Under the pieces are notes generated by a model. It did no database searches. It saw only the letters and a list, made by a program, of their open reading frames with translations, and was not told the origin of the DNA. From positions 5,208,001 through 5,272,000 of the forward strand of contig NZ_CP053452.2 of the NCBI RefSeq assembly GCF_013128195.2: 64,000 bases of DNA, written 5' to 3'. Below, in pieces: positions 1 through 64,000 of this stretch. The position numbers and the translations under genes were made by a program. The DNA comes from Frigoriglobus tundricola. GTDB lineage: Bacteria > Planctomycetota > Planctomycetia > Gemmatales > Gemmataceae. Within the stretch, counting starts at the first letter, position 1, and each line of letters opens with the position of its first letter.

Positions 1-534
1 ATGCCGGACGCCGAACGGTACGCGCTGTGGGACGCGCTGCGCCAGCACCCGCGGCACGAATCGGTGATCTCGTGGGTGGAGATCGCGGAGGTGGCCGACT
101 TCCTGCGCACCCAGGGCGCGGGCGATGGCACGGTGGTGGCGTGGTACGACTCCACGCACGCCGCCTACCTCCTGCTGGACGTCGAACCGGGGCTGCGGTA
201 CATGCACGTGTACACCGCCATTCACGTCGCCCACGACAGCGGGGAGGTCAAGGACGGGCGCACCGTGGTCATGGGCCAGCTGCGCGAGAACCGGGCCCGC
301 GCGCGGTACGTCATTTCCGATCTGGAATGGCTGGTGACGGGGGCGCCGCATGACCCGGTTCGGCAGGCGAAGTACCTGGGGCCGCCGCGCAACCCGCCGT
401 CCGATCTGCTGCCGGAATACGTGCCGACGCCGCTCGAGTTCCCGTTCAACCAGCCGACACTCTTCCGCTCCCGAAGCGGCACCGGACGGTACCTCGTCCA
501 TCAACTCGTCACGTGCGAAGACAACAAGAAGTGA
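1..534 (+). CDS. hypothetical protein, 5' end probably outside the window
   Basis: The reading frame is open from the first base, so the ATG at position 1 may be internal and the true start may lie upstream. The 177 visible residues are soluble, without a membrane span or a motif I recognise. They include aromatic-rich stretches such as WYDSTHAAYLLLDVEPG and end in a basic tail. The fold could be the soluble C-terminal domain of a larger planctomycete protein, for instance a membrane glycosyltransferase, but nothing here proves that. It is followed by about 200 bases without a gene. Function unknown. Confidence 0.55.
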   Translation: MPDAERYALWDALRQHPRHESVISWVEIAEVADFLRTQGAGDGTVVAWYDSTHAAYLLLDVEPGLRYMHVYTAIHVAHDSGEVKDGRTVVMGQLRENRARARYVISDLEWLVTGAPHDPVRQAKYLGPPRNPPSDLLPEYVPTPLEFPFNQPTLFRSRSGTGRYLVHQLVTCEDNKK

Positions 535-632
535 GCGCCGCACCGCGCCGGGGACCGCTCATACGGGATCGTCGTGATTTCTGACCGGAGCCGGCCTTGG
601 ATTCACGATCCGGTTGAGGCCGTCTGATTTTT

Positions 633-690
633 GTGGCACCGGCTTTCCAGCCGGTGCTTCCAGGCCCACAGGCTCGAAAGTCGGTGCCAC
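633..690. repeat. imperfect palindromic repeat (GTGGCACCG arms)
   Basis: GTGGCACCG at 633-641 is mirrored by CGGTGCCAC at 682-690. Inside lies a second small inverted repeat, ACCGGC-TTTCCA-GCCGGT. The element sits in the roughly 200-base gap between the first gene and the convergent esterase gene. It could act as a terminator-like hairpin or be one copy of a dispersed REP-like repeat. No second copy was seen in this window. Confidence 0.5.
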
Positions 691-739
691 GAACACAGAA
701 CGCACCCACCGGACCGTGTATCAGCCACACGGTTCGGGA

Positions 740-1630
740 TCACTTCCCGCTCTTGGCCAGCAGTTCGCGAGACGTCATCCAGTCGGTTAGGCGGACGGGC
801 CATGTTGCGACGGATAGCTCGCCGCCGGTCCATTTCGGATCGGACCCGAGACCGACGCCGTGCCGCCCCTTCTCATAGATGTGCATTTCTACCGGCACGC
901 CGGTCTTTTTGCACGCGAGGTAGAACCGAACCGCGTTTTCCGGCACCACCGCCGTGTCGGCGCTGGTGTGGAAGAGGAACGTCGGCGGCGTGTCCTTCGT
1001 GACCTGTTTTTCGTTCGAGTACAGTTCGACCAGTTTCGGGTCCGGGTTCGCGCCGAGCAGGTTGTTCCGGGTGCCGCCGTGCGTCACGCCGGCCTCCATC
1101 GTGATGACCGGATACGCAAGAACGGCGAAATCCGGGCGACAGCTCGTTTTGTCGATCGCGTCGCCCTCCGTCAGCCCCGCGTCGAAGTGCGTGGCGGCGG
1201 TGCTGGCGAGGTGGCCGCCGGCGGAGAACCCCATGACGCCGATGCGTTTCGGGTCGAGGTCGTAGTCCTTGGCCCTGGCCCGCACGGTGCGGACCGCCCG
1301 TTGCACGTCGGTGAGCGGCGCGGCGCCGAGCGGCCCCGGCCGCTCCCTGTTCGCGGTCCGGTACTTGAGCACGAACGCGGTCACGCCGGCCTTGGCGAAG
1401 AACTCGCCGACCTGTTTCCCCTCGTGATCCATCGCCAGTCCGCCGTACCCGCCGCCGGGACAGACGACGACGGCCGTGCCGTTCGGCTTCTCCGGGCGGT
1501 ACACGGTCAGGTCCGGCTTGTCGGTGGGCGTGTCGCCGACCGCGAGCGGGGCCTTCCCGTCCCAGAGCGGAAAGGTTTTGGGTCCGGGATCGGCCGCGAC
1601 GAGCGCGAAGAGGAGGCTCGAGCAGAACAT
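740..1630 (-). CDS. secreted alpha/beta-hydrolase (acetyl-xylan-esterase / BD-FAE-like)
   Basis: About 296 residues starting at the ATG at 1630; the frame is open further upstream but that part looks non-coding. A short hydrophobic N-terminus (MFCSSLLFALVAADP) suggests export. The core is typical of carbohydrate-esterase-like alpha/beta hydrolases: an oxyanion-hole motif CPGGGYGG, then DVQRAVRTVRARAKDYDLDP, then the nucleophile elbow GFSAGGH with catalytic Ser. A late Asp (HTSADTAVVP) and His (KGRHGVG) complete the triad. Such enzymes remove acetyl or other ester groups from plant polysaccharides. It is convergent with the gene to its left and divergent from ssrA. The family is clear; the substrate is inferred. 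Confidence 0.85.
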   Translation of the reverse strand: MFCSSLLFALVAADPGPKTFPLWDGKAPLAVGDTPTDKPDLTVYRPEKPNGTAVVVCPGGGYGGLAMDHEGKQVGEFFAKAGVTAFVLKYRTANRERPGPLGAAPLTDVQRAVRTVRARAKDYDLDPKRIGVMGFSAGGHLASTAATHFDAGLTEGDAIDKTSCRPDFAVLAYPVITMEAGVTHGGTRNNLLGANPDPKLVELYSNEKQVTKDTPPTFLFHTSADTAVVPENAVRFYLACKKTGVPVEMHIYEKGRHGVGLGSDPKWTGGELSVATWPVRLTDWMTSRELLAKSGK

Positions 1631-1861
1631 GGGTACTCCGAGTGGGGAGTGGGGGGCACAGGGCGGGGGCGCGGTGCCATCTCGCCGGGAGGGCAAGCGA
1701 GCTATGATTCCGGCAGGGTGAATCGTATAATACCGTGTGCCCATCGAAAGGTGGGCGTCTCAATCCTGGGGGCGATCTGGTATCGACCGGGTATCGGAAG
1801 TGTGAGGTGGCGTGTCGTGGTTGGTCGGTTGGCCACGTAAAAAGCCGTCCAAAATTTAACT

Positions 1862-1891
1862 GCTGAACCGCAGTACTCCCTCGCGGCGTAA
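1862..1891 (+). other. tmRNA proteolysis-tag reading frame
   Basis: GCT GAA CCG CAG TAC TCC CTC GCG GCG TAA encodes AEPQYSLAA-stop inside ssrA. GCT is the likely resume codon because the bases just upstream (AAAATTTAACT) resemble the A/U-rich sequence that sets the resume site in other tmRNAs. Confidence 0.88.
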
Positions 1892-2150
1892 GACCCGTGA
1901 GCCGTCCCGGCCTCTTCGCCTGAGAGGTGCCGGTTCGGACGCAAGTCAGGCTCGCGCGAACTCGAGGGTCGGGGACACCACCCGGTCCGCCTCGGCGGCC
2001 GTTCGTGCTAAAAAAATCTGGCCGATAGTTGTCCCGGAGTCCCGCCCGACGGAACCCGGTCCAACAAACGCGCGGTAGCCCGCAAGGGCGTACCGCGGGA
2101 ATAGTCGGGCTACACACGTAGATGCCTTCGCGGAAGTGCTTCGGGACCGG

Positions 2151-2172
2151 GGTTCGATTCCCCGCGCCTCCA
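2151..2172 (+). other. attachment site 1 (ssrA 3' end, left end of element A)
   Basis: The last 22 bases of ssrA, starting GGTTCGATTCCCCGCG and ending CTCCA, are repeated exactly at 44873-44894. The 15-base stretch CCCCGCGCCTCCACT (2160-2174) is repeated exactly at 22469-22483. All copies face the same way, as expected for att sites of tyrosine integrases that target the T-arm and acceptor end of tmRNA. Confidence 0.9.
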
Positions 2173-2178
2173 CTTTTA

Positions 2179-2211
2179 GGCCACTTGCGATTCGTCGCAA
2201 GTGGCCTTTTT
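2179..2211 (+). terminator. rho-independent terminator after ssrA, supplied by element A
   Basis: A perfect 12-bp stem (GGCCACTTGCGA / TCGCAAGTGGCC) with a TTCG loop is followed by five T. It lies on the element side of the att core, so it is element DNA that replaces the original ssrA terminator now displaced to 44895-44938. Confidence 0.88.
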
Positions 2212-2395
2212 CATTGCACTTACAGCATTTCCCACCACCACAGAGCCGTTCTGAAGGCTCGGCCCTGTTCTGAAATCGTTCTGAACCGTGACACGGTTTC
2301 AGAGACGGTCACTTCTGCCGCGTGTACCTCCCAGAGATCAGAACGGGCCTCCACTGACGCACCGTTGCGAGCGTCAGACCACCTCCGAGACGTAC

Positions 2396-4081
2396 ATGGC
2401 GACTCCGAAACCCCTCGGCGACGGCCGATACTTCGTCAACATCGGCTACCTCACGGACGGCTCGCGGACGCAGCCCAAGTTTATGCTCGGCCGAAACGCC
2501 GCCCAAGCGATCACGCGAGCCGCGCTCATCGAGCAACTCTGGGAACGCAGCGTGGAAATCGCCCGCGAAGAGCAGGAACCGCTCGTCTGGGACGAGATCG
2601 GGCTGGCCATCGCGAAAGAAATCGCGGCGGGCGAAACGACCGTCCTCGTCAAACTCGAAGCGGGCAACGCTCCCGATCTTGCGGTGGGCGTGCTGTCGGG
2701 CTGGCAAGAGGTGGTCCCCGGCGTCCGGCTCCGACTCCGCGACGAGGCCGCAGAGGAACGCGGCACCCAACTGCGCCGGCGGGAGGCACAAAAGCACATC
2801 GACCTCGGCCGAGAACTTCTCGAAAGCGGCGGCAGCCAGACACTCACCGAAGCGGTCAAGGCTTACGTCGCGTGGATTCGAGCGAACCCCATGTACCTGA
2901 TCCCAGACAAGACCCGGCTGACGGACTGGGGCAAGGTCAAAATCGACCTGATCGAGTTCTGCACCGACCACATGCCGGATGTGCGGATCACGGACCTGAA
3001 GATGAAGAAGATCAGCGAGTTGCTGAACGTCCTCGCCGCACGACCGCCGAAGAAAACCCCGGCCGGCGTACAGACGGAGGTTCCGATCTCGCGGAAATAC
3101 GCCAGCACGGTCATCAAGGAATTTCGCCAGTTTCTGAACTGGCTCCACGAAGCCGACGAGTTCTTCTGGGAGAAGCCGAAGGACTACGCGGTCAAGCCGA
3201 TCCGCGTCAGGAAAGACGACGGCCGGGGTGGTCCCGTGCGGGTCGCCACCTACGACAACCCCGAGTTAAAGACCTTGTGGCGATGCGGCACCCCGTGGGA
3301 ACGCTGCCTGATGGCGCTGGCATTGAACACCGCGTTCGGAATGGCCGAGGTCGCTGGCCTGCGTCGTGACGAGGTAATGCTCAACACCAAGCACCCGCAC
3401 GCGGACATCCTGAAACTGACGAGTAGCGACAGCGATTCATGGATCATGCGATCCAGAGGGAAGACGAGTGTGTACTCCGAGTGGCGACTGTGGGATGTGA
3501 CCGTCAAGGCGATTGACTGGCTACTGAAGCACCGGCCGGAATCGAAACAACCGTTCCTCTTCCTGACGAAGAAGGGGACGCCGCTCAAGGTCGCGGGCGA
3601 GCGAAACACGCAGATCACCAACGCCTGGACACGGTTGATGAAGCGGGTCCGCCAGGACCACACCGATTTTCGGCACCTGTCCTTCAACAAGATCCGAAAG
3701 ACGGCGGCGAACTGGGTTCGGTCCAATTTCGGAGACTACGTCGCCGAACTGATGCTCGCTCACGGGCAGCCGTTCGGAGGCGATCTCAACGCCTACACGA
3801 ACGAGCGCTGGGCCGATCTTCACGCCGCAACAGCGAAGTTGCGCGAGTGGCTGGAACCGGTGTTCGGTAGCGTTGACGATCCATTTCCCGAACACGAAAA
3901 GCTAGGAGGTCCGAACATCAGTCGCGGCACCATCGACCGAATCATCGAACTACACCGAGCCGGCGACCGCGTGGCCCTGGTTGCCGAAAAGGTGAACGTT
4001 TCCGTCGAGACGGCGCGGCGGTGGATTAAGCGGGATCAGAAACAAGAAGAGGCCAACGGCGGCGGCTCGAACGAGGCGTGA
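2396..4081 (+). CDS. int: tyrosine recombinase / integrase of element A
   Basis: 561 residues from ATG 2396; an in-frame start at 2288 adds 36 residues that look non-coding. The C-terminal half shows the tyrosine-recombinase catalytic set. Arg I lies in AGLRRDEV (about residue 322), the second Arg box in FNKIRKTAANW (about 430), His in LAHGQ (about 454), and the Tyr nucleophile in NAYTNERW (about 466). A C-terminal helix-turn-helix (LVAEKVNVSVETARRWIK) follows. The middle part (about 150-270) should be the core-binding domain. It lies about 220 bases inside ssrA, the usual place for an integrase that uses the tmRNA 3' end, and should catalyse integration and excision of element A. Confidence 0.9.
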   Translation: MATPKPLGDGRYFVNIGYLTDGSRTQPKFMLGRNAAQAITRAALIEQLWERSVEIAREEQEPLVWDEIGLAIAKEIAAGETTVLVKLEAGNAPDLAVGVLSGWQEVVPGVRLRLRDEAAEERGTQLRRREAQKHIDLGRELLESGGSQTLTEAVKAYVAWIRANPMYLIPDKTRLTDWGKVKIDLIEFCTDHMPDVRITDLKMKKISELLNVLAARPPKKTPAGVQTEVPISRKYASTVIKEFRQFLNWLHEADEFFWEKPKDYAVKPIRVRKDDGRGGPVRVATYDNPELKTLWRCGTPWERCLMALALNTAFGMAEVAGLRRDEVMLNTKHPHADILKLTSSDSDSWIMRSRGKTSVYSEWRLWDVTVKAIDWLLKHRPESKQPFLFLTKKGTPLKVAGERNTQITNAWTRLMKRVRQDHTDFRHLSFNKIRKTAANWVRSNFGDYVAELMLAHGQPFGGDLNAYTNERWADLHAATAKLREWLEPVFGSVDDPFPEHEKLGGPNISRGTIDRIIELHRAGDRVALVAEKVNVSVETARRWIKRDQKQEEANGGGSNEA

Positions 4082-4318
4082 CCACGAAGGAGTCGATGAC
4101 CGCCCGAAGACATCCTTGATGCTGCCTCTGCGTTCGTCCGAAAAGATGTTCCCGTCTCCAAAGAAGCCGTCAATATCGCGAGCGCAGGCGTGATCCGTTT
4201 TCGGCGAGGTCGGCTTAATTTCTCGATCTCGCCGATTTCGATTTATCGTTTCAGAGTTTTGCAATTCCACGGACTTTGCACTCGCCAAGACGAGCGTACT
4301 CGCCGTCGTTTGCCCCGG

Positions 4319-5749
4319 TCACGCAGCCCGCCGCCACTCGTACCCGTTTCGCTCGTGCCATTCCACCGCTTGAGCGGTCCTTATCAGCCGGATTTGCGTT
4401 TCCCGGTAGCGCGGAACGGCCTGCCGACCACGGTCAAGATTCAGGACCGGGCGTTTGCCAAAGTGCCTGTTGAACGGTGTGTCTACACATTCCCCCCCCG
4501 ATGGGATGGGTAGTCGGGGACTGGCAATCCGGTCTTTCATGTCCGGGTCGATATCCCAGCGACAGGCACGCCCACGGACCTCCTCGCCCGCGTAGGTGTG
4601 TCCGAACCAGAACTCCTCGTCTTGCCAGTCGATGCACCCCTTGTCGGTCAGGGCGTTCCGGGCTGCGGCGAAGACGGCGGGGTTGAACCTGCGGGCCAGT
4701 ACGCCGTCGTCGTACAGTGCGTCCCACACCCGCCCGATCCGCCGGACGGACACCGAGCCGTCTTTCTTCGTCGGCGCGATCATCCGGCAGACGATGACGG
4801 CGGCGAACACGTCGTTGTCGATAACGCGGCGGCAAACCCGCTGGATCGGCAGGCCCAAGGAGGCGACGTGGCGCAGCGCGCGGGGCATAAGTGTCCGGGC
4901 CTGGGCGATGCACTCGGGGGTGACGAGTTCGCCACACGAACCGGCATGGTCCCGGTAGTCCGGGGCCGGGGGTGCCGCCGGGACCGCAGACGTGTGTGCC
5001 GCCACGGTCTTGGCCACGGCCTGAATGTCATCGTGGGTGAGGGCCGGCGAGCCGAGGAACTCGTCGTACCGGACTTTGACGCCGCGCGGCAGCTTGAAGT
5101 GGTCCCCGCCCTTCAGGGTCGTACCGAGGGTCTGGTAGCCCCGCCGTTGGTGATCGACGGTGGCGGGACGCCCTTTCACCTCCACCCCCGTCACGTCCGC
5201 CCCGCTGTGCTTGACGAGCCGCTTCATCGCAACTTCAAGGTTCTCGAACGGGGGGGTCACGTCGTCGCCTGTCCGGACCAACACCCCGAGGTATCCGTGA
5301 AAGCCGAGTCCCGAAGTGGACGGCTCCCACCAGACGCCGGGGACGAAGTCATTGATCGCTTTGCGGGCGGCGTCCGCGCCCCGGTCTGAACCCTTGCCGT
5401 GGCAGTCGATGTCGATCATCGCGAGGAAGAGCCAGTACCGCACGCCGTTCCAGACGACCGTCTCGACGCCCCGGTCGTTGCCCACCCAGTTCATGCCGAA
5501 CAGGGTGGCGCTACCGTCGAAGTGGGCGTCGATCCGACTCGTCTTTAGGTGCCGCCAATAGTTATTCCGTTTGAAGTAGCGGAGGTGATTGTCTTTATCT
5601 TCGTCCCAGACGCACTTGTGGCCCTCGATCCCCGTCCCCCAGAACGGCGACAGGAGCTTGCGCAGGAGCGTGGACGGGCTACGCGGGCGGAAGTGGTCCC
5701 CGAAGGTCGAGCGGTTCGCTGCCGGTGTAGGCTTGTTCGTTGTCGTCAT
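4319..5749 (-). CDS. AEP-like primase / replication protein
   Basis: 476 residues. It carries the metal-binding D-x-D of archaeo-eukaryotic primases in FLAMIDIDCHGKGSD (D113, D115). About 30 residues later comes the nucleotide-binding STSGLGFHGYL (144-154, His 151), the spacing expected of an AEP core. The C-terminal third has no recognised domain and could be a winged-helix or helicase-interaction region. It is convergent with the integrase (237 bases between them hold nothing I recognise) and heads a leftward cluster with the DUF3820, HTH and AAA+ genes. It probably primes or initiates replication of the excised element. No Zn finger or helicase motif is fused to it. Confidence 0.7.
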   Translation of the reverse strand: MTTTNKPTPAANRSTFGDHFRPRSPSTLLRKLLSPFWGTGIEGHKCVWDEDKDNHLRYFKRNNYWRHLKTSRIDAHFDGSATLFGMNWVGNDRGVETVVWNGVRYWLFLAMIDIDCHGKGSDRGADAARKAINDFVPGVWWEPSTSGLGFHGYLGVLVRTGDDVTPPFENLEVAMKRLVKHSGADVTGVEVKGRPATVDHQRRGYQTLGTTLKGGDHFKLPRGVKVRYDEFLGSPALTHDDIQAVAKTVAAHTSAVPAAPPAPDYRDHAGSCGELVTPECIAQARTLMPRALRHVASLGLPIQRVCRRVIDNDVFAAVIVCRMIAPTKKDGSVSVRRIGRVWDALYDDGVLARRFNPAVFAAARNALTDKGCIDWQDEEFWFGHTYAGEEVRGRACRWDIDPDMKDRIASPRLPIPSGGECVDTPFNRHFGKRPVLNLDRGRQAVPRYRETQIRLIRTAQAVEWHERNGYEWRRAA

Positions 5750-5770
5750 TTTCGTCTCTTCGTGCTTGAA

Positions 5771-6046
5771 TCAATCCGCGTCTTCCGGGTAGAGGTCTTG
5801 AGCGGGTGGCTCCTCGGGGATCGGCTGACCACTGATCGCCTTCCCGATAGCGTCGGCGAGGGCGGGGTCCAACCCGGCGACGTTGGCCGCGACCCATCGG
5901 AGGTAGCCTCGGGGAATCTGATCCAATGGCCGTCCGAGGTATTTGCCGAACGTCATGCGCATCGCGCGCGACGGGGTAGACGGTCCTTGACGGCCTTCGC
6001 GGGCTTCAAACGATCTGAATATTTCGAGTGCGAGAGACTGACTCAT
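5771..6046 (-). CDS. DUF3820-like small protein
   Basis: 91 residues. The core MTFGKYLGRPLDQIPRGYLRWV matches the FGKYKG-x-L-x-x-(I/V)P-x-x-YLxW signature of DUF3820, a small domain common in phages and mobile elements and sometimes linked to exonuclease-like proteins. An acidic tail follows (EEPPAQDLYPEDAD). It overlaps the upstream HTH gene by about 40 bases and is 21 bases from the primase gene, so all are likely co-transcribed. Role unknown. Confidence 0.65.
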   Translation of the reverse strand: MSQSLALEIFRSFEAREGRQGPSTPSRAMRMTFGKYLGRPLDQIPRGYLRWVAANVAGLDPALADAIGKAISGQPIPEEPPAQDLYPEDAD

Positions 6047-6242
6047 GGTGACTTTCCTTCCGATTATTCTGGTAAGCGAGATGTTCCTTCAGGGCAGCGA
6101 GGTCGTCGTCGGTCAGGACGAAGGTGCGGCCGACGCGGAGCGGCGGCGGCAACCTCTTGTAGGCGTAGGCGTGCCAACAGCGCGAATAGGACTGCCCGAT
6201 GGCTGCGGCGGCTTCGTGTAGGCCGTAGTGTTTTTCTCCCAT
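6006..6242 (-). CDS. small excisionase-like HTH protein
   Basis: 78 residues from ATG 6242. GLHEAAAAIGQSYSRCWHAYAYKRLPPPLRVGRTFVLTDDDLAAL has the shape of a MerR/excisionase-type helix-turn-helix with a short wing (recognition helix, then RVGRTFVL, then helix). Proteins like this direct integrases toward excision or regulate early genes. The C-terminal tail overlaps the DUF3820 gene. Assignment as Xis is an inference from size, fold and position in an integrative element. Confidence 0.6.
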   Translation of the reverse strand: MGEKHYGLHEAAAAIGQSYSRCWHAYAYKRLPPPLRVGRTFVLTDDDLAALKEHLAYQNNRKESHHESVSRTRNIQIV

Positions 6243-6418
6243 ATTCCACCTCCTGCCGTATCTATCCACATCCGAACCGATTTTCGGAGGCGACATCGGA
6301 TTTATAGTCTCGTTGGTTGGGTCACGTCGGGCGTCAGGATTTTCAAAGGAACAGGATCGCATTGAGGGCCGGTTGACACAGCCCTGGCCGTTGCGAGGTC
6401 GGGGGCAAACGGCCGTAC

Positions 6419-6835
6419 TCAGAAGACCTTTCGGCGCGGCTCCGTCTCCGTCAGCGTTTTGAGCCAGAGCCGGGCCTTTACTAAACTGCCGGGGACCGGG
6501 CCGTCGCCGAAGATCGAGTTGTCGATGTCGAGTCGCAGTGCCTCGGCGAGGTACACGACCAGCGCTGCCGGGCTGATCGTTTCTACTTCGTCGGCGACCA
6601 GGGTAACCGTCGCCTCGACTTTGAAAGTTCGCACCGCTTTGCCCCGGTGCTTTTGGTACTGGAGGGTCGCGTACTCCTTCTGTGCCTGACGATACGCGGT
6701 GAAGATTTTGGCGGTGTCGAGGATCTTGCTCCACCCGTCGCCGGTCCAGTATTTGTCGTCGCCGCGCTGAAGCACGAAACGGCGTGCGTGATCGGCTCCC
6801 ATGTATCGAATCATGATCCCGTCTTCGTTTTTCAT
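6419..6835 (-). CDS. hypothetical protein of element A
   Basis: 138 residues with no motif I recognise. It has a compact, charged N-terminal half (RRFVLQRGDDKYWTGDGWSKILDTAKIFTAYRQAQKEY) resembling small phage proteins that pair a YWTG-type beta hairpin with a helix. The C-terminal half is hydrophobic/helical. It lies between the AAA+ gene and the HTH gene on the same strand and is probably part of the same leftward replication cluster. Confidence 0.55.
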   Translation of the reverse strand: MKNEDGIMIRYMGADHARRFVLQRGDDKYWTGDGWSKILDTAKIFTAYRQAQKEYATLQYQKHRGKAVRTFKVEATVTLVADEVETISPAALVVYLAEALRLDIDNSIFGDGPVPGSLVKARLWLKTLTETEPRRKVF

Positions 6836-6966
6836 GACATCCTCTCGGTGAGAGATAAACGTTTCGGATGGCCTGCCGGTGATCGGCTTCAGAACCGACT
6901 TCGCTCCTGATCTGCTGTTCGCGGCGGCTGTGGTCCGTGAGTTTCAATCCGGCCCCAGCCAGAACT

Positions 6967-7947
6967 TCAGGATTGGTCAGAGTGAAGCTGGCTCTCGTAC
7001 TGCTTTTTCGTTCTGAAGAATGACGCCCTGGACTTGCCCGTCGCGGTGCGCCACGCCTCTTCTTGCAGCTTGACGTTCTCGGGGTGCTTTTCCAGTGCGA
7101 TGGCCATGCAGCGGAGGTCGTGGCCCTTGCTGTCCAGTGGGCGAAGTCCCGCGTCGGCGGGTTGGCCGACATTTTCGAGTTGGGTGCGGACGAGGTCGCG
7201 CCAGTCGGCGGTGCCGCCGCTCTGGAGGGCGTATCTGACCTTTTGCATCGCGGACTCGTAGATGCGAACCGAAAGCTGCCGACCGCCGCAGACGCGGGCG
7301 ATGTACTCCACGACCTCCTCGCACAATTCCGGTCGCAGGCCCTCGTAGCCCTTGCGGGCAAGTGTCCTCAGCAGTTCGAGGATCTCGTCGTTGGTCGCGG
7401 TCAGGGTGAACGTGTCCACCCGGCTGAGGACCGCCTTGAACGCTTCGTTCCTCGACGGGATGACGTTGGCCGTGGCGATGATCCGGCTCGTGAACGTGAA
7501 ACTCGACGGCAGCCCAGACAGCGTACTGCTGGTGTAGGTCACCACACGGTCCCCGGCTGTCCCCCACAGCGCACTCCGCAGGAGGCCGAGGATCGGAAGC
7601 GACGTGTACATCGCATCCGCGTCGTCCAGCCACAGCACCGCGTCGGTGCGGTGGTTGAACATCGCGGTGTAGAGGCCCAGAGGCGTGCAGTGGCTGTTGA
7701 GCATGATCGGGCTGATCCCCTCCTCGGCCAGCGTCTGACCGATGATTCTACTTTTTCCAAGTCCGCCAGGGCCGACCGCGATCAACCCATTGGACATCCC
7801 CCTCGCCACCATACGGACCATGTGCGCGAGTGTGGCCTGTCGCTCTTCCAGTGCCGTCAGTGGGACCGGCTCGGGGTCGGGTGCAGTCTTTCTCGTCTTC
7901 ACGTTCTTGCCCTCGTTTTTGGTATCAACCCCCGTCCCAAGTCTCAT
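6967..7947 (-). CDS. AAA+ ATPase of element A
   Basis: 326 residues. Walker A is GPGGLGKS (59-66), Walker B is AVLWLDDADAM (about 103-113), and a sensor-1-like IIATANVIP lies near residue 160. SRVDTFTL and a lid helix domain follow, so it is an AAA+ NTPase rather than a RecA-type enzyme. The C-terminal 90 residues (DLRCMAIALEKHPENVKLQEEAWRTATGKSRASFFRTKKQY) look like a helical DNA-binding end. Together with the AEP-like primase it suggests autonomous replication: helicase loader, replicative helicase or initiator ATPase. The exact role is not decided by sequence. Confidence 0.72.
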   Translation of the reverse strand: MRLGTGVDTKNEGKNVKTRKTAPDPEPVPLTALEERQATLAHMVRMVARGMSNGLIAVGPGGLGKSRIIGQTLAEEGISPIMLNSHCTPLGLYTAMFNHRTDAVLWLDDADAMYTSLPILGLLRSALWGTAGDRVVTYTSSTLSGLPSSFTFTSRIIATANVIPSRNEAFKAVLSRVDTFTLTATNDEILELLRTLARKGYEGLRPELCEEVVEYIARVCGGRQLSVRIYESAMQKVRYALQSGGTADWRDLVRTQLENVGQPADAGLRPLDSKGHDLRCMAIALEKHPENVKLQEEAWRTATGKSRASFFRTKKQYESQLHSDQS

Positions 7948-8006
7948 GCGACTTGGGACGCCAATATCAGTCTCATGCGACCTGAAGCCCGCCCGCGAGA
8001 CTCACA

Positions 8007-8549
8007 TTACTCCCCGAAGAATGCGTCCACGATGTCGGCGGGCTTGCACAACTCCACCCCGACCGGAGCGGCGTTGACCACGTCCTCAATCTCTTGCAGT
8101 TCGCGAAGTTCCCCCTCGCGGACGGGATTTTCGAGGACGCTGCCGATCAACGCGCAGACCTCCCTCTGGAGCCTCTGACGGTGGTCGTCGGACTCGATCA
8201 CGCGGTTCTGGGCCAGTCTGAAAAGTGCCGAACCTTCTCCGCAGTGCCAATCGGATGCGGCGAGAACCGCCCGCACTCCACGTTCGGTGGTGAACGGCGG
8301 CGGGATGCGGAGACACTGCCACGCCCGATTCCGCTTCAACCACTCCAAGATCGCCGTGGCGTCCTCGCCCGAATAGAGGTGGAACAGCGGCGAGCGCGCC
8401 CCGCATCGCCGGTTGAAATTCGGCGGCGGGTTGGCGCTCTCGACGTACAGCCGGATCTGATTGCCAACCTGTTCGTACCCACAGGCGAATACGAACACCC
8501 CTCCCCAGTTCATGACGCCCACCTCACCGTGCGGAGAGTCCCATCCCAT
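8007..8549 (-). CDS. hypothetical protein of element A
   Basis: 180 residues from ATG 8549; ATG 8513 (MNWGGVFVFACGYEQ) is an alternative. No known motif. The C-terminal 60 residues are helical and acidic and end in FFGE. It is transcribed toward the AAA+ gene with a 59-base gap. Function unknown. Confidence 0.5.
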   Translation of the reverse strand: MGWDSPHGEVGVMNWGGVFVFACGYEQVGNQIRLYVESANPPPNFNRRCGARSPLFHLYSGEDATAILEWLKRNRAWQCLRIPPPFTTERGVRAVLAASDWHCGEGSALFRLAQNRVIESDDHRQRLQREVCALIGSVLENPVREGELRELQEIEDVVNAAPVGVELCKPADIVDAFFGE

Positions 8550-8618
8550 ACACGCACGAGATCGGGCCGTCTCTGAAACCGTGGACGACTTTGTTCCGAG
8601 ATGTGGGGATGCCGGCGG

Positions 8619-8876
8619 TCAGTGTGCCTTCTGGAGTTCCCTGAGCCGCAGCCGTGCGACCCCGGTGGCTGACCCGTCCGAGTCGATCCCGACCCACCGC
8701 TGGCCGGCGATCAACCTGTTGTACTGCGGCGTCACGACCATCGGCTGGAGCAACCCGAGCCGCGTGACGCTGTCTACGAGGTCCGCGACCTGCGACTCCG
8801 ACACGGGCTGGCGAAGGTGGCCGACCTCGATCCTACCGGCGACTCGCGAGGTGCCAGCCCCGAGGGGTTGCGGCGA
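8619..8876 (-). pseudogene. ParB-like N-terminal fragment
   Basis: The minus-strand frame reads IEVGHLRQPVSESQVADLV, then DSVTRLGLLQPMVVTPQYN and RLIAGQRW. This follows the ParB/Srx N-terminal pattern (R-x-P-V at start, V-x-x-L-x-x-S-I-x-x-x-GLLQP, then LIAG-x-RR). After LIAGQRW the match ends within 25 residues at a stop (8619), and no ATG precedes the match; GTG 8804 would begin in the middle of the domain. It is best read as the remnant of a ParB-like gene, though a short functional protein is not excluded. Confidence 0.4.
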
Positions 8877-9326
8877 CGGCCCGACCGATTCGCGGCAGCG
8901 CGTGTATCCCCTCGCCTTCGCGCCACCATGAATGCGACCGCCCTAAAAAACAGGCGGGATTGCGAATTATTACCGACAGCGTCCGTGGCGATTGGGATGG
9001 GTGTGGGAAGCCTCCTATTAGATGACCTGTTCGTTCTGTTTGACGCTCGCATAATTATTATCAATTGCGAAATCGGATTGCCTTCGCCGCTCTTAACATC
9101 CCTACCCAGGCTTCTTCGCCTTCCTCCCTCGCTGTTTCTTTTTTCGTGCCAACCACAGCCCGCCCACAGCCGGTGCCGGCTGAAGATTTTCGGCCGCGAC
9201 GAGTCCGAAAAAATCGCCCGACCTCCCAGAGGGCCGCGCCAGGGGGCGCGGCCACCGGAGCGACGGGTCTACCGATTTAAGAGGCACGAAGGGAGGTCGG
9301 GGGCGAGTGCGGTTGTTGTGCCGCGT

Positions 9327-9638
9327 TCAACCTCCGCGATTCTGGCACACCTCCGGTTCACGAAGTCCCTGGCGCAAGGCGTCGGCGAGGTGCCGGCGGG
9401 CCTCGCGAAGTCCGGCCGGCATATCGCGCGACTCGTCCTCCAGGCAGTACGACAGGACGTACACGTCGATGCCGTAGACGGTTTTGAACCGCGAGAGCAG
9501 GGACGAGGACGGGTCCGCGCGGCCTCGCTCCACGTTCGACAGGTGGACGGCACTGACCCCCAGCGCCGCCGCAGCCGCACGCTGTGTCATGCCCAAGCGC
9601 TCGCGGACGTACCGAGCGGTGTCACCAATCTGGTTCAT
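9327..9638 (-). CDS. XRE-family HTH regulator
   Basis: 103 residues from ATG 9638. MTQRAAAAALGVSAVHLSNVERGRADPSSSLLSRFKTVYGIDVYVL is a standard Cro/CI-type helix-turn-helix. It is divergent from the helicase operon that begins at 9850, with about 210 bases between them. This is the usual layout for an autoregulated controller of a restriction-type or defence cassette, so it likely represses the operon and itself. Confidence 0.85.
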   Translation of the reverse strand: MNQIGDTARYVRERLGMTQRAAAAALGVSAVHLSNVERGRADPSSSLLSRFKTVYGIDVYVLSYCLEDESRDMPAGLREARRHLADALRQGLREPEVCQNRGG

Positions 9639-9849
9639 CGACCTTCCGATCCGGGCGGACTTCACTCCGCATCTTAAAGCTGTAGTTTATCACCTGCAAC
9701 GCAGATGACGATTACGCAGACGGTGCTACGGGGTTTGCGGTCCAGCATCCCGTCGTCTACCCTGGCCAAAGTTTTTAACTGTCCGCGTGCGGTGACTAAC
9801 GGACACCCTTGGGGCATCGATCACGTCGCCACCTTCGGGGAGCCAACCG

Positions 9850-12800
9850 ATGGCTAGAGGCAACGTCGTTGAGTGGGACGGAGCGAGCGGCAGCATCGGC
9901 GAGCGGGCCACCGCCGACCGCGTTCGGTTCGCCTCCCAATCCTTGCAAGTCCTCCTCCCTGGCGACGTGCATGTCGGGCTTGAGGTCGAGTTCGACCGGG
10001 TTGACGAGACGGGCAAACCTCCAACGGCCCGAAACGTCCGGCGACCCAGTGACCAGCCAAACCCGTTGAAGCCCGCTCTTAGTGGCCACGGATTTGATGT
10101 CGGTCTCTCCGGTCAGATCTCTCCCGGTGACATCGTCGCCGGCCTGGAGCCGGACGAACACGTCGAAATCACCAAGGTGACTCCCTTCGGCCCGCGCACA
10201 CTGGTCGAGGGTGTGGGAGTGACCACCCGTCGCGTCGTCCGTCGTCCGCTCGGGCCGGACGAACTCGGACGGGTGCAACGGGTCCGGGGCAGCGACCACA
10301 CCTACGACGGCGACCCCCGCGCTTTCCTGCTCGGCGTCGAGGCCCATCGGATCAAGACCGCGTACCAGTTCGACCCGCTGTTCGCGGTGAACTCGTCGGC
10401 TGTGGACGTGTTGCCGCACCAAGTCGAGGCCGTGTACCGCTACCTTCTCCCGCTGCCCCGCATCCGGTTTTTGCTCGCCGACGACACCGGAGCCGGGAAG
10501 ACGATCATGGCGGGCTTAATCCTCAAGGAACTTTTGTTTCGCGGCACCATCAGCAAGGTGCTGATCGTCGTCCCCGGTGGCCTCACCCGCCAGTGGGTAG
10601 ACGAGATGGCCGAGAAGTTCGGACTCAACTTCCGGCTGATTAACCGCGTCAGCTTCGAGGCCGAACCCGCCCAGTTCGCGCGCTCCGACGACGGCCTGTT
10701 CGTCACCAGTATCGACTTCATCGCCCGCCACGACGGGTGCCTGAACGCGGCCAGGGAGACGCAGTGGGACATGGTGATCGTGGACGAAGCGCATAAGCTC
10801 TCGGCCTACGAGTACGGCATCAAGGTGGATCGCTCGGAGCGGTATCAGGCGGTCGAGGCTCTGGCACCTCGCACCGATCACCTGTTGTTCCTCACGGCCA
10901 CGCCGCACCGGGGCCGGCGCGATACGTTCCGCCGGCTGTTGATGTTGCTGGACGAAGACCTGTTCCAAGAAGACGAACTGGTCACCCAACGGATCAATCG
11001 GTCGGCACCGGCTCAGGAGGGCGAGGCGTTCGAGAGCGAAGCCGCCATCGCACGGGCGAGGAACAGGTTCTTCCTGCGGCGACTCAAGGAGGAGATGGTC
11101 GGTTGGGACTCGCAACCGCTGTTCCGGCCCCGGTACGCCAAGACGGTGGGGTACGAACTCACGCCCGAGGAACTCGACCTGTACACCGCCGTGACGCAGT
11201 ACGTCCGGTCGCGACGGAAGGAAGCCAAGGCCAAGAAGAACCGCAACGTCGAACTGATCCTGATGGTCATGCAGCGACGGTTGGCGTCCTCGATCTACGC
11301 GATCACCTGCACCCTCCGCAACCGACTCGGAGCGTTGGACGAGGTGATCCGCATCCTGCGTGACCCGACCCCTTCCGCCGCCGAAAAGAAGCGGTTGCTC
11401 AAGGGCGACACCGACGACGTTCCGGGCAGCTACACCGAATATGAGGATCTGGACGAGCGCCAGCGGGACGCCGTCGAGCGAAAGGTGTTCCGACAGGTGT
11501 TGAGCGACGACCCCGAACAGGTCGAGAAGGAGCGGGGCGAAGTCGCCGAACTGCTCCGCATGGCCGAGGCTCTCAACAAGGCCAACCACAAGGAAGCGAA
11601 GTTCGCGGAACTCCTGAAGGTGTTGGACTCGTCCGACGTGATCCGCCGTGAGAACGAGAAGCTCGTCATCTTCACGGAACACAAGGACACGATGAACAAC
11701 CTGACCGAGCGACTCGTCCAACGCGGGTACACGGTCGCCAACATCCACGGCGGTATGGACGTAGACGCGCGCAAGGAGGCCCAGCGGATTTTCCGCACCG
11801 AGAAGAAGATCCTCGTCTGCACCGACGCGGCCGGCGAAGGGATCAACCTCCAGTTCTGTCGGTTCCTTTTGAACTGGGACATTCCGTGGAATCCGAACCG
11901 TCTTGAGCAGCGCATGGGCCGCGTCCACCGCTACGGCCAGACCGAGGTCGTGCAGGTGTTCAACCTCGTCGCCAGCAACACCCGCGAGGGGGCGGTCCTC
12001 GAACGCATCCTCTCGAAGCTCGACATCATGCGGGAGCAGTTGGGCGACGACCGCGTTTACGACGTAGTCGATGAACTGCTCGAACAGGTGCCGCTGCTGT
12101 CGCTGATCGAGAAGTCCATCGACGCGCCGAGCAAGGACACCGCCGACGAGGTCGCGAACGAGGCCGAGCGGCTGATGACCGACCCGGCGTTGAAGGCGAA
12201 GGCCGAGGAACTCGTCAGCCTCCAGAAGAAGAAGTCGCTGGCCAGCAAGCTGAACCTCGCCGACGCTCGCCGGCTGCGGGACGCCTCAGACGAGCGGCGG
12301 CTCCAGCCGTTGTTCATGCAGAATTTCTTCCTGGCTGCCTACCGCGAGGCCGGCGGCACCGTCCGCGCCGACGACCACTTCCCGGTGTACCACGTCGGCA
12401 CGGTGCCGTCGGCGGTCCTCGATGTCGCCCGCTCCGTGCGCTTGCCCGTCCGGGACAAGTACGACACGCCGTTCGTGTTCGACAAGACCCTCGTCTCTGT
12501 CGCCAGCAAGACCCGCGTCCCGGAACACACCAAGCTGCTCGGGTCCGGTCACCCACTGTTCGAGGCGTTGACCGAGTGGGCCATCCGCAAGGCCCGCGAC
12601 AGCTTCGCGCGGGGGGCCACCCTGTGCGACCCGAACATCGCGACCCCGCAGAAACTGTGGCTGGTCCGTTCGGCTATCGAGGACGGCCGGCAGGAGGCCC
12701 GCAAGCGGCTCGCTCACCAGCAAATGAGCGTCGTCCTGGCCGACCACCACGGCCTGCGATCTGTCTCGCCGGCCACGCTGCTCAACTTCACGGTCCCGGA

Positions 12801-13617
12801 CGGCCAGACGCCGAAGCCCGCCCTGGCCGACCGCTCCTCGGAAGAAATTCAGATGTGGGCGTTCGACGCGGTAACCGACCCGCAGTTGAAACAGGTCGAG
12901 GCCCACCGCCGCGCCGAGTGCGACCTGCGGCGGCAGTACCTCGACACGACGTTCACCGACCTGATCTCCGAACTCTCCATGAAAGTCGAGGGACTGCAAG
13001 CCGCGAGCCTATTCGGGAACGACGACCCGGAAGAACGGGACAAGCTCGAAAAGCGGCTCCGCGAACTGAAGATCCGCAAGCAGCGGCGGCTCGAAGAACT
13101 GGAACTCATGTTGCGGCTGACGGCCAACCTGCCGGACGTGGTCACGTCCGCGCTGGTGGTCCCGTCGCCGGTGGCGACGATGGACCCCGTCGAGCCGCCG
13201 GCGACCGGCGGCGGGTTCCCGATGCGGCGGGACGACGAAGTCGAGCGGATCGCGATGGAAGTGGTTATGAAGTACGAGCGGGCCAGGGGCTGGACCCCGT
13301 TCGACGTGTCGCAGGACGGCGAACACTACGACATCCGCAGCGAAGGCCCGGAGGCGGCGAAGCGGTTCATCGAGGTCAAAGGGCGTGCGCAAACCGGCGG
13401 CGTGGTGCTGACCGCCCCCGAGGTAGACAAGCTGCGTCAACTCGGCGACCGGGCCTTCCTGTACATCGTCACCTTCTGCAAAGGCGAGCGGCCGAAGTTG
13501 CGGATCATCCAAGACCCGATGGCCAACCTCCACCCCGCGATGTTGTACCGGCAGGTACAGTATTTCGTGGACGAGTCGGACTGGAAAAAGCACGGCGAGG
13601 ATCACGACTGTCAGTGA
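9850..13617 (+). CDS. SNF2-family helicase with N-terminal cold-shock-like domain and C-terminal DUF3883-like nuclease domain
   Basis: 1255 residues. Residues 1-70 (GNVVEWDGASGSI ... VLLPGDVHVG ... FDRVDETGKPPTARNVRR) follow the cold-shock OB-fold pattern and match the start of the next gene. The SF2/SNF2 motor shows LADDTGAGKT (about 210-219), DEAH (about 311), FLTATPHRG, then VIFTEHK, IHGG, TDAAGEGINLQ and RMGRVHRYGQ in the C-terminal lobe (about 600-760). Near 1130-1240 a DUF3883/PD-(D/E)xK-like end is seen: YDIRSEG ... RFIEVKGRA. It is therefore a candidate translocating nuclease. It is first in an operon with a methylase (85-base gap) and a DUF499 ATPase, a gene set I associate with restriction-like phage defence. 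DISARM's DrmA/DrmB are absent. Confidence 0.85.
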   Translation: MARGNVVEWDGASGSIGERATADRVRFASQSLQVLLPGDVHVGLEVEFDRVDETGKPPTARNVRRPSDQPNPLKPALSGHGFDVGLSGQISPGDIVAGLEPDEHVEITKVTPFGPRTLVEGVGVTTRRVVRRPLGPDELGRVQRVRGSDHTYDGDPRAFLLGVEAHRIKTAYQFDPLFAVNSSAVDVLPHQVEAVYRYLLPLPRIRFLLADDTGAGKTIMAGLILKELLFRGTISKVLIVVPGGLTRQWVDEMAEKFGLNFRLINRVSFEAEPAQFARSDDGLFVTSIDFIARHDGCLNAARETQWDMVIVDEAHKLSAYEYGIKVDRSERYQAVEALAPRTDHLLFLTATPHRGRRDTFRRLLMLLDEDLFQEDELVTQRINRSAPAQEGEAFESEAAIARARNRFFLRRLKEEMVGWDSQPLFRPRYAKTVGYELTPEELDLYTAVTQYVRSRRKEAKAKKNRNVELILMVMQRRLASSIYAITCTLRNRLGALDEVIRILRDPTPSAAEKKRLLKGDTDDVPGSYTEYEDLDERQRDAVERKVFRQVLSDDPEQVEKERGEVAELLRMAEALNKANHKEAKFAELLKVLDSSDVIRRENEKLVIFTEHKDTMNNLTERLVQRGYTVANIHGGMDVDARKEAQRIFRTEKKILVCTDAAGEGINLQFCRFLLNWDIPWNPNRLEQRMGRVHRYGQTEVVQVFNLVASNTREGAVLERILSKLDIMREQLGDDRVYDVVDELLEQVPLLSLIEKSIDAPSKDTADEVANEAERLMTDPALKAKAEELVSLQKKKSLASKLNLADARRLRDASDERRLQPLFMQNFFLAAYREAGGTVRADDHFPVYHVGTVPSAVLDVARSVRLPVRDKYDTPFVFDKTLVSVASKTRVPEHTKLLGSGHPLFEALTEWAIRKARDSFARGATLCDPNIATPQKLWLVRSAIEDGRQEARKRLAHQQMSVVLADHHGLRSVSPATLLNFTVPDGQTPKPALADRSSEEIQMWAFDAVTDPQLKQVEAHRRAECDLRRQYLDTTFTDLISELSMKVEGLQAASLFGNDDPEERDKLEKRLRELKIRKQRRLEELELMLRLTANLPDVVTSALVVPSPVATMDPVEPPATGGGFPMRRDDEVERIAMEVVMKYERARGWTPFDVSQDGEHYDIRSEGPEAAKRFIEVKGRAQTGGVVLTAPEVDKLRQLGDRAFLYIVTFCKGERPKLRIIQDPMANLHPAMLYRQVQYFVDESDWKKHGEDHDCQ

Positions 13618-13702
13618 CCACGCCGGCCACGTCCGATGAGTCCGGAAACGCGGTCGGGTGTGTACCCACAGCGGCGTAAAGGCAACTTCGAGGGACCGAC
13701 CG

Positions 13703-16700
13703 ATGGGCAAGGGTAAAGTCAGCAAGTGGGACGGCGCGAGCGGCCTCATCCGCGAGGAGGCGACCGGCGACCAACTCACGTTCACCGCCCAGTCGCTGCA
13801 CGTCCTGCTCCCCGGCGACGTGAAGGTCGGCACCGCCGTGGATTACGACCGCGTCGATGAGACGGGCAAGCCGTCGGCCGCACGCAACGTTCGCCGTCCG
13901 GGTGACCAGTCGCTTCCGCAGAAGCCCGCCGCTGTCGGACACGGGAGAGTGGTGCCGCGTCTGATCGAAGTCGCCCTGCCGATCCGCGAGATTTCGGCCG
14001 AGAGTGTCCGCGACAAGAGCCTGCGGCACGGCCACATCTCCACCCTGCACCTGTGGTTCGCCCGCCGGCCGTTGGCCGCGTCTCGGGCCGTGGTGTTCGC
14101 GTCCCTCGTCCCCGACCCCGATCACCCGGACTGCCCCCTCGCATTTCGTGAGGCGGTCGAGCGGCACCTGAAAACCCACGTTCCCGATGTGCTGAAGTCG
14201 TACCGTCGAGGGAAGGTCGTTCACATGGACCCCGACCCGTACCGGCCTTACGAAGGGCTGCCGGACACGCTCCGCAACCGGCTGATGATGTTCGTCGCCA
14301 AGTGGTCGCCGGAATGGGTGGCATTCGATCAGGGCAAGAGCGACAAGGAGCCGAAGTCCGAGAACCTTCTGGATGATCGCTCACTCGTGAAGTGGGAAAC
14401 GAGTGGACCGACGAGCAAGGTCGGCAGCAAGGAACTCCCGAACGAGGCGGGCCGGAAGATCCTGTGGATCGCCCGCGAACTCACGCGCATCGGCAACGGT
14501 GGCCAGATTCCGACCGTACTGGACCCGTTCTCGGGCGGTGGGGCGATCCCGTTGGAGGCCGGACGAGTTGGCGCTCAACCCTTCGCCAACGACTACAACC
14601 CGGTCGCCTACCTGATCCTCCGTGCGACCTGCGAGTTCCCGCAGAAGTACGGAAAACCGGGGCAGCGAGCCAAGACCGTCGCCAGCGGCAAGCCGCGCCT
14701 GTTCGGTGACGGCGAGATGGAGACGGTGCCGAACGTCCTCGCCCACGACGTGGAACACTACGCTCGGGAGATCCTGCGTCGGGCGAGGGAAAAGATCGGC
14801 CACCTGTTCCCGGTGGGCAAAGACAAGCATCCCGTGATCGGGTACTTGTGGGCGAGGACGATCCCCTGTGCGAACTGCCAGAAACGATTCCCCCTGATCC
14901 GGAGCCTGTACGTCTGCAACACCCGGAGTCGCAAGATCGCCTTGCAGTTGGTGAAGCAAGGGGACGTGATCAACATCGGGCTGCGTCGGGGTAAGGAGAT
15001 CACCACCACGGACGGGACGATGATTTCCGAAGGGCGGGGGAACGCCCGTTGCCCGCACTGTACTCAAGTGAACAGTGCAGCCAAGGACATCAAGCCACGG
15101 ACCCTCAGCGGAAAAATGTCCGAGCAGCTTCTGGTGGTGATCACGGACACGCCCGAGGGCCGAGGCTACCGATTGGCAGAGCCGGCCGACCTCGCAGCGA
15201 TTGCTGCCGCTGACGATCTGGCGAAGACGGCAGAACGGCCGAGCGAGCCGATGCCGGTGGAATACAGTCAAGCGTTCCCCGTCATTACCTGGGGTTTCAC
15301 CACCTGGGGGTCGTTGTTCACCAACCGCCAACTGGTCAGCATGCAAACACTCGCGGAGTGCGCCCGCCAAGTTCTAGGGGAAGTGAAGAAGGCGGTCGAT
15401 GCCGACTATTACCTCGCTCTCGCGACGTACCTCGGGCTGTGGTTCGGGCGGGCTTCGCAGCGCGGCAACAACCAAGCAACGTGGCAATCGGACGCCGAGA
15501 AGTTTGCCCACCCCTTCAGCATGCAACGCATCTCGCTCGCGTGGGATTTTGCGGAGGTGAACCCCTTCAACGATGCGTCCGGCGGGGCGGCGGGGAACAT
15601 CGAGTGGATCACCAAAGTCATTGAGCAGGAATCGAACGCCAACTCCCGTCCGGCAACGGTGAGCCGGGGCGACAGCACGTCCCTCTCGCTCAAGAGCGGC
15701 AGCATCGACGCCGTGGTAACTGATCCGCCGTACTTCGACGCCATCGCCTACGCCGACTTGTCGGACATGTTTTACATCTGGCAGAAGCGAGTCATCGGAG
15801 ACGACTTCCCCGAGAACTACGCGACCCCGCTGACGCCGAAAGTCGCTGAGGCGACCGCACTCAAGCACCGCTTCAAGGGGAGCATCGAAGACGCCGAAAA
15901 GCACTTTACCAGCAAGCTCTCGACCTGCCTCGGGGAGGCGAGGCGGATTTGTAAAGCCGATGGCGTCGTGAGCATCATGTTCGCCCACCAGTCCACAGAG
16001 GCGTGGACGGCCCTGATCCACTCCTTGTTCAACGCCGGACTGAACATCACGGCCACGTTCCCCATCGACACGGAGCGGAAGGCACGCTCCCGTGGCATGA
16101 GCAGTTCGGCACTGGCGTCATCCATCACCGTGGCCTGCCGCGCGAGATTGGCCGGCAGCCTCGGCTCGTACAAGGAAGTGCGGCGGGATATCGAGCGGGT
16201 CGTCAAAGAGAGCGTCCACCGCTTCTGGAACTACGGCTTCCGGGGGGCGGATCTAATCGTCGCGTGCTACGGGCCGGCAGTCGGCGAGTTCGGCCGGTAC
16301 GAGCGGGTCGAACGCGGCGACGGCACCCCGGTTAACGTCCCCGAACTCCTCCAACTGGTTCGCGAGGCAGCACTAAAGGCCATCGCCGGTGAGTTCACCG
16401 GCGACGAATTGTCCCGGCTGTACTTCGTGTGGGCCAACCTATACGGGGTGTCCGAGCAGCCGTGGGACGACGTGCGGACGGTCGTCCAGATCGGCGGCGA
16501 GAGCGAGAACGCGATGGACGTGGCCACCGGCCGGGGGCTGTTCGTGGTGGATGCGACGAACTCCCGGTTGGCCGTCCTCGCCGACCGTCACGAGCGTCCT
16601 CACTTAGGGGCCGACAAAATCGACCCCCTCATCGACCAGTTGCACCGGGCCATGTTGTTCTGGAAGAACGAGGACCGCACCAAACTGGTTCATTACCTGC

Positions 16701-16897
16701 ACGGCCACGAACTGGGCGACCACTCCGGGTTCTGGCGACTCGCCCAGGCTCTGTTCGAGGTGCTGCCCCACGACATCGAGGACTGGAAGCTGGTGAGCGC
16801 CCTCCTCGGCGAGCGAACCACCCTCCGAACGGAAATCAAGCGGCGTGAAGCGGCCTTATCCGGAGGAGCCGGACTCTTTGACGGTCAGGACGAGTAG
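13703..16897 (+). CDS. DUF1156-type adenine-specific DNA methyltransferase with N-terminal cold-shock-like domain
   Basis: 1064 residues from ATG 13703 (an in-frame start at 13658 adds 15). Residues 1-70 (GKVSKWDGASGLI ... VLLPGDVKVG ... YDRVDETGKPSAARNVRR) repeat the N-terminal domain of the preceding helicase. DUF1156 follows (RLIEVALPIREISAES ... HISTLHLWFARRPLAASRAV). SAM-binding motif I is LDPFSGGGAIPLEA (about 272), with NDYNPVAYLIL after it. Catalytic motif IV is DPPY (about 674). Cys pairs CANC (about 392) and CPHC (about 451) make a Zn ribbon. It should methylate adenine-N6 to protect self DNA in a restriction-like system. The DUF499 gene follows 59 bases later. Confidence 0.88.
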   Translation: MGKGKVSKWDGASGLIREEATGDQLTFTAQSLHVLLPGDVKVGTAVDYDRVDETGKPSAARNVRRPGDQSLPQKPAAVGHGRVVPRLIEVALPIREISAESVRDKSLRHGHISTLHLWFARRPLAASRAVVFASLVPDPDHPDCPLAFREAVERHLKTHVPDVLKSYRRGKVVHMDPDPYRPYEGLPDTLRNRLMMFVAKWSPEWVAFDQGKSDKEPKSENLLDDRSLVKWETSGPTSKVGSKELPNEAGRKILWIARELTRIGNGGQIPTVLDPFSGGGAIPLEAGRVGAQPFANDYNPVAYLILRATCEFPQKYGKPGQRAKTVASGKPRLFGDGEMETVPNVLAHDVEHYAREILRRAREKIGHLFPVGKDKHPVIGYLWARTIPCANCQKRFPLIRSLYVCNTRSRKIALQLVKQGDVINIGLRRGKEITTTDGTMISEGRGNARCPHCTQVNSAAKDIKPRTLSGKMSEQLLVVITDTPEGRGYRLAEPADLAAIAAADDLAKTAERPSEPMPVEYSQAFPVITWGFTTWGSLFTNRQLVSMQTLAECARQVLGEVKKAVDADYYLALATYLGLWFGRASQRGNNQATWQSDAEKFAHPFSMQRISLAWDFAEVNPFNDASGGAAGNIEWITKVIEQESNANSRPATVSRGDSTSLSLKSGSIDAVVTDPPYFDAIAYADLSDMFYIWQKRVIGDDFPENYATPLTPKVAEATALKHRFKGSIEDAEKHFTSKLSTCLGEARRICKADGVVSIMFAHQSTEAWTALIHSLFNAGLNITATFPIDTERKARSRGMSSSALASSITVACRARLAGSLGSYKEVRRDIERVVKESVHRFWNYGFRGADLIVACYGPAVGEFGRYERVERGDGTPVNVPELLQLVREAALKAIAGEFTGDELSRLYFVWANLYGVSEQPWDDVRTVVQIGGESENAMDVATGRGLFVVDATNSRLAVLADRHERPHLGADKIDPLIDQLHRAMLFWKNEDRTKLVHYLHGHELGDHSGFWRLAQALFEVLPHDIEDWKLVSALLGERTTLRTEIKRREAALSGGAGLFDGQDE

Positions 16898-16956
16898 GCG
16901 TATCGCCGACCGGATTTCTCGACAAACCTTCCAAGGACTGACAAGAGTAAAACAAA

Positions 16957-19782
16957 ATGTCCGCCGACATTCCGCAGTGGTTCACCGTCGCCCTCCCGCA
17001 CTCGGACATCCGTGAGGGGCGGCTGGACGAGTCCGTTTTCGCCGCTAATATCTGGGCGGTGCGGCAGAACAACGCCCCGACCACCTACCTCGACACCGAA
17101 CAGTTCTTCGGCAAGACCTACGTCACCGGCGGCTTGAGCAAGGTGCTGAGGAAGGTCGGGCAGGCTCTGTGCGGCACCACCGAGGCCAGCGACCGCATCA
17201 TCAGCCTCCAGACTGCATTCGGCGGCGGTAAGACGCACACTCAGGTGGCGCTGTGGCACCTCGCCCGACACCCGGACGTGCTGCGAAAATCGGCCGCGTG
17301 CAAAGAGGTCCGTGACGTTCTCGGCGATCTGATACCGAAGAAACCGTGCGGCGTGGCGGTGTTCACGAACCAGACCTGTGATGCCACCCAAGGCCGCGAG
17401 ACGCCCGAGGGCGTGCGGACGCGGACGGTCTGGGGCGAACTGGCCCTGCAATTGGGCGGCGTCGAGCTTTACAAGAAGATCGAGGCGAACGACCAGAACC
17501 GGGCCGTCCCGCAGGGTCTGTTCACCGAGATCCTCAAGAGAGCCGCCCCGTGCTTGATCCTACTTGACGAGATGGCTGACTACTGCGTCGGCGCGATGGC
17601 GGTGTCGGTCGGGCAAGGCACGCTCGCCGATCAGACGATCAGCTTCGTGCAGCAGTTGACCGAGGCCGCGTCTCTCGTGCCGGGCGCGGTGGTCGTTGCC
17701 ACCTTGCCGGCCAGCCACTTGGAAGTGGCCAGCAGCGATAAGGGCCAGGAGATCCTGAGCCGGCTCGAAAAGCGGTTCGGCCGGATGTCGTCGGACCTGA
17801 AGCCGGTCGCCGATGAGGAGATCAACGAGGTGGTTCGCCGCCGGCTGTTCGAGAAAATCGGCGACCTCACCATCCAGGCCCAGGTCGCGGATGCGTACAT
17901 GAAGTTGTACGCCGCGCACAAGAACGAGGTGCCGCCCGAAGCGTCGAAGGCCGGGTTCCGCGACCGGCTCCTGGCCGCATACCCGTTCCACCCGAGTCTG
18001 GTCGATACGTTCTACCTGCGGTGGGGCAGCCACAACGACTTCCAACGGACCCGTGGCGTGCTGCGGCTGTTGGCCAGCATCGTCGGGGATCTCTGGCAGC
18101 AGCGGGAAAAGACAAAGCAAAGCCAACCACTCATTCAACCGTGCCACGTCCGGTGGACGATTGACGCCCTGCGCGCCAGTTTGACACGCCTTTGGGGGGC
18201 GACTTACGACAGCGTCGTCGCCGCCGACGTGATCGGCGACAAGGCCAACGCCGTGGCCTTGGACGGCGAGCGGGGGCGCGACTATGCGGACGAGCGGGTG
18301 TCGCAGGGCGTTGCGTCGGCGGTGCTTCTCGGGTCTTTCGGCGGTCAAGGCGACCGGGCCGGGTTCTCCAGCAAGGAGGTCCGCTTATGCACGGGCAGGC
18401 CGGACCTGAACTGGGGTTACACGGACGGGGCGTTGCTCGCACTCGAAGAGAAGGCGTTCTACCTGCACAACGCCGCCGCCGGCAGCCAGGGCAAGCGGTA
18501 CTGGTTCGGCACCAAGCCGACGCTCACCAAGTTGCTGGTGCAGTATCGCGGCAGCTTCTCGGGCCAGGAGTTTGACGCCGAGATCATTGAGGCGTTGCAG
18601 GCCCAGGTGAAGACGCTGAAGACCGATCCGGCGACTTGGAAGGTGTTGGTCAATCCACAGGCCGATCTTCCCGAGCAGAAGGTGCTGACCCTGCTCGTCA
18701 TGCCGCCGGACTGCGTGTGGTCCGACGAATCGTTGCTCGCAGGTATGGGTGGCTCGAAGGAACGCATCCTCGAACTGAGTCAGAAGTGCGGGTCGAAGGA
18801 CCGACTGTATCGGAACACGTTGTTGTTCTTGTTGCCAAACCAGCGGGGGCTTACCCGGCTCCGCAAGGAGCTTCGCGAGGTCGCCTCCCTCGAAGCCGTG
18901 AAGCGGGACTACACCAGCCAACTGGACCCCGAACAACTCGAAGAACTCAAGCAGAAGTTGGTCAAGCAAAAGGACACGGTGAGCGAGGTCATGGGCGGCG
19001 CGTTCCCGCACATCGCCCGCGTCGATGGCCAGGAGGTGGCCGTCTCGAACATGACGGAGATCGGTCCCAACCTGACCGACCACTTGTTGGCCGCGTGGCG
19101 GCAGGTCACGGACGAAGAAGAGTGGGTGCTGCGTAAGGTCGGGCAGGTGACGCTTCAGAAGACCGGCATGGTTCCCACCGAGAGCGGCATCCGGGTGCGG
19201 GACGCGGTCGAGGCGTTCCTGCGGTACACGGACAAGCCGATGGTGGCGACATCGGATTCGGTCGTGCAGGGCTTGGCCCAGGCGTGCAAAGACCGCGTCA
19301 TCGGCATCGGGCGTGGCGTGTCGCCCGAAAAGCTCCAGACGCGGCGATGCGGCGATTACGTTGCACTGGATCGCAGTGAAGAAGGCGTCTGGATCATCCC
19401 GCCGTTCACCGAGCAGCCAACCGAGACGACCGGCGGCACCCCGAGCGGCGGTGCCGCGATCTCGTCGGACGGCGGTGCCGCGATCTCGTCGGACGGCCCC
19501 GTGACGGTCGTCGGCGACACCGGTGGTTCCACGACCACAACGGCCACGCCCAAGAAGCTCAAGGGCGTGACCATCGCCGGAACGATTCCGTTGGAGTCGT
19601 GGACCGAACTGTTCCGGTGCTTCCTCAACCCGGCGGCAAAGCTCGGCTTGAAGAGTCTGCAACTGGGCATCGAGTTCAAACTCGTGGCCCAAGACGGCCA
19701 ACCCCTCGACCCGGACAACCCGACCGTGAAGGCGATGAAGGAGGCCGCGAACCAATTCGGGCTGCGGTTCGAGGAGCCGTGA
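16957..19782 (+). CDS. DUF499 (COG1483-type) AAA+ ATPase
   Basis: 941 residues. The N-terminus (PHSDIREGRLDESVFAANIWAV) is the usual DUF499 start. Walker A is AFGGGKTH (about 87-94), Walker B is LILLDEMADYC (about 200-210), and EILSRLEKRFGR with an arginine-rich region follows. The C-terminus has a low-complexity linker with a 24-base tandem duplication (GGAAISSDG twice) before a final small domain. I recall DUF499 ATPases being found beside DUF1156 methylases and SNF2 helicases in predicted defence islands of bacteria and archaea. Here it is third in that operon and closes it, with a strong terminator 66 bases downstream. Presumed role: ATP-driven sensing or assembly of the complex. Mechanism unknown. 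Confidence 0.85.
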   Translation: MSADIPQWFTVALPHSDIREGRLDESVFAANIWAVRQNNAPTTYLDTEQFFGKTYVTGGLSKVLRKVGQALCGTTEASDRIISLQTAFGGGKTHTQVALWHLARHPDVLRKSAACKEVRDVLGDLIPKKPCGVAVFTNQTCDATQGRETPEGVRTRTVWGELALQLGGVELYKKIEANDQNRAVPQGLFTEILKRAAPCLILLDEMADYCVGAMAVSVGQGTLADQTISFVQQLTEAASLVPGAVVVATLPASHLEVASSDKGQEILSRLEKRFGRMSSDLKPVADEEINEVVRRRLFEKIGDLTIQAQVADAYMKLYAAHKNEVPPEASKAGFRDRLLAAYPFHPSLVDTFYLRWGSHNDFQRTRGVLRLLASIVGDLWQQREKTKQSQPLIQPCHVRWTIDALRASLTRLWGATYDSVVAADVIGDKANAVALDGERGRDYADERVSQGVASAVLLGSFGGQGDRAGFSSKEVRLCTGRPDLNWGYTDGALLALEEKAFYLHNAAAGSQGKRYWFGTKPTLTKLLVQYRGSFSGQEFDAEIIEALQAQVKTLKTDPATWKVLVNPQADLPEQKVLTLLVMPPDCVWSDESLLAGMGGSKERILELSQKCGSKDRLYRNTLLFLLPNQRGLTRLRKELREVASLEAVKRDYTSQLDPEQLEELKQKLVKQKDTVSEVMGGAFPHIARVDGQEVAVSNMTEIGPNLTDHLLAAWRQVTDEEEWVLRKVGQVTLQKTGMVPTESGIRVRDAVEAFLRYTDKPMVATSDSVVQGLAQACKDRVIGIGRGVSPEKLQTRRCGDYVALDRSEEGVWIIPPFTEQPTETTGGTPSGGAAISSDGGAAISSDGPVTVVGDTGGSTTTTATPKKLKGVTIAGTIPLESWTELFRCFLNPAAKLGLKSLQLGIEFKLVAQDGQPLDPDNPTVKAMKEAANQFGLRFEEP

Positions 19783-19847
19783 GTCTCTCGCCCGCTTGCC
19801 GCTTTCTGTACATTCACACCCAGTTGTTCGCCTTAAGTGGGAACGTG

Positions 19848-19885
19848 AAGCCCCGGCCGTACCTCGAAGCGTGCCGGGGCTTTTT
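19848..19885 (+). terminator. rho-independent terminator of the defence operon
   Basis: AAGCCCCGGC (19848-19857) pairs with GCCGGGGCTT (19873-19882) around a 15-base loop and is followed by a T run (TTTTT, 19881-19885). It separates the DUF499 gene from the membrane protein/MBL pair, which therefore probably has its own promoter. Confidence 0.85.
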
Positions 19886-20046
19886 CGCGTCTTCTGACAA
19901 TCGCGCGAACCCTTTCCGCTCTCCGCTTGTCCAAAAAAATTCTTACACGACCCGCGCCCGGCGCGCGCCAGGCCCGCCGAAAATCCTGCCCTACCAACCT
20001 TGCATCGCGCTGCGGGCTTCTGGGAAACTACCACTGACGATAAGGA

Positions 20047-20838
20047 ATGTATGAATCCGAAGAAATACTGATGAAAGAATTACAGTTCTCGCTTTACGAA
20101 GTCTTCGGGTATCTGCTTCCCGGCACCGCCCTTTGCGCCGGCTTGGGGTTGGTGTTCTGGGCGTTGTACTTCCCACGGCCCGCGATTCTGTTCGATCTGA
20201 AGACGGCTGAAGTGTGGGTGACGTTCATTACCTTCGGATACGTTGCCGGTCACGTTGCCCAAGCAATCGGCAACAAGATCGTAAAGCAGTTCACTTCGGC
20301 CGAAGAGAAGATCGTTACGGACTCGAACGCCTTTCCCGCCGAACTGGTGAAAGCGTGCCGGGAGAAGGTTGCGAAGATGCTCACCACCGACTCGCAACCG
20401 GGGCTAGTTCTCGCGGACGGTAGCAACGCAGCCGAACCCGCGAAGGATTTGCCCCCTCTTTGGTTGTACCGCTTCTGCGACGATGCCGTGTTGCGTTCGG
20501 GGAAACTCGGCGAGCGCGAAGTGTACATCTACCGCGAAGGGTTCTACCGGGGAACGTTCGTCGGCTTCGTCGTGCTTACGGTCGGCTGGGTCGCGTTCGC
20601 GTTGCGGTTGTGGTTCGGTGCGGAGAACGGAACGGCACGGATCGGAACGGCAGAAATGACCGGCGCGCGTGTGGCCTACTTCGCGGTTCTCTCGGCGGTC
20701 GCAGCCCGCTTCCTCTGGGTTCGGTACTGGCGTTTTGCCGAATACCGCGTGACACAAGCACTTCTCGGATTCCTGACGATCAAGGACAAGGCCAGCGACA
20801 AGACGGAAGACAAGGTGGTTAAGAACGAAACCAACTGA
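20047..20838 (+). CDS. multi-pass membrane protein paired with MBL hydrolase
   Basis: 263 residues from ATG 20047 (AAGG just before it); ATG 20071 is an alternative. Four membrane segments are visible: about 19-42 (VFGYLLPGTALCAGLGLVFW), 56-75, 168-190 (TFVGFVVLTVGWVAFALRLW) and 205-225. A soluble loop of about 90 residues lies between the second and third. The tail is highly charged. No family recognised. The MBL-fold gene follows after 14 bases, so the two are co-transcribed. In a defence island such a pair suggests a membrane effector with an enzymatic partner, but this is inference. Confidence 0.7.
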   Translation: MYESEEILMKELQFSLYEVFGYLLPGTALCAGLGLVFWALYFPRPAILFDLKTAEVWVTFITFGYVAGHVAQAIGNKIVKQFTSAEEKIVTDSNAFPAELVKACREKVAKMLTTDSQPGLVLADGSNAAEPAKDLPPLWLYRFCDDAVLRSGKLGEREVYIYREGFYRGTFVGFVVLTVGWVAFALRLWFGAENGTARIGTAEMTGARVAYFAVLSAVAARFLWVRYWRFAEYRVTQALLGFLTIKDKASDKTEDKVVKNETN

Positions 20839-20852
20839 AAGGAGCATCGGCC

Positions 20853-21749
20853 ATGCTGCAAGTGATGATCTGGGACGTTGACCACGGTAGCGCCGCGTAC
20901 ATCAAGACGCCCACGGGCAAACACATCGCCATTGACCTCGGCGTCGGCGACATGTCCGAAGGGGGGAAAGAGTTCAGCCCGCTTCGGCACCTGCGGAAGC
21001 ACTACGGGGTTGAACGCCTCGACAAACTCGTCATCACTCACCCGCACCGCGACCACCTCGACGACATCGCCAACGTCTCGCTGCTCAATCCTCGATTGCT
21101 TCGTGCGGAACGCGGCATCAAGGACGAGTTCATCAACAAGGGCAACAAGCCGAACGACAAAGACATTCTCGGCGCTTACCGCTCGCTCCTCGAAGAGTAC
21201 AAGACTTCGGTGGGAGGCACGCCCGCGCCCGCAGTAGACTGGGGCTGTACCATTCAGCACTTTCACCCGGTGTACGACGGCCCGAACCTGAACAACTACA
21301 GCGTCGTCACCGTCATCAGCTACGCGGGATCGAAGATCGTGATTCCCGGCGACAACGAAGGGGGATCGTGGGAAAGCCTTCTCAAACAATCGGCCTTCGT
21401 GTCAGCGATCAAGGGAACTGACATCTTCGTTGCCTCGCACCACGGACGCGAAAGTGGCTTCTACGGCGAACTGTTCGATCACTTCAAGCCGAAGCTTGTG
21501 ATTGTTTCCGACACGAACCACGGCAGCACGAGCGTTACGGGGAACTACACTTACCACGCGGAAGGTTGGCAAGTCGATCACGGGCGGAAAGGTCGGGTAG
21601 ACGCAGACCCGCGATACACGCTCACTACGCGGAACGATGGCAACATCCTGATCAAGTGCGGGACGAACAGCACGACCGGGCGGAACTATCTCGCAGTGTC
21701 CACGGAACTCGGCGCACCGCAACAAAAAGCGGCCAGCTATCGGTTTTGA
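20853..21749 (+). CDS. MBL-fold hydrolase (ComEC/Rec2-like)
   Basis: 298 residues, with AAAGGAG about 10 bases before the ATG. WDVDHGSAAYIKTPTGKHIAIDLG and ITHPHRDHLDD give the metallo-beta-lactamase H-x-H-x-D-H metal site, followed by VIPGDN and VASHHGRESGF, the order found in the ComEC/Rec2 hydrolase domain. It could cleave DNA or RNA or a nucleotide signal. Coupling with the upstream membrane protein (14-base gap), inside an island and downstream of a methylase/helicase system, suggests a second, separate defence module. Confidence 0.8.
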   Translation: MLQVMIWDVDHGSAAYIKTPTGKHIAIDLGVGDMSEGGKEFSPLRHLRKHYGVERLDKLVITHPHRDHLDDIANVSLLNPRLLRAERGIKDEFINKGNKPNDKDILGAYRSLLEEYKTSVGGTPAPAVDWGCTIQHFHPVYDGPNLNNYSVVTVISYAGSKIVIPGDNEGGSWESLLKQSAFVSAIKGTDIFVASHHGRESGFYGELFDHFKPKLVIVSDTNHGSTSVTGNYTYHAEGWQVDHGRKGRVDADPRYTLTTRNDGNILIKCGTNSTTGRNYLAVSTELGAPQQKAASYRF

Positions 21750-21810
21750 GCCGTAAGACGCATCTGCACGCGAATACCCGGTTGCGACTTCACAAAGGGC
21801 AACCGACTTC

Positions 21811-22277
21811 GACCGCCACCCCTAGCGGCGAATCCCATCAATACCTGGGCAAGCAGTACACGCTCCACGTTCACGCCGTCCTTGTCGGCGGCGGGAAGAT
21901 GGCGCGGGGGCAGATCAACGTCGGGCTGGTGGACACGTCGAAGAAGGAGAGGGTGCGGGTTCTGGTGACGACGTGGTTCCGGCGGCGCGCCGAGGTGGTG
22001 TTCGGCGAGGTCTTCACGAAGTGTGCGGTCCCGGCCGAACGGCACGGCGTCCAGACCGGCGGGTTCGAGATCCGCAAGATGACGAACCGGTGGGGAAGTT
22101 GCACCGCCGAGTGCCACATTCTCCTGAACCCCGAATTGATCGTCGCCCCGCTGCCGTGCATCGAGTACGTCGTCGCCCACGCGACTGTACCACACTTGGC
22201 ACCACAACCACGGCAACGACTTTTACAAGCTCCTGGCCAAGATGTTGCACCGATTGAACCTGTGCATCGCCGAGTAG
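21811..22277 (+). pseudogene. YgjP/DUF45-like metallopeptidase, frameshifted
   Basis: One frame reads QYLGKQYTLHVH ... RKMTNRWGSCTAECHILLNPELI and IEYVVAHA, the conserved DUF45 (YgjP, SprT-like) sequence up to the first half of the HExxH motif. Near 22185-22200 the match moves to another frame, WHHNHGNDFYKLLAKMLHRL, ending at TAG 22275-22277. The intact motif would be HELCH; here an indel destroys it. No proper start is seen, so the N-terminus is also missing. Such genes often accompany type I restriction loci, and a broken hsdR lies at the end of the neighbouring element. Confidence 0.75.
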
Positions 22278-23776
22278 ACGAACGACGGAGTTTCCTGTTC
22301 ATTAGACGAACAGGAAACTGCTGCCCGGCACCAGCGCTTAGTGCAGCCCGAGGTGTTCTGATTCTGTTCTGAAAACGGACCCGGAAGTTGACGAGCTTGG
22401 AATTTCCAACGCCGCAAGTTGTTGTTTTGATTGAACTTGCGGATACCACGAATCGCGACTATACCATGCCCCGCGCCTCCACTGGACAGATTTGCAGTAT
22501 CTCGCAACGAGTCGCACGGAGTAGCGTAACCCGCTACCCCGTCGTTATTTGCACCACCCTCTTGCGGCTCCCGGCGACTCGCCGCGGGAACCTGCTGCGC
22601 CGCATTTTGCGCCTCCTGTGCGCCGCTTTTTGCGCCGCTTTCCGGAACCCACGACGCAGCGCGATCGAACGCGCCCTCGGTCGGATCGACGTAGTGCCGC
22701 AGAGCGACCGACGGCGTATTCCCGAGCCACTTCGTGACCGTCGCGAGAGGGAAACTTTGCGCGAGGTCCGATTCGCAACTCGCCCGCAGCGAGTGCCACA
22801 ACCGCGGCCACGGGTCAACGCCCGCACGGCGGATGACCTTCTCGAAGGTCGTCCGCAGGTTCGCGTTCACCCAACCGGCCGGCCCGTGCGCCCGCTTCCG
22901 GTACTCAAGGGGAAAGACGAACGTCGAGCCTTCCTCCGCGTGCTCGAAGGCGGCTTCCACATAGGGCCGCAACAGGGTGAAGAGCGGGATCACGCGGTGC
23001 GGCTTTCCCGCTCCTTCCGTCTTGGGCGACGGAACGGACAGCCGGCCGCGCTCCCAGTCCACGTCACCCCAGGTGAGCGAGAACGACTCACTCGGCGTCC
23101 GCAGACCGCCGAATCGGGCCAACGCGACCAGAAGCTTCCACCACACGTTCGGGCAATGTTCGATCACCCGGTTCGTGTCCGCGACCGAGACGTAAGCCCG
23201 TCGCTCGGACGGATCGCCCTGGCGCTGGCGAACGTGTTTCCACGGGGTCGCCGAGATGTGCCCAAACCGCACGGCGTCTTCGAGCATCTGCCGGGCATGG
23301 ATCAACCGCTTGTTGACCGTCGTCAATCGGAGCTTCCGGCCCTGCATCGCGGCGCGGTATGCCTCCCCGTCCGCGTGAGTAAGCGCGGTGAGCGCCTTTG
23401 TGCCGAACAGGGCGGTCAACTCCTTCACGGTTTGTCCCCACGCGATCAGCGAGGCGGGCTTGTAACCACCGGTTCGTTTCGCTGCTAACCAGTCATCGAG
23501 GTACTGCTTGACACTCAGTTTCTTCTCCGCTTCGATCAACCCGACCGCGGCGAGCCGGTCCTTCAGTTTGGGGGCCACACCAGCGAGCCACGTCGCCGTG
23601 TCGCGTGCAAGCGGTTGCCCAGTGATCTTCGCCGCGAGCAGCGCTTCGATGTGTCGGCAGATACTCTCTGCGGTGCGCCGGTCGATCTTCCCCAGCCGGA
23701 TCGTCTTCCGTTTCTCGTCCGGTGCCACGAACAAGATGCGCCGCCGGCCGTTCGGGTCGTCTACGATGGAAGCCAT
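22223..23776 (-). CDS. int: tyrosine recombinase / integrase of element B, C-terminus altered by integration
   Basis: Starts at ATG 23776, with GGAG about 9 bases upstream. Catalytic residues: Arg I in FGGLRTPSESF, His-x-x-Arg in LWHSLRASCESD, then KWLGNTPSVALRHYVD with His and the Tyr nucleophile. The recognisable enzyme is finished by about residue 400 (nucleotide about 22600). The frame then runs through the att core as GGAG and on into DNA of element A until TAA at 22223, so the last 80 or so residues are not native. The piece at 44693-44881 looks like the displaced native end. The gene sits just inside att site 2, as expected for an element's integrase. Confidence 0.88.
   Translation of the reverse strand: MASIVDDPNGRRRILFVAPDEKRKTIRLGKIDRRTAESICRHIEALLAAKITGQPLARDTATWLAGVAPKLKDRLAAVGLIEAEKKLSVKQYLDDWLAAKRTGGYKPASLIAWGQTVKELTALFGTKALTALTHADGEAYRAAMQGRKLRLTTVNKRLIHARQMLEDAVRFGHISATPWKHVRQRQGDPSERRAYVSVADTNRVIEHCPNVWWKLLVALARFGGLRTPSESFSLTWGDVDWERGRLSVPSPKTEGAGKPHRVIPLFTLLRPYVEAAFEHAEEGSTFVFPLEYRKRAHGPAGWVNANLRTTFEKVIRRAGVDPWPRLWHSLRASCESDLAQSFPLATVTKWLGNTPSVALRHYVDPTEGAFDRAASWVPESGAKSGAQEAQNAAQQVPAASRREPQEGGANNDGVAGYATPCDSLRDTANLSSGGAGHGIVAIRGIRKFNQNNNLRRWKFQARQLPGPFSEQNQNTSGCTKRWCRAAVSCSSNEQETPSFVYSAMHRFNRCNILARSL
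22290..22318. terminator. hairpin after the YgjP remnant
   Basis: A perfect 11-bp stem GTTTCCTGTTC / GAACAGGAAAC with a 7-base loop lies just after the YgjP remnant's stop codon and before the right end of element A. There is no T run, so termination is likely only in part, or the hairpin may have another role. Confidence 0.5.
22469..22483 (+). other. attachment site 2 (junction of elements A and B)
   Basis: CCCCGCGCCTCCACT is identical to 2160-2174. The first 13 bases are also identical to 44882-44894. The site lies inside the 3' part of the element B integrase frame (minus strand), where the core is read GGA GGC GCG GGG = G-G-A-G. Confidence 0.88.
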
Positions 23777-23823
23777 TGAGCTAACTCCAGAGTAAGGTTG
23801 AAGGGAAATCAAACATACCGATG

Positions 23824-24210
23824 TCACTTCCGCGATGCGATGACCGATACGACCGCGGCGCGGAATTCAGTCACCGCGAACCGCAGCGTCTCGATGTCGC
23901 ACGTCAGCACCGCGCTCATCACCATGTCCGCCGCTGCCCGGATGACCGGGTGCAGTCCGGATACCCCCGACCGCTCCAAGTACTCGTCCGCCTCAAACAA
24001 GTGTCGAATCATCTCCTCACGATGGCAGCCCCAACTGGGATGGGCCTCGGCGAGCGGTTCACACCTTGTCCCAGCAGGCGGGGAAAAGGGGGATAAGGGA
24101 GAAAAGCGTATCTCAGTGAGAGACTTCTCCGCCTTATCCCCCTTTTCCCCGCCCGGCGCTCGGGTGTTGGCGAGGTGCTGCCGGGCGATAGTGAGTGGGT
24201 CACGCTGCAT
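23824..24210 (-). CDS. hypothetical protein containing a palindromic insert
   Basis: 128 residues from ATG 24210, overlapping the primase gene's stop by 11 bases, so translation is probably coupled. The N-terminus (MQRDPLTIARQHLANT) and C-terminus (EEMIRHLFEADEYLERS ... AAADMVMSAVLTCDIETLRFAV) are helical and normal-looking. In between lies a low-complexity stretch coded by a large perfect inverted repeat (24077-24153) that keeps the frame open. Downstream is the integrase. Function unknown; it could be a small DNA-binding or recombination directionality factor. Confidence 0.5.
   Translation of the reverse strand: MQRDPLTIARQHLANTRAPGGEKGDKAEKSLTEIRFSPLSPFSPPAGTRCEPLAEAHPSWGCHREEMIRHLFEADEYLERSGVSGLHPVIRAAADMVMSAVLTCDIETLRFAVTEFRAAVVSVIASRK
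24077..24153. repeat. perfect 22-bp inverted repeat inside a coding frame
   Basis: The left arm 24077-24098 (begins GGCGGGGAAAAGGGGGAT) and right arm 24132-24153 are exact reverse complements around a 33-base spacer. The spacer contains a smaller inverted repeat (TCTCA/TGAGA). The arms are A/G- and C/T-pure tracts, unlike the surrounding sequence. It resembles a palindromic mini-element that has landed in a gene without breaking the frame. Confidence 0.85.
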
Positions 24211-26383
24211 GATGTGCCCTTGCCGGACCTGCAAACCATACCTCGGCCGGTCGGCCGGTCGTGGTTCGCTGCGCGCTGTGTGCCAGCCCCGCCGTGAGCA
24301 ACAACCCCAGCGCCGACCCGAACCGAGCGGCCGGGTGGTGCTTGCCGGCCATGTCGTGGAGTTCGTTCCGGGTCAATCCGTTGCTCCCACCGGCGCGGAG
24401 GAGCCGCAACAACTCGTCGGCCAGAGGATTGCCGGTCGCGTCCCCGAAGATGTGGGTCACCGACTGTTCTGAGTATTCCCACACTGCCAGCGCCGCAGTG
24501 AGGTGGACCACCTGGATTGCGGGCGAGCGGTCGAGGACCGCATAGATGAGTGCCAGCCGCAGGACGTGCGCCTCGGCCCGTCCTGTCAGCGCGCCCGCCA
24601 GTCCGTACCGGTCGCGGCTCAACACGGGGTACACTTCGCACCAGAGTGCTCTCGCCAGTGGGTCGATTGGCATTTCGCCTGCCCCGCGCACGAACTCGAG
24701 GACGGTGGCGAGTTCGCCCGTTATGGCATTCATCTGCACGGGGTCCGGGGTGCCACTGAACGGAAGGAACTTGGACCGCTTTACCAAGAACCACATGTAC
24801 CGGTTGCCGAAGCCGTTCGCCGATTCCGTTGCCGTCAGGTAGCGCTGCAGCTCTTCCCGCGTGATGTGTCCGATCATGCTGACGTGCGCCCCGGTGGCTT
24901 TGGCCGGCGAGTTCTTCGTGAGCGTGCGAAGGTTTCCGCCATCCCACGCCTGCCGGATCACCGCGGACAGCGTGTTGCCGGTGCGCTCGGTCTGTTTGAG
25001 GACGTTCGCGAACTCCGGCTCCTGGATCAGCACCCGCTTGTCCGGTTCGCCCTCGTCCACGACGACGGTTTCGTACCGGACGGGTTGGCCGCGCTCCTTG
25101 ATCCGCTCGCGACCCTCCACGGGGTCGCGAACGGCCCAGATGAGCCCTTCGCCGGACGACAGCCCGCCGAGCACTCGGTTCTCGGCCCATTGCTGTGCGG
25201 CTTGGGTCAAGACGTCCCGGACCCGTGACCACGACGTGCCCTTGCGAGCTTTGGCGGACTGACCCACCAGTACGGCGTACTCGTTGGCGTGGTGCCGGCT
25301 ACCGTCGGCGAGCGCGTAGACCGTGCGCCCGATCGCGTTGCCGATGCCGAGGAGGAACTGCACCAGAAGCGCCGCCGCGTCTGCTTCGGTGTGGGGCTCG
25401 ATGGCCCGGACGAAGCGACCGGCCAATCCGTGGTACGCTTCTACAGCAAGAGGGGCGGGCCAGTCCGGCGCGGGTGGTGTGGACGGTTCGGCGGCTGTAT
25501 ACACATTGGTCCCCGACGCTGCCGATCGCTCGATTCGCTCGCGTAATGCGACCCGGTCTTCGTCAGTGACGCACTCGGCGACCGCATCGGCAATGTCGTA
25601 CCCGGCGGGTAGGTCTTCGCGCCCGTATGCCGCGTGTGGATCGAGCAGTTTGGCCGCCGTCGGCGGGCGGAGGGAGGCGAGCTTCTTCGTCACGATGTCG
25701 GCGTACTTCCCACCGGCCGCGTCGTTGTCGGGGAGAAGCCAAACTTCCTTCCCCACCAGAGAGGACCAGTCGGACTTACCCGCCGCTTGCGAGCCGCCGG
25801 CCGATGTCGTGGCGGTGAAGCCGAGCGCGCGCGCCGCGTCCACGCACTTCTCGCCCTCGACCACGAGAACGCGGTCCGCCTTCGGTAACTCGGGCAGGCC
25901 GTAGAGTGGCCGCGGGTCGGGCATCGCCTCGATCCGCCAGCCGTCCGGGTGTCGCGAGACGGGGCGGATGTCCTTCTTGCCGTCGTCGAGATCCCAGCGG
26001 ATTACAACGCCAACAGGTTCGCCCGCGGTGTTGAGGTACGTCCACAGCCCGGCCCGACGGCCGCGCTGGGTTTCCAACTCCTCGACGGCCGCGTTCGCCG
26101 TGGCGAACACCTTTCCGTTCGTTTTGCCGTTGCGGTGCGCGCCGAATGTCACGGTCGGCTCATTTCGCTCCGGCATCAGGTCGCGGAGCGTCAACCCCAC
26201 CGCGGCGCACACGGCTTCGGTGGTGCAACCCGCGTGGCACTTGACCAGCGCTCGACCGTCGTCACCTTCGGAAACGCTCAGGCTGGGCTTTCGGTCTTCG
26301 TGCGCTGGGCAGAGCGCCGACCAACCGCTTGTGGTATTCTTCGTGCCCTTGAGCTTCGACAGGAGCAGTTCGACGGGGGTCAT
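24200..26383 (-). CDS. primase-helicase-like replication protein (CHC2 Zn finger, Toprim, DUF3987-like)
   Basis: 727 residues. An N-terminal CHC2-type zinc finger is seen as C25-x2-H28 and C49-H-x2-C53 (WSALCPAHEDRKPSLSV ... VKCHAGC). A Toprim domain follows: VLVVEGEKCVDAARALG (about 168-184) with LLPDNDAAG. The second half has the DUF3987-type layout (LLGIGNAIGRTVYALADG, HHANEYAVLVGQSAKARKGTSW) with a P-loop-like GQSAKARKGTS. It probably starts replication of element B after excision. Its ATG overlaps the stop of the upstream Toprim gene (ATGA), showing an operon. Confidence 0.85.
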   Translation of the reverse strand: MTPVELLLSKLKGTKNTTSGWSALCPAHEDRKPSLSVSEGDDGRALVKCHAGCTTEAVCAAVGLTLRDLMPERNEPTVTFGAHRNGKTNGKVFATANAAVEELETQRGRRAGLWTYLNTAGEPVGVVIRWDLDDGKKDIRPVSRHPDGWRIEAMPDPRPLYGLPELPKADRVLVVEGEKCVDAARALGFTATTSAGGSQAAGKSDWSSLVGKEVWLLPDNDAAGGKYADIVTKKLASLRPPTAAKLLDPHAAYGREDLPAGYDIADAVAECVTDEDRVALRERIERSAASGTNVYTAAEPSTPPAPDWPAPLAVEAYHGLAGRFVRAIEPHTEADAAALLVQFLLGIGNAIGRTVYALADGSRHHANEYAVLVGQSAKARKGTSWSRVRDVLTQAAQQWAENRVLGGLSSGEGLIWAVRDPVEGRERIKERGQPVRYETVVVDEGEPDKRVLIQEPEFANVLKQTERTGNTLSAVIRQAWDGGNLRTLTKNSPAKATGAHVSMIGHITREELQRYLTATESANGFGNRYMWFLVKRSKFLPFSGTPDPVQMNAITGELATVLEFVRGAGEMPIDPLARALWCEVYPVLSRDRYGLAGALTGRAEAHVLRLALIYAVLDRSPAIQVVHLTAALAVWEYSEQSVTHIFGDATGNPLADELLRLLRAGGSNGLTRNELHDMAGKHHPAARFGSALGLLLTAGLAHSAQRTTTGRPAEVWFAGPARAHHAA

Positions 26384-27270
26384 TCTTCACCCCCTTCGCC
26401 GGAGGCGGAAATCGTACTTAGGTCCGTTTTCTCCCGCCACTCGCCGACGAAGTCGAGCAGAACCTGCTGTTCGAGTTCCTTGACGCGCTGGAGTTTCTGC
26501 CACCGCTCCTGGTCGATGTGCGACTCGATGGCCCGGCGGACCCGGTCCCGCAGTTCGGACGGCGACAGGGCGTCCACTTCCGCGCACGCGGTTCCGTACT
26601 GAGCCACGAACCCCGCCGACCGGGCGCTCGACTTGACGGGCAGGGCGATCAGGTCGAAGGCGCGGAAATCGTCACGAACTACCCCGAGGCGGGTCCACTG
26701 CGGGGCGCGCCCGCTGTACCGGGTCAACTTGTCCCGGAGTTCGTCCTCGATCCCGAACCCGGACGGGTCGTAGTCGCCTAGGTAGTAGGCGAAGATCGGC
26801 TTCTGAACCTGCTTCCACAGGTTCGCGATCTCGCCCGCAAACGAAATAGACACATCACCGCGGATCACGTTCAGCGCCACGTCGTATTCGCGGGTGACCG
26901 GTTGAACGGTCCCGGCGATGGCGTCCTTCTCGACGAACACCTCGACGTGGTGCGGCATCTGCGCCCACAAGTCCTTCCGGTACGCTTGTCGTACCGTGTC
27001 GCCGAAGTCCGCCAGCCCGCTCCAACTGGACGGCTTCAGTGTCGAGCGGACCCGGTCCACGATCCATCCGGTAATCGAGATCTGCCCGCCCTCCCGCAGT
27101 TTCTTCGTCAACCGCTTGAGCTGGTTGTAACCCTTGTCGGTGGCCGGGATGTGGCCGGCGGACGCGAGCCGGTAGTACAGCGCGCGAAGTGTCATCGGCC
27201 GCTCGACGCGAAGCACACGGATCGCGTGTTCTTGAAGCTGTTGGTTCTGCTTGCGGAACGTCGGGGTCAT
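26380..27270 (-). CDS. Toprim protein resembling Spo11/topoisomerase VI A
   Basis: 296 residues from ATG 27270. The N-terminus (RPMTLRALYYRLASAGHIPATDKGYNQLKRLTKKLREGG) is a winged-helix region with an LYYRL motif placed like the catalytic 5Y-CAP tyrosine of Spo11/Top6A. The Toprim part has the acidic residue in VFVEKDAIAGTV and DxD in YYLGDYDPSGFGI. I read this as a Top6A/Spo11-like DNA-cleaving or RNA-binding protein that lacks a visible B subunit. It lies between a small HTH gene and the primase, with ATGA overlaps on both sides, so it takes part in element replication or recombination. Confidence 0.65.
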   Translation of the reverse strand: MTPTFRKQNQQLQEHAIRVLRVERPMTLRALYYRLASAGHIPATDKGYNQLKRLTKKLREGGQISITGWIVDRVRSTLKPSSWSGLADFGDTVRQAYRKDLWAQMPHHVEVFVEKDAIAGTVQPVTREYDVALNVIRGDVSISFAGEIANLWKQVQKPIFAYYLGDYDPSGFGIEDELRDKLTRYSGRAPQWTRLGVVRDDFRAFDLIALPVKSSARSAGFVAQYGTACAEVDALSPSELRDRVRRAIESHIDQERWQKLQRVKELEQQVLLDFVGEWREKTDLSTISASGEGGEE

Positions 27271-27485
27271 CGCGCACCCCCTTCCGCCGAGTCGTGACCG
27301 TTCAACCACGCTTCGAGCGCGGCCACGGGGTACAGAACGGTCTTCCTCTTGCCGTTACCAACGCGAACGCAGGGGACGTGCCCGTCCTTTGTCAACTGCC
27401 AGAGCAGACGGGCGGAGATGTTCAGCGCCTTCGCCGCCTCGCGGGGGCGGAGGGCGAGGGCTTGGGGAGCGTTGTCAGTCGTCAT
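27267..27485 (-). CDS. excisionase-like HTH protein of element B
   Basis: 72 residues from ATG 27485. RPREAAKALNISARLLWQLTKDGHVPCVRVGNGKRKTVLYPVAALEAWL is a clear MerR/excisionase-type HTH with the KRKTVLYPVAALEAWL wing of the DUF helix_turn_17 group. It overlaps the Toprim gene (ATGA). Likely recombination directionality factor or early regulator. It is first of the leftward operon HTH-Toprim-primase-hypothetical. Confidence 0.8.
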   Translation of the reverse strand: MTTDNAPQALALRPREAAKALNISARLLWQLTKDGHVPCVRVGNGKRKTVLYPVAALEAWLNGHDSAEGGAR

Positions 27486-27675
27486 TGTTACCGGCCCAAC
27501 GGGTCGCGAGTCGCAGGGTGCGGCTCGCATACCCGTTGGCGCAGCGTTCGGCTGAATAGTGCCGAACAGTCTGCTCGTCGTCGGGAAACGCTTGGAGATT
27601 CCGGGCTTCGCGCGAAGCAGCAAATTCCGTAGGTGTTCGGTATCGGATGCCGAACGATCGAACACCGAACAGCCG

Positions 27676-28983
27676 CTATTCGTCGTCGCGGTCGTCTTCG
27701 GCGGGTGGTTTGCTCCCGAAAAGTTGGTGAGGAGCGAACTCGTCGTTGAGCAGTTTCAGTGAGGCCACTAATCGGGAGCCGTCCTGGCACATGCTCCGGT
27801 ACTCGTTGTATCCCCCAAACGCCTTTAAGAAGAACGCCGAAGCGGTTGATGTCGATACCTCGGCTTGGCGAGCCATTTCATTGTTGTTGATCGGGTCCAG
27901 GTTCAAGCTGCCACCTTTTGCGTATTGGTGGTGCGAAGTCAGTGCCGCGATGAGTTTCGCTCGTCCGTCCCCACGCGAGGTGCTACGTTTGGGCTTTTGG
28001 GCGGGGGTAGAAGAAGCGACTGGGGTGACAGCCGGCGCGAAAGTCGGTCCTTGGACGGAAACGGCGGCAGCAGTTGCGACCGATCCATCCTCGGTCTGGG
28101 CCTCCTTCGCCTCAATCGATTGCCACCACGCCCACAGTGCGTCCGTTGCAACCACTTTGAAGCAATCGAACGGCGTCGGCGTTCCCTTCGGAACAGGCAT
28201 GGTTCCGGCTCCTTCGGCAACAGATGCCGAGCGACGGGGGGCAGAGGCATGGGTGCCGAAGAACCGCTCCGGCAAGCCTCGGTCTTGGGAGACGATGACT
28301 TGCGGAAAGCTGACTCCCACGTGTCCGACTTCGAGCCGACCCGCACGTACACTTTCGTGAATGGCCCATTGCGCAGCAGCCAGCGTGTGGTTGACGTCCT
28401 GTAATCGCTTCACCAAGGCCGCAGCGACCAACTCGACCGCCCCGTTTTGGTTCGGTGCCACGTTCGCGAGGATCTCCGGAATACCTCGCGACGCGGAGAT
28501 GATGTAGGCCGGTGGGGTCCGGGCTACTGTGGGCGTGGTGTCGATCTCCGAAGCCGCGCCCGTGGCGGGCTGATCGAGAAACGCGAAAGGATCGTCTGAG
28601 CGCGGCGCCTTTCTCGCTTCAGAGAGCACCCTCCACCCGTCTTCGGCAACCGAATTCAACTCGGGAAAAAAATCCAAATGAAGTGCGTACGCCTTGCTGT
28701 TCTTCATTGCCTCACGAATCTGACGGGCAACGAGAGCCGCCTTCCTGAGTGCATCGACCACGGGCACAGAACCCTTCGGGGTGCGTTCGATCACATCGCC
28801 AAGTTCCAGCACCGCGGCTGCAAAACTTTCAAACACCTGCCGATGCGTGTCGAGTTTGAAGAAGCTCGGGTTCGAGTGCCGGCCAAGCTGGGCATTCTGA
28901 AACATTTGGCCAAGCTGATGCGCTAATGAAAAGACATGGCCGGCGCGGTCCAACAGACCGGCCAGCGGAGACGGGTCCGCCAT
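27676..28983 (-). CDS. unknown protein with element B shared C-terminal domain
   Basis: 435 residues. The N-terminal 200 residues are helical and unknown, with low-complexity Pro/Ala parts around 130-160 and 300-340. The last 100 residues (GRAKLIAALTSHHQY ... NNEMARQAEVSTSTASAFFLKAFGGYNEYRSMCQD ... SLKLLNDEFAPHQLFG) are over half identical to the end of the protein at 30307-31953. That block looks like a winged HTH (NNEMARQAEVSTSTASAFFLKAF). The tail is acidic (DDRDDE). This suggests DNA binding with a variable sensor or partner domain. Followed by the HTH operon after about 190 bases. Confidence 0.6.
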   Translation of the reverse strand: MADPSPLAGLLDRAGHVFSLAHQLGQMFQNAQLGRHSNPSFFKLDTHRQVFESFAAAVLELGDVIERTPKGSVPVVDALRKAALVARQIREAMKNSKAYALHLDFFPELNSVAEDGWRVLSEARKAPRSDDPFAFLDQPATGAASEIDTTPTVARTPPAYIISASRGIPEILANVAPNQNGAVELVAAALVKRLQDVNHTLAAAQWAIHESVRAGRLEVGHVGVSFPQVIVSQDRGLPERFFGTHASAPRRSASVAEGAGTMPVPKGTPTPFDCFKVVATDALWAWWQSIEAKEAQTEDGSVATAAAVSVQGPTFAPAVTPVASSTPAQKPKRSTSRGDGRAKLIAALTSHHQYAKGGSLNLDPINNNEMARQAEVSTSTASAFFLKAFGGYNEYRSMCQDGSRLVASLKLLNDEFAPHQLFGSKPPAEDDRDDE

Positions 28984-29094
28984 AGGTTCGCCTTTCGTTC
29001 ACGGGCCGGTCGGGGCCGGACAGGTGAAAGGCGACTAACCCCTGTCCGACCCCGATCGCTTGACCGCTGGCCGGCGGTCGTCCCGATTCGGACA

Positions 29095-29841
29095 TTATAA
29101 CCCAGTAGGCGGCGAAACTGAACTCAAGTTCACTTGCTGCTGTGCCACGTTCATTTGTCCGCCGTTCTGAACGATGACGGGGGTGCTGTGCCGGCGCATG
29201 TCGCATAAGGCACGGAGGGTCCGCAGGAAGATCCGGTTGAACCGGTCCATCATGGCGGCGGCTTGCTCGGTCGTATCGGCGTCGCTCTGTCGCGGGGGCT
29301 GCCATCGTCCCTCGTCTTTGATCCGCCGGTCGCTGGTGCAGCTCTCCAGACTGGTGTACGCGGTCAGACGGTGTAACCAGACCAGGTAACCCGCCTGTGC
29401 TTGCGCCATCGTGTCCAGGAGTTGCCGCTCGATCCCGTTTCGCGGCTGCCATTCGGCTGAGAGGTCCTCTCGCAGCGCCAAGAACCGCGCTCGCTGCCAT
29501 GCGTTATCGTTGAACGTTTCGGCCGCCGCGGCGGCTCGATGACCGGTTCGGAGTTCGTCCAGGGCGGCCCGTTTAATTTCCTCCCAGCGGGCGGCAGCGC
29601 GGTCGGGGTCAGTGCGGGCGATCTGATGGAGATCGAAAAAACTGACCTGATCGGGTGGGCCGGTCAGCGCCCGTTGGCCACCTTCGAAAGGCGGCTCGGT
29701 GGCGCGTTGAAGGGCTTCCTCTCGCGATAGGGAGAAGTGCGTTTCGTAGGCTTGCACCATCTGGCCGAACGATTCGGCGAGTTTCCCGGCCAGCGGGCCG
29801 GCTTCGCTCGGAGCCGGGGAAGGAGTTGCAATTTCGGTCAT
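29095..29841 (-). CDS. unknown protein, partner of DUF6788 gene
   Basis: 248 residues from ATG 29841. The N-terminus is acidic and helical (FGQMVQAYETHFSLSREEALQRA). There is a central region rich in Trp/Arg (WQRARFLALREDLSAEWQPRNGIERQLLDTMAQAQAGYLVWLHRLTAY), and the end is FLRTLRALCDMRRHSTPVIV followed by a Gln/Asn-rich tail. It overlaps the stop of the DUF6788 gene (ATGA). The pairing suggests a two-protein unit. I recall similar pairs in planctomycete genomes but no known function. Confidence 0.6.
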   Translation of the reverse strand: MTEIATPSPAPSEAGPLAGKLAESFGQMVQAYETHFSLSREEALQRATEPPFEGGQRALTGPPDQVSFFDLHQIARTDPDRAAARWEEIKRAALDELRTGHRAAAAAETFNDNAWQRARFLALREDLSAEWQPRNGIERQLLDTMAQAQAGYLVWLHRLTAYTSLESCTSDRRIKDEGRWQPPRQSDADTTEQAAAMMDRFNRIFLRTLRALCDMRRHSTPVIVQNGGQMNVAQQQVNLSSVSPPTGL

Positions 29842-30137
29842 GATGTCACCTCCCGCACGACAGACACCAGTCGCCGCCACTGCTTCCATGCTTCCGAAAG
29901 CTCCCGATGTTCCTGCTGACGGGCCGCACAGGCTGCCCGGACCGCTACCAGATCGGCACGCCGAACGTAACATTTGCGCAGCCGCCCGTCCTCTCGCCAA
30001 AAGCGGTAATAGGCCAGGTGCTCCTGCCCGCGGGCACAGCGACAGCCGGGCTTGCCGCAGCGCACCCGTTGAGCGCAGACGACACCGGGTAGCATCTTGG
30101 GTAACGTTTGTGTGCTTTTGGTTGTGACTCGGCTCAT
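29838..30137 (-). CDS. DUF6788-like small Cys-rich protein
   Basis: 99 residues from ATG 30137. RCGKPGCRCARGQEHLAYYRFWREDGRLRKCYVRRADL matches the CGKPxCxC-x-x-G-x-x-HGPYY ... YVP pattern of DUF6788. The four Cys/His residues could bind zinc. It is co-transcribed with the next gene by an ATGA overlap. These proteins are widespread in mobile DNA of high-GC bacteria and are of unknown role. Confidence 0.7.
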   Translation of the reverse strand: MSRVTTKSTQTLPKMLPGVVCAQRVRCGKPGCRCARGQEHLAYYRFWREDGRLRKCYVRRADLVAVRAACAARQQEHRELSEAWKQWRRLVSVVREVTS

Positions 30138-30306
30138 CGCCGCTTTCACTCCGTCTGACTGCGTGGGTAGGTCCGCGAACCGCGACGGCGCATTAATTTT
30201 GTCACCACGGACGACCAACCGATAGACGAATCCATCATACCAGTGGGAGAGAAGCTCCTGTGCTCCGTTCGTTCTCGGCGACCGTTCAGGACCTCACCTG
30301 CCGCAT

Positions 30307-31953
30307 CTATTCCTCGTCTCGGTGGTCTTCGCTGCCCTGTCGGTGGCCGTACAAATTGTGAGGCGAGAACTCGCCGTTGAGTAGTTTGAGTGCGGCCACG
30401 AGTCCGCCCACGTCTTGGCACAAAGCCTTGTACTTGGTGTGTCCTTGAAACGACTTCTCGAAGAATGCCGAAGCGGTTGAGGGTACCACACCCGCGAGTC
30501 GGGCCAGTTCGTTGTTGCCGATCGGTTCCGGGTTCAGGCAGCTACCGTCCGCGTACCTGTGGTGCGTGGTCAGGGCTGCAACGAGTTTCGTCCGGCCTTC
30601 GCCCTTCTCGGTGCTGGACTTGCAGGTTTTGACTGTTTTGCCCGCGTCGGGTGGAGTCTCAGCGATCACGGATGGCGCGGATTCTGCACCGTTGGGTGGT
30701 GGGTCGGGCCGCGGGGTGATGTCGACCACGCAGCTGAAATTCTGCTGGAGTGGGACCGGTTGAGTTCCGACCGCGTGTTGTGGAACGAGGCTTTTCAGTC
30801 GCGCGGATTCCCGCTTCAGATCGGCCTCGAGTGTTTGAAACTCCAGCGGTCCGAGAGCTTTGACAAATGCGGCAGCGTGTTCCCGAAACCACGTGAGCGC
30901 GGCAACAATCTCGTGACCTTGCCACGGCCCGTAGAACCAACGTTCCGATTCGACGCTGCCCGTCGTTGCACAAACACCGCTCCGGAACGCCATCCACACT
31001 CGGCGCGCCAACTCCCGAACCGCCTCGTGAACTGACGGCTCGATAACATCACCGATGATGTAGTTCTCTTGACGGATCAGGTGCAGATGGTCGTAGAGCG
31101 GGGACAAGCAGCCCGACTCACCAAGCTCCTTCCCCAGCCACTCCCATTGCTCGGCCGCGTAACCGCCGATGTCGTTCACGGTCAACCCAGCCGGGTCGGT
31201 CGGTTGCCGCATCGCTTTATCCACGACCAACCGCGCATATCCCAAGAGTGTTCGTGCGTGCCGGATTGCTTTCTCGATCGTGGCCGTGGTGAACGGTGCT
31301 GGTGGTTCCGCGGGCGCAGGGGCCGTTGGACGAGCGAACTCATATCGCGGGCCGCGGGCTGCGAGAAGCGGGTCCGGGGGCGGGTCTTGTGGAAAGGCGC
31401 GAAGCTCGTTGTGCAGGTACGCACCGAGGTCGGATCGGAGAGCATCGGTTGTGGCGAGCCATCGCGCGTTCTCGTCCCAGCGCTGTCTTGTCGCGTTCCA
31501 GTCGAGCGACCGAGGTACGTCGTGCCGACAGAGTCGGGGCGAAGGCTGTGGGCCGTCACGGGCCAAGTCGAGTATCGTTTGAACAGCGGTTTCGCTGAGC
31601 CGTTCCGCGTCTTCTCGCTTGGCATCCAAGAGTATCAGCCGCACCCGCGCCGGAACTGAGTACCGGGCGCGGAACTCGTCTTCCGTCGCGCCGTCGATCG
31701 CACAACTCAGAACGCGAATCAAACGCTGGTACAGGAAGTCCAGTTCCGGCTGGTCACGCGCTCGTCGGAAATCGCGGAGACACTCCGCGAGAACCTCCAG
31801 GGCGACGGACAGGAACATCACCGGGCGGTCTTCGACCATCCCACGGGCGATTCCCTGTTCTTCGGTGGTCAATTGACCCCAAAACGGGGAGGCGTCGGTG
31901 AGTGGAAAAACGGGAAAAGGTGGTTCCCCACGGGGAACCATCAGGCGCAACAT
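30307..31953 (-). CDS. large unknown protein with element B shared C-terminal domain
   Basis: 548 residues from ATG 31953. The first 440 residues are helical without a recognised domain; patches such as FYGPWQGHEIVAALTWFREHAAAFVKAL and ERLIRVLSCAIDG suggest a repeat-like scaffold. The last 105 residues (EGRTKLVAALTTHHRYADG ... NNELARLAGVVPSTASAFFEKSFQG ... LKLLNGEFSPHNLYG) match the end of the 27676-28983 protein, including the acidic tail. It was probably built by fusion of a DNA-binding-like end to a different N-terminus. Function unknown. Confidence 0.6.
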   Translation of the reverse strand: MLRLMVPRGEPPFPVFPLTDASPFWGQLTTEEQGIARGMVEDRPVMFLSVALEVLAECLRDFRRARDQPELDFLYQRLIRVLSCAIDGATEDEFRARYSVPARVRLILLDAKREDAERLSETAVQTILDLARDGPQPSPRLCRHDVPRSLDWNATRQRWDENARWLATTDALRSDLGAYLHNELRAFPQDPPPDPLLAARGPRYEFARPTAPAPAEPPAPFTTATIEKAIRHARTLLGYARLVVDKAMRQPTDPAGLTVNDIGGYAAEQWEWLGKELGESGCLSPLYDHLHLIRQENYIIGDVIEPSVHEAVRELARRVWMAFRSGVCATTGSVESERWFYGPWQGHEIVAALTWFREHAAAFVKALGPLEFQTLEADLKRESARLKSLVPQHAVGTQPVPLQQNFSCVVDITPRPDPPPNGAESAPSVIAETPPDAGKTVKTCKSSTEKGEGRTKLVAALTTHHRYADGSCLNPEPIGNNELARLAGVVPSTASAFFEKSFQGHTKYKALCQDVGGLVAALKLLNGEFSPHNLYGHRQGSEDHRDEE

Positions 31954-32155
31954 GGTTAGCACTCTTGCTGATGGGCGGCCGGTCGGCCCGGCGAGAGTGC
32001 AGCACCGGAGCCGACCGGCCAATTTCAACCCGTCCGGGGATCAGCCGGACGGTTCCCATCAGGACGAGTGTACAGAGTGAAAATGGGTTCATTCAAGAGC
32101 GGTTTCGCCCCTGCCGGACGCACTTCTTTCGGCCACCTGATTCGGTTCTGAAAGT

Positions 32156-32464
32156 TCATTGGGGGAGTTGCTCGAACGGTTCGGGAAACGAATCCGGCGG
32201 CGGAACCACTTCCGGCCCGAACGTGATGATGAGCGGCCCGGGGCCACGCGCCGGGCGGAACTGTGCCAGCACGTTCTCGTCGGGTTGGTCGCCCTCGTAG
32301 ACGACTACGCGGCAGGCACTCCCAGGAGCACCGTCGTTGTAGACTCCCGGTGGTCGGCTCTCTCCGAAATCGCCAACGCGACGGCACTCGACCACCATAG
32401 GCAAGAGGAGCTGAGGTGGGGCGACCGTCAGTTCCAGTTTCGCCACACGGTGCCGGAGGCTCAT
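32156..32464 (-). CDS. small hypothetical protein
   Basis: 102 residues, starting MSLRHRVAKLELTVAPPQ, a common start for small phage proteins with a coiled N-terminal helix. The remainder is Pro/Gly-rich. It overlaps the preceding HTH gene by 4 bases (ATGA). No function known. Confidence 0.55.
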   Translation of the reverse strand: MSLRHRVAKLELTVAPPQLLLPMVVECRRVGDFGESRPPGVYNDGAPGSACRVVVYEGDQPDENVLAQFRPARGPGPLIITFGPEVVPPPDSFPEPFEQLPQ

Positions 32465-32838
32465 GGCTTGCTCCCTTCGGACAAGTACCTCTCCAATTCT
32501 TCGACGCGGCGTTCCAGTTCGGCTAGCTCAGTGACCTTCACGCCGAGTTCGATCAGTTTCACCGCGGACTTGTGGCGAACGTTTGCATCGGCATCGGTCA
32601 GCCCGGCTCGCAACACACTGGCGGCTTCGGTCATGCCTTCCACCAGCCGTCCAGCCGCGGTGCGGACCATCTCGGAACGAAGTTCGGCGATGCGAGCCTT
32701 GAACGCGGCGTCTTCGAGACGCCGGAACGCTGTGCGCTCGCTAACACCAGCGGTAATGGCGGCTTCACGAATGGTCTTTCCGGCCGCGAGTTCCGCGGCG
32801 AGCGATTCGTCGGCGCTGCGTCTGCCACTGTGCGTCAT
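32461..32838 (-). CDS. terminase-small-subunit-like HTH protein
   Basis: 125 residues. AELAAGKTIREAAITAGVSERTAFRRLEDAAFKARI is a helix-turn-helix of the kind found in phage small terminases and resolvases. It is followed by an alpha-helical stretch with alternating repeats (VRHKSAVKLIELGVKVTELAELERRVEELERYL) that looks like a coiled coil for oligomerisation. In an integrative element this could recognise packaging or replication DNA, but no large terminase is present. Confidence 0.6.
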   Translation of the reverse strand: MTHSGRRSADESLAAELAAGKTIREAAITAGVSERTAFRRLEDAAFKARIAELRSEMVRTAAGRLVEGMTEAASVLRAGLTDADANVRHKSAVKLIELGVKVTELAELERRVEELERYLSEGSKP

Positions 32839-33257
32839 GGTCTGCCACCTCGCTCGATGTTTGATTATCTCACGCTCGGTTTAAAGGTGGAAGCTCGAAC
32901 ATCTTCTCGTCATTGCATTTCGGGTGCTGGATGCGCAAACTATCACTTCCCAACGAACCACCCGGAACGCGACATACCAACCAGCGCCGGAACAGGACGA
33001 CGCTTCAACTCCTCCCGAGGGGTCAACAATCAAACAAATCGCCGATTTTGATGACAACAAGGCGACGCTCAGCCGATGCAAATCGCTTGGGGAGGACGGC
33101 AGTATTTTGAGCAGGAGGAGTGCTCGCACCGCAACTCGGAGCGCTTTTCCGCCGTTCATTGTTTCTGTGGCAACTTACCTCATCGCGCGCGATGAGCGAG
33201 CTGTGCGTTACGCACAGAAGGAGTGTTTTCCCAGGACGAGGGTGATTACCCAGGAAG
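32839..33257. other. gap without a recognised gene
   Basis: About 420 bases of somewhat lower GC content between the HTH gene and the GAF-protein gene. Both strands were read; only short ORFs without motif or codon pattern are seen. It may mark the seam between the element B core and its accessory right part. Confidence 0.4.
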
Positions 33258-35687
33258 CTAAATATAGATGCGGACGGCTAAAGATGAGTATCGAAAACCT
33301 TCAAGGAGTTCGGGCATCAACTTTGGGTTGATGACCGGATAGTAGGGCCCATTGGGCCTCATTGAAACAATCGGGAGAGGTTCCGCCACGAGATCGGGTC
33401 CCACACTCTGGGGTGCATTTGTGGAAACCGTAAAAGGCACGAGGAACGCGTCTCGGATGAGAGGAGAATCGAACATCGTATCCGGAGGCTTATCCCAATA
33501 TTTCAGCCACAACACGCCGATACACCGATCTTGGTTGTCAACCGGTTCCACAAGTGGGATGCCAATTAGACACAGCATCGGTCCGCCAAGCAGAGCGGGG
33601 TTCAATGGAAGTCGAGCCCCGTCCACGCTGGTCGGCAGATCTTTCTCTTCCGTTGGCACCACCCAACCTCCTTCCTTCCATAGTAACACTTTAAAGTCAG
33701 ACATGTTTTCCTGGTTGGTATCAGTTAGACATATTATCTGACGTGTTTCGGCGATACAGTTTGTCCACCCGTTGGCGCGAGGGTTCGGTTTGCATTTTCC
33801 GACATGCGGTGAAACGCTCAAGAAATTGGTGTTCCCACTGATCGATCGGGACACCTTCCAGAGCGACATGTCGTTTGCTCTAAATGTTTTCTGGACCGCA
33901 TTGTACCAAGCGACAACAGGGTCGGGCGAACGGACAATGATAGACATCTGGGCCAAGTCGTAGATGAGACGGCGACGGAGGCACTCGCGCCACGCCAAGG
34001 CGATCGAATTGGCGACCAATGACATGAGGATCATGTGGCTTTTGGTGAACGCATTGGGATGGAAGCACTCGAAATTCAGCACGCCGAGAAGCTCGTCCCC
34101 GGCGAGCATCGGTAGGGCCATCTCGCTCTGGACTCGAGAATCTATCTGTTTTGCAAACCCGCGGATGTGTTCGGCATTCACGTCCGGGATAAGAATGGGG
34201 CGGCGGTGCAGAGCAACCCAGGAAACCACCCCATCACACAGGAGTGCCGCTTGGTACTTCAGGTGCGCAGCGTCTTCCGGTTTCTTCGGCTCAATGGTTC
34301 CTACCCAAGCCACCGGATAGAGCAAAAACTGGCCCGCGTTGAAGCCCGAGAGGGTCGCGAATCCGTCCGTAGTGGGGAAGCCGAGAATCTCGATAGCGGT
34401 TTTCAGAAATTTGGTAAAACATTCGCCCAGCGCCTGCTCGAATGACGCCTCGGGCTTCTTCGGATCATTCGAGAGAGCTGTGAGGTCGTGCGCCGTTTGA
34501 AGTAACTTGTTGGCCCGTTGGGCGTCAACAGGAGCGCAGAACTCTTCGCAAAATCGGTCATAGAGTCGAGTGAGATTAACCTTGAGGTTCCGGAGGTATG
34601 CGCGGACACGGTTCCCAAAGGCTACCCGTTGGGTGAAATTAAGATACACGGAGAAGCATCGCTTCTGCTTGTGCCAGCCTTGCAGATAGACCAATCCCTG
34701 TAGTCCCTCGCGGACGAAATAGGGGCCGTACATCCGCTTCTTGGGATTTTCGAGCATGCGTGCATAGGCAACCCACTGTTTCTTTCCTTTGCCGATGAAC
34801 CAACGGTTCTTGGGCAATTTCAAAAAGGCCTCATTTTGGTTAGTACAGTAGACTTCGTCTTCGTCGCTGAACTCCCAATGCGCCGAGCCGAAGCCCGAAA
34901 ATCCCACGAGCATCTCACGATACTTAATGCCCTCCGCCAGAATGACGCGATAGTCTTCGCTCGTCGCGGGGTCTCGAACACACATCATGTACCCGCTCGC
35001 GCCAAGGTCTGCTACGGCCTTGTCGAGCAATCGCTTGGCCAGTTCTGTCGCCGTTGGGGACAACAGCTCAGCTTCGCCCGTTCCCCCTGCGGCTCGAATC
35101 AGTTCTTTGGAGGCCTTGATCCACGCCTGTAGCTCGGCTGCGGCCTGTCCGTTGGGATCCTCGTTCTGCGCGAGTTTGCGCACCGCGTAGGCCACCGGTC
35201 CGAAGGCGGTATCGCCCATTGGGTCCGTGAGTTGGTCGATCGCAGCGACCAGCCGAGACGATTGGAGATCGCGCGCAGCAGAACGAAAGGGGTAGAGCAA
35301 TTCGGGGTCGCATTTGCCTTCGCTGTCCGCCTCGGGGTCATCGACAAACCGGTGGACGACCTGCTTCAGAAACGGGAAGTCACTGAGTTGTGGAGCCACA
35401 TCGGCACGGCACTCGATCTCGATGCGCCCGTAAAAAGGCGGCCCAATGATTTGTCCGCGTTCCGGATCCCTTTTGTGAAGCCACCAATTCAGGTAGTCGA
35501 ACCACGTTAGCCGGCCCGCATCGAGCCGATCGGCGGGTGCGTCTAGGATTCCCGCGGGCGCACAGCGCACGACGAGAGTGACGGTCTTTTGGCCCTGCGT
35601 AACCAGCCACTGTTTCAGTTCCGGACCGAAGAGAGGAGCCTCGACCGCGGCATTTGGGGCTGGGGCTGGATTGGGAAGAGACGGCAT
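33258..35687 (-). CDS. multi-GAF signalling protein
   Basis: 809 residues from ATG 35687. After an N-terminal domain of about 110 residues (FGPELKQWLVTQGQKTVTLVVRC ... FDYLNWWLHKRD ... IEIECRADV) of unknown type come GAF-like modules. One is near 190-330 (LLDKAVADLGASGYMMCVRDP ... GLVYLQGWHK). A clear one is near 420-590 (ILIPDVNAEHIRGFAKQIDSRVQSEMALPMLAGDELLGVLNFEC). A third is near 610-770 (PMLCLIGIPLVEPVDNQDRCIGVLWLKYWDK). GAF domains bind nucleotides or small ligands. There is no kinase, cyclase or HTH output. The upstream subtilase gene (117-base gap, same strand) is the probable partner, with this protein as sensor. The assignment of modules is by eye. Confidence 0.7.
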   Translation of the reverse strand: MPSLPNPAPAPNAAVEAPLFGPELKQWLVTQGQKTVTLVVRCAPAGILDAPADRLDAGRLTWFDYLNWWLHKRDPERGQIIGPPFYGRIEIECRADVAPQLSDFPFLKQVVHRFVDDPEADSEGKCDPELLYPFRSAARDLQSSRLVAAIDQLTDPMGDTAFGPVAYAVRKLAQNEDPNGQAAAELQAWIKASKELIRAAGGTGEAELLSPTATELAKRLLDKAVADLGASGYMMCVRDPATSEDYRVILAEGIKYREMLVGFSGFGSAHWEFSDEDEVYCTNQNEAFLKLPKNRWFIGKGKKQWVAYARMLENPKKRMYGPYFVREGLQGLVYLQGWHKQKRCFSVYLNFTQRVAFGNRVRAYLRNLKVNLTRLYDRFCEEFCAPVDAQRANKLLQTAHDLTALSNDPKKPEASFEQALGECFTKFLKTAIEILGFPTTDGFATLSGFNAGQFLLYPVAWVGTIEPKKPEDAAHLKYQAALLCDGVVSWVALHRRPILIPDVNAEHIRGFAKQIDSRVQSEMALPMLAGDELLGVLNFECFHPNAFTKSHMILMSLVANSIALAWRECLRRRLIYDLAQMSIIVRSPDPVVAWYNAVQKTFRANDMSLWKVSRSISGNTNFLSVSPHVGKCKPNPRANGWTNCIAETRQIICLTDTNQENMSDFKVLLWKEGGWVVPTEEKDLPTSVDGARLPLNPALLGGPMLCLIGIPLVEPVDNQDRCIGVLWLKYWDKPPDTMFDSPLIRDAFLVPFTVSTNAPQSVGPDLVAEPLPIVSMRPNGPYYPVINPKLMPELLEGFRYSSLAVRIYI

Positions 35688-35803
35688 CGGAAACCCCAAC
35701 AAGGTTCAGCGACGTCCTTGTCGCCGGGATCGAATCCACGCGCGAAGGTGGGCGGTATCTCGCGACCAAGAATGAAGCGAGAACCGCGGGCGAACGACGC
35801 CAC

Positions 35804-36874
35804 TCACAGGCGAGTCAGGAAGCTCTGCACATTGATGGCTCGCACGGCTTTCGTCGGCACAACATGTGGATCTCTCACGCACGGGCCGGACCCGATCAGC
35901 GCGTCCCGCAAGCGATTCACAGCCTGGACATTCAATGGCGCCCCTGACGCGCTGGAGAGCAGTGCCTGCACCCCGAGTGCCACAAGGCCGCTTGTGATCG
36001 CTGTACTCGCCGACGTACCCGATACCACTCCAGGCATCACGAGCGGGCAATCGCAGACGGGAATAACTTCACCTGAAGCATAGACATCTGGTATGTAATC
36101 TGCGCCAAACATTCGCTCAAATGATAGTGAAAATTTGGATCTTTCCCACTCACCTCCGGATAATGCCGCAGACCCGACAGTGACACCCGGCCGTGCGCGC
36201 CCCGGGATTCCCGTTTCGTACCTCTCCGATGACTGATCTGGGCGATTGCCCGCCGTCAGGATCACGATCTTGCCCGCGTCTTGCAAAGCGGTGAGGGCGT
36301 CTACGAAGACGTCCTCGAAAGGGAGTTGCGTCTGGTAATTGGTGTGTGTGTGTGTGTAAGCGGGTTCAAATGAGTTCAGCGAAAGGCTCACGACTTGAAC
36401 GGCCGGGTTCTTTTCGGCATGTGCGAATGCGTGGAGAACTGGGCGAGGATCGTAGGTGGGAGACTCGTATTCATCCTCGTGCGGGTCGCATGGGACGCAG
36501 TAGCAGTAAAGATCGACCTCGGGCGCCATCCCCACCCCAGGCCGACCAATCAACTCGGCCATCACGGTTCCGTGCCATAGTACATCCAAGCGGGGGCGGT
36601 CCTTCCCCCCCTGCACATAGACCGATTTTACTGCACCGTTGAGTGACACCTCGAACACCTCAAGTACACGTTTTTGGAGCCAATCACGTTGCGCCAGATT
36701 GACGCCCGTATCGATCACAGCGACTCCCACGTTCTTTCCCGTGAGCAACTCCGACGTGCCCCCACGTAAGGGTAAACCTTGGGCAAAACCCATGTCGTCC
36801 AAGTGAAGAGCATTTTGGCAACGGGCGATTGCTTCTGGCATGGCAAGACGCGTCCCAGTAACGAACATACTCAT
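35804..36874 (-). CDS. subtilisin-like (S8) serine protease
   Basis: About 356 residues from ATG 36874; ATG 37012 adds 46 AT-rich-coded residues that look like 5' untranslated sequence. The triad is visible: Asp in GVAVIDTGVN, His in LWHGTVMAELIG, oxyanion Asn in VILTAGN, and Ser in SGTSASTAITSG. No signal peptide, so it is cytoplasmic. A (GT)7 tract (36342-36355) codes THTHT between His and Asn. Transcribed toward the GAF protein, from which it is separated by 117 bases. I infer an intracellular protease effector with its sensor. Confidence 0.85.
   Translation of the reverse strand: MSMFVTGTRLAMPEAIARCQNALHLDDMGFAQGLPLRGGTSELLTGKNVGVAVIDTGVNLAQRDWLQKRVLEVFEVSLNGAVKSVYVQGGKDRPRLDVLWHGTVMAELIGRPGVGMAPEVDLYCYCVPCDPHEDEYESPTYDPRPVLHAFAHAEKNPAVQVVSLSLNSFEPAYTHTHTNYQTQLPFEDVFVDALTALQDAGKIVILTAGNRPDQSSERYETGIPGRARPGVTVGSAALSGGEWERSKFSLSFERMFGADYIPDVYASGEVIPVCDCPLVMPGVVSGTSASTAITSGLVALGVQALLSSASGAPLNVQAVNRLRDALIGSGPCVRDPHVVPTKAVRAINVQSFLTRL
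36342..36355. repeat. (GT)7 microsatellite in the subtilase gene
   Basis: Seven GT units inside the coding sequence. Loss or gain of one unit would shift the frame before the catalytic Asn and Ser, so it could act as an on/off switch. Confidence 0.8.
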
Positions 36875-37146
36875 TCTGAAGAGCAATAGTTCGATACTGT
36901 AGTGACTTCCATACCCGAAAGCAATCACGAAATCCCCTCTCTTTTTTTCACGAATTCTTCGTGATCGGAAGGCTTTTTCCCATTTTTTTTTCATTTCCGC
37001 CTCGACTCGCATGGGTGCAGCGATGAAGCGAATTCGGTTCCTCCATTTCTTACCGGACCAAAATTGTGCTTTTCGTCTGCTATCGTGAAAAAAGTGGGCT
37101 CGCCGTCGTTAGAACTTGCGGACTCGGCCCATTGGGGAGATGTGGC

Positions 37147-37689
37147 GTGGATTCGGCCACCGAACTTTGGAGATGGGCAGAAGAGTACCAACTCGCTGGG
37201 TGTGGACGCGGGACCGTGTTTGCTCTGCTTACACGATGGGGCATGCACGTCGATACCGCTGCCGAACTTCTTGGTGAGGCGATGCAAGAGGCCCTCACTC
37301 GCGTGCTGGGGGTGTATGGCTCGCGCCCGAGGCCGTTTCACGACTTCACCCATTTTGCCAACACGGTAACGAAGACGGCTGTCAACTGGTTGCGCGACCA
37401 GCGCAGGCAGGCCCGTGGGCTAACGAGCGCCTTCGACGAGGAACCGATTGCGTTCGTTGCGGACCCGCGACCCGATGTGGTCGTCCGGGCGCTGGCGCAA
37501 CTCGAAACGAGCGATCGGTTGCTCATTACCGAGGGGGTCATTAACGGATTGTCTCTTGACGAGTTGGCGGAACGGTTTCTGACGCCGGACGAACGGTCCG
37601 CAAACGCCCGGCGGTTGTGCGTACGGCGCCGGCTCCACGAGGCGATAGCTAGACTCCGCGCGCTGTACGCGGCTACGGACACAGAGTGA
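37147..37689 (+). CDS. sigma-70-like (ECF-type) protein
   Basis: 180 residues from GTG 37147 (GGGGAG about 10 bases upstream); GTG 37066 would add 27 residues. EEALTRVLGVYGSRPRPFHDFTHFANTVTKTAVNWLRDQRRQAR is like sigma region 2, with a conserved W-x-R-x-x-R end. LLITEGVINGLSLDELAERF and RRLCVRRRLHEAIARLRALY are like region 4 HTH. Divergent from the subtilase gene. The next gene (118 bases away) may be its partner. Confidence 0.65.
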   Translation: MDSATELWRWAEEYQLAGCGRGTVFALLTRWGMHVDTAAELLGEAMQEALTRVLGVYGSRPRPFHDFTHFANTVTKTAVNWLRDQRRQARGLTSAFDEEPIAFVADPRPDVVVRALAQLETSDRLLITEGVINGLSLDELAERFLTPDERSANARRLCVRRRLHEAIARLRALYAATDTE

Positions 37690-37806
37690 GGCAGAACTCT
37701 TTCCACCTCCGACCTCAGCCGGTGTTCATTGCCCGCAACATTGCGACTGATAGCTCGTGCTTGAACTCGTGACTCGACATTTTGCTGTCCTTCAGGTGAG
37801 ACGAAT

Positions 37807-38715
37807 ATGGCAGCGTTCCCAACCCGTCGGCAACGCGCAAGAGTGTGCGACCTGATGGTGAACCTGCGGGTCAAGGAGCAAGACATGAAAGACCCGGCGT
37901 TCCCACCCGACGCCTTCGATCTCGTCGCCGCGTACCTCGATTTCGTACTGACGGATCTGCACGCCGGGTTGATCCCACACGGGCGGTTTGTGGAACGCTT
38001 GTTCGGCGGGACGGCTCCCGAATCATCTCCGTTGACCGAACCACAAGCGCTCGCGTTCATCGAACGCGGACTGGAAGTGTGTCGCGATGTGACCTTGTTC
38101 CCATGCGGAGCAGATGTGACCCTCGCACGCCTGCTGTTCAACGTGCCAGCGCTGCGAGACCTTTTTGACCTCATCGCCCACTTACTGCCGGACTACTGGC
38201 TCCCCCTGTTGGAAAAACACGGCCGGCGAGCAGCGGAGGCAGCAGGCGTCGATCTGTCGGGACCAACCGCCCCACGCACCCGACGAACCCGCCTTGTCGC
38301 CGCGTTCCGTCCGTTCGCTGACGACCCGATAACGAAAATTCTGTTGGTTCGCTTCGACGGTCCGGACGGCGCCTCGGCGCAAAACCTCATCGCGGGTCGA
38401 GCGATCGGTGATCCCGAAGCGGAATTTGTGCTTCGGATTCATTGGCGCGACGGTCGGGGCACCTTGGAACTTTGCCGCGCACCGCAACAGGAAGTTCGCA
38501 TACGGGTTCTGTACCCGAGCGGCGAACAGCAGGAAGTCGCGCTGCCGGTGGCCGAAGGTTGGGCGCAGTCCAGCACCGCCGAGTTGAATCCGGTTGCTCC
38601 GCTCACGCCGGCCTCGGTTCCGGGCGAAGCCGCTTTCGAGTGGCACGACGACGCGTGCGCCCTGGTTCTCCGCACAAAGTCGTTCCACACCGACAGGTCC
38701 GGGAACTCGCGCTAA
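37807..38715 (+). CDS. unknown protein next to sigma factor
   Basis: 302 residues. The start ATG 37807 is preceded by AGGTGAG. The N-terminal half is helical (LVAAYLDFVLTDLHAGLIPHGRFVERLF). The C-terminal half is predicted beta-rich (VLRIHWRDGRGTLELCRAPQQEVRIRVLYPSGEQQEVALPVAEG), resembling the FecR/zinc-free anti-sigma output part only vaguely. Being downstream of a sigma gene, it could be an anti-sigma or sigma-controlled protein; inference only. Confidence 0.55.
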   Translation: MAAFPTRRQRARVCDLMVNLRVKEQDMKDPAFPPDAFDLVAAYLDFVLTDLHAGLIPHGRFVERLFGGTAPESSPLTEPQALAFIERGLEVCRDVTLFPCGADVTLARLLFNVPALRDLFDLIAHLLPDYWLPLLEKHGRRAAEAAGVDLSGPTAPRTRRTRLVAAFRPFADDPITKILLVRFDGPDGASAQNLIAGRAIGDPEAEFVLRIHWRDGRGTLELCRAPQQEVRIRVLYPSGEQQEVALPVAEGWAQSSTAELNPVAPLTPASVPGEAAFEWHDDACALVLRTKSFHTDRSGNSR

Positions 38716-38867
38716 CCTCTCCGCGTACCGAAGCGCCAACGCCGCGGTGCAAAAAAAAATCAAAAGAACGGCCCGAGCGACGATCTCGGTCCCAACAAGT
38801 TTCGAAACCCGTGACGCGCGATTGGCGCGCTGCCGGGGTCTCGCTCCACTCACATGAGGGTTCCCGA

Positions 38868-39320
38868 ATGCGTATCTTCTCCTGTGTCGCGTTGCTCATT
38901 GCCACACTGGCACTCTGGTTCGGCATCGCGCTTGCGGACGCACCGACGTTCGGCGTCGCACTGCTTACCTTGGCGGCCTTTGCTTTCGCCTTCGCCTTCA
39001 GCTCGATCCTGGCCGGCTTCAACTTCTTCCCGCTCGCAGCGCCGATAACGAGCCACGCGCCGCGCCACGGCCCGTCCGGCCAGTCCCCACGGGGGGCGTT
39101 CGTGCTCTTCGCGTTCGTGTCCGCATTCGTCAGCGCAGCGATCTTCTTGGCGGTGCGGTTCGTGGCGCTCTTCGCTAGCCCGGAAGCACCGTTCACTTTC
39201 GCGGCGTTCGTGTTCGGGGCGGTGTTTACCAGCATCTTCTTCGCGTTTGGCTTGTTCTCCTGTTTTTTTCGTTCGGGATTTACTACGGCGAGCCGCAGTG
39301 AAGTCGCTGCTAAGACCTGA
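38868..39320 (+). CDS. small four-helix membrane protein
   Basis: 150 residues, starting MRIFSCVALLIATLALWFGIALADA. Hydrophobic spans lie at about 4-22, 28-60, 77-102 and 109-134, rich in Phe and Ala, with a short polar loop (about 60-75). No family recognised. Followed by the second sigma-like gene. The Phe-rich composition is unusual for a high-GC genome. Confidence 0.5.
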   Translation: MRIFSCVALLIATLALWFGIALADAPTFGVALLTLAAFAFAFAFSSILAGFNFFPLAAPITSHAPRHGPSGQSPRGAFVLFAFVSAFVSAAIFLAVRFVALFASPEAPFTFAAFVFGAVFTSIFFAFGLFSCFFRSGFTTASRSEVAAKT

Positions 39321-39501
39321 ACCAGCCGCGCCCCGGTGCGAACCCGGGGCGCTTCTTTCCGTTTGTGTTTCGTTACCACACCTGCACCGGTAAGCGGCTC
39401 GGTTTTCGGATGTCGGCTCCCTCTCCTCCCGATACACGAGGCTTGGGATTCCGCTTCGGGCGCGCAATCTCACCAGCGCCGCAGGTGGCAATTACGGTCA
39501 G

Positions 39502-40341
39502 ATGACTGCTCACACCAATTCGTATGTAGAGGAGTTTCCATGTCAAACCGCATTCCGCCTCGGGACGAAACTTCGCACCCCACCGGAGAAGGTACGCCCC
39601 CCAACACGCCTCCTACAGGCTCTCCGCGTCGCTCATGGAACGGCCCTGGATCTCCCCGAAATGCAAGGTCCGCTAGTCCTCCTCGACGCCGGAAAGGTGT
39701 CGTTGCCTGAGTTCCTCAGTGCCTGGCGTGAAGCGATGGAAACGCGAGTGTGGCCCGAACTGTGGAGGGCCGCAAAACGGGTCTGCCGCCAATACAGCCG
39801 AATCCCGAATGAGTTACCGGAGTTTGCGGACTTAGTTCTGGAAGTCGCGGACGGGGCATTCGCTCTGTTCCATGAGATCCATTACGACCCCGCAACGTGG
39901 GTTCTTTCCGAGTACTACTACCAGAATCTCGTGCAGAGGAGCTTCGACGCGATGCGTGGGGCCACCAGCGTCCGCCTCACACGAACCCGCCCGGACCCGG
40001 CGAACCTGAACGGGCCTCCGATAACAGAGCGGGTGCGGGTTAACCGCTTCCATCCATTACCCGTCAATTTCGATCGGCCCGCGCCGCCCGCGTCTGCGGA
40101 CACCCCCCTCTCCCACATCGAGTTCCGCGAACTGTTGGGGACGCTCCCACTGCGCCCGTTCGAGCGCGCGATGTTGGAGGGGATCTACCAGCAAGGGCTT
40201 ACCCTGGTGGAATACGCCGCGTCCCGAGGGGAGAACCCGGACACTGTGCGTCACCGACACGCCCGCCTGCTTCTCCGGCTGCGACACGCTCTCACGGCAT
40301 TCGTCGACCCGCCGAAATCAAAGGCGGATCCAGACGAGTAA
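39502..40341 (+). CDS. second sigma-factor-like protein, start uncertain
   Basis: Frame of 279 residues. WRAAKRVCRQYSRIPNELPEFADLVLEVADGAFALFHEIHYDPATWVLSEYYYQNLVQRSFDAMRG resembles sigma region 2. SHIEFRELLGTLPLRPFERAMLEGIYQQGLTLVEYAASRGENPDTVRHRHARLLLRLRHAL resembles region 4 with HTH. The best Shine-Dalgarno (GAGGAG, 39530) precedes ATG 39540, which is in a different frame from the body. Either the true start is internal (ATG near 39661) or a frameshift separates the start from the body. A strong hairpin follows. Confidence 0.55.
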   Translation: MTAHTNSYVEEFPCQTAFRLGTKLRTPPEKVRPPTRLLQALRVAHGTALDLPEMQGPLVLLDAGKVSLPEFLSAWREAMETRVWPELWRAAKRVCRQYSRIPNELPEFADLVLEVADGAFALFHEIHYDPATWVLSEYYYQNLVQRSFDAMRGATSVRLTRTRPDPANLNGPPITERVRVNRFHPLPVNFDRPAPPASADTPLSHIEFRELLGTLPLRPFERAMLEGIYQQGLTLVEYAASRGENPDTVRHRHARLLLRLRHALTAFVDPPKSKADPDE

Positions 40342-40343
40342 GG

Positions 40344-40390
40344 CACCAAGCGAAACAGTCGACGATCCTTGTCGACTGTTTCGCTTGGTG
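40344..40390 (+). terminator. hairpin after the second sigma-like gene
   Basis: A perfect 20-bp stem (starts CACCAAGCGAAACAG) around GATCCTT, two bases after the stop codon. It has no T run but a very strong stem, and probably ends transcription of the sigma-like gene. Confidence 0.75.
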
Positions 40391-40964
40391 TCGGTTGAAT
40401 CTTACGGTGAAAATACGTGCGCACCTTCAGCGTCTTCGGTCCCAAGGGGTGCTGAGTGTGGGGCCTTCACTCCTCCGCTACTCGGTCGTTCCTTTATCCC
40501 ACTCGTCCTCAAGGTGCGTCATGCTCATCGTCCGCATCAACCTCCGATCAATCGCGCGTGCCGGCGGTGTGCGTGCGTACCGGACCTCTTACCCGGTGAT
40601 CAGGCCCGGTCTTTGTTTCTCACACAGATTCTACATTCGCCGCTTCATTCACCGGTTTCTTCTGCGTCACCGTCAGCGTCACCGTCGGTTCGCCTTTGAA
40701 TAGTGATCTTCAGTCGATGCAGGTGTTCTCGGCCCACTATGGAACACCTTCATCGAGTCAGGGCTTCCGCGAAACGGATTCTCCGGAATCTCTGAACATA
40801 GTGATTGACGATGACAAACTTTTACCACCCCAAGGCACGGACAGGCCGACATGTGGTGCGCTGGTCCCCTTTGTTAGTAGAGATCCACGCCCGCGGAACT
40901 CAGAACAGTTCCGGGTTATCCGTGTACCTGAATCCCTTACTTTACACCAACTCGAGAGGCTATC
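40391..40964. other. gap without a recognised gene
   Basis: About 570 bases read on both strands. The overlapping ORFs are low-complexity and show no conserved motif. No RNA gene was recognised. Element B debris is the simplest reading. Confidence 0.35.
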
Positions 40965-41801
40965 ATGTTCGACAAGAAGAAGGAAACCGTGGCCGCCGGC
41001 CTGGAGACGAGTCAACATACTGTTGGCGAGGTTACCATGAACGACGAGAAAATGAAAACCGTGTTGACGCCGGCCTTTGTCACCCCGCGCCCTGTTCCGC
41101 TCTCTACTGAGATTCGGCAGGCCATCGCAGCCGTTCGAGAACCCCTCCACATCAGCCACCACCCCGACGGCAAGAACAAGACGTGGGTGCTCTGCGCGGG
41201 CGCTCCCCGTGTCGGGGTCGATGCGGCATTCGCCCGCCGGATCACGGCGCACCCGAAGTTTACGTTGGCAAAAGTCACACTCGGCAGCAACTCGGACCTC
41301 ACGTTCTCCAACTATCTGTTCACACACCCAGAGGACACCTTCGGGCAACTCGGGGCGTTCCTTGAGGAAGCCATCGCGAACCTGCGCCGGGAAGCATTCG
41401 AGATGCCGGTTCCGTTCGAAGGACCGATGCTCCAAGTGAACGCCCGGGTCGAGCCGGCCTGCGCGAACCCGCTCGACGCGTTCTTCGGCGCGCTTGAATC
41501 TCTGAGCGGGTCCGGACCGCTTCCCGTTCTCTCGCTGAGCGGGCGTCGCTACTACCTCGGCCGCCCGAACGCTCAGTGGGGCTTCGATATTCAGGCCGTC
41601 GTAACCGCGCCCCACGGTAGCGCGGACGCGGCTCGAACAGAGCAATTCCAGAATCATCTCGGTGCGAGCGACGGGTGGACGGGGGACGCGCGCCGGTACG
41701 CGGGTGCGTTCATCGATACCTTGACGGGTGCGTTCCGCGCCTTTGGTACTGGCGAAGGTGACGAACCCGTCCCGTCCTACTCGCAATCCCCGCAGGGGTG
41801 A
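40965..41801 (+). CDS. hypothetical protein of element B
   Basis: 278 residues from ATG 40965 (GAGAGG about 7 bases upstream). No motif recognised. The middle part is balanced alpha/beta (LHISHHPDGKNKTWVLCAGAPRVGVDAAFARRITAHPKFTLAKVTLGSNSDLTFSNYLF) and the C-terminus contains YYLGRPNAQWGFDIQAVV. Lone gene between the sigma region and the truncated hsdR. Function unknown. Confidence 0.5.
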   Translation: MFDKKKETVAAGLETSQHTVGEVTMNDEKMKTVLTPAFVTPRPVPLSTEIRQAIAAVREPLHISHHPDGKNKTWVLCAGAPRVGVDAAFARRITAHPKFTLAKVTLGSNSDLTFSNYLFTHPEDTFGQLGAFLEEAIANLRREAFEMPVPFEGPMLQVNARVEPACANPLDAFFGALESLSGSGPLPVLSLSGRRYYLGRPNAQWGFDIQAVVTAPHGSADAARTEQFQNHLGASDGWTGDARRYAGAFIDTLTGAFRAFGTGEGDEPVPSYSQSPQG

Positions 41802-42005
41802 CGGGTATTCCGCCCGCGGCTCTCGGATCTTAACGAACTCCCGTTGGCGACTTCGACGAATCGCGGCCCGTCGTCATTCGCCGGCCGCGATGCATTACGC
41901 GCCCGGCTGTCCGTTTTGAACCGGGGCCGTCCCCTTGGGGGTGACAGCGCGTGGTGTCGTGTTCATCGGTGAACGCGGCGCCTCAGATATCACCCGAGGC
42001 CAGAT

Positions 42006-44525
42006 ATGTCTAAGGGCGGCGAACCGACACTCGAAGCGCTCATTAGCGGGCTGTTCGAGCCGGCAGCGCTGCTCGACTACATTCACTCGTGCGTCACGTT
42101 CGAGCAGGACGAGCGCGGAAACATCACCAAGAAGATCGCCGGTTACCACCAATTCCGCGCCGTGCGGCAGACGCGAGCGCGAGTACTTCCTGCCCTCAAG
42201 TTGCCTTCTATAACCGCTCCTCGCTCCGGCACAGGTAAGGGCAGCGGCGCGGGGGAGACAAAAGGCGCGGGCAAGTCCGGAATCAAGCTCGTACCGGCGC
42301 TGGTACGCGGCGAGCCGAAGCCGCCCGAGGACGCCGGTAAGGGCGGCGTGGTCTGGCACACGCAGGGTTCGGGCAAGTCGCTAACGATGCTGATGCTCGC
42401 CGGCGCTCTCGTCCGCGAACCGGTACTGGCTAATCCGACAATCGTTGTGGTCACCGACCGGAACGACCTGGACGATCAGCTCTTCGGCACGTTTGCTGGC
42501 GGCCGGGCACTCTTGCGGCAAGCCCCAATCCAGGCCGAGAGCCGGGAGCAACTCAAACAACTCCTCGATCGCGCTTCGGGCGGCGTGATCTTCACCACGA
42601 TCTACAAGTTCACCGTGCAACACGGACGAATCAGCGACCGCGGAAACGTGGTGGTGATGACCGATGAGGCGCACCGCAGCCAGTACGGGTTCGTCGAGGG
42701 CGGGGCGCGGTGGATGCGCGAGGCGCTGCCCAACGCCACGTTCATCGGTTTCACCGGAACGCCCCTGGATCGTGACGACAAGAGCACACAGCGCGTGTTC
42801 GGTGACTACGCCGACATCTACGACATTCGCCAGTCGGTCGAGGACGGCGCGACCAAGCCGATTTACTACGAGTCGCGGATCGTCAAACTCACGGTCGATG
42901 AAGCCGGAGCGAAGGAGGCGGAAAAGAAGATCGAAGAGGCCGCCGAGACCGCGGACCGCGGCGAAGAGGTGGCCGAAAATGTGCGCGTGACCCTTGAGGA
43001 CTTGGTCGGCGCTCCGGAACGGATTGAGCGCGTCGCCGCGTTCATCGTGGAGCATTGGGAGAAGCGGCGGAGTGCGATGGAAGGAAAGGGTATGATCGTG
43101 ACCATGAGTCGCGACATCGCCGCTCGTCTGTATGAAGCGATCAAAGTAATCCGCCCCGGCTGGCACCACCCCGACGATGACAAGGGGACCATGAAGGTGA
43201 TCGTAACGGGCGGAGCGAACGACGAGGAGCCGCTCGCGAGTCACGTTCGCACGAAGCCGGTGCGGAAGCGTCTGGCCGAGCGGTTCAAAGACCCGGCGAG
43301 CGACTTCCGGTTGGTTATCGTGGTCGATATGTGGCTGACCGGATTCGACTGCCCGCCGGCACACACGATGTACTTGGACAAGCCGCTCGCCGGGCACAAT
43401 CTGATGCAGGCCATCGCCCGCGTGAACCGCGTGTACGGCGACAAGCCCGGTGGCTTGGTGGTCGATCTCATCGGCTTGGCGGACCGCTTCGCCGACGCGG
43501 TCGCCACCTACACACAGGCGGGCGGCACCGGCTCGGCATTCAAGAAGATTCAGGACGAAGCCGTTCCGGCGATGAGGTCCGCGTTCGAGAAGCTCCGCGA
43601 TTTCTTCCACGACTTCGACTACGCTGCCGCCCTCAACGCGGAACCATCCGTGGTGCTGCGGACGTACCTCGGCGCCATCGACCACGTGTACGGTCAGAAC
43701 GACGGGTGGAAGCGGTTCCGCAAGATGGTCCGCGAACTCGCAGCCGGGTTCGCGCTGGCGGTTCCGCGGCCCGAAACGGAGGCAATCGCGCCGCACTTGG
43801 GCTTTTTCCAGCGCATCGTCGCGATGATCCGTAAGCGCCTGGCGGACGAGCGCGAGCCGGGCGAGTCACGCGGTCGGGATCGCGATGTTGACGCGGCCGT
43901 GCGCCAGGTGATCGGCGGAGCGGTGAGTGCGGATGCGGTGATCGACCTGTTCGCGGCAGCCGGGTTGGAAGACGCACGGCTCGACATCCTCTCGGACGAA
44001 TTCCTCTCTCGGGTCTCCGCACTGGAGCAGAAGAACCTGGCGCTGGAAACGCTTCGCAAACTGTTGAACGACCAGATCCGGTCCTTCGAGCGAACGAACA
44101 TCGTCCAGAGCAAAAAGTTTCGCGAGGCTCTGGAAGAGGCGATCGTGCGGTACACGAACAAGGCGATCACGACGGCCGAGATGATTGCGCGACTGATCGA
44201 ACTGGCGAAATGGGTCCGAGAGGCGCAGAACCGCGGCGCGGAACTCGGACTTTCGAGCCATGAAGCGGCGTTTTACGATGCGCTAGCGGAGAACGGGTCG
44301 GCTCGCGAAGCGATGCAGTCCGACACGCTCCGCCTGATGGCTCGTAAACTGGCGGAGATGGTCAAGGAGATGCCCAAACTCGACTGGACGCAGCGTGAGT
44401 CCGTCCGTGCCGACCTGCGTCGCAAGGTGCGCCGACTGCTCGCGCTGTACGGTTACCCGCCAGATCTCTCCGAAGACGCAACCCAACTCGTCTTGCAGCA
44501 AGCCGAACTCTCGACGACTGCTTAG
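42006..44525 (+). pseudogene. hsdR: type I restriction HsdR subunit lacking the N-terminal nuclease domain
   Basis: 839 residues starting [36 protein letters not shown], which corresponds to the region before motor domain 1 of normal HsdR. The 250-300-residue N-terminal endonuclease domain (PD-(D/E)xK) is absent. The motor is intact: [11 protein letters not shown] (Walker A), [37 protein letters not shown], and [12 protein letters not shown] ... IARVNRVYG in motor domain 2. There is no hsdM or hsdS in the window. The frame is open, so an ATPase without nuclease could be made, but the simplest reading is a gene cut by recombination. A Gly/Lys-rich insert lies before Walker A. Confidence 0.8.
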
Positions 44526-44692
44526 CGTTTGGTGTTAATAGTAGAAGATCCCGAACGAGTCACCGCGGGAACAGTGTGGGAAAGCCGTCGGGTGAGCGAA
44601 GTAGCGAAGTAACGGGAGCTTTGGTTCATTCATTTTTGCACAAGTATCGGCAGGTGGTTCTACTGATGATAGAGTAAGCACCACATAGCGGC

Positions 44693-44881
44693 TCACCCGC
44701 GAGTCACCGCGACAAGAGCCAGGATACCTGACTTGATCGCTAACGGAAGGCGCGGCCAAGCGTCGATCAGCGCGGCCAGTTCGGGAGGGATGTTCAGGTT
44801 CACCAAGTTTGGTGCGCCGGATTCTGCGCCACTCGCTTCGAGATGTGCTATTTTCTCGGGGGATTCGGGGTAGGTTCGATT
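44693..44881 (-). pseudogene. displaced C-terminal piece of a tyrosine integrase (probably integrase B)
   Basis: On the minus strand the att core is read G-G-A-G and continues as NRTYPESPEKIAHLEASG and ESGAPNLVNLNIPPELAAL, then IDAWPRLPLAIKSGILALV, to a stop at 44693. The IP-x-(D/E)LA-x-(L/V)(I/V)-x-AWP-x-LP-x-x-(I/V)(K/R)-x-(G/A)I-x-A(L/M)V pattern is, from memory, the usual C-terminal end of planctomycete tyrosine integrases. It has no catalytic part and no start of its own. In an excised circle it would be fused in frame behind integrase B, which ends at the same core. Confidence 0.6.
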
Positions 44882-44894
44882 CCCCGCGCCTCCA
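44873..44894 (+). other. attachment site 3 (right end of element B)
   Basis: Identical over 22 bases to the ssrA 3' end (2151-2172). It directly abuts the old ssrA terminator on its right. Confidence 0.9.
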
Positions 44895-44938
44895 TTAGCC
44901 ATCGAGAGTTGCGAATTGTCGCAACTCTCGATGGCTAA
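44895..44938 (+). terminator. original ssrA terminator, displaced 42.7 kb
   Basis: A perfect 20-bp stem starting TTAGCCATCGAGAG with loop ATTG. The core of the stem (TTGCGA..TCGCAA) is the same as in the terminator now behind ssrA. It follows att site 3 exactly as the other follows att site 1. No T run. Confidence 0.75.
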
Positions 44939-45326
44939 TCCATTTAGTAACTCTCCGAATCCGTAGGGTACTCCCCCCAACGTCCTGCAAGTGGTCTGAT
45001 TTCTTTTCGTTGCCGTTACGCTTTACGCGTTCAAGAGTGGAACAACGTCCCGGATCGAAGTTGTGGGCTCACGGGATCGCCAGGTTCTCTCTATGTCTCG
45101 TTCGCATCTCGTTCATCGACGCACGGCGAAGCACCCCATCGACATTCTCGGCAGGCTCAACTGACATGACTCTTGGTGAGCATTTTCAACTCGGGGGGAG
45201 GACTGCCACCGTTCACCGGTGAGCCCTTTCGAGTGGCAACGGGGCTTGAGTCCTCGGGACGTCGTCCGTCGAGCGACCGCGCGGGCTTTACAGTGCCGCG
45301 ACCGCCCTCCGGCGCTCCGTCACACT
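44939..45326. other. gap between element B and the TetR gene
   Basis: About 390 bases of chromosomal flank. Only short frames without motifs on either strand. Confidence 0.35.
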
Positions 45327-45884
45327 CTACGCCGGGAGTAGCCCGGCTGTGCGATAGCTCTCGATCAACGCGTCGTAGAGCGCAAGATCCGAGCGACTCC
45401 GCGCAAAGAGCTGTGCGCCCGCGACGGCGGCGAAAATGGCGCGAGCCCGCCGTTCGCTCTCCTCAGAACTGACCACCGCCGCCGCAGAGAGAACCCGGCT
45501 CAGCCACGCCACATTCACGTCGGCAAAGGTCTGGACCTCTATCTTCACCGGTTCCGGCAGGTCGTCATATTCGGCAGCCATGAAGCTACAGAGGCACATG
45601 CGGTTGTCGTTCTCGAGCGCCTTGCGAAACGTATCGGGGTATTGGCGCAGGCAACGGATCGGGTCCGCGGACCCGGCCGAGAGTGCCTCCAGAACAGCAG
45701 CTGAATCCTCCCAGTAACGCTTAGCGACCGCCGCACCGAGATCGGCCTTACTCGGGAAGTGGTGGTAGATGCTCGCGGCGTTGATCCCGACCTCTTCCGC
45801 GAGAACACGAAAATTCAGCCCACTGTAGCCACGCGCCTGCGCGTGTCGTTTTGCGGCCGCCAGAATCTTTTCCCGAGAACTCAT
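45327..45884 (-). CDS. TetR/AcrR-family repressor
   Basis: 185 residues from ATG 45884. SREKILAAAKRHAQARGYSGLNFRVLAEEVGINAASIYHHFPSKADLGAAV is the TetR HTH; the C-terminal helices match the TetR_C-type ligand domain (FADVNVAWLSRVLSAA). Divergent from the amidase gene across 102 bases holding a near-perfect palindrome (45959-45978). It probably represses both genes and is released by a small ligand. Confidence 0.9.
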   Translation of the reverse strand: MSSREKILAAAKRHAQARGYSGLNFRVLAEEVGINAASIYHHFPSKADLGAAVAKRYWEDSAAVLEALSAGSADPIRCLRQYPDTFRKALENDNRMCLCSFMAAEYDDLPEPVKIEVQTFADVNVAWLSRVLSAAAVVSSEESERRARAIFAAVAGAQLFARSRSDLALYDALIESYRTAGLLPA

Positions 45885-45958
45885 TTCACTGCCTCCTGCC
45901 CAATTTACTCCAAAACGACGAGCGGGTGTTAACACGGCGATTTTGCCCGGTACAACCA

Positions 45959-45978
45959 CCTACCAACCATTTGGTAGG
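45959..45978. promoter_or_regulatory. probable TetR operator
   Basis: CCTACCAACCATTTGGTAGG: arms CCTACCAA / TTGGTAGG with a four-base centre. It lies 9 bases before the amidase ATG and 75 bases from the TetR ATG, the right place to block transcription. Confidence 0.7.
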
Positions 45979-45986
45979 GAGAAGCA

Positions 45987-47393
45987 ATGAGCACCGATCT
46001 GATCTTTTCCGACGCAACGAAACTGGCCGAACTGATTCGGACCCGCGCGGTCTCCCCGGTAGAGGTCGTGCAGGCGCACCTCGACCGCATCGGAGCCGTT
46101 AACCCGAAGCTCAACGCGATCGTCACAGTTGCGGAGGGCGCGCTTGAAGCCGCGCGGGCGGCGGAAGCAGCGGTCATGGCAGGTGTGGCGCTCGGCCCTC
46201 TGCACGGGGTGCCCTTCAGCGCGAAGGATTCGATCGATACCGCAGGGGTGCCGACCCAACGCGGCTCGCCGATCTTCAAGGGCCGCATCCCCGATACGGA
46301 TGCCACAAGCGTCGCGCGATTGAAGGGCGCCGGTGCGATCCTACTCGCGAAGACGAACCTTCCGGAGTTCTCGTACTCGACCGAAACCGACAACCTGCTG
46401 ACGGGACGGGCGAACAACCCCTGGAACTACGATCGCACGCCGGGCGGGTCGAGCGGCGGAGAGTCGGCGGCCATCGCGGCGGGCATGTCCCCGCTCGGTC
46501 TCGGCACCGATCTCGCCATCTCCATACGCGGCCCGGCAGCGAACACCGGCATCATCGGCCTCAAAGCCACGCACGGGCGCGTCCCGATGACCGGAATTTG
46601 GCCGCGGGTGCCACGTCGCAACTGGCACGTCGGACCGATGGCACGCAGCGTTCGCGACGTTGCGGTCGCCTATTCGCTTCTCGCCGGAGCGGACGGCGCC
46701 GATGGCTTCTCCACGACCCCCCTCCGGTTCGACACAGGCGTGGGATCTTCGCCTGACCAACCGCTTCGGGTGGGTTGGCTGGTCGAGCCTGGCTTCGGGC
46801 TGATCGACTCCGAGGTCGCCGCGACCGTGCAGAAAGCGGCCGAGGCGCTTCACGGTGTGGGCTGCGTTGTCGAGCCGGTGCGCATTCCGGCGCTCGAGCA
46901 GGAAAATGCGCTCGACATCTTCTGGCGACTGCACCGGATGGAGGTGAAGCCCGCCTTCGCGGCGGTCACCGCCGGCCACGAGGACGAGATGTTCACCATC
47001 TCCAAAGCCATGCTCGGAGAGCCCGATACGGCCTTGGTCGACTTTGTCCGCTTGGAACAAGCGGCGGAACGGCTGAGGGACGGCTTCGCCGAATACTTCC
47101 AGCGCTACGACGCGCTCCTTTGTCCCGTGCTGCCGATTCCCGCACACGCGCACGGGCTCGCGGAATTCGTCATCAACGGCCGGACCGTGCCCGCAACGCA
47201 CAGTCTCAGCGCGACTGTGCCGTTGAACGTGACCGGGCTCCCGGGGCTGTCGATCCGGTTCGGCACGAGTCGGGACGGGCTGCCGATCGGGGTGCAGTTG
47301 GTATCGCGCTGGTTTGCCGAGTCGACCATTCTGTATCTCGCTTCGCTGCTGGAGACGGCGAGCCCTGTTCGCGACCTTCACCCGGACATCTAA
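45987..47393 (+). CDS. amidase-signature-family amidase
   Basis: 468 residues, AGGGAGAA just upstream of ATG. Amidase signature triad: Lys in FSAKDSID (about 80), cis-Ser in GGSSGGES (about 153), and catalytic Ser in LAISIRGPAANTG (about 177). GatA-like length, but no gatB/gatC are beside it, and the TetR pairing suggests an inducible hydrolase of an amide xenobiotic or metabolite. LAISIRGPA replaces the more common GGSIRxPA; Ser and Arg are kept. Confidence 0.88.
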   Translation: MSTDLIFSDATKLAELIRTRAVSPVEVVQAHLDRIGAVNPKLNAIVTVAEGALEAARAAEAAVMAGVALGPLHGVPFSAKDSIDTAGVPTQRGSPIFKGRIPDTDATSVARLKGAGAILLAKTNLPEFSYSTETDNLLTGRANNPWNYDRTPGGSSGGESAAIAAGMSPLGLGTDLAISIRGPAANTGIIGLKATHGRVPMTGIWPRVPRRNWHVGPMARSVRDVAVAYSLLAGADGADGFSTTPLRFDTGVGSSPDQPLRVGWLVEPGFGLIDSEVAATVQKAAEALHGVGCVVEPVRIPALEQENALDIFWRLHRMEVKPAFAAVTAGHEDEMFTISKAMLGEPDTALVDFVRLEQAAERLRDGFAEYFQRYDALLCPVLPIPAHAHGLAEFVINGRTVPATHSLSATVPLNVTGLPGLSIRFGTSRDGLPIGVQLVSRWFAESTILYLASLLETASPVRDLHPDI

Positions 47394-47399
47394 ATACCT

Positions 47400-47632
47400 C
47401 CCACCAAGTGCAGAAGCGAGGTCCCGCTGCTCCCTAATCGAGAGGGTCGGATGGAAGAGGTGGCCGACTCGTATACGGAGTCTGCGGCACGGCGGGAGTT
47501 GCGGGAGGAGACGAGGTTCGGGGTCGGTGCGTGGGCACCGTTGTGCGTGGCGTCGGCCAACCCGGGCACGCACAACTCGGAACGGACTGCCACCGCTCAC
47601 GTCAACCGGTCTGATACCAAATCCGGTTGATG
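47400..47632 (+). pseudogene. Nudix hydrolase fragment
   Basis: The frame reads REGRMEEVADSYTESAARRE followed by LREETRFGVGAWAPLCVASA and NPGTHN. This is a Nudix box (G-x5-E-x7-RE-x-x-EE) in which the G-to-E spacing is distorted. Upstream and downstream parts of the fold are missing and a stop follows at about 47630. Seen just after the amidase; relic of a lost gene. Confidence 0.5.
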
Positions 47633-47718
47633 CGTAACCTTCGGCGCTTCGCGTAAGTAATTCAGAAATATCAACTTGCGCGACTGTCGATGGGAAACAG
47701 ATCAACTGGATTTGGTAT
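47614..47718. repeat. MITE-like element with 18-bp terminal inverted repeats
   Basis: ATACCAAATCCGGTTGAT (47614-47631) and ATCAACTGGATTTGGTAT (47701-47718) are reverse complements with one mismatch, 69 bases apart. No coding capacity. The ends resemble IS630/IS5-type termini; family assignment is uncertain. Confidence 0.6.
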
Positions 47719-48896
47719 GATGGGTCTGCCCACTGGCCTGATTCGACGACCAATTTCACACTCTGCCAGCCACTGTCCAATTGCAGCCTTTGCTCCGATT
47801 GACAGTTACTGCGTGTACGAAAGACGTATCTCCACTCGAGCGCCACCAGCGACGGTTAGTAGGTGGAGTTTTTTCTTTCCCCTACGGAATGCCATGCTTT
47901 CTGGCGAAAGAGAGAATCGCAGGAGCATTTTACTTCAATCGAACTTCAAAATAGAGTCCACGACGTAGCAACCATTCGCATGAATCGGTTGCCGGCAATG
48001 CGTTGCCATTTCAGCTTGCCCCATGTCTTCCAAGGCGCTCGAGCCCTCGGCTGTCTCTATATGCTCAACTCTTTGGTAAAACACCTCAAAGGATTTCTCC
48101 TATACTTGGTTTGCTTCTGCCCACTGTGCCAGTCCGTCCGCAAACCGCTCCGCGACCTCAATACCCTCTCTGGATCTCTTGTCTATAAGTAAATTCTCAA
48201 TCGTTCGAGCAAACCCGCAAGCGACAAGAGTGATCAGTCGACCCGATCGATCCTTCAAGCGTTCCGTAACGGTCGCCATTTTGACACTTTGGCAGCAGGA
48301 GTGAACGGATTGGGTACTGGGAACGGCTCAACCCCCTGTAAAACGAGGGCAATGGCCGGCACGGCAGCTACTCGGCGCTCCGCTTCTTGACGTGAGCCGG
48401 CCTCAAGAACCTCCTCGAATCCCAGGGCCGTTCACGGTTTGGCTTGCCGAGTTGACCTCATTATCGCCAAAGTGTCGAAAATGAAGCGTTTTAGATGCGT
48501 TGGCCATCCGCGCTGCGAGGGCTATATGGCCAACCCACTTCACTTGCGAGGTGGACCGCTACATGAGCGACTCAGGCCACGGACGTTCGGTTGAGCAGGA
48601 GCAGATCGCGGGCATCAGTTCACCAACGGCGGCCCGGTATGGGCTTCCTCCCGGGGTTCGCTCGAAGGGGGCTTGGGAGGCAGCTTCTCGAATTCTGGCT
48701 CAAGCGGGATCAGTTCAGGCTCTTCCTCCTCAACCGGCCATTGGACGCGTCGATGAGGGGCGGAGACCCTCGGGAGCGGATCGCGTCCAACCGTCCGCTC
48801 CCGGCCCGCACATTGCCGAAGTGTTGGCTCGTGGACCGATTGGCAGGATGCAAAGCCGATTTCTTCGTCCGCCTTTGGTTGTGACCCGGCGCCGAA
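47719..48896. other. 1.2-kb gene-poor stretch
   Basis: Several ORFs of 60-225 codons overlap on both strands but lack motifs and normal codon composition. Lower GC than its surroundings, with poly-T/A tracts near 47870. It may be decayed DNA. No tRNA or known RNA was seen. Confidence 0.35.
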
Positions 48897-49745
48897 CTAC
48901 CCCTTCTTCGCCGCGGGCTTCTTCTTCGCCGCGGGCTTCTTCTTCGGGGCGGCGGGTTTCTTCTCAGTGGCGGGCTTCTTCACGGTCTTTTTCGCCGCGG
49001 GTTTTTTCCGGGTTTCGGGAGCCGCCGGTGCAACCAGGGCGTCGTCGATCTCGATGCCGAAGATGGCCCCCAGGTCGTCGGTTGCGATCGCGGGAGCGCC
49101 GCCCTTGCCCTCGTGCGGGGCGGCGGGGATCGCCTGCTCGATCAGTTCCATGTGGTCCACGCACCGGAGCGTGAACAGCAGCTCCGGCGCGGAGTCGAGA
49201 CGGTTCCCGACCCCGTACATCGTTGCGGCGATGTGCTTGCACATCCCGGCGTAGTCCGGGCAGCTGCACCGCATCTCGATTTCTTTCGGCTTCGGGAACA
49301 GTCCCTTCTCCCGGTCCGTGACCGTCTCCATCACCGCCTTCGACAGCTTGCCTTGCAGCAGTTCGACCAGCGTCCCGATCTTACCCGCGCATTGCGCCTT
49401 CAGCGCCGCCCACTTCGGCTTCGACAGGGCCGCGATGTCGATCGTGATCTCGTACAGTTCCGACCCGCTCACCAGGGCCTTGATGCGGCCCTTCTCGATC
49501 TTCAGGTCCACGACCGACCCGTTACGGACGTAGGTCCGGCCGCGCGGCAAGCGGTTCTCGAAGTCGCTGTAACCCTCCAGGTTCGTACACCACGCCTTCC
49601 CCCAGAACGTCGAGGCAATGGACTTGCCTTCGATGTGGACCGGGGAACACGCCTGTCCCTTCTTGGCCCGCTTGGCGACTTCCCGCGCGGCTTGCGCGCG
49701 GCGTTGGGCCACTGGGACGTAAGGTTTAAAGCCGTACCAGCCCAT
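48897..49745 (-). CDS. SWIM zinc-finger protein with histone-like tail
   Basis: 282 residues. CSCPDYAGMCKHIAATMYGVG is a SWIM zinc finger (CxC-x6-CxH). The C-terminal 55 residues are repeats of Lys/Ala/Pro (KKPAAKK), similar to histone H1 tails and likely to bind DNA. Neighbour of a SNF2 helicase transcribed the same way (24 bases between the helicase stop and this gene's start). I recall SWIM proteins and SNF2 helicases commonly forming such pairs, so they probably work as a complex in DNA transactions. Confidence 0.88.
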   Translation of the reverse strand: MGWYGFKPYVPVAQRRAQAAREVAKRAKKGQACSPVHIEGKSIASTFWGKAWCTNLEGYSDFENRLPRGRTYVRNGSVVDLKIEKGRIKALVSGSELYEITIDIAALSKPKWAALKAQCAGKIGTLVELLQGKLSKAVMETVTDREKGLFPKPKEIEMRCSCPDYAGMCKHIAATMYGVGNRLDSAPELLFTLRCVDHMELIEQAIPAAPHEGKGGAPAIATDDLGAIFGIEIDDALVAPAAPETRKKPAAKKTVKKPATEKKPAAPKKKPAAKKKPAAKKG

Positions 49746-49769
49746 GTGTCGCCTCCCAAGCGGTCCGCC

Positions 49770-52649
49770 TCAGGCGTCGGTGGCCTGGTGCAGGTCCAGT
49801 TTCACGAATTGCAATAGCGTATCATTGTCCATCTCGGTCAACAAGACTTCCGCGCTGTCGCTCCCGCCGATGGCCTCGTCGGCGACCCGGCTCTTCCGCG
49901 CGATCATCTCGTCGATCCGCTCCTCGACCGTCCCCCGACAGATGAACTTGTGAACCAGCACGTTCTTCTTCTGGCCGATCCGGAAGGCGCGGTCGGTGGC
50001 CTGGTTCTCGATGGCCGGGTTCCACCAACGGTCGAAGTGGACCACGTGCGCGGCCGCAGTCAGGTTCAGGCCGGTTCCGCCCGCCTTCAGCGACAGCACG
50101 AAGAACGGCGGGCCGTCCTCGCGCTGGAACTGGTCGACGAACTCCTTCCGCTTCTTGACGCTCGTGCCCCCGTGGAGCACCAGCCCGGACCGGCCGAAGA
50201 GCGTGGCCAGGAACTCGGCCAGCGGCCCCGCGATCTCCCGGAACTGCGTAAAGACGAGAACCTTCTCCTGCCGGGACGCGATCTCCTCAACGATCTCCGC
50301 CAACCGGCGGAACTTGCCGCTCCGGTCGGCCGCGTAGTCCCCTGTGCCGGCCGCCTGGGCGGGGTGGTTGCAAATTTGCTTCAGCCGCATCAGTTGCGCC
50401 AACACGATGCCGCGGCGCTGGATGCCGTCGGTGGCCTTCAACTGCTCGGCGAGGTCATCGACCGCGTGCTGGTAAAGGGCCGCCTGGTGCTTGCTCAGGG
50501 CACAGTAGGCTTTCACCTCCGTCTTGTCCGGCAGGTCGGCGATGACCCGCTTGTCGGTCTTCAGCCGCCGGAGGATGTAGGGCCGCACCAGATTGCGGAG
50601 CGGCTCGAACGACGGCGTCGGGGCACTTTGCAGCCGTTTGACGAACGAACTGAACTGCTTGGCCGTGCCCAGGAGGCCGGGGTTCAAGAAGTCGAAGAGC
50701 GACCAGAGGTCCGAGAGGCGGTTCTCGACGGGCGTGCCGGTCATGGCGATCCGGCTGTCGGCCGTCAGCTCCTTGGCCGCACGGGTCTGCTTCGTGCCGG
50801 AGTTCTTGATGGCCTGGGCCTCGTCGAGGACCGCCAGCCGCCAGTGGTGCCGCTTCATCCAGTCCTGACGGACGAGCATTCCGTAGGTGGTCACGATCAG
50901 ATCGAACCTGTCGGCCTCATCGGCTCCGAGTTTGGGGGTGGAACCTCCCGCAGGTTCCCCCCGCGCCCCCCTCCCGCTTTCTCCGTTGGTGGCGCTCACT
51001 TCCGATGGGTGCGCGACCGCGAAGGAGAGCGACGGCGCGAACTTCGCCAGTTCCGATTTCCAGTTCGCGATGAGCGACGCCGGCACCACCAGGAGGCTCG
51101 CCTTCTTCTGGCCGTCGCGCTTCAGATCGAGCAGTAGCGAAATGACCTGGACCGTTTTGCCGAGCCCCATATCGTCGGCCAGGCACGCGCCCAGCCCCAA
51201 TCGGGCGACGAACCGCAGCCAGCCGTAGCCGGTCCGCTGGTACGGCCGCAGGTCCGCCTTCAGACCGGGCGGGACCGCCTCCTGCCGGGCGTCCGGGGCG
51301 CGCAGCCCTTCGAGAACCGCGTTCAGCTCCGGGCCGGCGGTCAGGCCGGACCACTCGCGGGGCTCCGCCTGGCTCTCGTCGTCCTTATCCTTGAGGATGT
51401 TCGCCCCGGAGAGCAGGCGCATACCCTCGTAGAACGAAAGCCCCGTGTGGCGCGCGTTCCGCTCGACTTCCTTCCAGTGCTTCAGGGCCTCCTGCAACTT
51501 CTCCCGATCCACTTCGACCCATTTTCCTCTTAGAGGGACCAGCCCCCCGCTGGATTCGAGCAACTGTGCGATCTCGTCCGGGGCGAGCGTTTCCCCGTCC
51601 AGGCTCATGCCGACGGAGAACTGCAACACGGCATCGACACCGATGCCGGTGGCGTTCTTCGAGTCGATCTTCACGCTGACGCGGGGCCGGGTCGGCTTCT
51701 GGGCGTGCCACCAGTCCGGCACCCGGACGATCAACCCGCTCGACTCGAAGCGGGGCACCGCCCGGAGGAAGTCGTAAGCCTCGCGAGGCGACCACGCGAG
51801 GGGGCGGTAGATCTCCCCGGAATCGACGAGCCGCCGAACCAGTTCCGAGGACTCGGCCGCTCTCGAAACCGGCAGCAGCAGGTTGAGCATTGCCGTGCGG
51901 TTCTGCTCCCCGGCGTACTGCTGAAGCGCCCGGCCGAGCGGCTCGTGCCGCACCGTGCCCTGCGGCGTCAGCCCGTTCGCGAACGTCGCCAGGAAGGCGA
52001 ACGGGTAGTCCGGGTTCCGCTTGTTCTCGGCCAGGTGAAAGGTGACCCGGCCGACGAACCGCCAGTTGGGGTTGCGCTCCCTGAGATAGCCGTGCGCGCC
52101 GCCCGGGTGCGTTTCGATCTCGCCCCGGACCAGAGCGTCGAGGGCGCGCCACCATTCCGCAAGGACGTCCGACGTCAGGTACTCCAGCCCGGTCATGGGC
52201 GGGGCCTGGAGAACGGCCCGGTCCAGGTCGGCTACGGGGGGCGGGATCTCGGGGACGGATTCGCTTGCCTTCTGAGGGGGAACCTCCCCCAGGTTCCCCC
52301 CGCGCCCCCCTCGCGATTTCTGAGGGGGAACCTCCCCCAGGTTCCCCCCGCGCCCCCCTCGCGATTTCTGAGGGGGAACCTCCCCCAGGTTCCCCCCGCG
52401 CCCCCCTCCCGCTTCCGCGGTGGTGCCCTTGGAGAGCGCGGTCAGGTAGAGCCGGGCGATCGAGCGCGCGAACTCGAAGGACGGCGGTAGCACCGCGCCC
52501 GCCGCCTCGCTCGCGGAGTACAGCATCCCCCGAGCCGGGCTCGCGCGGTAGGCTTCGAGCAACTCGTTCGAGGGCTCTTGATGAGACGTTTCGAGCGGCG
52601 CGTCGCGGACGACGAGGTGTCCTTGCGGTGTGATCGCCAGGTCGTGCAT
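49770..52649 (-). CDS. SNF2-family helicase with GC-rich repeat inserts
   Basis: 959 residues from ATG 52649 (MHDLAITPQGHLVV); the frame is open to 52853, overlapping the next gene's end. Motor motifs: GACLADDMGLGKTVQVISLL, TTYGMLVRQDW, LDEAQAIKN, MTGTPVENRLSDLWSLFDF, then VFTQFREIAGPL, LHGGT, LKAGGTGLNLTAA and QATDRAFRIGQKKNV. The N-terminal part (about 70-130) carries three tandem 16-residue repeats from a 48-base repeat, and a related block lies between motor motifs (50931-50985). Partner of the SWIM protein. Confidence 0.9.
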   Translation of the reverse strand: MHDLAITPQGHLVVRDAPLETSHQEPSNELLEAYRASPARGMLYSASEAAGAVLPPSFEFARSIARLYLTALSKGTTAEAGGGRGGNLGEVPPQKSRGGRGGNLGEVPPQKSRGGRGGNLGEVPPQKASESVPEIPPPVADLDRAVLQAPPMTGLEYLTSDVLAEWWRALDALVRGEIETHPGGAHGYLRERNPNWRFVGRVTFHLAENKRNPDYPFAFLATFANGLTPQGTVRHEPLGRALQQYAGEQNRTAMLNLLLPVSRAAESSELVRRLVDSGEIYRPLAWSPREAYDFLRAVPRFESSGLIVRVPDWWHAQKPTRPRVSVKIDSKNATGIGVDAVLQFSVGMSLDGETLAPDEIAQLLESSGGLVPLRGKWVEVDREKLQEALKHWKEVERNARHTGLSFYEGMRLLSGANILKDKDDESQAEPREWSGLTAGPELNAVLEGLRAPDARQEAVPPGLKADLRPYQRTGYGWLRFVARLGLGACLADDMGLGKTVQVISLLLDLKRDGQKKASLLVVPASLIANWKSELAKFAPSLSFAVAHPSEVSATNGESGRGARGEPAGGSTPKLGADEADRFDLIVTTYGMLVRQDWMKRHHWRLAVLDEAQAIKNSGTKQTRAAKELTADSRIAMTGTPVENRLSDLWSLFDFLNPGLLGTAKQFSSFVKRLQSAPTPSFEPLRNLVRPYILRRLKTDKRVIADLPDKTEVKAYCALSKHQAALYQHAVDDLAEQLKATDGIQRRGIVLAQLMRLKQICNHPAQAAGTGDYAADRSGKFRRLAEIVEEIASRQEKVLVFTQFREIAGPLAEFLATLFGRSGLVLHGGTSVKKRKEFVDQFQREDGPPFFVLSLKAGGTGLNLTAAAHVVHFDRWWNPAIENQATDRAFRIGQKKNVLVHKFICRGTVEERIDEMIARKSRVADEAIGGSDSAEVLLTEMDNDTLLQFVKLDLHQATDA
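50931..50985. repeat. fourth, diverged copy of the SNF2 GC-rich repeat
   Basis: GGAACCTCCCGCAGGTTCC followed by CCCCGCGCCCCCCTCCCG matches the 52271-52414 repeats closely, but is translated in another frame (ESGRGARGEPAGGSTPK). It is inserted in the loop between the first helicase motifs. Confidence 0.75.
52271..52414. repeat. three tandem 48-bp GC-rich repeats inside SNF2 gene
   Basis: Copies begin at 52271, 52319 and 52367 with an exact period of 48 bases. Each contains GGGGGAACCTCCCCCAGGTTCCCC, itself a palindrome. Coded peptide per copy: GGRGGNLGEVPPQKSR. The period is a multiple of three, so the frame is kept. Confidence 0.92.
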
Positions 52650-52795
52650 CTTGCCGCTACTCACGACGCTTCGGAGGGAAATCCGGTACGGTTGCTCGAC
52701 CCATTCTACGCCGCCGACGGTCCGAACCGCCGCCGCTCCGTCGGTGCCCTCGGTCCGGCGGTCGGGACGGATCGGCGGCGCTCCGAAAGGCAAAA

Positions 52796-54175
52796 TCACC
52801 CGAACAGGCCGATCAGTTCCGTCACACTCGTCAGGTTCTCCAGGTCCCAGCACCGCGCGAGGATCTGATCGGCCTTCGCCTTACCGTACCTCGGCTCGGC
52901 GACGCGGCGGAACTTCGCTTCCACCTCCGCGTCCGTCATCGGGTTCCCGGCGTGCCCGCGCGGGAACTCCACCTCCTTCACCAGCGTGCGCCCGTCGGCC
53001 AGCGTCACCGTGACCCGGTTCGGAATGCCGGTCGGGTACCGCGGGTCGAGCGTGCCGTCGTGGTGCACCTTCACGCGGCCCGTAAACGCCACGAGCTTCG
53101 GGTCGGTGAAGTGCGCCTCGTCGAACGTTTCGAGGTACACGTCGCCGTCGTGGAGCGCCGCCGCCGTGCAGTACGGCAGGCTGTGGTCGGCCGTCTCGCG
53201 GGTCTTCGGCGCCCAGGCCTCGGGGTACTTCCCGATGATGTTGTAACTGGCCTCGAACGTTGCGATGTCGATGCCCGCCACCCGGGACACGTCGCCCTTG
53301 AGTTCCGCCCGGAGCTGGAGCGCCGCGTCGATGGCGCTCTGCGAGTGGTACTCCGCCGGCCAGAACTTGATGTACGTCTTGTTGATCATGAACCCGTCGG
53401 CGTTGCCCGGTTCGCTCCCGAACGGGGCCGGCGTGAACACCTCGCGCGCTACGAGTTTGAAGAAGCCGAGGTCGCCTTCGAAGATCGGGGCCGGGCCGGT
53501 CATGCCGTCGGCCGCGAGCGTGGCCGCGAACACGCCGTTGCGGGCGGCGTTGGCGAACGCGCAGCCCTTCCACATGCTCAGCTCGCCGCTGCGCGTCTGC
53601 CGCAGCGCGACGTTGCACACGCCGGCGAGGCCGACCGTGTGGGTGACCTTCGTCGCGTCCAGTTTCATCAGCTTCGCGGCCGCGACCGCCGCCGAGATCG
53701 CGCCGTAGGTGACGTGGTCGACGCCGTGCTTGCGCAGGCTGGCGGCGTCGCAGAACCGGCACTGGATCTCGTAAGCGAGGACGGCCGCGGTGATGAGGTC
53801 CCGGCCGCCGGCGCCCACGGACTCGCCCACCGCGAGGACGGCCGCGAGGTTGTCGCTCGGGTGCGCCGGTTCCTTGCTCAGGTAGGTGTCGTTGAAGTCG
53901 AGGTAGCGGATCAGGAGGCCGTTCACGAACGTGGCCCACTCGACGCTCGACTTGCCGCCCGCGAGGACGGAGGCACCGGGGGTGCTCGACACGCGGGCCG
54001 CGCACTTTTTGGCGATGGCGTAAGCGTCCGACGTCATCGCCCCGATCGCGGTCGCGAACGAGTCGATGAACCGGCGCTTCACCTCGTGAACGGCTTCCTT
54101 CGTGAGCTTGTCGAACGTGAGGCCGGCGGCGTAGTCGGCCAGCCGCGCGGCGAGCGTCTGAGTGGACATCGACAT
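52796..54175 (-). CDS. MmgE/PrpD-family protein (2-methylcitrate-dehydratase-like)
   Basis: 459 residues from ATG 54175. Typical order for the family: RFIDSFATAIGAMTS, SSVEWATFVNGLLIRYLDFNDTY with HPSDN, AAVLAYEIQCRFCDA, then KFWPAEYHSQSAIDAAL, DHSLPYCTAAALHDGDV and a C-terminal VKVHHDGTLDPRYPTGIPNRVTVTL. Function: dehydration/isomerisation of methylcitrate- or aconitate-like acids, or an unidentified cousin. No prp operon is here. Confidence 0.92.
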   Translation of the reverse strand: MSMSTQTLAARLADYAAGLTFDKLTKEAVHEVKRRFIDSFATAIGAMTSDAYAIAKKCAARVSSTPGASVLAGGKSSVEWATFVNGLLIRYLDFNDTYLSKEPAHPSDNLAAVLAVGESVGAGGRDLITAAVLAYEIQCRFCDAASLRKHGVDHVTYGAISAAVAAAKLMKLDATKVTHTVGLAGVCNVALRQTRSGELSMWKGCAFANAARNGVFAATLAADGMTGPAPIFEGDLGFFKLVAREVFTPAPFGSEPGNADGFMINKTYIKFWPAEYHSQSAIDAALQLRAELKGDVSRVAGIDIATFEASYNIIGKYPEAWAPKTRETADHSLPYCTAAALHDGDVYLETFDEAHFTDPKLVAFTGRVKVHHDGTLDPRYPTGIPNRVTVTLADGRTLVKEVEFPRGHAGNPMTDAEVEAKFRRVAEPRYGKAKADQILARCWDLENLTSVTELIGLFG

Positions 54176-54347
54176 CCCCAAAACGAGTGACAACGACCGA
54201 GGGGATGTTGTACGAAGTGCCCCCCGGAGACGGGCCGTTCGGGGAGTCTCAAGTCGGGGGGGCGCAAGTCATAAAGTCGCAAGTCGTAAAGGCGAAGACC
54301 AGCGTTGATCCGGAATTCGACGTTACGACTTGCGACCCGACTCGGTA

Positions 54348-55184
54348 CTACGCCGCTGCCCGGAGCGGCGCGGTGCAGCCGATCCGGAGGAACTCGCGGT
54401 ACCACGCGATCGTTTCGTCGAGCACCTCGGCCAGCGGCTCGGCCGGCTGCCACCCGAGCGGGTTGGTCGGCGCCGCACTGTCCGGGACGACGACGGGGCG
54501 CCCGGCGTGGGCGTCGCGCACGACCGCGGTCATCTGCCGGTCGGTCAGGAGCCAGCCGCTCCGGAACGGGTAGTCGCCGGCGCCGTCGGTGATCGTCGCT
54601 TCGGCCACGCGCAGGCAGGCGCGGGCGGCGTCGCGGACGAACACGAAGTCGCGCGGCGGGCCGTCCGGCGGAACCGCGGCCCCGTCGCCGGTGAGGAGCC
54701 CGATGGCCGCCGCGGGCACGGTGCGGAACACCTTCCGATCGCCGGGGCCGAACACTTCACCGAACCGCGCTACGCTGAGGTAGTCGTCGCGCGCTTCGCC
54801 CGCTCGCGCGAGCGACAGTTGTTGGAGCGGCCGGGCCGCGACGACCGGCACGCGGCGCGCGTAGAGCTTCGCGGCCTGGAGGACGGCGTGCGTGCCGCGG
54901 TCCTCGGCGAACGGGTCGTGTGTGGCGAGGTGGAAGACGGCCGCGACCTCGTGAACGGCCATCGCGGAGTGCAGCCGGAACACGTTGTCCGTGCGCCCGC
55001 GGACCAAGTGGACGCGCCCCTGCCGGTCCGCACCGGTACTTGCGCGCGCGGGGCGGTCGTTGACGAGACCGACGACTTCGGCCCCGCACGCGAACAGTTC
55101 GCGCGCGACCGCGCCGCCGAGAAACCCGGTGTAACCGGTGACGAGAACCCGCCGCCCGCGCCAGGGGGAAGTGTGTTCGGCCAT
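54348..55184 (-). CDS. NAD(P)-dependent epimerase/dehydratase (extended SDR)
   Basis: 278 residues. Rossmann motif VLVTGYTGFLGGAVARELF near the N-terminus, HLATHDPFAEDRGT, and PPRDFVFVRDAARACLRVAE. The usual YxxxK is replaced by a short DDYLSVARFGEVFGPG stretch with no Lys four residues after Tyr, so catalysis may differ. Might act on nucleotide sugars. Stand-alone gene convergent with nothing close. Confidence 0.82.
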   Translation of the reverse strand: MAEHTSPWRGRRVLVTGYTGFLGGAVARELFACGAEVVGLVNDRPARASTGADRQGRVHLVRGRTDNVFRLHSAMAVHEVAAVFHLATHDPFAEDRGTHAVLQAAKLYARRVPVVAARPLQQLSLARAGEARDDYLSVARFGEVFGPGDRKVFRTVPAAAIGLLTGDGAAVPPDGPPRDFVFVRDAARACLRVAEATITDGAGDYPFRSGWLLTDRQMTAVVRDAHAGRPVVVPDSAAPTNPLGWQPAEPLAEVLDETIAWYREFLRIGCTAPLRAAA

Positions 55185-55275
55185 CATCGCCTCCGTGCGA
55201 CCGCGACCTGGGCGGGGTAGGGTAGCGTTTCGGTCCGCTGCGGGTCAAGGGGAAGTCGGGCGGGGGGGGCCGCAC

Positions 55276-56952
55276 GGGTGTAGGACCGCATTTGCGTGCA
55301 GTTGGGGTTGGGCTACAACGGTGGGTGGCAAATCCCACTCTGAAGTTCGCCCCAAGTGCAAGGCAGGACGGCCGATGGCGAAACGCAAACTGACGCCTGA
55401 GCAATTGGCGGCTGTGGAAGAACTCGCCAAGCAGTGGGGTAAAATCGTTGCCAAGAACGCCTACGGCGAGGGCGGTCCGGCGCGCGATGTGGACTTCGAC
55501 GAGATGGAGCAGATCGCCGCTGCGGCCACGCGGGGGCTGGCCCGAGGGACGCTCGAACACCTCACACAGCAACAAGCCCAACAACTCCCCACCGAGCTCT
55601 CGTGTCCCACGTGCCAGAAGCTCTGTTCGGTCCGAAGCCGATCCCGCGAGGTCGTCGCACGCGGGGCAACGATCACCCTTCACGAACCCGTCGCACACTG
55701 TCCCGCCTGCCGCCGGGACTTTTTCCCCCCAACGAACCAACCTCAAACTTGATGCCCACGGGTACAGCCCCTCGGTACTTGCCAAGATCGTCCACGTCGG
55801 GGCCGTACTCCCGTCGTTCGAGTTGGCCGCCAAGACGCTCCGACTGCTGGCCGAGGTGTCGATCAGTGGTCGGCACGTCGGGCGATTGACCGAAACCATT
55901 GGTGCCGAGTTGGCCGCCCGACGCGACGAACACGCCGAAGCCCACCGGCGGCGTCAACTCGACGCGCAGGTTCCGAACGTGCCGAGCGTGGTGGCCGTTG
56001 AGGTCGATGGCGGTCGCTACCAGCGCCGCGCCGAGGGGCAAGGGTGTGGGGCGCGAGATCCGCATTGGCGCGAGGACAAGGTCGCGTGCCTGGTCACGTT
56101 GGAGGGTCCGACGTGCGAGACCGACCCACAACCCGAACCGCCCGAGTGCTTCCTCGACCGCAAGCACGTCGGGAACATGACGCAGTGCTCAGCCACTTGC
56201 GAGCCCACAATAGGAAGCGCATCCGCTGAATCGAAGGCCGTAGCCCAACCCGATGCGCACGCCTGGCAACCGGAGCGGTTGGTGCGCACGTGCGTGGCGA
56301 CGACGCGCGACAGCGAAGCGTTCGGTCGATTGGTGGGTGCGGAAGCGCAGCGCGGAACTTCGGGGCGGCGAGTCGTCGTGCGTTCGTGGGCGACGGCCAG
56401 GCGTACAACTGGGCGATCCAGACGCGCTGGTTCGCGGAGTACGTGCCGGTGGTCGACTTCATCCACGTGCTGAGCTACGCGCGGCAAGCGGCGCGTGCGA
56501 CCGGTGGAAGCGATGCCGAGCAGTGGGACCGATACGCGCGCTGGATGCGGGGGTGCTGGCAGGGTCGGGTGTCCGAGGTACTCGGGGAGATGGATCGTGA
56601 GCAAGAACGGATCGGCGAGCCACCGGAGGGCGCCGAGGACACGGACGGACGCGTGGTGCTGGCACGTGCGCGTGGGTACTTGAGGAATAACGCGGAGCGC
56701 ATGAAGTACCCGGAGTACCGCAAGGCCGGTCTGCCGGTAACGAGTTCGTGGGTGGAGTCGTTGATCAAGGAGATCAACTACCGAGTCAAGGGCACCGAGA
56801 AATTCTGGAACGAGGACGGGGCCGAAGCGGTGCTGCAAGTGCGCGCCGCCGCGCTAAGCGACGATGAACGGCTCGATAAGTACCTCGCCGCTCGTCCCGG
56901 GTCCCCATTCCAGCGGCGAGCGGCGGCCTGATACATACCCGGTCTTACACCC
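55276..56952 (+). mobile_element. ISKra4-like insertion sequence
   Basis: Terminal inverted repeats GGGTGTAGGACC (55276-55287) and GGTCTTACACCC (56941-56952) with one mismatch, and exact 9-bp target duplications GGGCCGCAC at 55267-55275 and 56953-56961. Length 1677 bp. The transposase frames inside run rightward. Confidence 0.88.
55375..56931 (+). pseudogene. ISKra4-family transposase in three frames
   Basis: Frame 1 starts at ATG 55375 (MAKRKLTPEQLAAVEELAKQWGKIV, Cys motifs CPTCQKLC and CPACRRDFFPP). It runs to a homopolymer TTTTTCCCCCC at about 55730, where the protein continues in the +1 frame (NLKLDAHGYSPSVLAKIV ... VVAVEVDGGRYQRR). Near 56370-56390 it returns to frame 1 (FVGDGQAYNWAIQTRWFAEYVPVVDFIHVL ... 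SSWVESLIKEINYRVKGTEKFWNEDGAEAVLQVRAA). The typical DDE-like order is preserved. Either two indels inactivate it or one of the shifts is programmed. Confidence 0.8.
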
Positions 56953-57118
56953 GGGCCGCACCGGGGCCGGTCCACGTCTGCCGTTGGTCCTCCGGGAGCG
57001 CCCCGTTCGTAACCCGCGTGTAACTCCGCTCTGCGCTGTTATTGCCGGACAAACTCGGCCGTGGTAAACGTCAGGTGTGAGTTATTGATCGTTCGGCAAT
57101 TCGATCGGGAGCAGTGCG

Positions 57119-57838
57119 ATGAAGTGCCCCCTGATGTCCGTCAAACTCGCCGGGGTTGCGGTCGCGTTGAGCGGCCTGGTCCTGGCCGCTCCGGCTGCTG
57201 ACGTTCCGGCCGGGGAAGCGACCAAACATGAGATGGAGGGCCTGACCCAGATTCACTATACCGCGGTCGAGGTCTTCGTCGGTCGCTCCGGGTTCGGGTT
57301 CGAACGCATGCCTCCTCCCCCCCTCGTGAGCATCGTGAAGCCGAAATCGTTGGCGGAGAAGAAGCCGGAGGGCAAGGACGCCGAAGAGAAGCTCCCGAAG
57401 CGAGAGGTCAAACACGCCGGCCTCGAAAAGCTTGCGGCGCCTCTAACACGGGGGCGGTTCCTGACGGCCGATAAGACGGAGCAGTGGGTGGTGCGCGAAC
57501 TGCTCCTGATCGGGTTGGATAAGCACCCGGAGCCGGTGGTGTACCTTGTGGACCCAGCGGCTGAAGAAGAAGGTCCGGCAAAGGGCCGCGACGCAAAAAC
57601 CAAGAAGAAGGAAGTCAAGACCCGCAAGTTGGACGCGTTCGAGAGCGAGTCGGTCAAGGTGATCCAGGGCGGCGGGGAACTGCAAGCCGAACGGAAGGGG
57701 AAAGCGATGAGGGCCGTCGCCGCGATCTATGCGGGAGAGTTCTGCCTGAAATGTCACGAACACGAGGGGCAGATGCTGGGGGCGTTCGCGTACCGCCTCG
57801 AACGGGTGGCCCTGAAGCCCGAAGAGCGAGGGAAATAA
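57119..57838 (+). CDS. exported monohaem cytochrome-like protein
   Basis: 239 residues with a signal peptide (MSVKLAGVAVALSGLVLAAPAADV). A single haem-binding CLKCH lies near the C-terminus (FCLKCHEHEGQMLGAFAYRL). The middle is Lys/Glu-rich. Similar small CxxCH proteins are common in planctomycetes and probably carry electrons or bind haem in the periplasm. Convergent with the SRPBCC gene. Confidence 0.72.
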   Translation: MKCPLMSVKLAGVAVALSGLVLAAPAADVPAGEATKHEMEGLTQIHYTAVEVFVGRSGFGFERMPPPPLVSIVKPKSLAEKKPEGKDAEEKLPKREVKHAGLEKLAAPLTRGRFLTADKTEQWVVRELLLIGLDKHPEPVVYLVDPAAEEEGPAKGRDAKTKKKEVKTRKLDAFESESVKVIQGGGELQAERKGKAMRAVAAIYAGEFCLKCHEHEGQMLGAFAYRLERVALKPEERGK

Positions 57839-57839
57839 G

Positions 57840-57907
57840 CGTCGCGGGGCCGTGAAGGCGAGCCGCCCGGATCGATCCGGGCGGCTCGCCTTCACGGCCC
57901 CGCGACG
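57840..57907. terminator. 68-bp perfect palindrome, probable bidirectional terminator
   Basis: The sequence 57840-57873 is the exact reverse complement of 57874-57907 (centre GATC|GATC), a 34-bp arm with no loop. It lies in the gap between two convergent genes, starting one base after the stop of the monohaem gene. Confidence 0.85.
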
Positions 57908-57916
57908 GGCCTGGGG

Positions 57917-58378
57917 TCACAGATCCTTCGGCCAGTCACGGAAGGCTTCAAGCGACTCGCCAGTTTCGAGCAGGCTCTTCAGGCTCGCGAAGACCATCGG
58001 CCAGCCGGTCGATACCCCTTCGATCAGCTTCGAGTTCGGCACGTCGATCTCGTGGAACACGGTCAGCTTCACCGCGTTGCCCTGCGGTTCCAACTCGTAG
58101 GTCATCCGCGAGTGCCCCTCGGTAGTCGCCTCGGGCTGGAGGTGGTGCTGCCACGAGAGGACGAGCCGTTTGGGCGGGTCGATCTCGATCACCTCCCCGC
58201 TGTCGGCCACGCGCCCGTCGGGGGCCATCAGCTTCCACGACGCGCCCACCGCCCACGCGCAGTCCTGCCACGTCCCCACCCAGTATCGGCGCGTGAACTC
58301 GGGATCGATCAGCGCCCGCCAGAGCTGCTCCGGCGAGGTGCGGATGTAGGTCACGTACACGAACTGGCTTCCGGGCAT
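57917..58378 (-). CDS. SRPBCC / AHSA1-family protein
   Basis: 153 residues with the START/AHSA1 pattern: VYVTYIRTSPEQLWRALIDPEFTRRYWVG, DPPKRLVLSWQHH, SRMTYELEPQGNAVKLTVFHE, and GWPMVFASLKSLLETGE. Follows the ArsR gene on the same strand (68 bases), a standard ArsR-AHSA1 pair that senses small ligands. Confidence 0.9.
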   Translation of the reverse strand: MPGSQFVYVTYIRTSPEQLWRALIDPEFTRRYWVGTWQDCAWAVGASWKLMAPDGRVADSGEVIEIDPPKRLVLSWQHHLQPEATTEGHSRMTYELEPQGNAVKLTVFHEIDVPNSKLIEGVSTGWPMVFASLKSLLETGESLEAFRDWPKDL

Positions 58379-58446
58379 CGTTCTCTCCTTCGTGGGAAAC
58401 AGGTATGTTCCGCTCCGAGCAGCAAGTGGGGGCCGCGTCGGAGCGC

Positions 58447-58764
58447 TCAGCTATCCGCCTCTCCTTCCAGCTCGTCCTTGAGTTCGGCGAGGATGCGGAG
58501 CCGACCTAGCTCGAACTTGCCGATCCAGCGCTCGGCGATCTCGTGGATCGGGACCGGATTGAGGTAATGCAACTTCTCCCGCCCGTTCCACCGCACGGCG
58601 ACCAGGTTGGCGTCTTCCAGGACCTTCAAGTGCTTGGTCACCGCCTGCCGCGTCATGGCGAGCTTCTCGCACAACTCCCCGAGCGCCTGGCCGTTCTTCT
58701 CGAACAGTCGGTCGAGCAGCTCGCGCCGCGTGGCGTCGGCCAGTGCTTTGAAGACATCGTCCAT
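58447..58764 (-). CDS. ArsR-family transcription regulator
   Basis: 105 residues from ATG 58764. MDDVFKALADATRRELLDRLFEKNGQALGELCEKLAMTRQAVTKHLKVLEDANLV is the classical ArsR winged helix, without a metal-binding CxC. Divergent from the SDR cluster. Two TGCAAC palindromes lie in its promoter region, so it likely controls the SRPBCC gene and the rightward stress genes. Confidence 0.92.
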   Translation of the reverse strand: MDDVFKALADATRRELLDRLFEKNGQALGELCEKLAMTRQAVTKHLKVLEDANLVAVRWNGREKLHYLNPVPIHEIAERWIGKFELGRLRILAELKDELEGEADS

Positions 58765-58789
58765 TCGGTCCTCGGGTACTGAGCTATTG

Positions 58790-58807
58790 TGCAACCAAAT
58801 GGTTGCA
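58790..58807. promoter_or_regulatory. probable ArsR operator 1
   Basis: TGCAACCAAATGGTTGCA, an 8-bp inverted repeat with two-base spacer, 26 bases before the ArsR start. Confidence 0.72.
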
Positions 58808-58871
58808 TTTCCAGCATTGAGCCCTTTCCTTGCCGCATCTCGGGTTACGGCGAGGGAGATTTTGTAGCGCG

Positions 58872-58886
58872 GTTGCAAGATGCAAC
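58872..58886. promoter_or_regulatory. probable ArsR operator 2
   Basis: GTTGCAAGATGCAAC carries the same GTTGCA/TGCAAC half-sites with a 3-base spacer. A further lone half-site (GTTGCA) is at 58910. It probably acts on the rightward genes. Confidence 0.6.
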
Positions 58887-58939
58887 TAATCGGCCAGTAT
58901 ACCCGGTCAGTTGCAAACATCGCCCCCGAGGACCGAGAG

Positions 58940-59116
58940 ATGAACACGCTCACACGCGCTCCGGCCGCTGCCGAATCGAATGTCGCGCCGCCTGTCCCGA
59001 CGGCCGCGCGCAAGGACTGCTCCGGGGCCTCCGACGATCAACTCCGGGCGCTCGAAGCGGATCGGGTGTTCGAAGCGCGCGTGCAATGGTTCCTCGCGGT
59101 CTCCCGCAACGCGTAG
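58940..59116 (+). CDS. small hypothetical protein
   Basis: 58 residues from ATG 58940, before the SDR gene in the same direction. ASDDQLRALEADRVFEARVQWFLAVSRNA is helical and acidic. Possibly expressed with the ArsR regulon; no motif known. Confidence 0.4.
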   Translation: MNTLTRAPAAAESNVAPPVPTAARKDCSGASDDQLRALEADRVFEARVQWFLAVSRNA

Positions 59117-59184
59117 TGTCCCGGGCCGTCATTCCGGCGGCCCTTGTTCGGTTCCGGTTACAACGTCTCAAACGGGAGTTCGTC

Positions 59185-59934
59185 ATGTCGAAGAAGCTCG
59201 AAGGCAAGGTGGCCGTGGTGACGGGTGCGTCGAAGGGGATCGGGGCGGAGATCGCCCGACAACTGGCCGCCGAGGGCGCGTCGGTGGTGGTGAACTACGC
59301 CTCGAGCAAGGCGGGCGCCGAGAAGGTCGTCGCCGACATCGCTGCCAAGGGCGGGAAGGCCGTCGCGGTCGGTGGGGACGTGTCCAAGGCCGCCGAGGCG
59401 AAGGGGATCATCGACGCGGCGATCAAGAACTACGGCCGGCTGGACGTTCTCGTCAACAACTCCGGGGTGTACGAGTTCGCTCCGATCGAGGCCGTCACCG
59501 AGGAGTCGTTCCACCGGATGTTCAACATCAACGTGCTCGGCCTCCTGCTCACCACGCAGGCCGCCGTCAAGCACCTGGGCGAGGGCGCGAGCGTCATCAA
59601 TATTGGCTCCGGCGTCAGCCGCATCACGCCGCCGAACAGCGCAGTTTACACCGGCACGAAGGGCGCGGTCGATGCGATCACCGGTGTACTCGCCAGGGAA
59701 CTCGGGCCGAAGAAGATCCGAGTGAACTCCGTTAACCCCGGGCTGGTGGTAACCGAGGGGACGCACAGTCAGGGCGTCCTGGGCTCGGAACTGGAAACGG
59801 GGCTCGTCGCGCAGACCCCGCTCGGTCGTGTCGGCCAGCCCGGTGACATCGCCTCCGTCGCCGTCTTTCTGGCCTCAGACGATTCGAGATGGCTCACCGG
59901 GGAACTGCTCCTCGCCGGCGGTGGCCTGCGCTAA
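59185..59934 (+). CDS. short-chain dehydrogenase/reductase
   Basis: 249 residues. TGASKGIG cofactor motif, NNSG, catalytic Ser in NIGSGVSR, YTGTKGA with Tyr and Lys (YxxxK), and NSVNPGLVVTEG. A complete classical SDR, likely using NAD(P)(H) to reduce a carbonyl compound. First large gene of the stress cluster, 100 bases before OsmC. Confidence 0.93.
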   Translation: MSKKLEGKVAVVTGASKGIGAEIARQLAAEGASVVVNYASSKAGAEKVVADIAAKGGKAVAVGGDVSKAAEAKGIIDAAIKNYGRLDVLVNNSGVYEFAPIEAVTEESFHRMFNINVLGLLLTTQAAVKHLGEGASVINIGSGVSRITPPNSAVYTGTKGAVDAITGVLARELGPKKIRVNSVNPGLVVTEGTHSQGVLGSELETGLVAQTPLGRVGQPGDIASVAVFLASDDSRWLTGELLLAGGGLR

Positions 59935-60034
59935 TCCCGACGACCCGGTACCGTGAGTCGGCCCCTCAATCCCGACTCACAGGAGGCGTCACTCGGTTCA
60001 CCTCGTTACGATCCAACTCGAAGTGGAGCCTGTC

Positions 60035-60451
60035 ATGACCACGATCGAAAAGGTACTGTACACCGCCAAGACCCACACCACCGGCGGTCGAGACGGGGCT
60101 TCCCGCAGCTCCGACGGCCGCCTCGACGTCAAGCTCGCGTCGCCCGGTACTTCGGGCAGCGGGACCAACCCGGAGCAACTGTTCGCCGCCGGCTGGTCGG
60201 CCTGCTTCATGAGCGCGATCGGGTTGGCCGCTGTCCAGAGAACGGTCTCCCTCCCGGCCGACCGGGCCATCGACGCCGAGGTGGATCTGGGCACGAACGA
60301 CGGCGGCTACCTCCTCCGGGCGCGGCTCAACGTCAGCCTACCGGGCCTGGACCGCGAGGTCGCTCAGGCGCTCTTGGACGCCGCGCACCAGTTGTGCCCG
60401 TACTCCAAGGCCACCCGCGGTAACATCGACGTGTCGATCAACCTCGTCTAA
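60035..60451 (+). CDS. ohr: OsmC/Ohr-family organic hydroperoxide resistance protein
   Basis: 138 residues from ATG 60035. Peroxidatic Cys in AAGWSACFMSAI and resolving Cys in HQLCPYSKATRGNIDV. Motif order and length are those of Ohr, which reduces organic peroxides with a dithiol. Lies between two SDR genes and fits a role in oxidative stress under ArsR or another regulator. Confidence 0.92.
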   Translation: MTTIEKVLYTAKTHTTGGRDGASRSSDGRLDVKLASPGTSGSGTNPEQLFAAGWSACFMSAIGLAAVQRTVSLPADRAIDAEVDLGTNDGGYLLRARLNVSLPGLDREVAQALLDAAHQLCPYSKATRGNIDVSINLV

Positions 60452-60534
60452 ACTGCACCGGCCGTAGCTGCCCGCCCGCGTTGACGGGCGGGTCTTGTCT
60501 GCCCACACGTCCACCCGTCACCAGGAGTGCCGTC

Positions 60535-61248
60535 ATGACTACCGAACGAAAGGTCGCCGTCATCACCGGGGCGTCGCAGGGGATCGGCGCGGGCCTGGTC
60601 CGGGGGTTCCTCGACCGCGGCTTCCGGGTCGTGGCCAACTCTCGCTCGATCCAGCCGGATCGCTCACCGGACGTACTCGCCGTCGCCGGCGACATCGCCG
60701 ACCCGGCGGTCGCCGAGCGGGTGATTCGGGAAGCCGTCACGCGGTTCGGCCGGGTGGACACGCTCGTCAACAACGCCGGGGCGTTCCTCGCCAAGCCGTT
60801 CACCGAATACACGGTGGAGGACTACACCCGGATCGTGACCCTGAACCTGGCCGGGTTCTTTTACGTCTCCCAGCACGCCGTTCGCCAGATGCTCGGGCAG
60901 GGCGGGGGGCACATCGTGAACGTGACCACGACCCTAGTCGGCCAACCGGTGAAGGGCGTGCCCTCGATCCTGGCGTCCCTCACCAAGGGCGGGTTGGACG
61001 CCGCCACGCGGTCGCTGGCGATCGAATACGCCGACAAGGGCATCCGTGTCAACGCGGTCGCCCCCGGAGTCATCAGGACGCCGATGCACGCGCCCGAGAC
61101 GCACGCCGCCCTGTCCCGGTTGCACCCGGTGGGGCGCCTGGGCGAGGTCTCGGAAGTGGTCGAGGCGGTTCTCTACCTGGAGTCGGCCGCGTTCGTGACC
61201 GGCGAGACCCTGCACGTCGATGGCGGCGCGCACGCCGGGCACTGGTAG
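60535..61248 (+). CDS. SDR-fold protein lacking the catalytic tyrosine
   Basis: 237 residues from ATG 60535. TGASQGIG, NNAG, NVTTTLVG in place of the usual catalytic Ser, and SILASLTKGG where YxxxK should be: the Lys is kept but the Tyr position is Ala. NAVAPGVIRTPM and the C-terminal DGGAHAGHW are normal. It may bind cofactor without typical reduction. Downstream of ohr by 83 bases. Confidence 0.88.
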   Translation: MTTERKVAVITGASQGIGAGLVRGFLDRGFRVVANSRSIQPDRSPDVLAVAGDIADPAVAERVIREAVTRFGRVDTLVNNAGAFLAKPFTEYTVEDYTRIVTLNLAGFFYVSQHAVRQMLGQGGGHIVNVTTTLVGQPVKGVPSILASLTKGGLDAATRSLAIEYADKGIRVNAVAPGVIRTPMHAPETHAALSRLHPVGRLGEVSEVVEAVLYLESAAFVTGETLHVDGGAHAGHW

Positions 61249-61266
61249 TCAAGCGAGGAGACAACG

Positions 61267-61593
61267 ATGCCGCTCGTGACGATCCCGATGACCCGCGAGG
61301 GCACGACGCCCGAGCAGAAAGCGGCGCTTGTCAAAGGAGCGACGGAATTGCTTGCCCACATGCTGAACAAGCCGCCGAGTGTGACCTTCGTGGTTATCGA
61401 AGAGGTGGAGCCGGAGAACTGGGGCGTGAACGGCCTACCCGCGGCCGAGCACCGGAAGCGGTCCGCGGCTCATCATCGGGGTGATCGATCGGCCCGCGCC
61501 AGTTCCATCTCCGCACGAAGTCGGGCGACCAGTTCGGCGGCGGGCAGTGCGCGGGTGAGCGGAGCGCCTTGCCCGGCCCACTGCGCCCCGTAG
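61267..61593 (+). CDS. 4-oxalocrotonate tautomerase-like protein
   Basis: 108 residues starting [57 protein letters not shown]. Pro1 (after Met removal) is the catalytic base. Normal members are about 65 residues; the Ser/Arg-rich tail after AEHRKR overlaps the 3' end of the nitronate monooxygenase gene by 121 bases and is probably not part of the ancestral protein. The stop may have been lost by a frame change. Confidence 0.72.
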
Positions 61594-62549
61594 CCGAACT
61601 CGCCCTTCGCCTTTGCTGCGGCGTGCAGCGCCTTCCCGGCATCGTAAGCGATCGGGTAGTCCGGGACCGCGGCCCGATCGGCATCCGCACCGATCGCCGT
61701 GAAGCGGTTGGCGAGACCGCGGGCGGGGCGGCCGGAGATCGCGGTGGTCATGACGGTGTGAGCCGCGGCCGGGCCGAGGAGCGCGGCCCGGAAACCCGCA
61801 TCGGCCGCCGATTCCGGACAGGCCACGAACGCGGTGCCGAGCTGTGCCGCCTCCGCGCCGAGGGTCAGAGCGGCGGCAACGCCGGCCCCGTCCATGATGC
61901 CGCCGGCCGCGATCACCGGAACGTTGAGGTGACGCACCAGGAGCCGGACCAGGGTCATCGTCCCGAGTTGTTCGTCGTGCGCGGTGGGATCGAACACGCC
62001 TCGGTGGCCGCCGGCCTCATAGCCTTGCGCCACAACCGCGTCGATTCCGGCGGCGACTGCGGCCCGGCCCTCTTCGAGATTCGTGGCCGTGGCGAGCAGC
62101 ACGATCCCGGCCGCGCGGAGTGCTTCGATTCGCTCGCGCTCCGGCAGCCCGAAGTGGAAGCTAACGACCGCGGGGCGCTCGGCCAGCAGGACCGCGAGCT
62201 TGGCGTCGTCGGTCAGGAACGACGAATATATCTCGGTCAGACCGGGTGGTGGCTCAGCTCCAAAGCGGGCGAACTCAGGCGCGAGCCGGGCGAGCCATGC
62301 CGCTTCTCGACCGGCATCTGGTACAGCCGGCTGGTTGCAAAACACATTGACGTTGAACGGGCGGTCCGTCTTCGTCCGGATCGCCCGGATCATGCCGCGG
62401 GCCGTCTCGGCGTCGGCGGCCCCGATCCCGATGGACCCGAGCGCGCCGGCGTTCGATACCGCGGCGGCCATCTCCGGCGTGGACACGCCTGCCATTGGGG
62501 CCTGAACGAGAGGGAGTTCGATTCCGAGCTTCCGGAGCAATGTGTTCAC
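61473..62549 (-). CDS. nitronate monooxygenase (2-nitropropane-dioxygenase-like)
   Basis: 358 residues from GTG 62549. [28 protein letters not shown] at the N-terminus, [13 protein letters not shown] and [38 protein letters not shown] form the FMN-binding TIM barrel. Oxidises alkyl nitronates. Convergent with the tautomerase gene. Close to the stress cluster and perhaps regulated separately. Confidence 0.92.
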
Positions 62550-62767
62550 AGGCCACCCCGTACCAGGGCGAAGTGCGTCAGCAGCTTGAAGTATTCGCAG
62601 TTCCGGTGCCGTCCCGGCCGCCGCGATGGTTTTATCCTATTACCGAGCCCTCTCGCGGAATCGCGCTACACACCTCCCGAACCCGGTCGCTGCGCCGCGT
62701 GGCGGATGAGTGCCAGTCGGCACCGCCGGTGGACCCACTCCGGATTCACTCGTCGTGAAAAAAAGGC

Positions 62768-63819
62768 GGCTCATGAGGCCGTCGGGGTGGAACTGGTCTT
62801 TTCCCATTCCCCGGTCGAGCGTTAGAGTACGCCGGTGTTCGGTAGCCGTGGTTTTGGAGGCCGGGAGATGGACTTCCCGATCGTGGACCTGATGGACCCA
62901 GGCGCGTGCTACCGGTATCTGGTCGATTTGCTGCACCCCGACGGTCTGTCGTGCCCGCGGTGCCACCGGTCCGATGGGATGGGGGTTCAGGCCCGGCATC
63001 GGGCACCGGTCCTGGACTACCGATGCACCCATTGCGGTCGGGTGTTCAATGCGTACACCGGAACCCCGCTCCACGGCACCCGTCGGCCCCCGGCCCCGTG
63101 GGTTCTGATCTTCCGCGGGTTCGCGCAAGGAACCCCGACCGCTCAACTGGCGCGAGAACTGGGGTGCGATCGGATGCACCTGCTGGATCTGCGGCACCGG
63201 TTCCAGGAACGCGCCGCGGAAGCCGCCACGCAGGTCGGCGCGATCCCCGGCTCGGAGACCGAAGTGGACGAGATGTTCCAGAATGCGGGGGAAAAAAGGG
63301 GTCCGGCACCCGAACCCGGACGACCCGCCCCGACGCCGGGCCAACAAGCGGCGCGGGCACGGGAACTTCGCCAACGACCGCCCGCCGGTGGTCGGGGTGG
63401 TGAGCCGGGACACCGGGGCCATCGTCCTGGAGGTCGTCGAACGAACGGACCAGGAGACCCTGATCGCGTTCGTGACCGAACATACCGATGATGGCGCGAC
63501 CGTATACACGGATGAGTGGTCGGGGTACGCGCGGCTGTCCGCGGAGGGCCGCGGGCATGCCACGGTGAACCACACCCCGGGCCAACGGGAGTGGGCTCGG
63601 GATGACGACGGGGACGGGATCCGCGAGGTCCACGATAACACGCTCGAGGGCCTGTGGGCGGCCCTCCGCACGTTCCTGCGACCGTTCCGCGGGATCAGCA
63701 AGCACTACCTCCACCAGTACGTTGCCGTCTTCCAATGGGCATACAACAAGGTCGGCGTTGCGGGCATGGTCCGCACACTACTGGGCCTGCCCCTGTCCAC
63801 CCCGACGGCCTCATGAGCC
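62768..63819 (+). mobile_element. IS1595-like insertion sequence
   Basis: Perfect 23-bp terminal inverted repeats (62768-62790 and 63797-63819, starting GGCTCATGAGGCCGTCGG) and exact 8-bp target duplications AAAAAGGC (62760-62767 and 63820-63827). Length 1052 bp. Perfect ends and duplications indicate a recent insertion. Confidence 0.93.
62868..63816 (+). CDS. IS1595-family transposase, two frames with A6 slippery site
   Basis: Frame 1 starts MDFPIVDLMDPGACYRYLVDLL; Zn ribbon CPRCH ... CTHCG; EVDEMF begins the catalytic ISXO2-like domain. At GGGGGAAAAAAGGGG (about 63288-63302) the frame must change by -1 to continue as KKGVRHPNPDDPPRRRANKR and then VVGVVSRDTGAIVLEVV, YTDEWSGYARLS, and ISKHYLHQYVAVFQWAYN. 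The N-terminal half is a HTH/zinc ribbon and the C-terminal half the DDE(D/N) domain. A AAA AAG is a classic -1 slip site, so the two frames probably make one transposase. Confidence 0.82.
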
Positions 63820-63827
63820 AAAAAGGC

Positions 63828-64000
63828 TGTACTTGCAGCCGAGCGCGGACCGCCGGTTCACCACGGCCACTCGTTGCGACCGAGGAGCGTTTGATCCCCA
63901 TGCACAAGGTTCGCATCAGGGGTCCGAGCACGGTATGGGTTGGAGGGAGATGCTGGAGTTGCGGGTTTATATGATTGTAAATTCCGAAGGCCTTCTCGAT
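63828..64000. other. right edge without recognised gene
   Basis: The 173 bases after the target duplication of the IS show no open frame with a known motif. A gene may begin beyond the window. Confidence 0.3.

What the first reader, a model, noticed from the sequence alone, without database searches (positions are those of the whole stretch)
9850..16897. The same cold-shock-like domain caps both the helicase and the methylase of a putative defence operon
Residues 1-70 of the SNF2 helicase and of the DUF1156 methylase are over half identical (shared WDGASG, VLLPGDV, VDETGKP, ARNVRRP). They follow the cold-shock OB-fold pattern: Gly-x-Val-x-x-Trp at the start, a Gly-rich turn, Gly-Asp-Val, and a C-terminal Asn-Val-Arg. 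Two neighbouring enzymes of otherwise different type carry the same N-terminal tag, which suggests a common address: binding the same single-stranded nucleic acid, the same partner, or each other. I know of no described defence system with this design.
Basis: partly seen in the sequence, partly recalled or inferred. Interest (0 to 1): 0.85.

Follow-up and report, generated by a model that had tools for sequence, protein, structure and literature searches.

The report
CRISPR-type cold-shock caps on Hma enzymes
In one unnamed bacterium, the helicase and the DNA methylase of a known anti-phage system both begin with the same small domain, a worn-down cold-shock domain whose nearest relatives cap an RNA-targeting CRISPR protein in related bacteria; this suggests a shared docking piece that can move between unrelated defence systems.

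Summary
Residues 1-75 of the helicase (HmaA, 9850-13617) and of the methylase (HmaB; likely start ATG 13703) align without a gap at 65% identity. The operon itself is known: an Hma system (Type-1 BREX-related). The two tags are the unusual part. They are cold-shock-domain (CSD) derived, but convincingly so only through intermediates: their nearest relatives cap Cmr6-Cmr1-like proteins of type III-B CRISPR systems in two genomes of the same family and, more weakly, one of the same class. As a group those caps match CSDs.

Other Hma operons examined lack the tag: 0 of 31 HmaB genes and 0 of 5 HmaA proteins. In the closest relative (HmaB 71%, HmaC 83%) the HmaA-HmaB junction is tight; here about 342 bp carrying the HmaB tag sit in it, and the ribosome-binding stretch seems to have been copied too.

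Residues that contact nucleic acid in CSDs are mostly gone from both tags, while most of the domain is under constraint. I therefore favour a shared protein-docking cap over single-strand binding, but the statistical support is borderline and no partner is known. Structure prediction was too weak to show the fold. New variant of a known kind.

The parts
9850..13617 (+). hmaA: SNF2/RapA-like helicase with C-terminal NOV_C domain
   Evidence: PADLOC HmaA E 1.3e-194 over residues 90-1209; Pfam SNF2-rel_dom, Helicase_C, NOV_C
9850..10074 (+). HmaA tag, residues 1-75 (similarity to the HmaB tag runs to residue 81)
9826..9849 (+). 24 nt before the HmaA start that align, anchored at the ATG, with those before HmaB
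   Evidence: score 18, reached by 1 of 3000 shuffles and 5 of 3000 pairs of SD-like ATG upstreams; an unanchored test was not significant
13703..16897 (+). hmaB: DUF1156 DNA methylase (DPPY motif visible in the translation); ATG 13703 preferred to GTG 13658
   Evidence: PADLOC HmaB E 6.5e-123; Pfam DUF1156 E 3.6e-21
13703..13927 (+). HmaB tag, residues 1-75
13613..13954 (+). 342 bp present here but absent at the tight HmaA/HmaB junction of the closest relative G412; holds the HmaA stop codon, spacer, ribosome-binding stretch and HmaB tag with linker
   Evidence: junction aligned by eye
13679..13702 (+). 24 nt before the HmaB start, similar to those before HmaA
16957..19782 (+). hmaC: DUF499 ATPase, no tag
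   Evidence: PADLOC HmaC E 9.5e-137; Pfam DUF499 E 1.1e-26

Best explanation
This is an Hma (Type-1 BREX-related) anti-phage operon. In its lineage the N-termini of the helicase and of the methylase acquired the same small domain, a diverged cold-shock domain of the kind that caps Cmr6-Cmr1-like proteins of type III-B CRISPR systems in related bacteria. One copy entered the operon and was duplicated together with its ribosome-binding stretch, so that both the restriction arm (HmaA) and the modification arm (HmaB) carry it (inferred). The contact residues of a cold-shock domain are mostly lost in both tags, while the tag as a whole is under purifying selection. The most likely role is therefore a shared docking cap: it holds helicase and methylase in one assembly, by pairing with each other or by binding one partner such as HmaC, rather than gripping single-stranded nucleic acid. 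Shown: shared homologous tag, CSD ancestry through the caps, absence from the other Hma genes examined, an extra segment at the junction, constraint on the protein. Inferred: direction of transfer, order of the two gains, docking role and partner.
For: Hma identity: PADLOC HmaA, HmaB, HmaC in order. CSD ancestry: PF00313 is the only Pfam match of either isolated tag (E 0.043 and 0.11); PF00313 over the whole own genome in six frames gives only two hits at E<=10, the two tags (E 1.97 and 2.72); tag profile against 39 CSDs, hhalign score 22.2 against a maximum of 13.2 in 300 column shuffles. Caps: the tag profile finds G450 (E 3.2e-10) and G455 (E 9.3e-8) among 95 same-family genomes and G274 (E 3.8e-5) among 392 of the phylum; all three lie at the start of proteins with two RAMP stretches next to Cas10/Cmr2 genes. 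HmaA tag against G450 cap: 45% over 65 aa. Profile of 2 tags + 3 caps against PDB sequences: 35 of 39 hits at E<=10 are cold-shock, Y-box or UNR proteins (best E 1.2e-5), one is 9arw_H 'CSD domain-containing protein Cmr6' (E 0.088), and the last three are unrelated. hhalign: tags against caps 98.3%, caps against CSDs 98.0%. Tree: tags are sisters (100/98), G450 cap next (96/90). Junction. Copied upstream stretch. Constraint. Contact face: only one aromatic (W) remains of the mapped contact positions.
Against: No tagged Hma was found in a second genome. AlphaFold models are poor (pLDDT 53.8, 46.9) and Foldseek of the first gave no match at E<=0.001. The tags score 14.1 and 12.8 bits against a PF00313 cut-off of 27; hhalign of the tags alone against CSDs gives only 17%; the two-tag profile finds nothing in the PDB at E<=10. 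The tree has 70 columns and long branches. dS between the tags (1.14) is about that of the G412 orthologues (1.03-1.20), so a duplication after that split is not shown. G412's HmaA start lies beyond its contig end. The contact-face contrast depends on one position: 2 of 8 identical against 43 of 60 elsewhere gives p 0.015, but with the Y42 position, which one search left out and where both tags have P, it is 3 of 9 against 42 of 59, p 0.052. The contact positions are recalled, not taken from a call. No partner was identified; HmaC showed no extra Pfam domain.
Confidence: 0.4

Rival explanations
1. The tags still bind single-stranded nucleic acid, such as a displaced strand or phage RNA, and bring both enzymes to the same substrate, as the caps on Cmr6 may do at the target-RNA end of the Cmr complex.
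For: Homology to cold-shock domains and Cmr6 caps. One W and several arginines are shared by both tags. [quoted passage not shown] An OB fold in BrxL of BREX contacts DNA (PMC12839542 passage). The conservation contrast against this reading is only borderline.
Against: Of 10 contact positions mapped from CspA only the W at F12 keeps an aromatic in the tags; F20 is S/L, F31 is R/T, H33 is A/T. Predicted net charge is -2.4 and -0.4.
Confidence: 0.22
2. The tag is mainly an expression leader: copying a ribosome-binding stretch with a well-translated 5' coding stretch gave HmaB its own start in place of the overlapping start seen in G412, and the tag protein has little function.
For: The upstream 24 nt seem to be copied with the tag, and the overlapping ATG of G412's HmaB reads ACG here.
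Against: Amino-acid identity above the neutral expectation in 2000 of 2000 simulations and dN/dS about 0.22 argue for selection on the protein. It does not explain why the same domain caps Cmr6.
Confidence: 0.15
3. The tags were gained separately from an outside pool of such caps (for example two Cmr6-like donors), not by duplication within the operon.
For: dS between the tags is as large as between orthologues in G412.
Against: The tags are closer to each other (66%) than the HmaA tag is to any of the three caps (31-42%), are sisters in the tree, and share linker and upstream stretch.
Confidence: 0.12

Closest known systems
Hma system (PADLOC) / Type-1 DUF499-centred BREX-related (BR) system
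   Same: Gene set and order: SNF2 helicase, DUF1156 methylase, DUF499 ATPase (PMC8565338 passages; PMC12839542 section 29).
   Different: The published description gives the helicase an N-terminal Tudor domain and the methylase an N-terminal DUF1156; 'cold shock' and 'CSD' do not occur in the main text of PMC12839542. Here both enzymes carry an extra CSD-derived cap in front.
CSD-capped Cmr6(-Cmr1) of type III-B CRISPR systems (G450, G455, G274; PDB 9arw_H 'CSD domain-containing protein Cmr6')
   Same: Homologous cap at the protein start.
   Different: There the cap sits on a RAMP protein; here on a helicase and a methylase. The caps keep more contact residues. The own genome has no RAMP match at E<=0.01.
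CoCoNuT systems (Type IV restriction)
   Same: CSD-like OB folds at the N-terminus of CnuB and within CnuC in some types, so two proteins of one system can carry them (PMC11090510 passages).
   Different: McrBC-based with coiled coils. Known to me from passages only; no sequence comparison was made.

Membership tests
Hma / Type-1 BR system | HmaA SNF2 helicase, HmaB DUF1156 methylase and HmaC DUF499 ATPase as adjacent co-directional genes | tested here: met
   PADLOC E 1.3e-194, 6.5e-123, 9.5e-137; 9850-19782 all on + strand
Hma / Type-1 BR system | C-terminal active nuclease on the helicase (79% of taxa in PMC12839542) | tested here: inconclusive
   NOV_C E 1.7e-16 at 1131-1220; that NOV_C is nuclease-like is recalled, activity not testable
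Hma / Type-1 BR system | Anti-phage activity | not testable with these tools
   needs experiment
Cold-shock domain (PF00313) | Score above Pfam gathering cut-off (27 bits) | tested here: not met
   14.1 and 12.8 bits
Cold-shock domain (PF00313) | Homology through intermediates | tested here: met
   tags-caps 98.3%, caps-CSDs 98.0% in hhalign; of the three caps G274 passes the Pfam cut-off (31.2 bits), G455 does not (19.9), G450 has no match at E<=0.05
Cold-shock domain (PF00313) | RNP1/RNP2 aromatic residues (recalled from CspA/CspB) | tested here: not met
Cold-shock domain (PF00313) | OB fold | tested here: inconclusive
   best model pLDDT 53.8 with strands 5-10, 15-20, 24-30, 43-49; second model 46.9; Foldseek no match at E<=0.001
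Cmr6 (type III-B CRISPR) | RAMP domain | tested here: not met
   Pfam finds no RAMP in HmaA or HmaB at E<=10; no RAMP match in own genome at E<=0.01
CoCoNuT | McrB-type GTPase with coiled coils | tested here: not met
   no McrB-like Pfam hit among the operon proteins

The most novel reading that the evidence does not exclude
A CSD-derived cap acts as a portable docking module shared by unrelated defence systems in these bacteria: the same kind of piece that sits on the Cmr1/Cmr6 end of a type III-B CRISPR complex has been fitted to both the restriction and the modification enzyme of an Hma system, tying them to one assembly or to one common host partner.
Probability: 0.2. Interest if true: 0.8.

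Novelty: new variant of a known kind. Interest (0 to 1): 0.5.

Why it matters
How the helicase, methylase and ATPase of Hma/BR systems find each other was not settled in the passages I read. Two enzymes of one such system wearing the same cap give a direct handle: remove or swap the cap and ask whether assembly, methylation or protection fails. The link to Cmr6 caps would show a domain shared between an RM-like system and an RNA-targeting CRISPR system.

Tried and rejected
Three weak phylum hits of the single tag sequence (G044, G058, G097) lie in loci whose ORFs are unrelated. The one genome-contig hit (L041, a Sumerlaeota MAG) is a 14-residue match inside an unrelated protein. Viral contigs gave nothing for the tag pair, for tags + one cap, or for HmaB; plasmids only E>=3 for the tag; phages nothing for the G450 cap. 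Rhodococcus HmaB matches on plasmids that started within the tag region show a stop codon and no tag upstream of DUF1156. Of the 19 loci rescored, only L077 (G274) was clearly CSD-like; 14 printed matches, nine of them covering under 60% of the profile, looked unrelated to CSDs by eye apart from L077, and five matches under 15 bits were not printed (list). The TM and MBL genes downstream had no match in 14 loci compared, some of which end soon after hmaC. Foldseek on the poor model was not used as evidence.

How limits bear on the negatives: the phylum profile search scored at most 14 candidates per genome, the family search up to 61; the genome-contig scan used two short peptide patterns; metagenomes could not be scanned. 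The 31 HmaB genes are my own reduction of 43 ORFs (loci that repeat one gene counted once); ORFs whose alignment did not reach the N-terminus were dropped and not counted.

Full report
WHAT IS THERE. The operon at 9850-19782 is an Hma system: HmaA helicase, HmaB methylase and HmaC ATPase match their PADLOC models in order, and Pfam gives SNF2-rel/Helicase_C/NOV_C, DUF1156 and DUF499. Hma was proposed with PADLOC (PMC8565338, passages) and is treated as the Type-1 DUF499-centred BREX-related system in PMC12839542 (section 29), which also says that the phage-defence role of the helicase was confirmed in another study (passage).

THE TAGS ARE REAL. HmaA 1-75 and HmaB 1-75 (from ATG 13703) share 49 of 75 residues without a gap, score 253 against at most 55 in 2000 shuffles. 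No other place in the own genome matches at E<=0.01. dN 0.25 and dS 1.14, and 0 of 2000 neutral simulations reaching the observed identity, point to selection on the protein.

THEY ARE COLD-SHOCK-DERIVED. Pfam's only match to either isolated tag is PF00313, below its cut-off (E 0.043 and 0.11). The same model run over the own genome hits only the two tags at E<=10 (E 1.97 and 2.72), and nothing over its cut-off. The tag profile against 39 CSDs (38 domains from phylum loci plus CspA) gave an hhalign score of 22.2, while 300 column shuffles had a mean of 3.2 and a maximum of 13.2. Against this: the hhalign probability is only 17%, and the two-tag profile alone finds nothing in the PDB at E<=10.

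THE LINK IS CMR6. The two-tag profile over 392 phylum genomes gives one convincing relative, G274 (E 3.8e-5 per genome, so about 0.015 over the set). Over 95 same-family genomes it gives G450 (3.2e-10) and G455 (9.3e-8). All three caps lie at the start of proteins with two RAMP stretches beside Cas10/Cmr2 genes (Cmr3 also identified in two of them): Cmr6-Cmr1-like proteins of type III-B CRISPR. In G455 the cap's first Met is residue 64 of the longest frame, so its start is assumed. The G450 protein matches Cmr6 and Cmr1 structures in its two halves. The HmaA tag and G450 cap are 45% identical over 65 residues. The caps grade into CSDs: PF00313 E 2e-7 for G274, 7e-4 for G455, none at 0.05 for G450. 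Against PDB sequences a profile of tags plus caps hits 39 sequences at E<=10: 35 cold-shock, Y-box or UNR proteins (best 2lxj, E 1.2e-5), 9arw_H 'CSD domain-containing protein Cmr6' (E 0.088) and three unrelated ones at the bottom; the G450 protein itself matches 9arw_H at 3.8e-21. A capped Cmr6 has thus been solved. Searches of the held library for a paper on it (terms Cmr6 with cold shock, with CSD, and 9ARW) returned none that is about it. The cap is not general on Cmr6: of 20 plasmid records with a Cmr6 match I read five, and 0 of 5 had a CSD by Pfam at E<=0.01.

HOW THE HMA OPERON GOT THEM. Of the other HmaB genes whose N-terminus I could read, 0 of 31 distinct genes (43 ORFs) carry a tag over 12 bits; for HmaA 0 of 5, and five more HmaA N-termini printed show none by eye. 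The closest operon, G412 (same family; HmaA 84% over the part present, HmaB 71%, HmaC 83%), has HmaB starting MTVPRLIEV, its ATG overlapping the end of HmaA. Here that ATG reads ACG, and 342 bp (13613-13954) stand between the matching flanks (aligned by eye). G061 and G240 lack tags on both genes; for G161 only HmaB could be read. A gain in this lineage is the simplest reading; loss elsewhere is not excluded. The 24 nt before both starts also align when anchored at the ATG (1 of 3000 shuffles, 5 of 3000 SD-ATG pairs), although an unanchored test was not significant. dS of tags and orthologues is alike (1.14 against 1.03-1.20), so the duplication cannot be placed after the split from G412 by that measure.

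WHAT IT DOES. I mapped ten positions that I recall as nucleic-acid contacts in CspA/CspB. The 39 canonical CSDs keep nine of them nearly unchanged (the F34 position varies); the caps keep a W at F12, F at F31 and an aromatic or His at F20; the tags keep only the W. Between the two tags, 2 of 8 contact positions are identical against 43 of 60 others (p 0.015); that test left out the gapped F18 and the Y42 position, and with Y42 it becomes 3 of 9 against 42 of 59 (p 0.052). So the loss of contact aromatics is clear, and the claim that what is conserved lies off the binding face is only borderline. Together this favours docking over strand binding, but no partner is shown.

VERDICT. A real and unusual variant of Hma, with an unexpected tie to type III-B CRISPR. 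It rests on one tagged Hma operon, hence the moderate score.

Noticed in passing
L145 and L146 (genomes G458, G461, same family as the window): HmaB of two other Hma loci carries a different N-terminal fusion, a NADAR domain (PF08719, E 1e-25 and 4.5e-26). The word NADAR does not occur in the main text of PMC12839542. The HmaB N-terminus looks like a place where domains are gained.
   Followed up: partly
window 20047-20838 and 20853-21749: Downstream of hmaC: a protein weakly like Csx27 (E 4.3e-4) and a metallo-beta-lactamase-fold protein matching PDC-M48B (E 3.7e-86). No similar genes in the 14 loci compared, some of which end soon after hmaC.
   Followed up: partly
window 24200-26383 (-): 727-aa protein with a weak DnaG-type zinc-ribbon match (E 0.0025) and a weak match to a PADLOC DnaG-like RT-associated model (E 2.7e-5).
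   Followed up: no
L101, L102 (genomes G258, G106): HmaA in these two starts with what reads like a helix-turn-helix DNA-binding domain before the helicase (by eye), another N-terminal addition to HmaA.
   Followed up: no
whole genome G000: No match over the cut-off to the cold-shock domain model in a 9.86 Mb genome, while 82 of 119 phylum genomes searched have one.
   Followed up: no
L105 (genome G061): HmaB lies in two separate ORFs, so it is broken or the assembly has an error.
   Followed up: no
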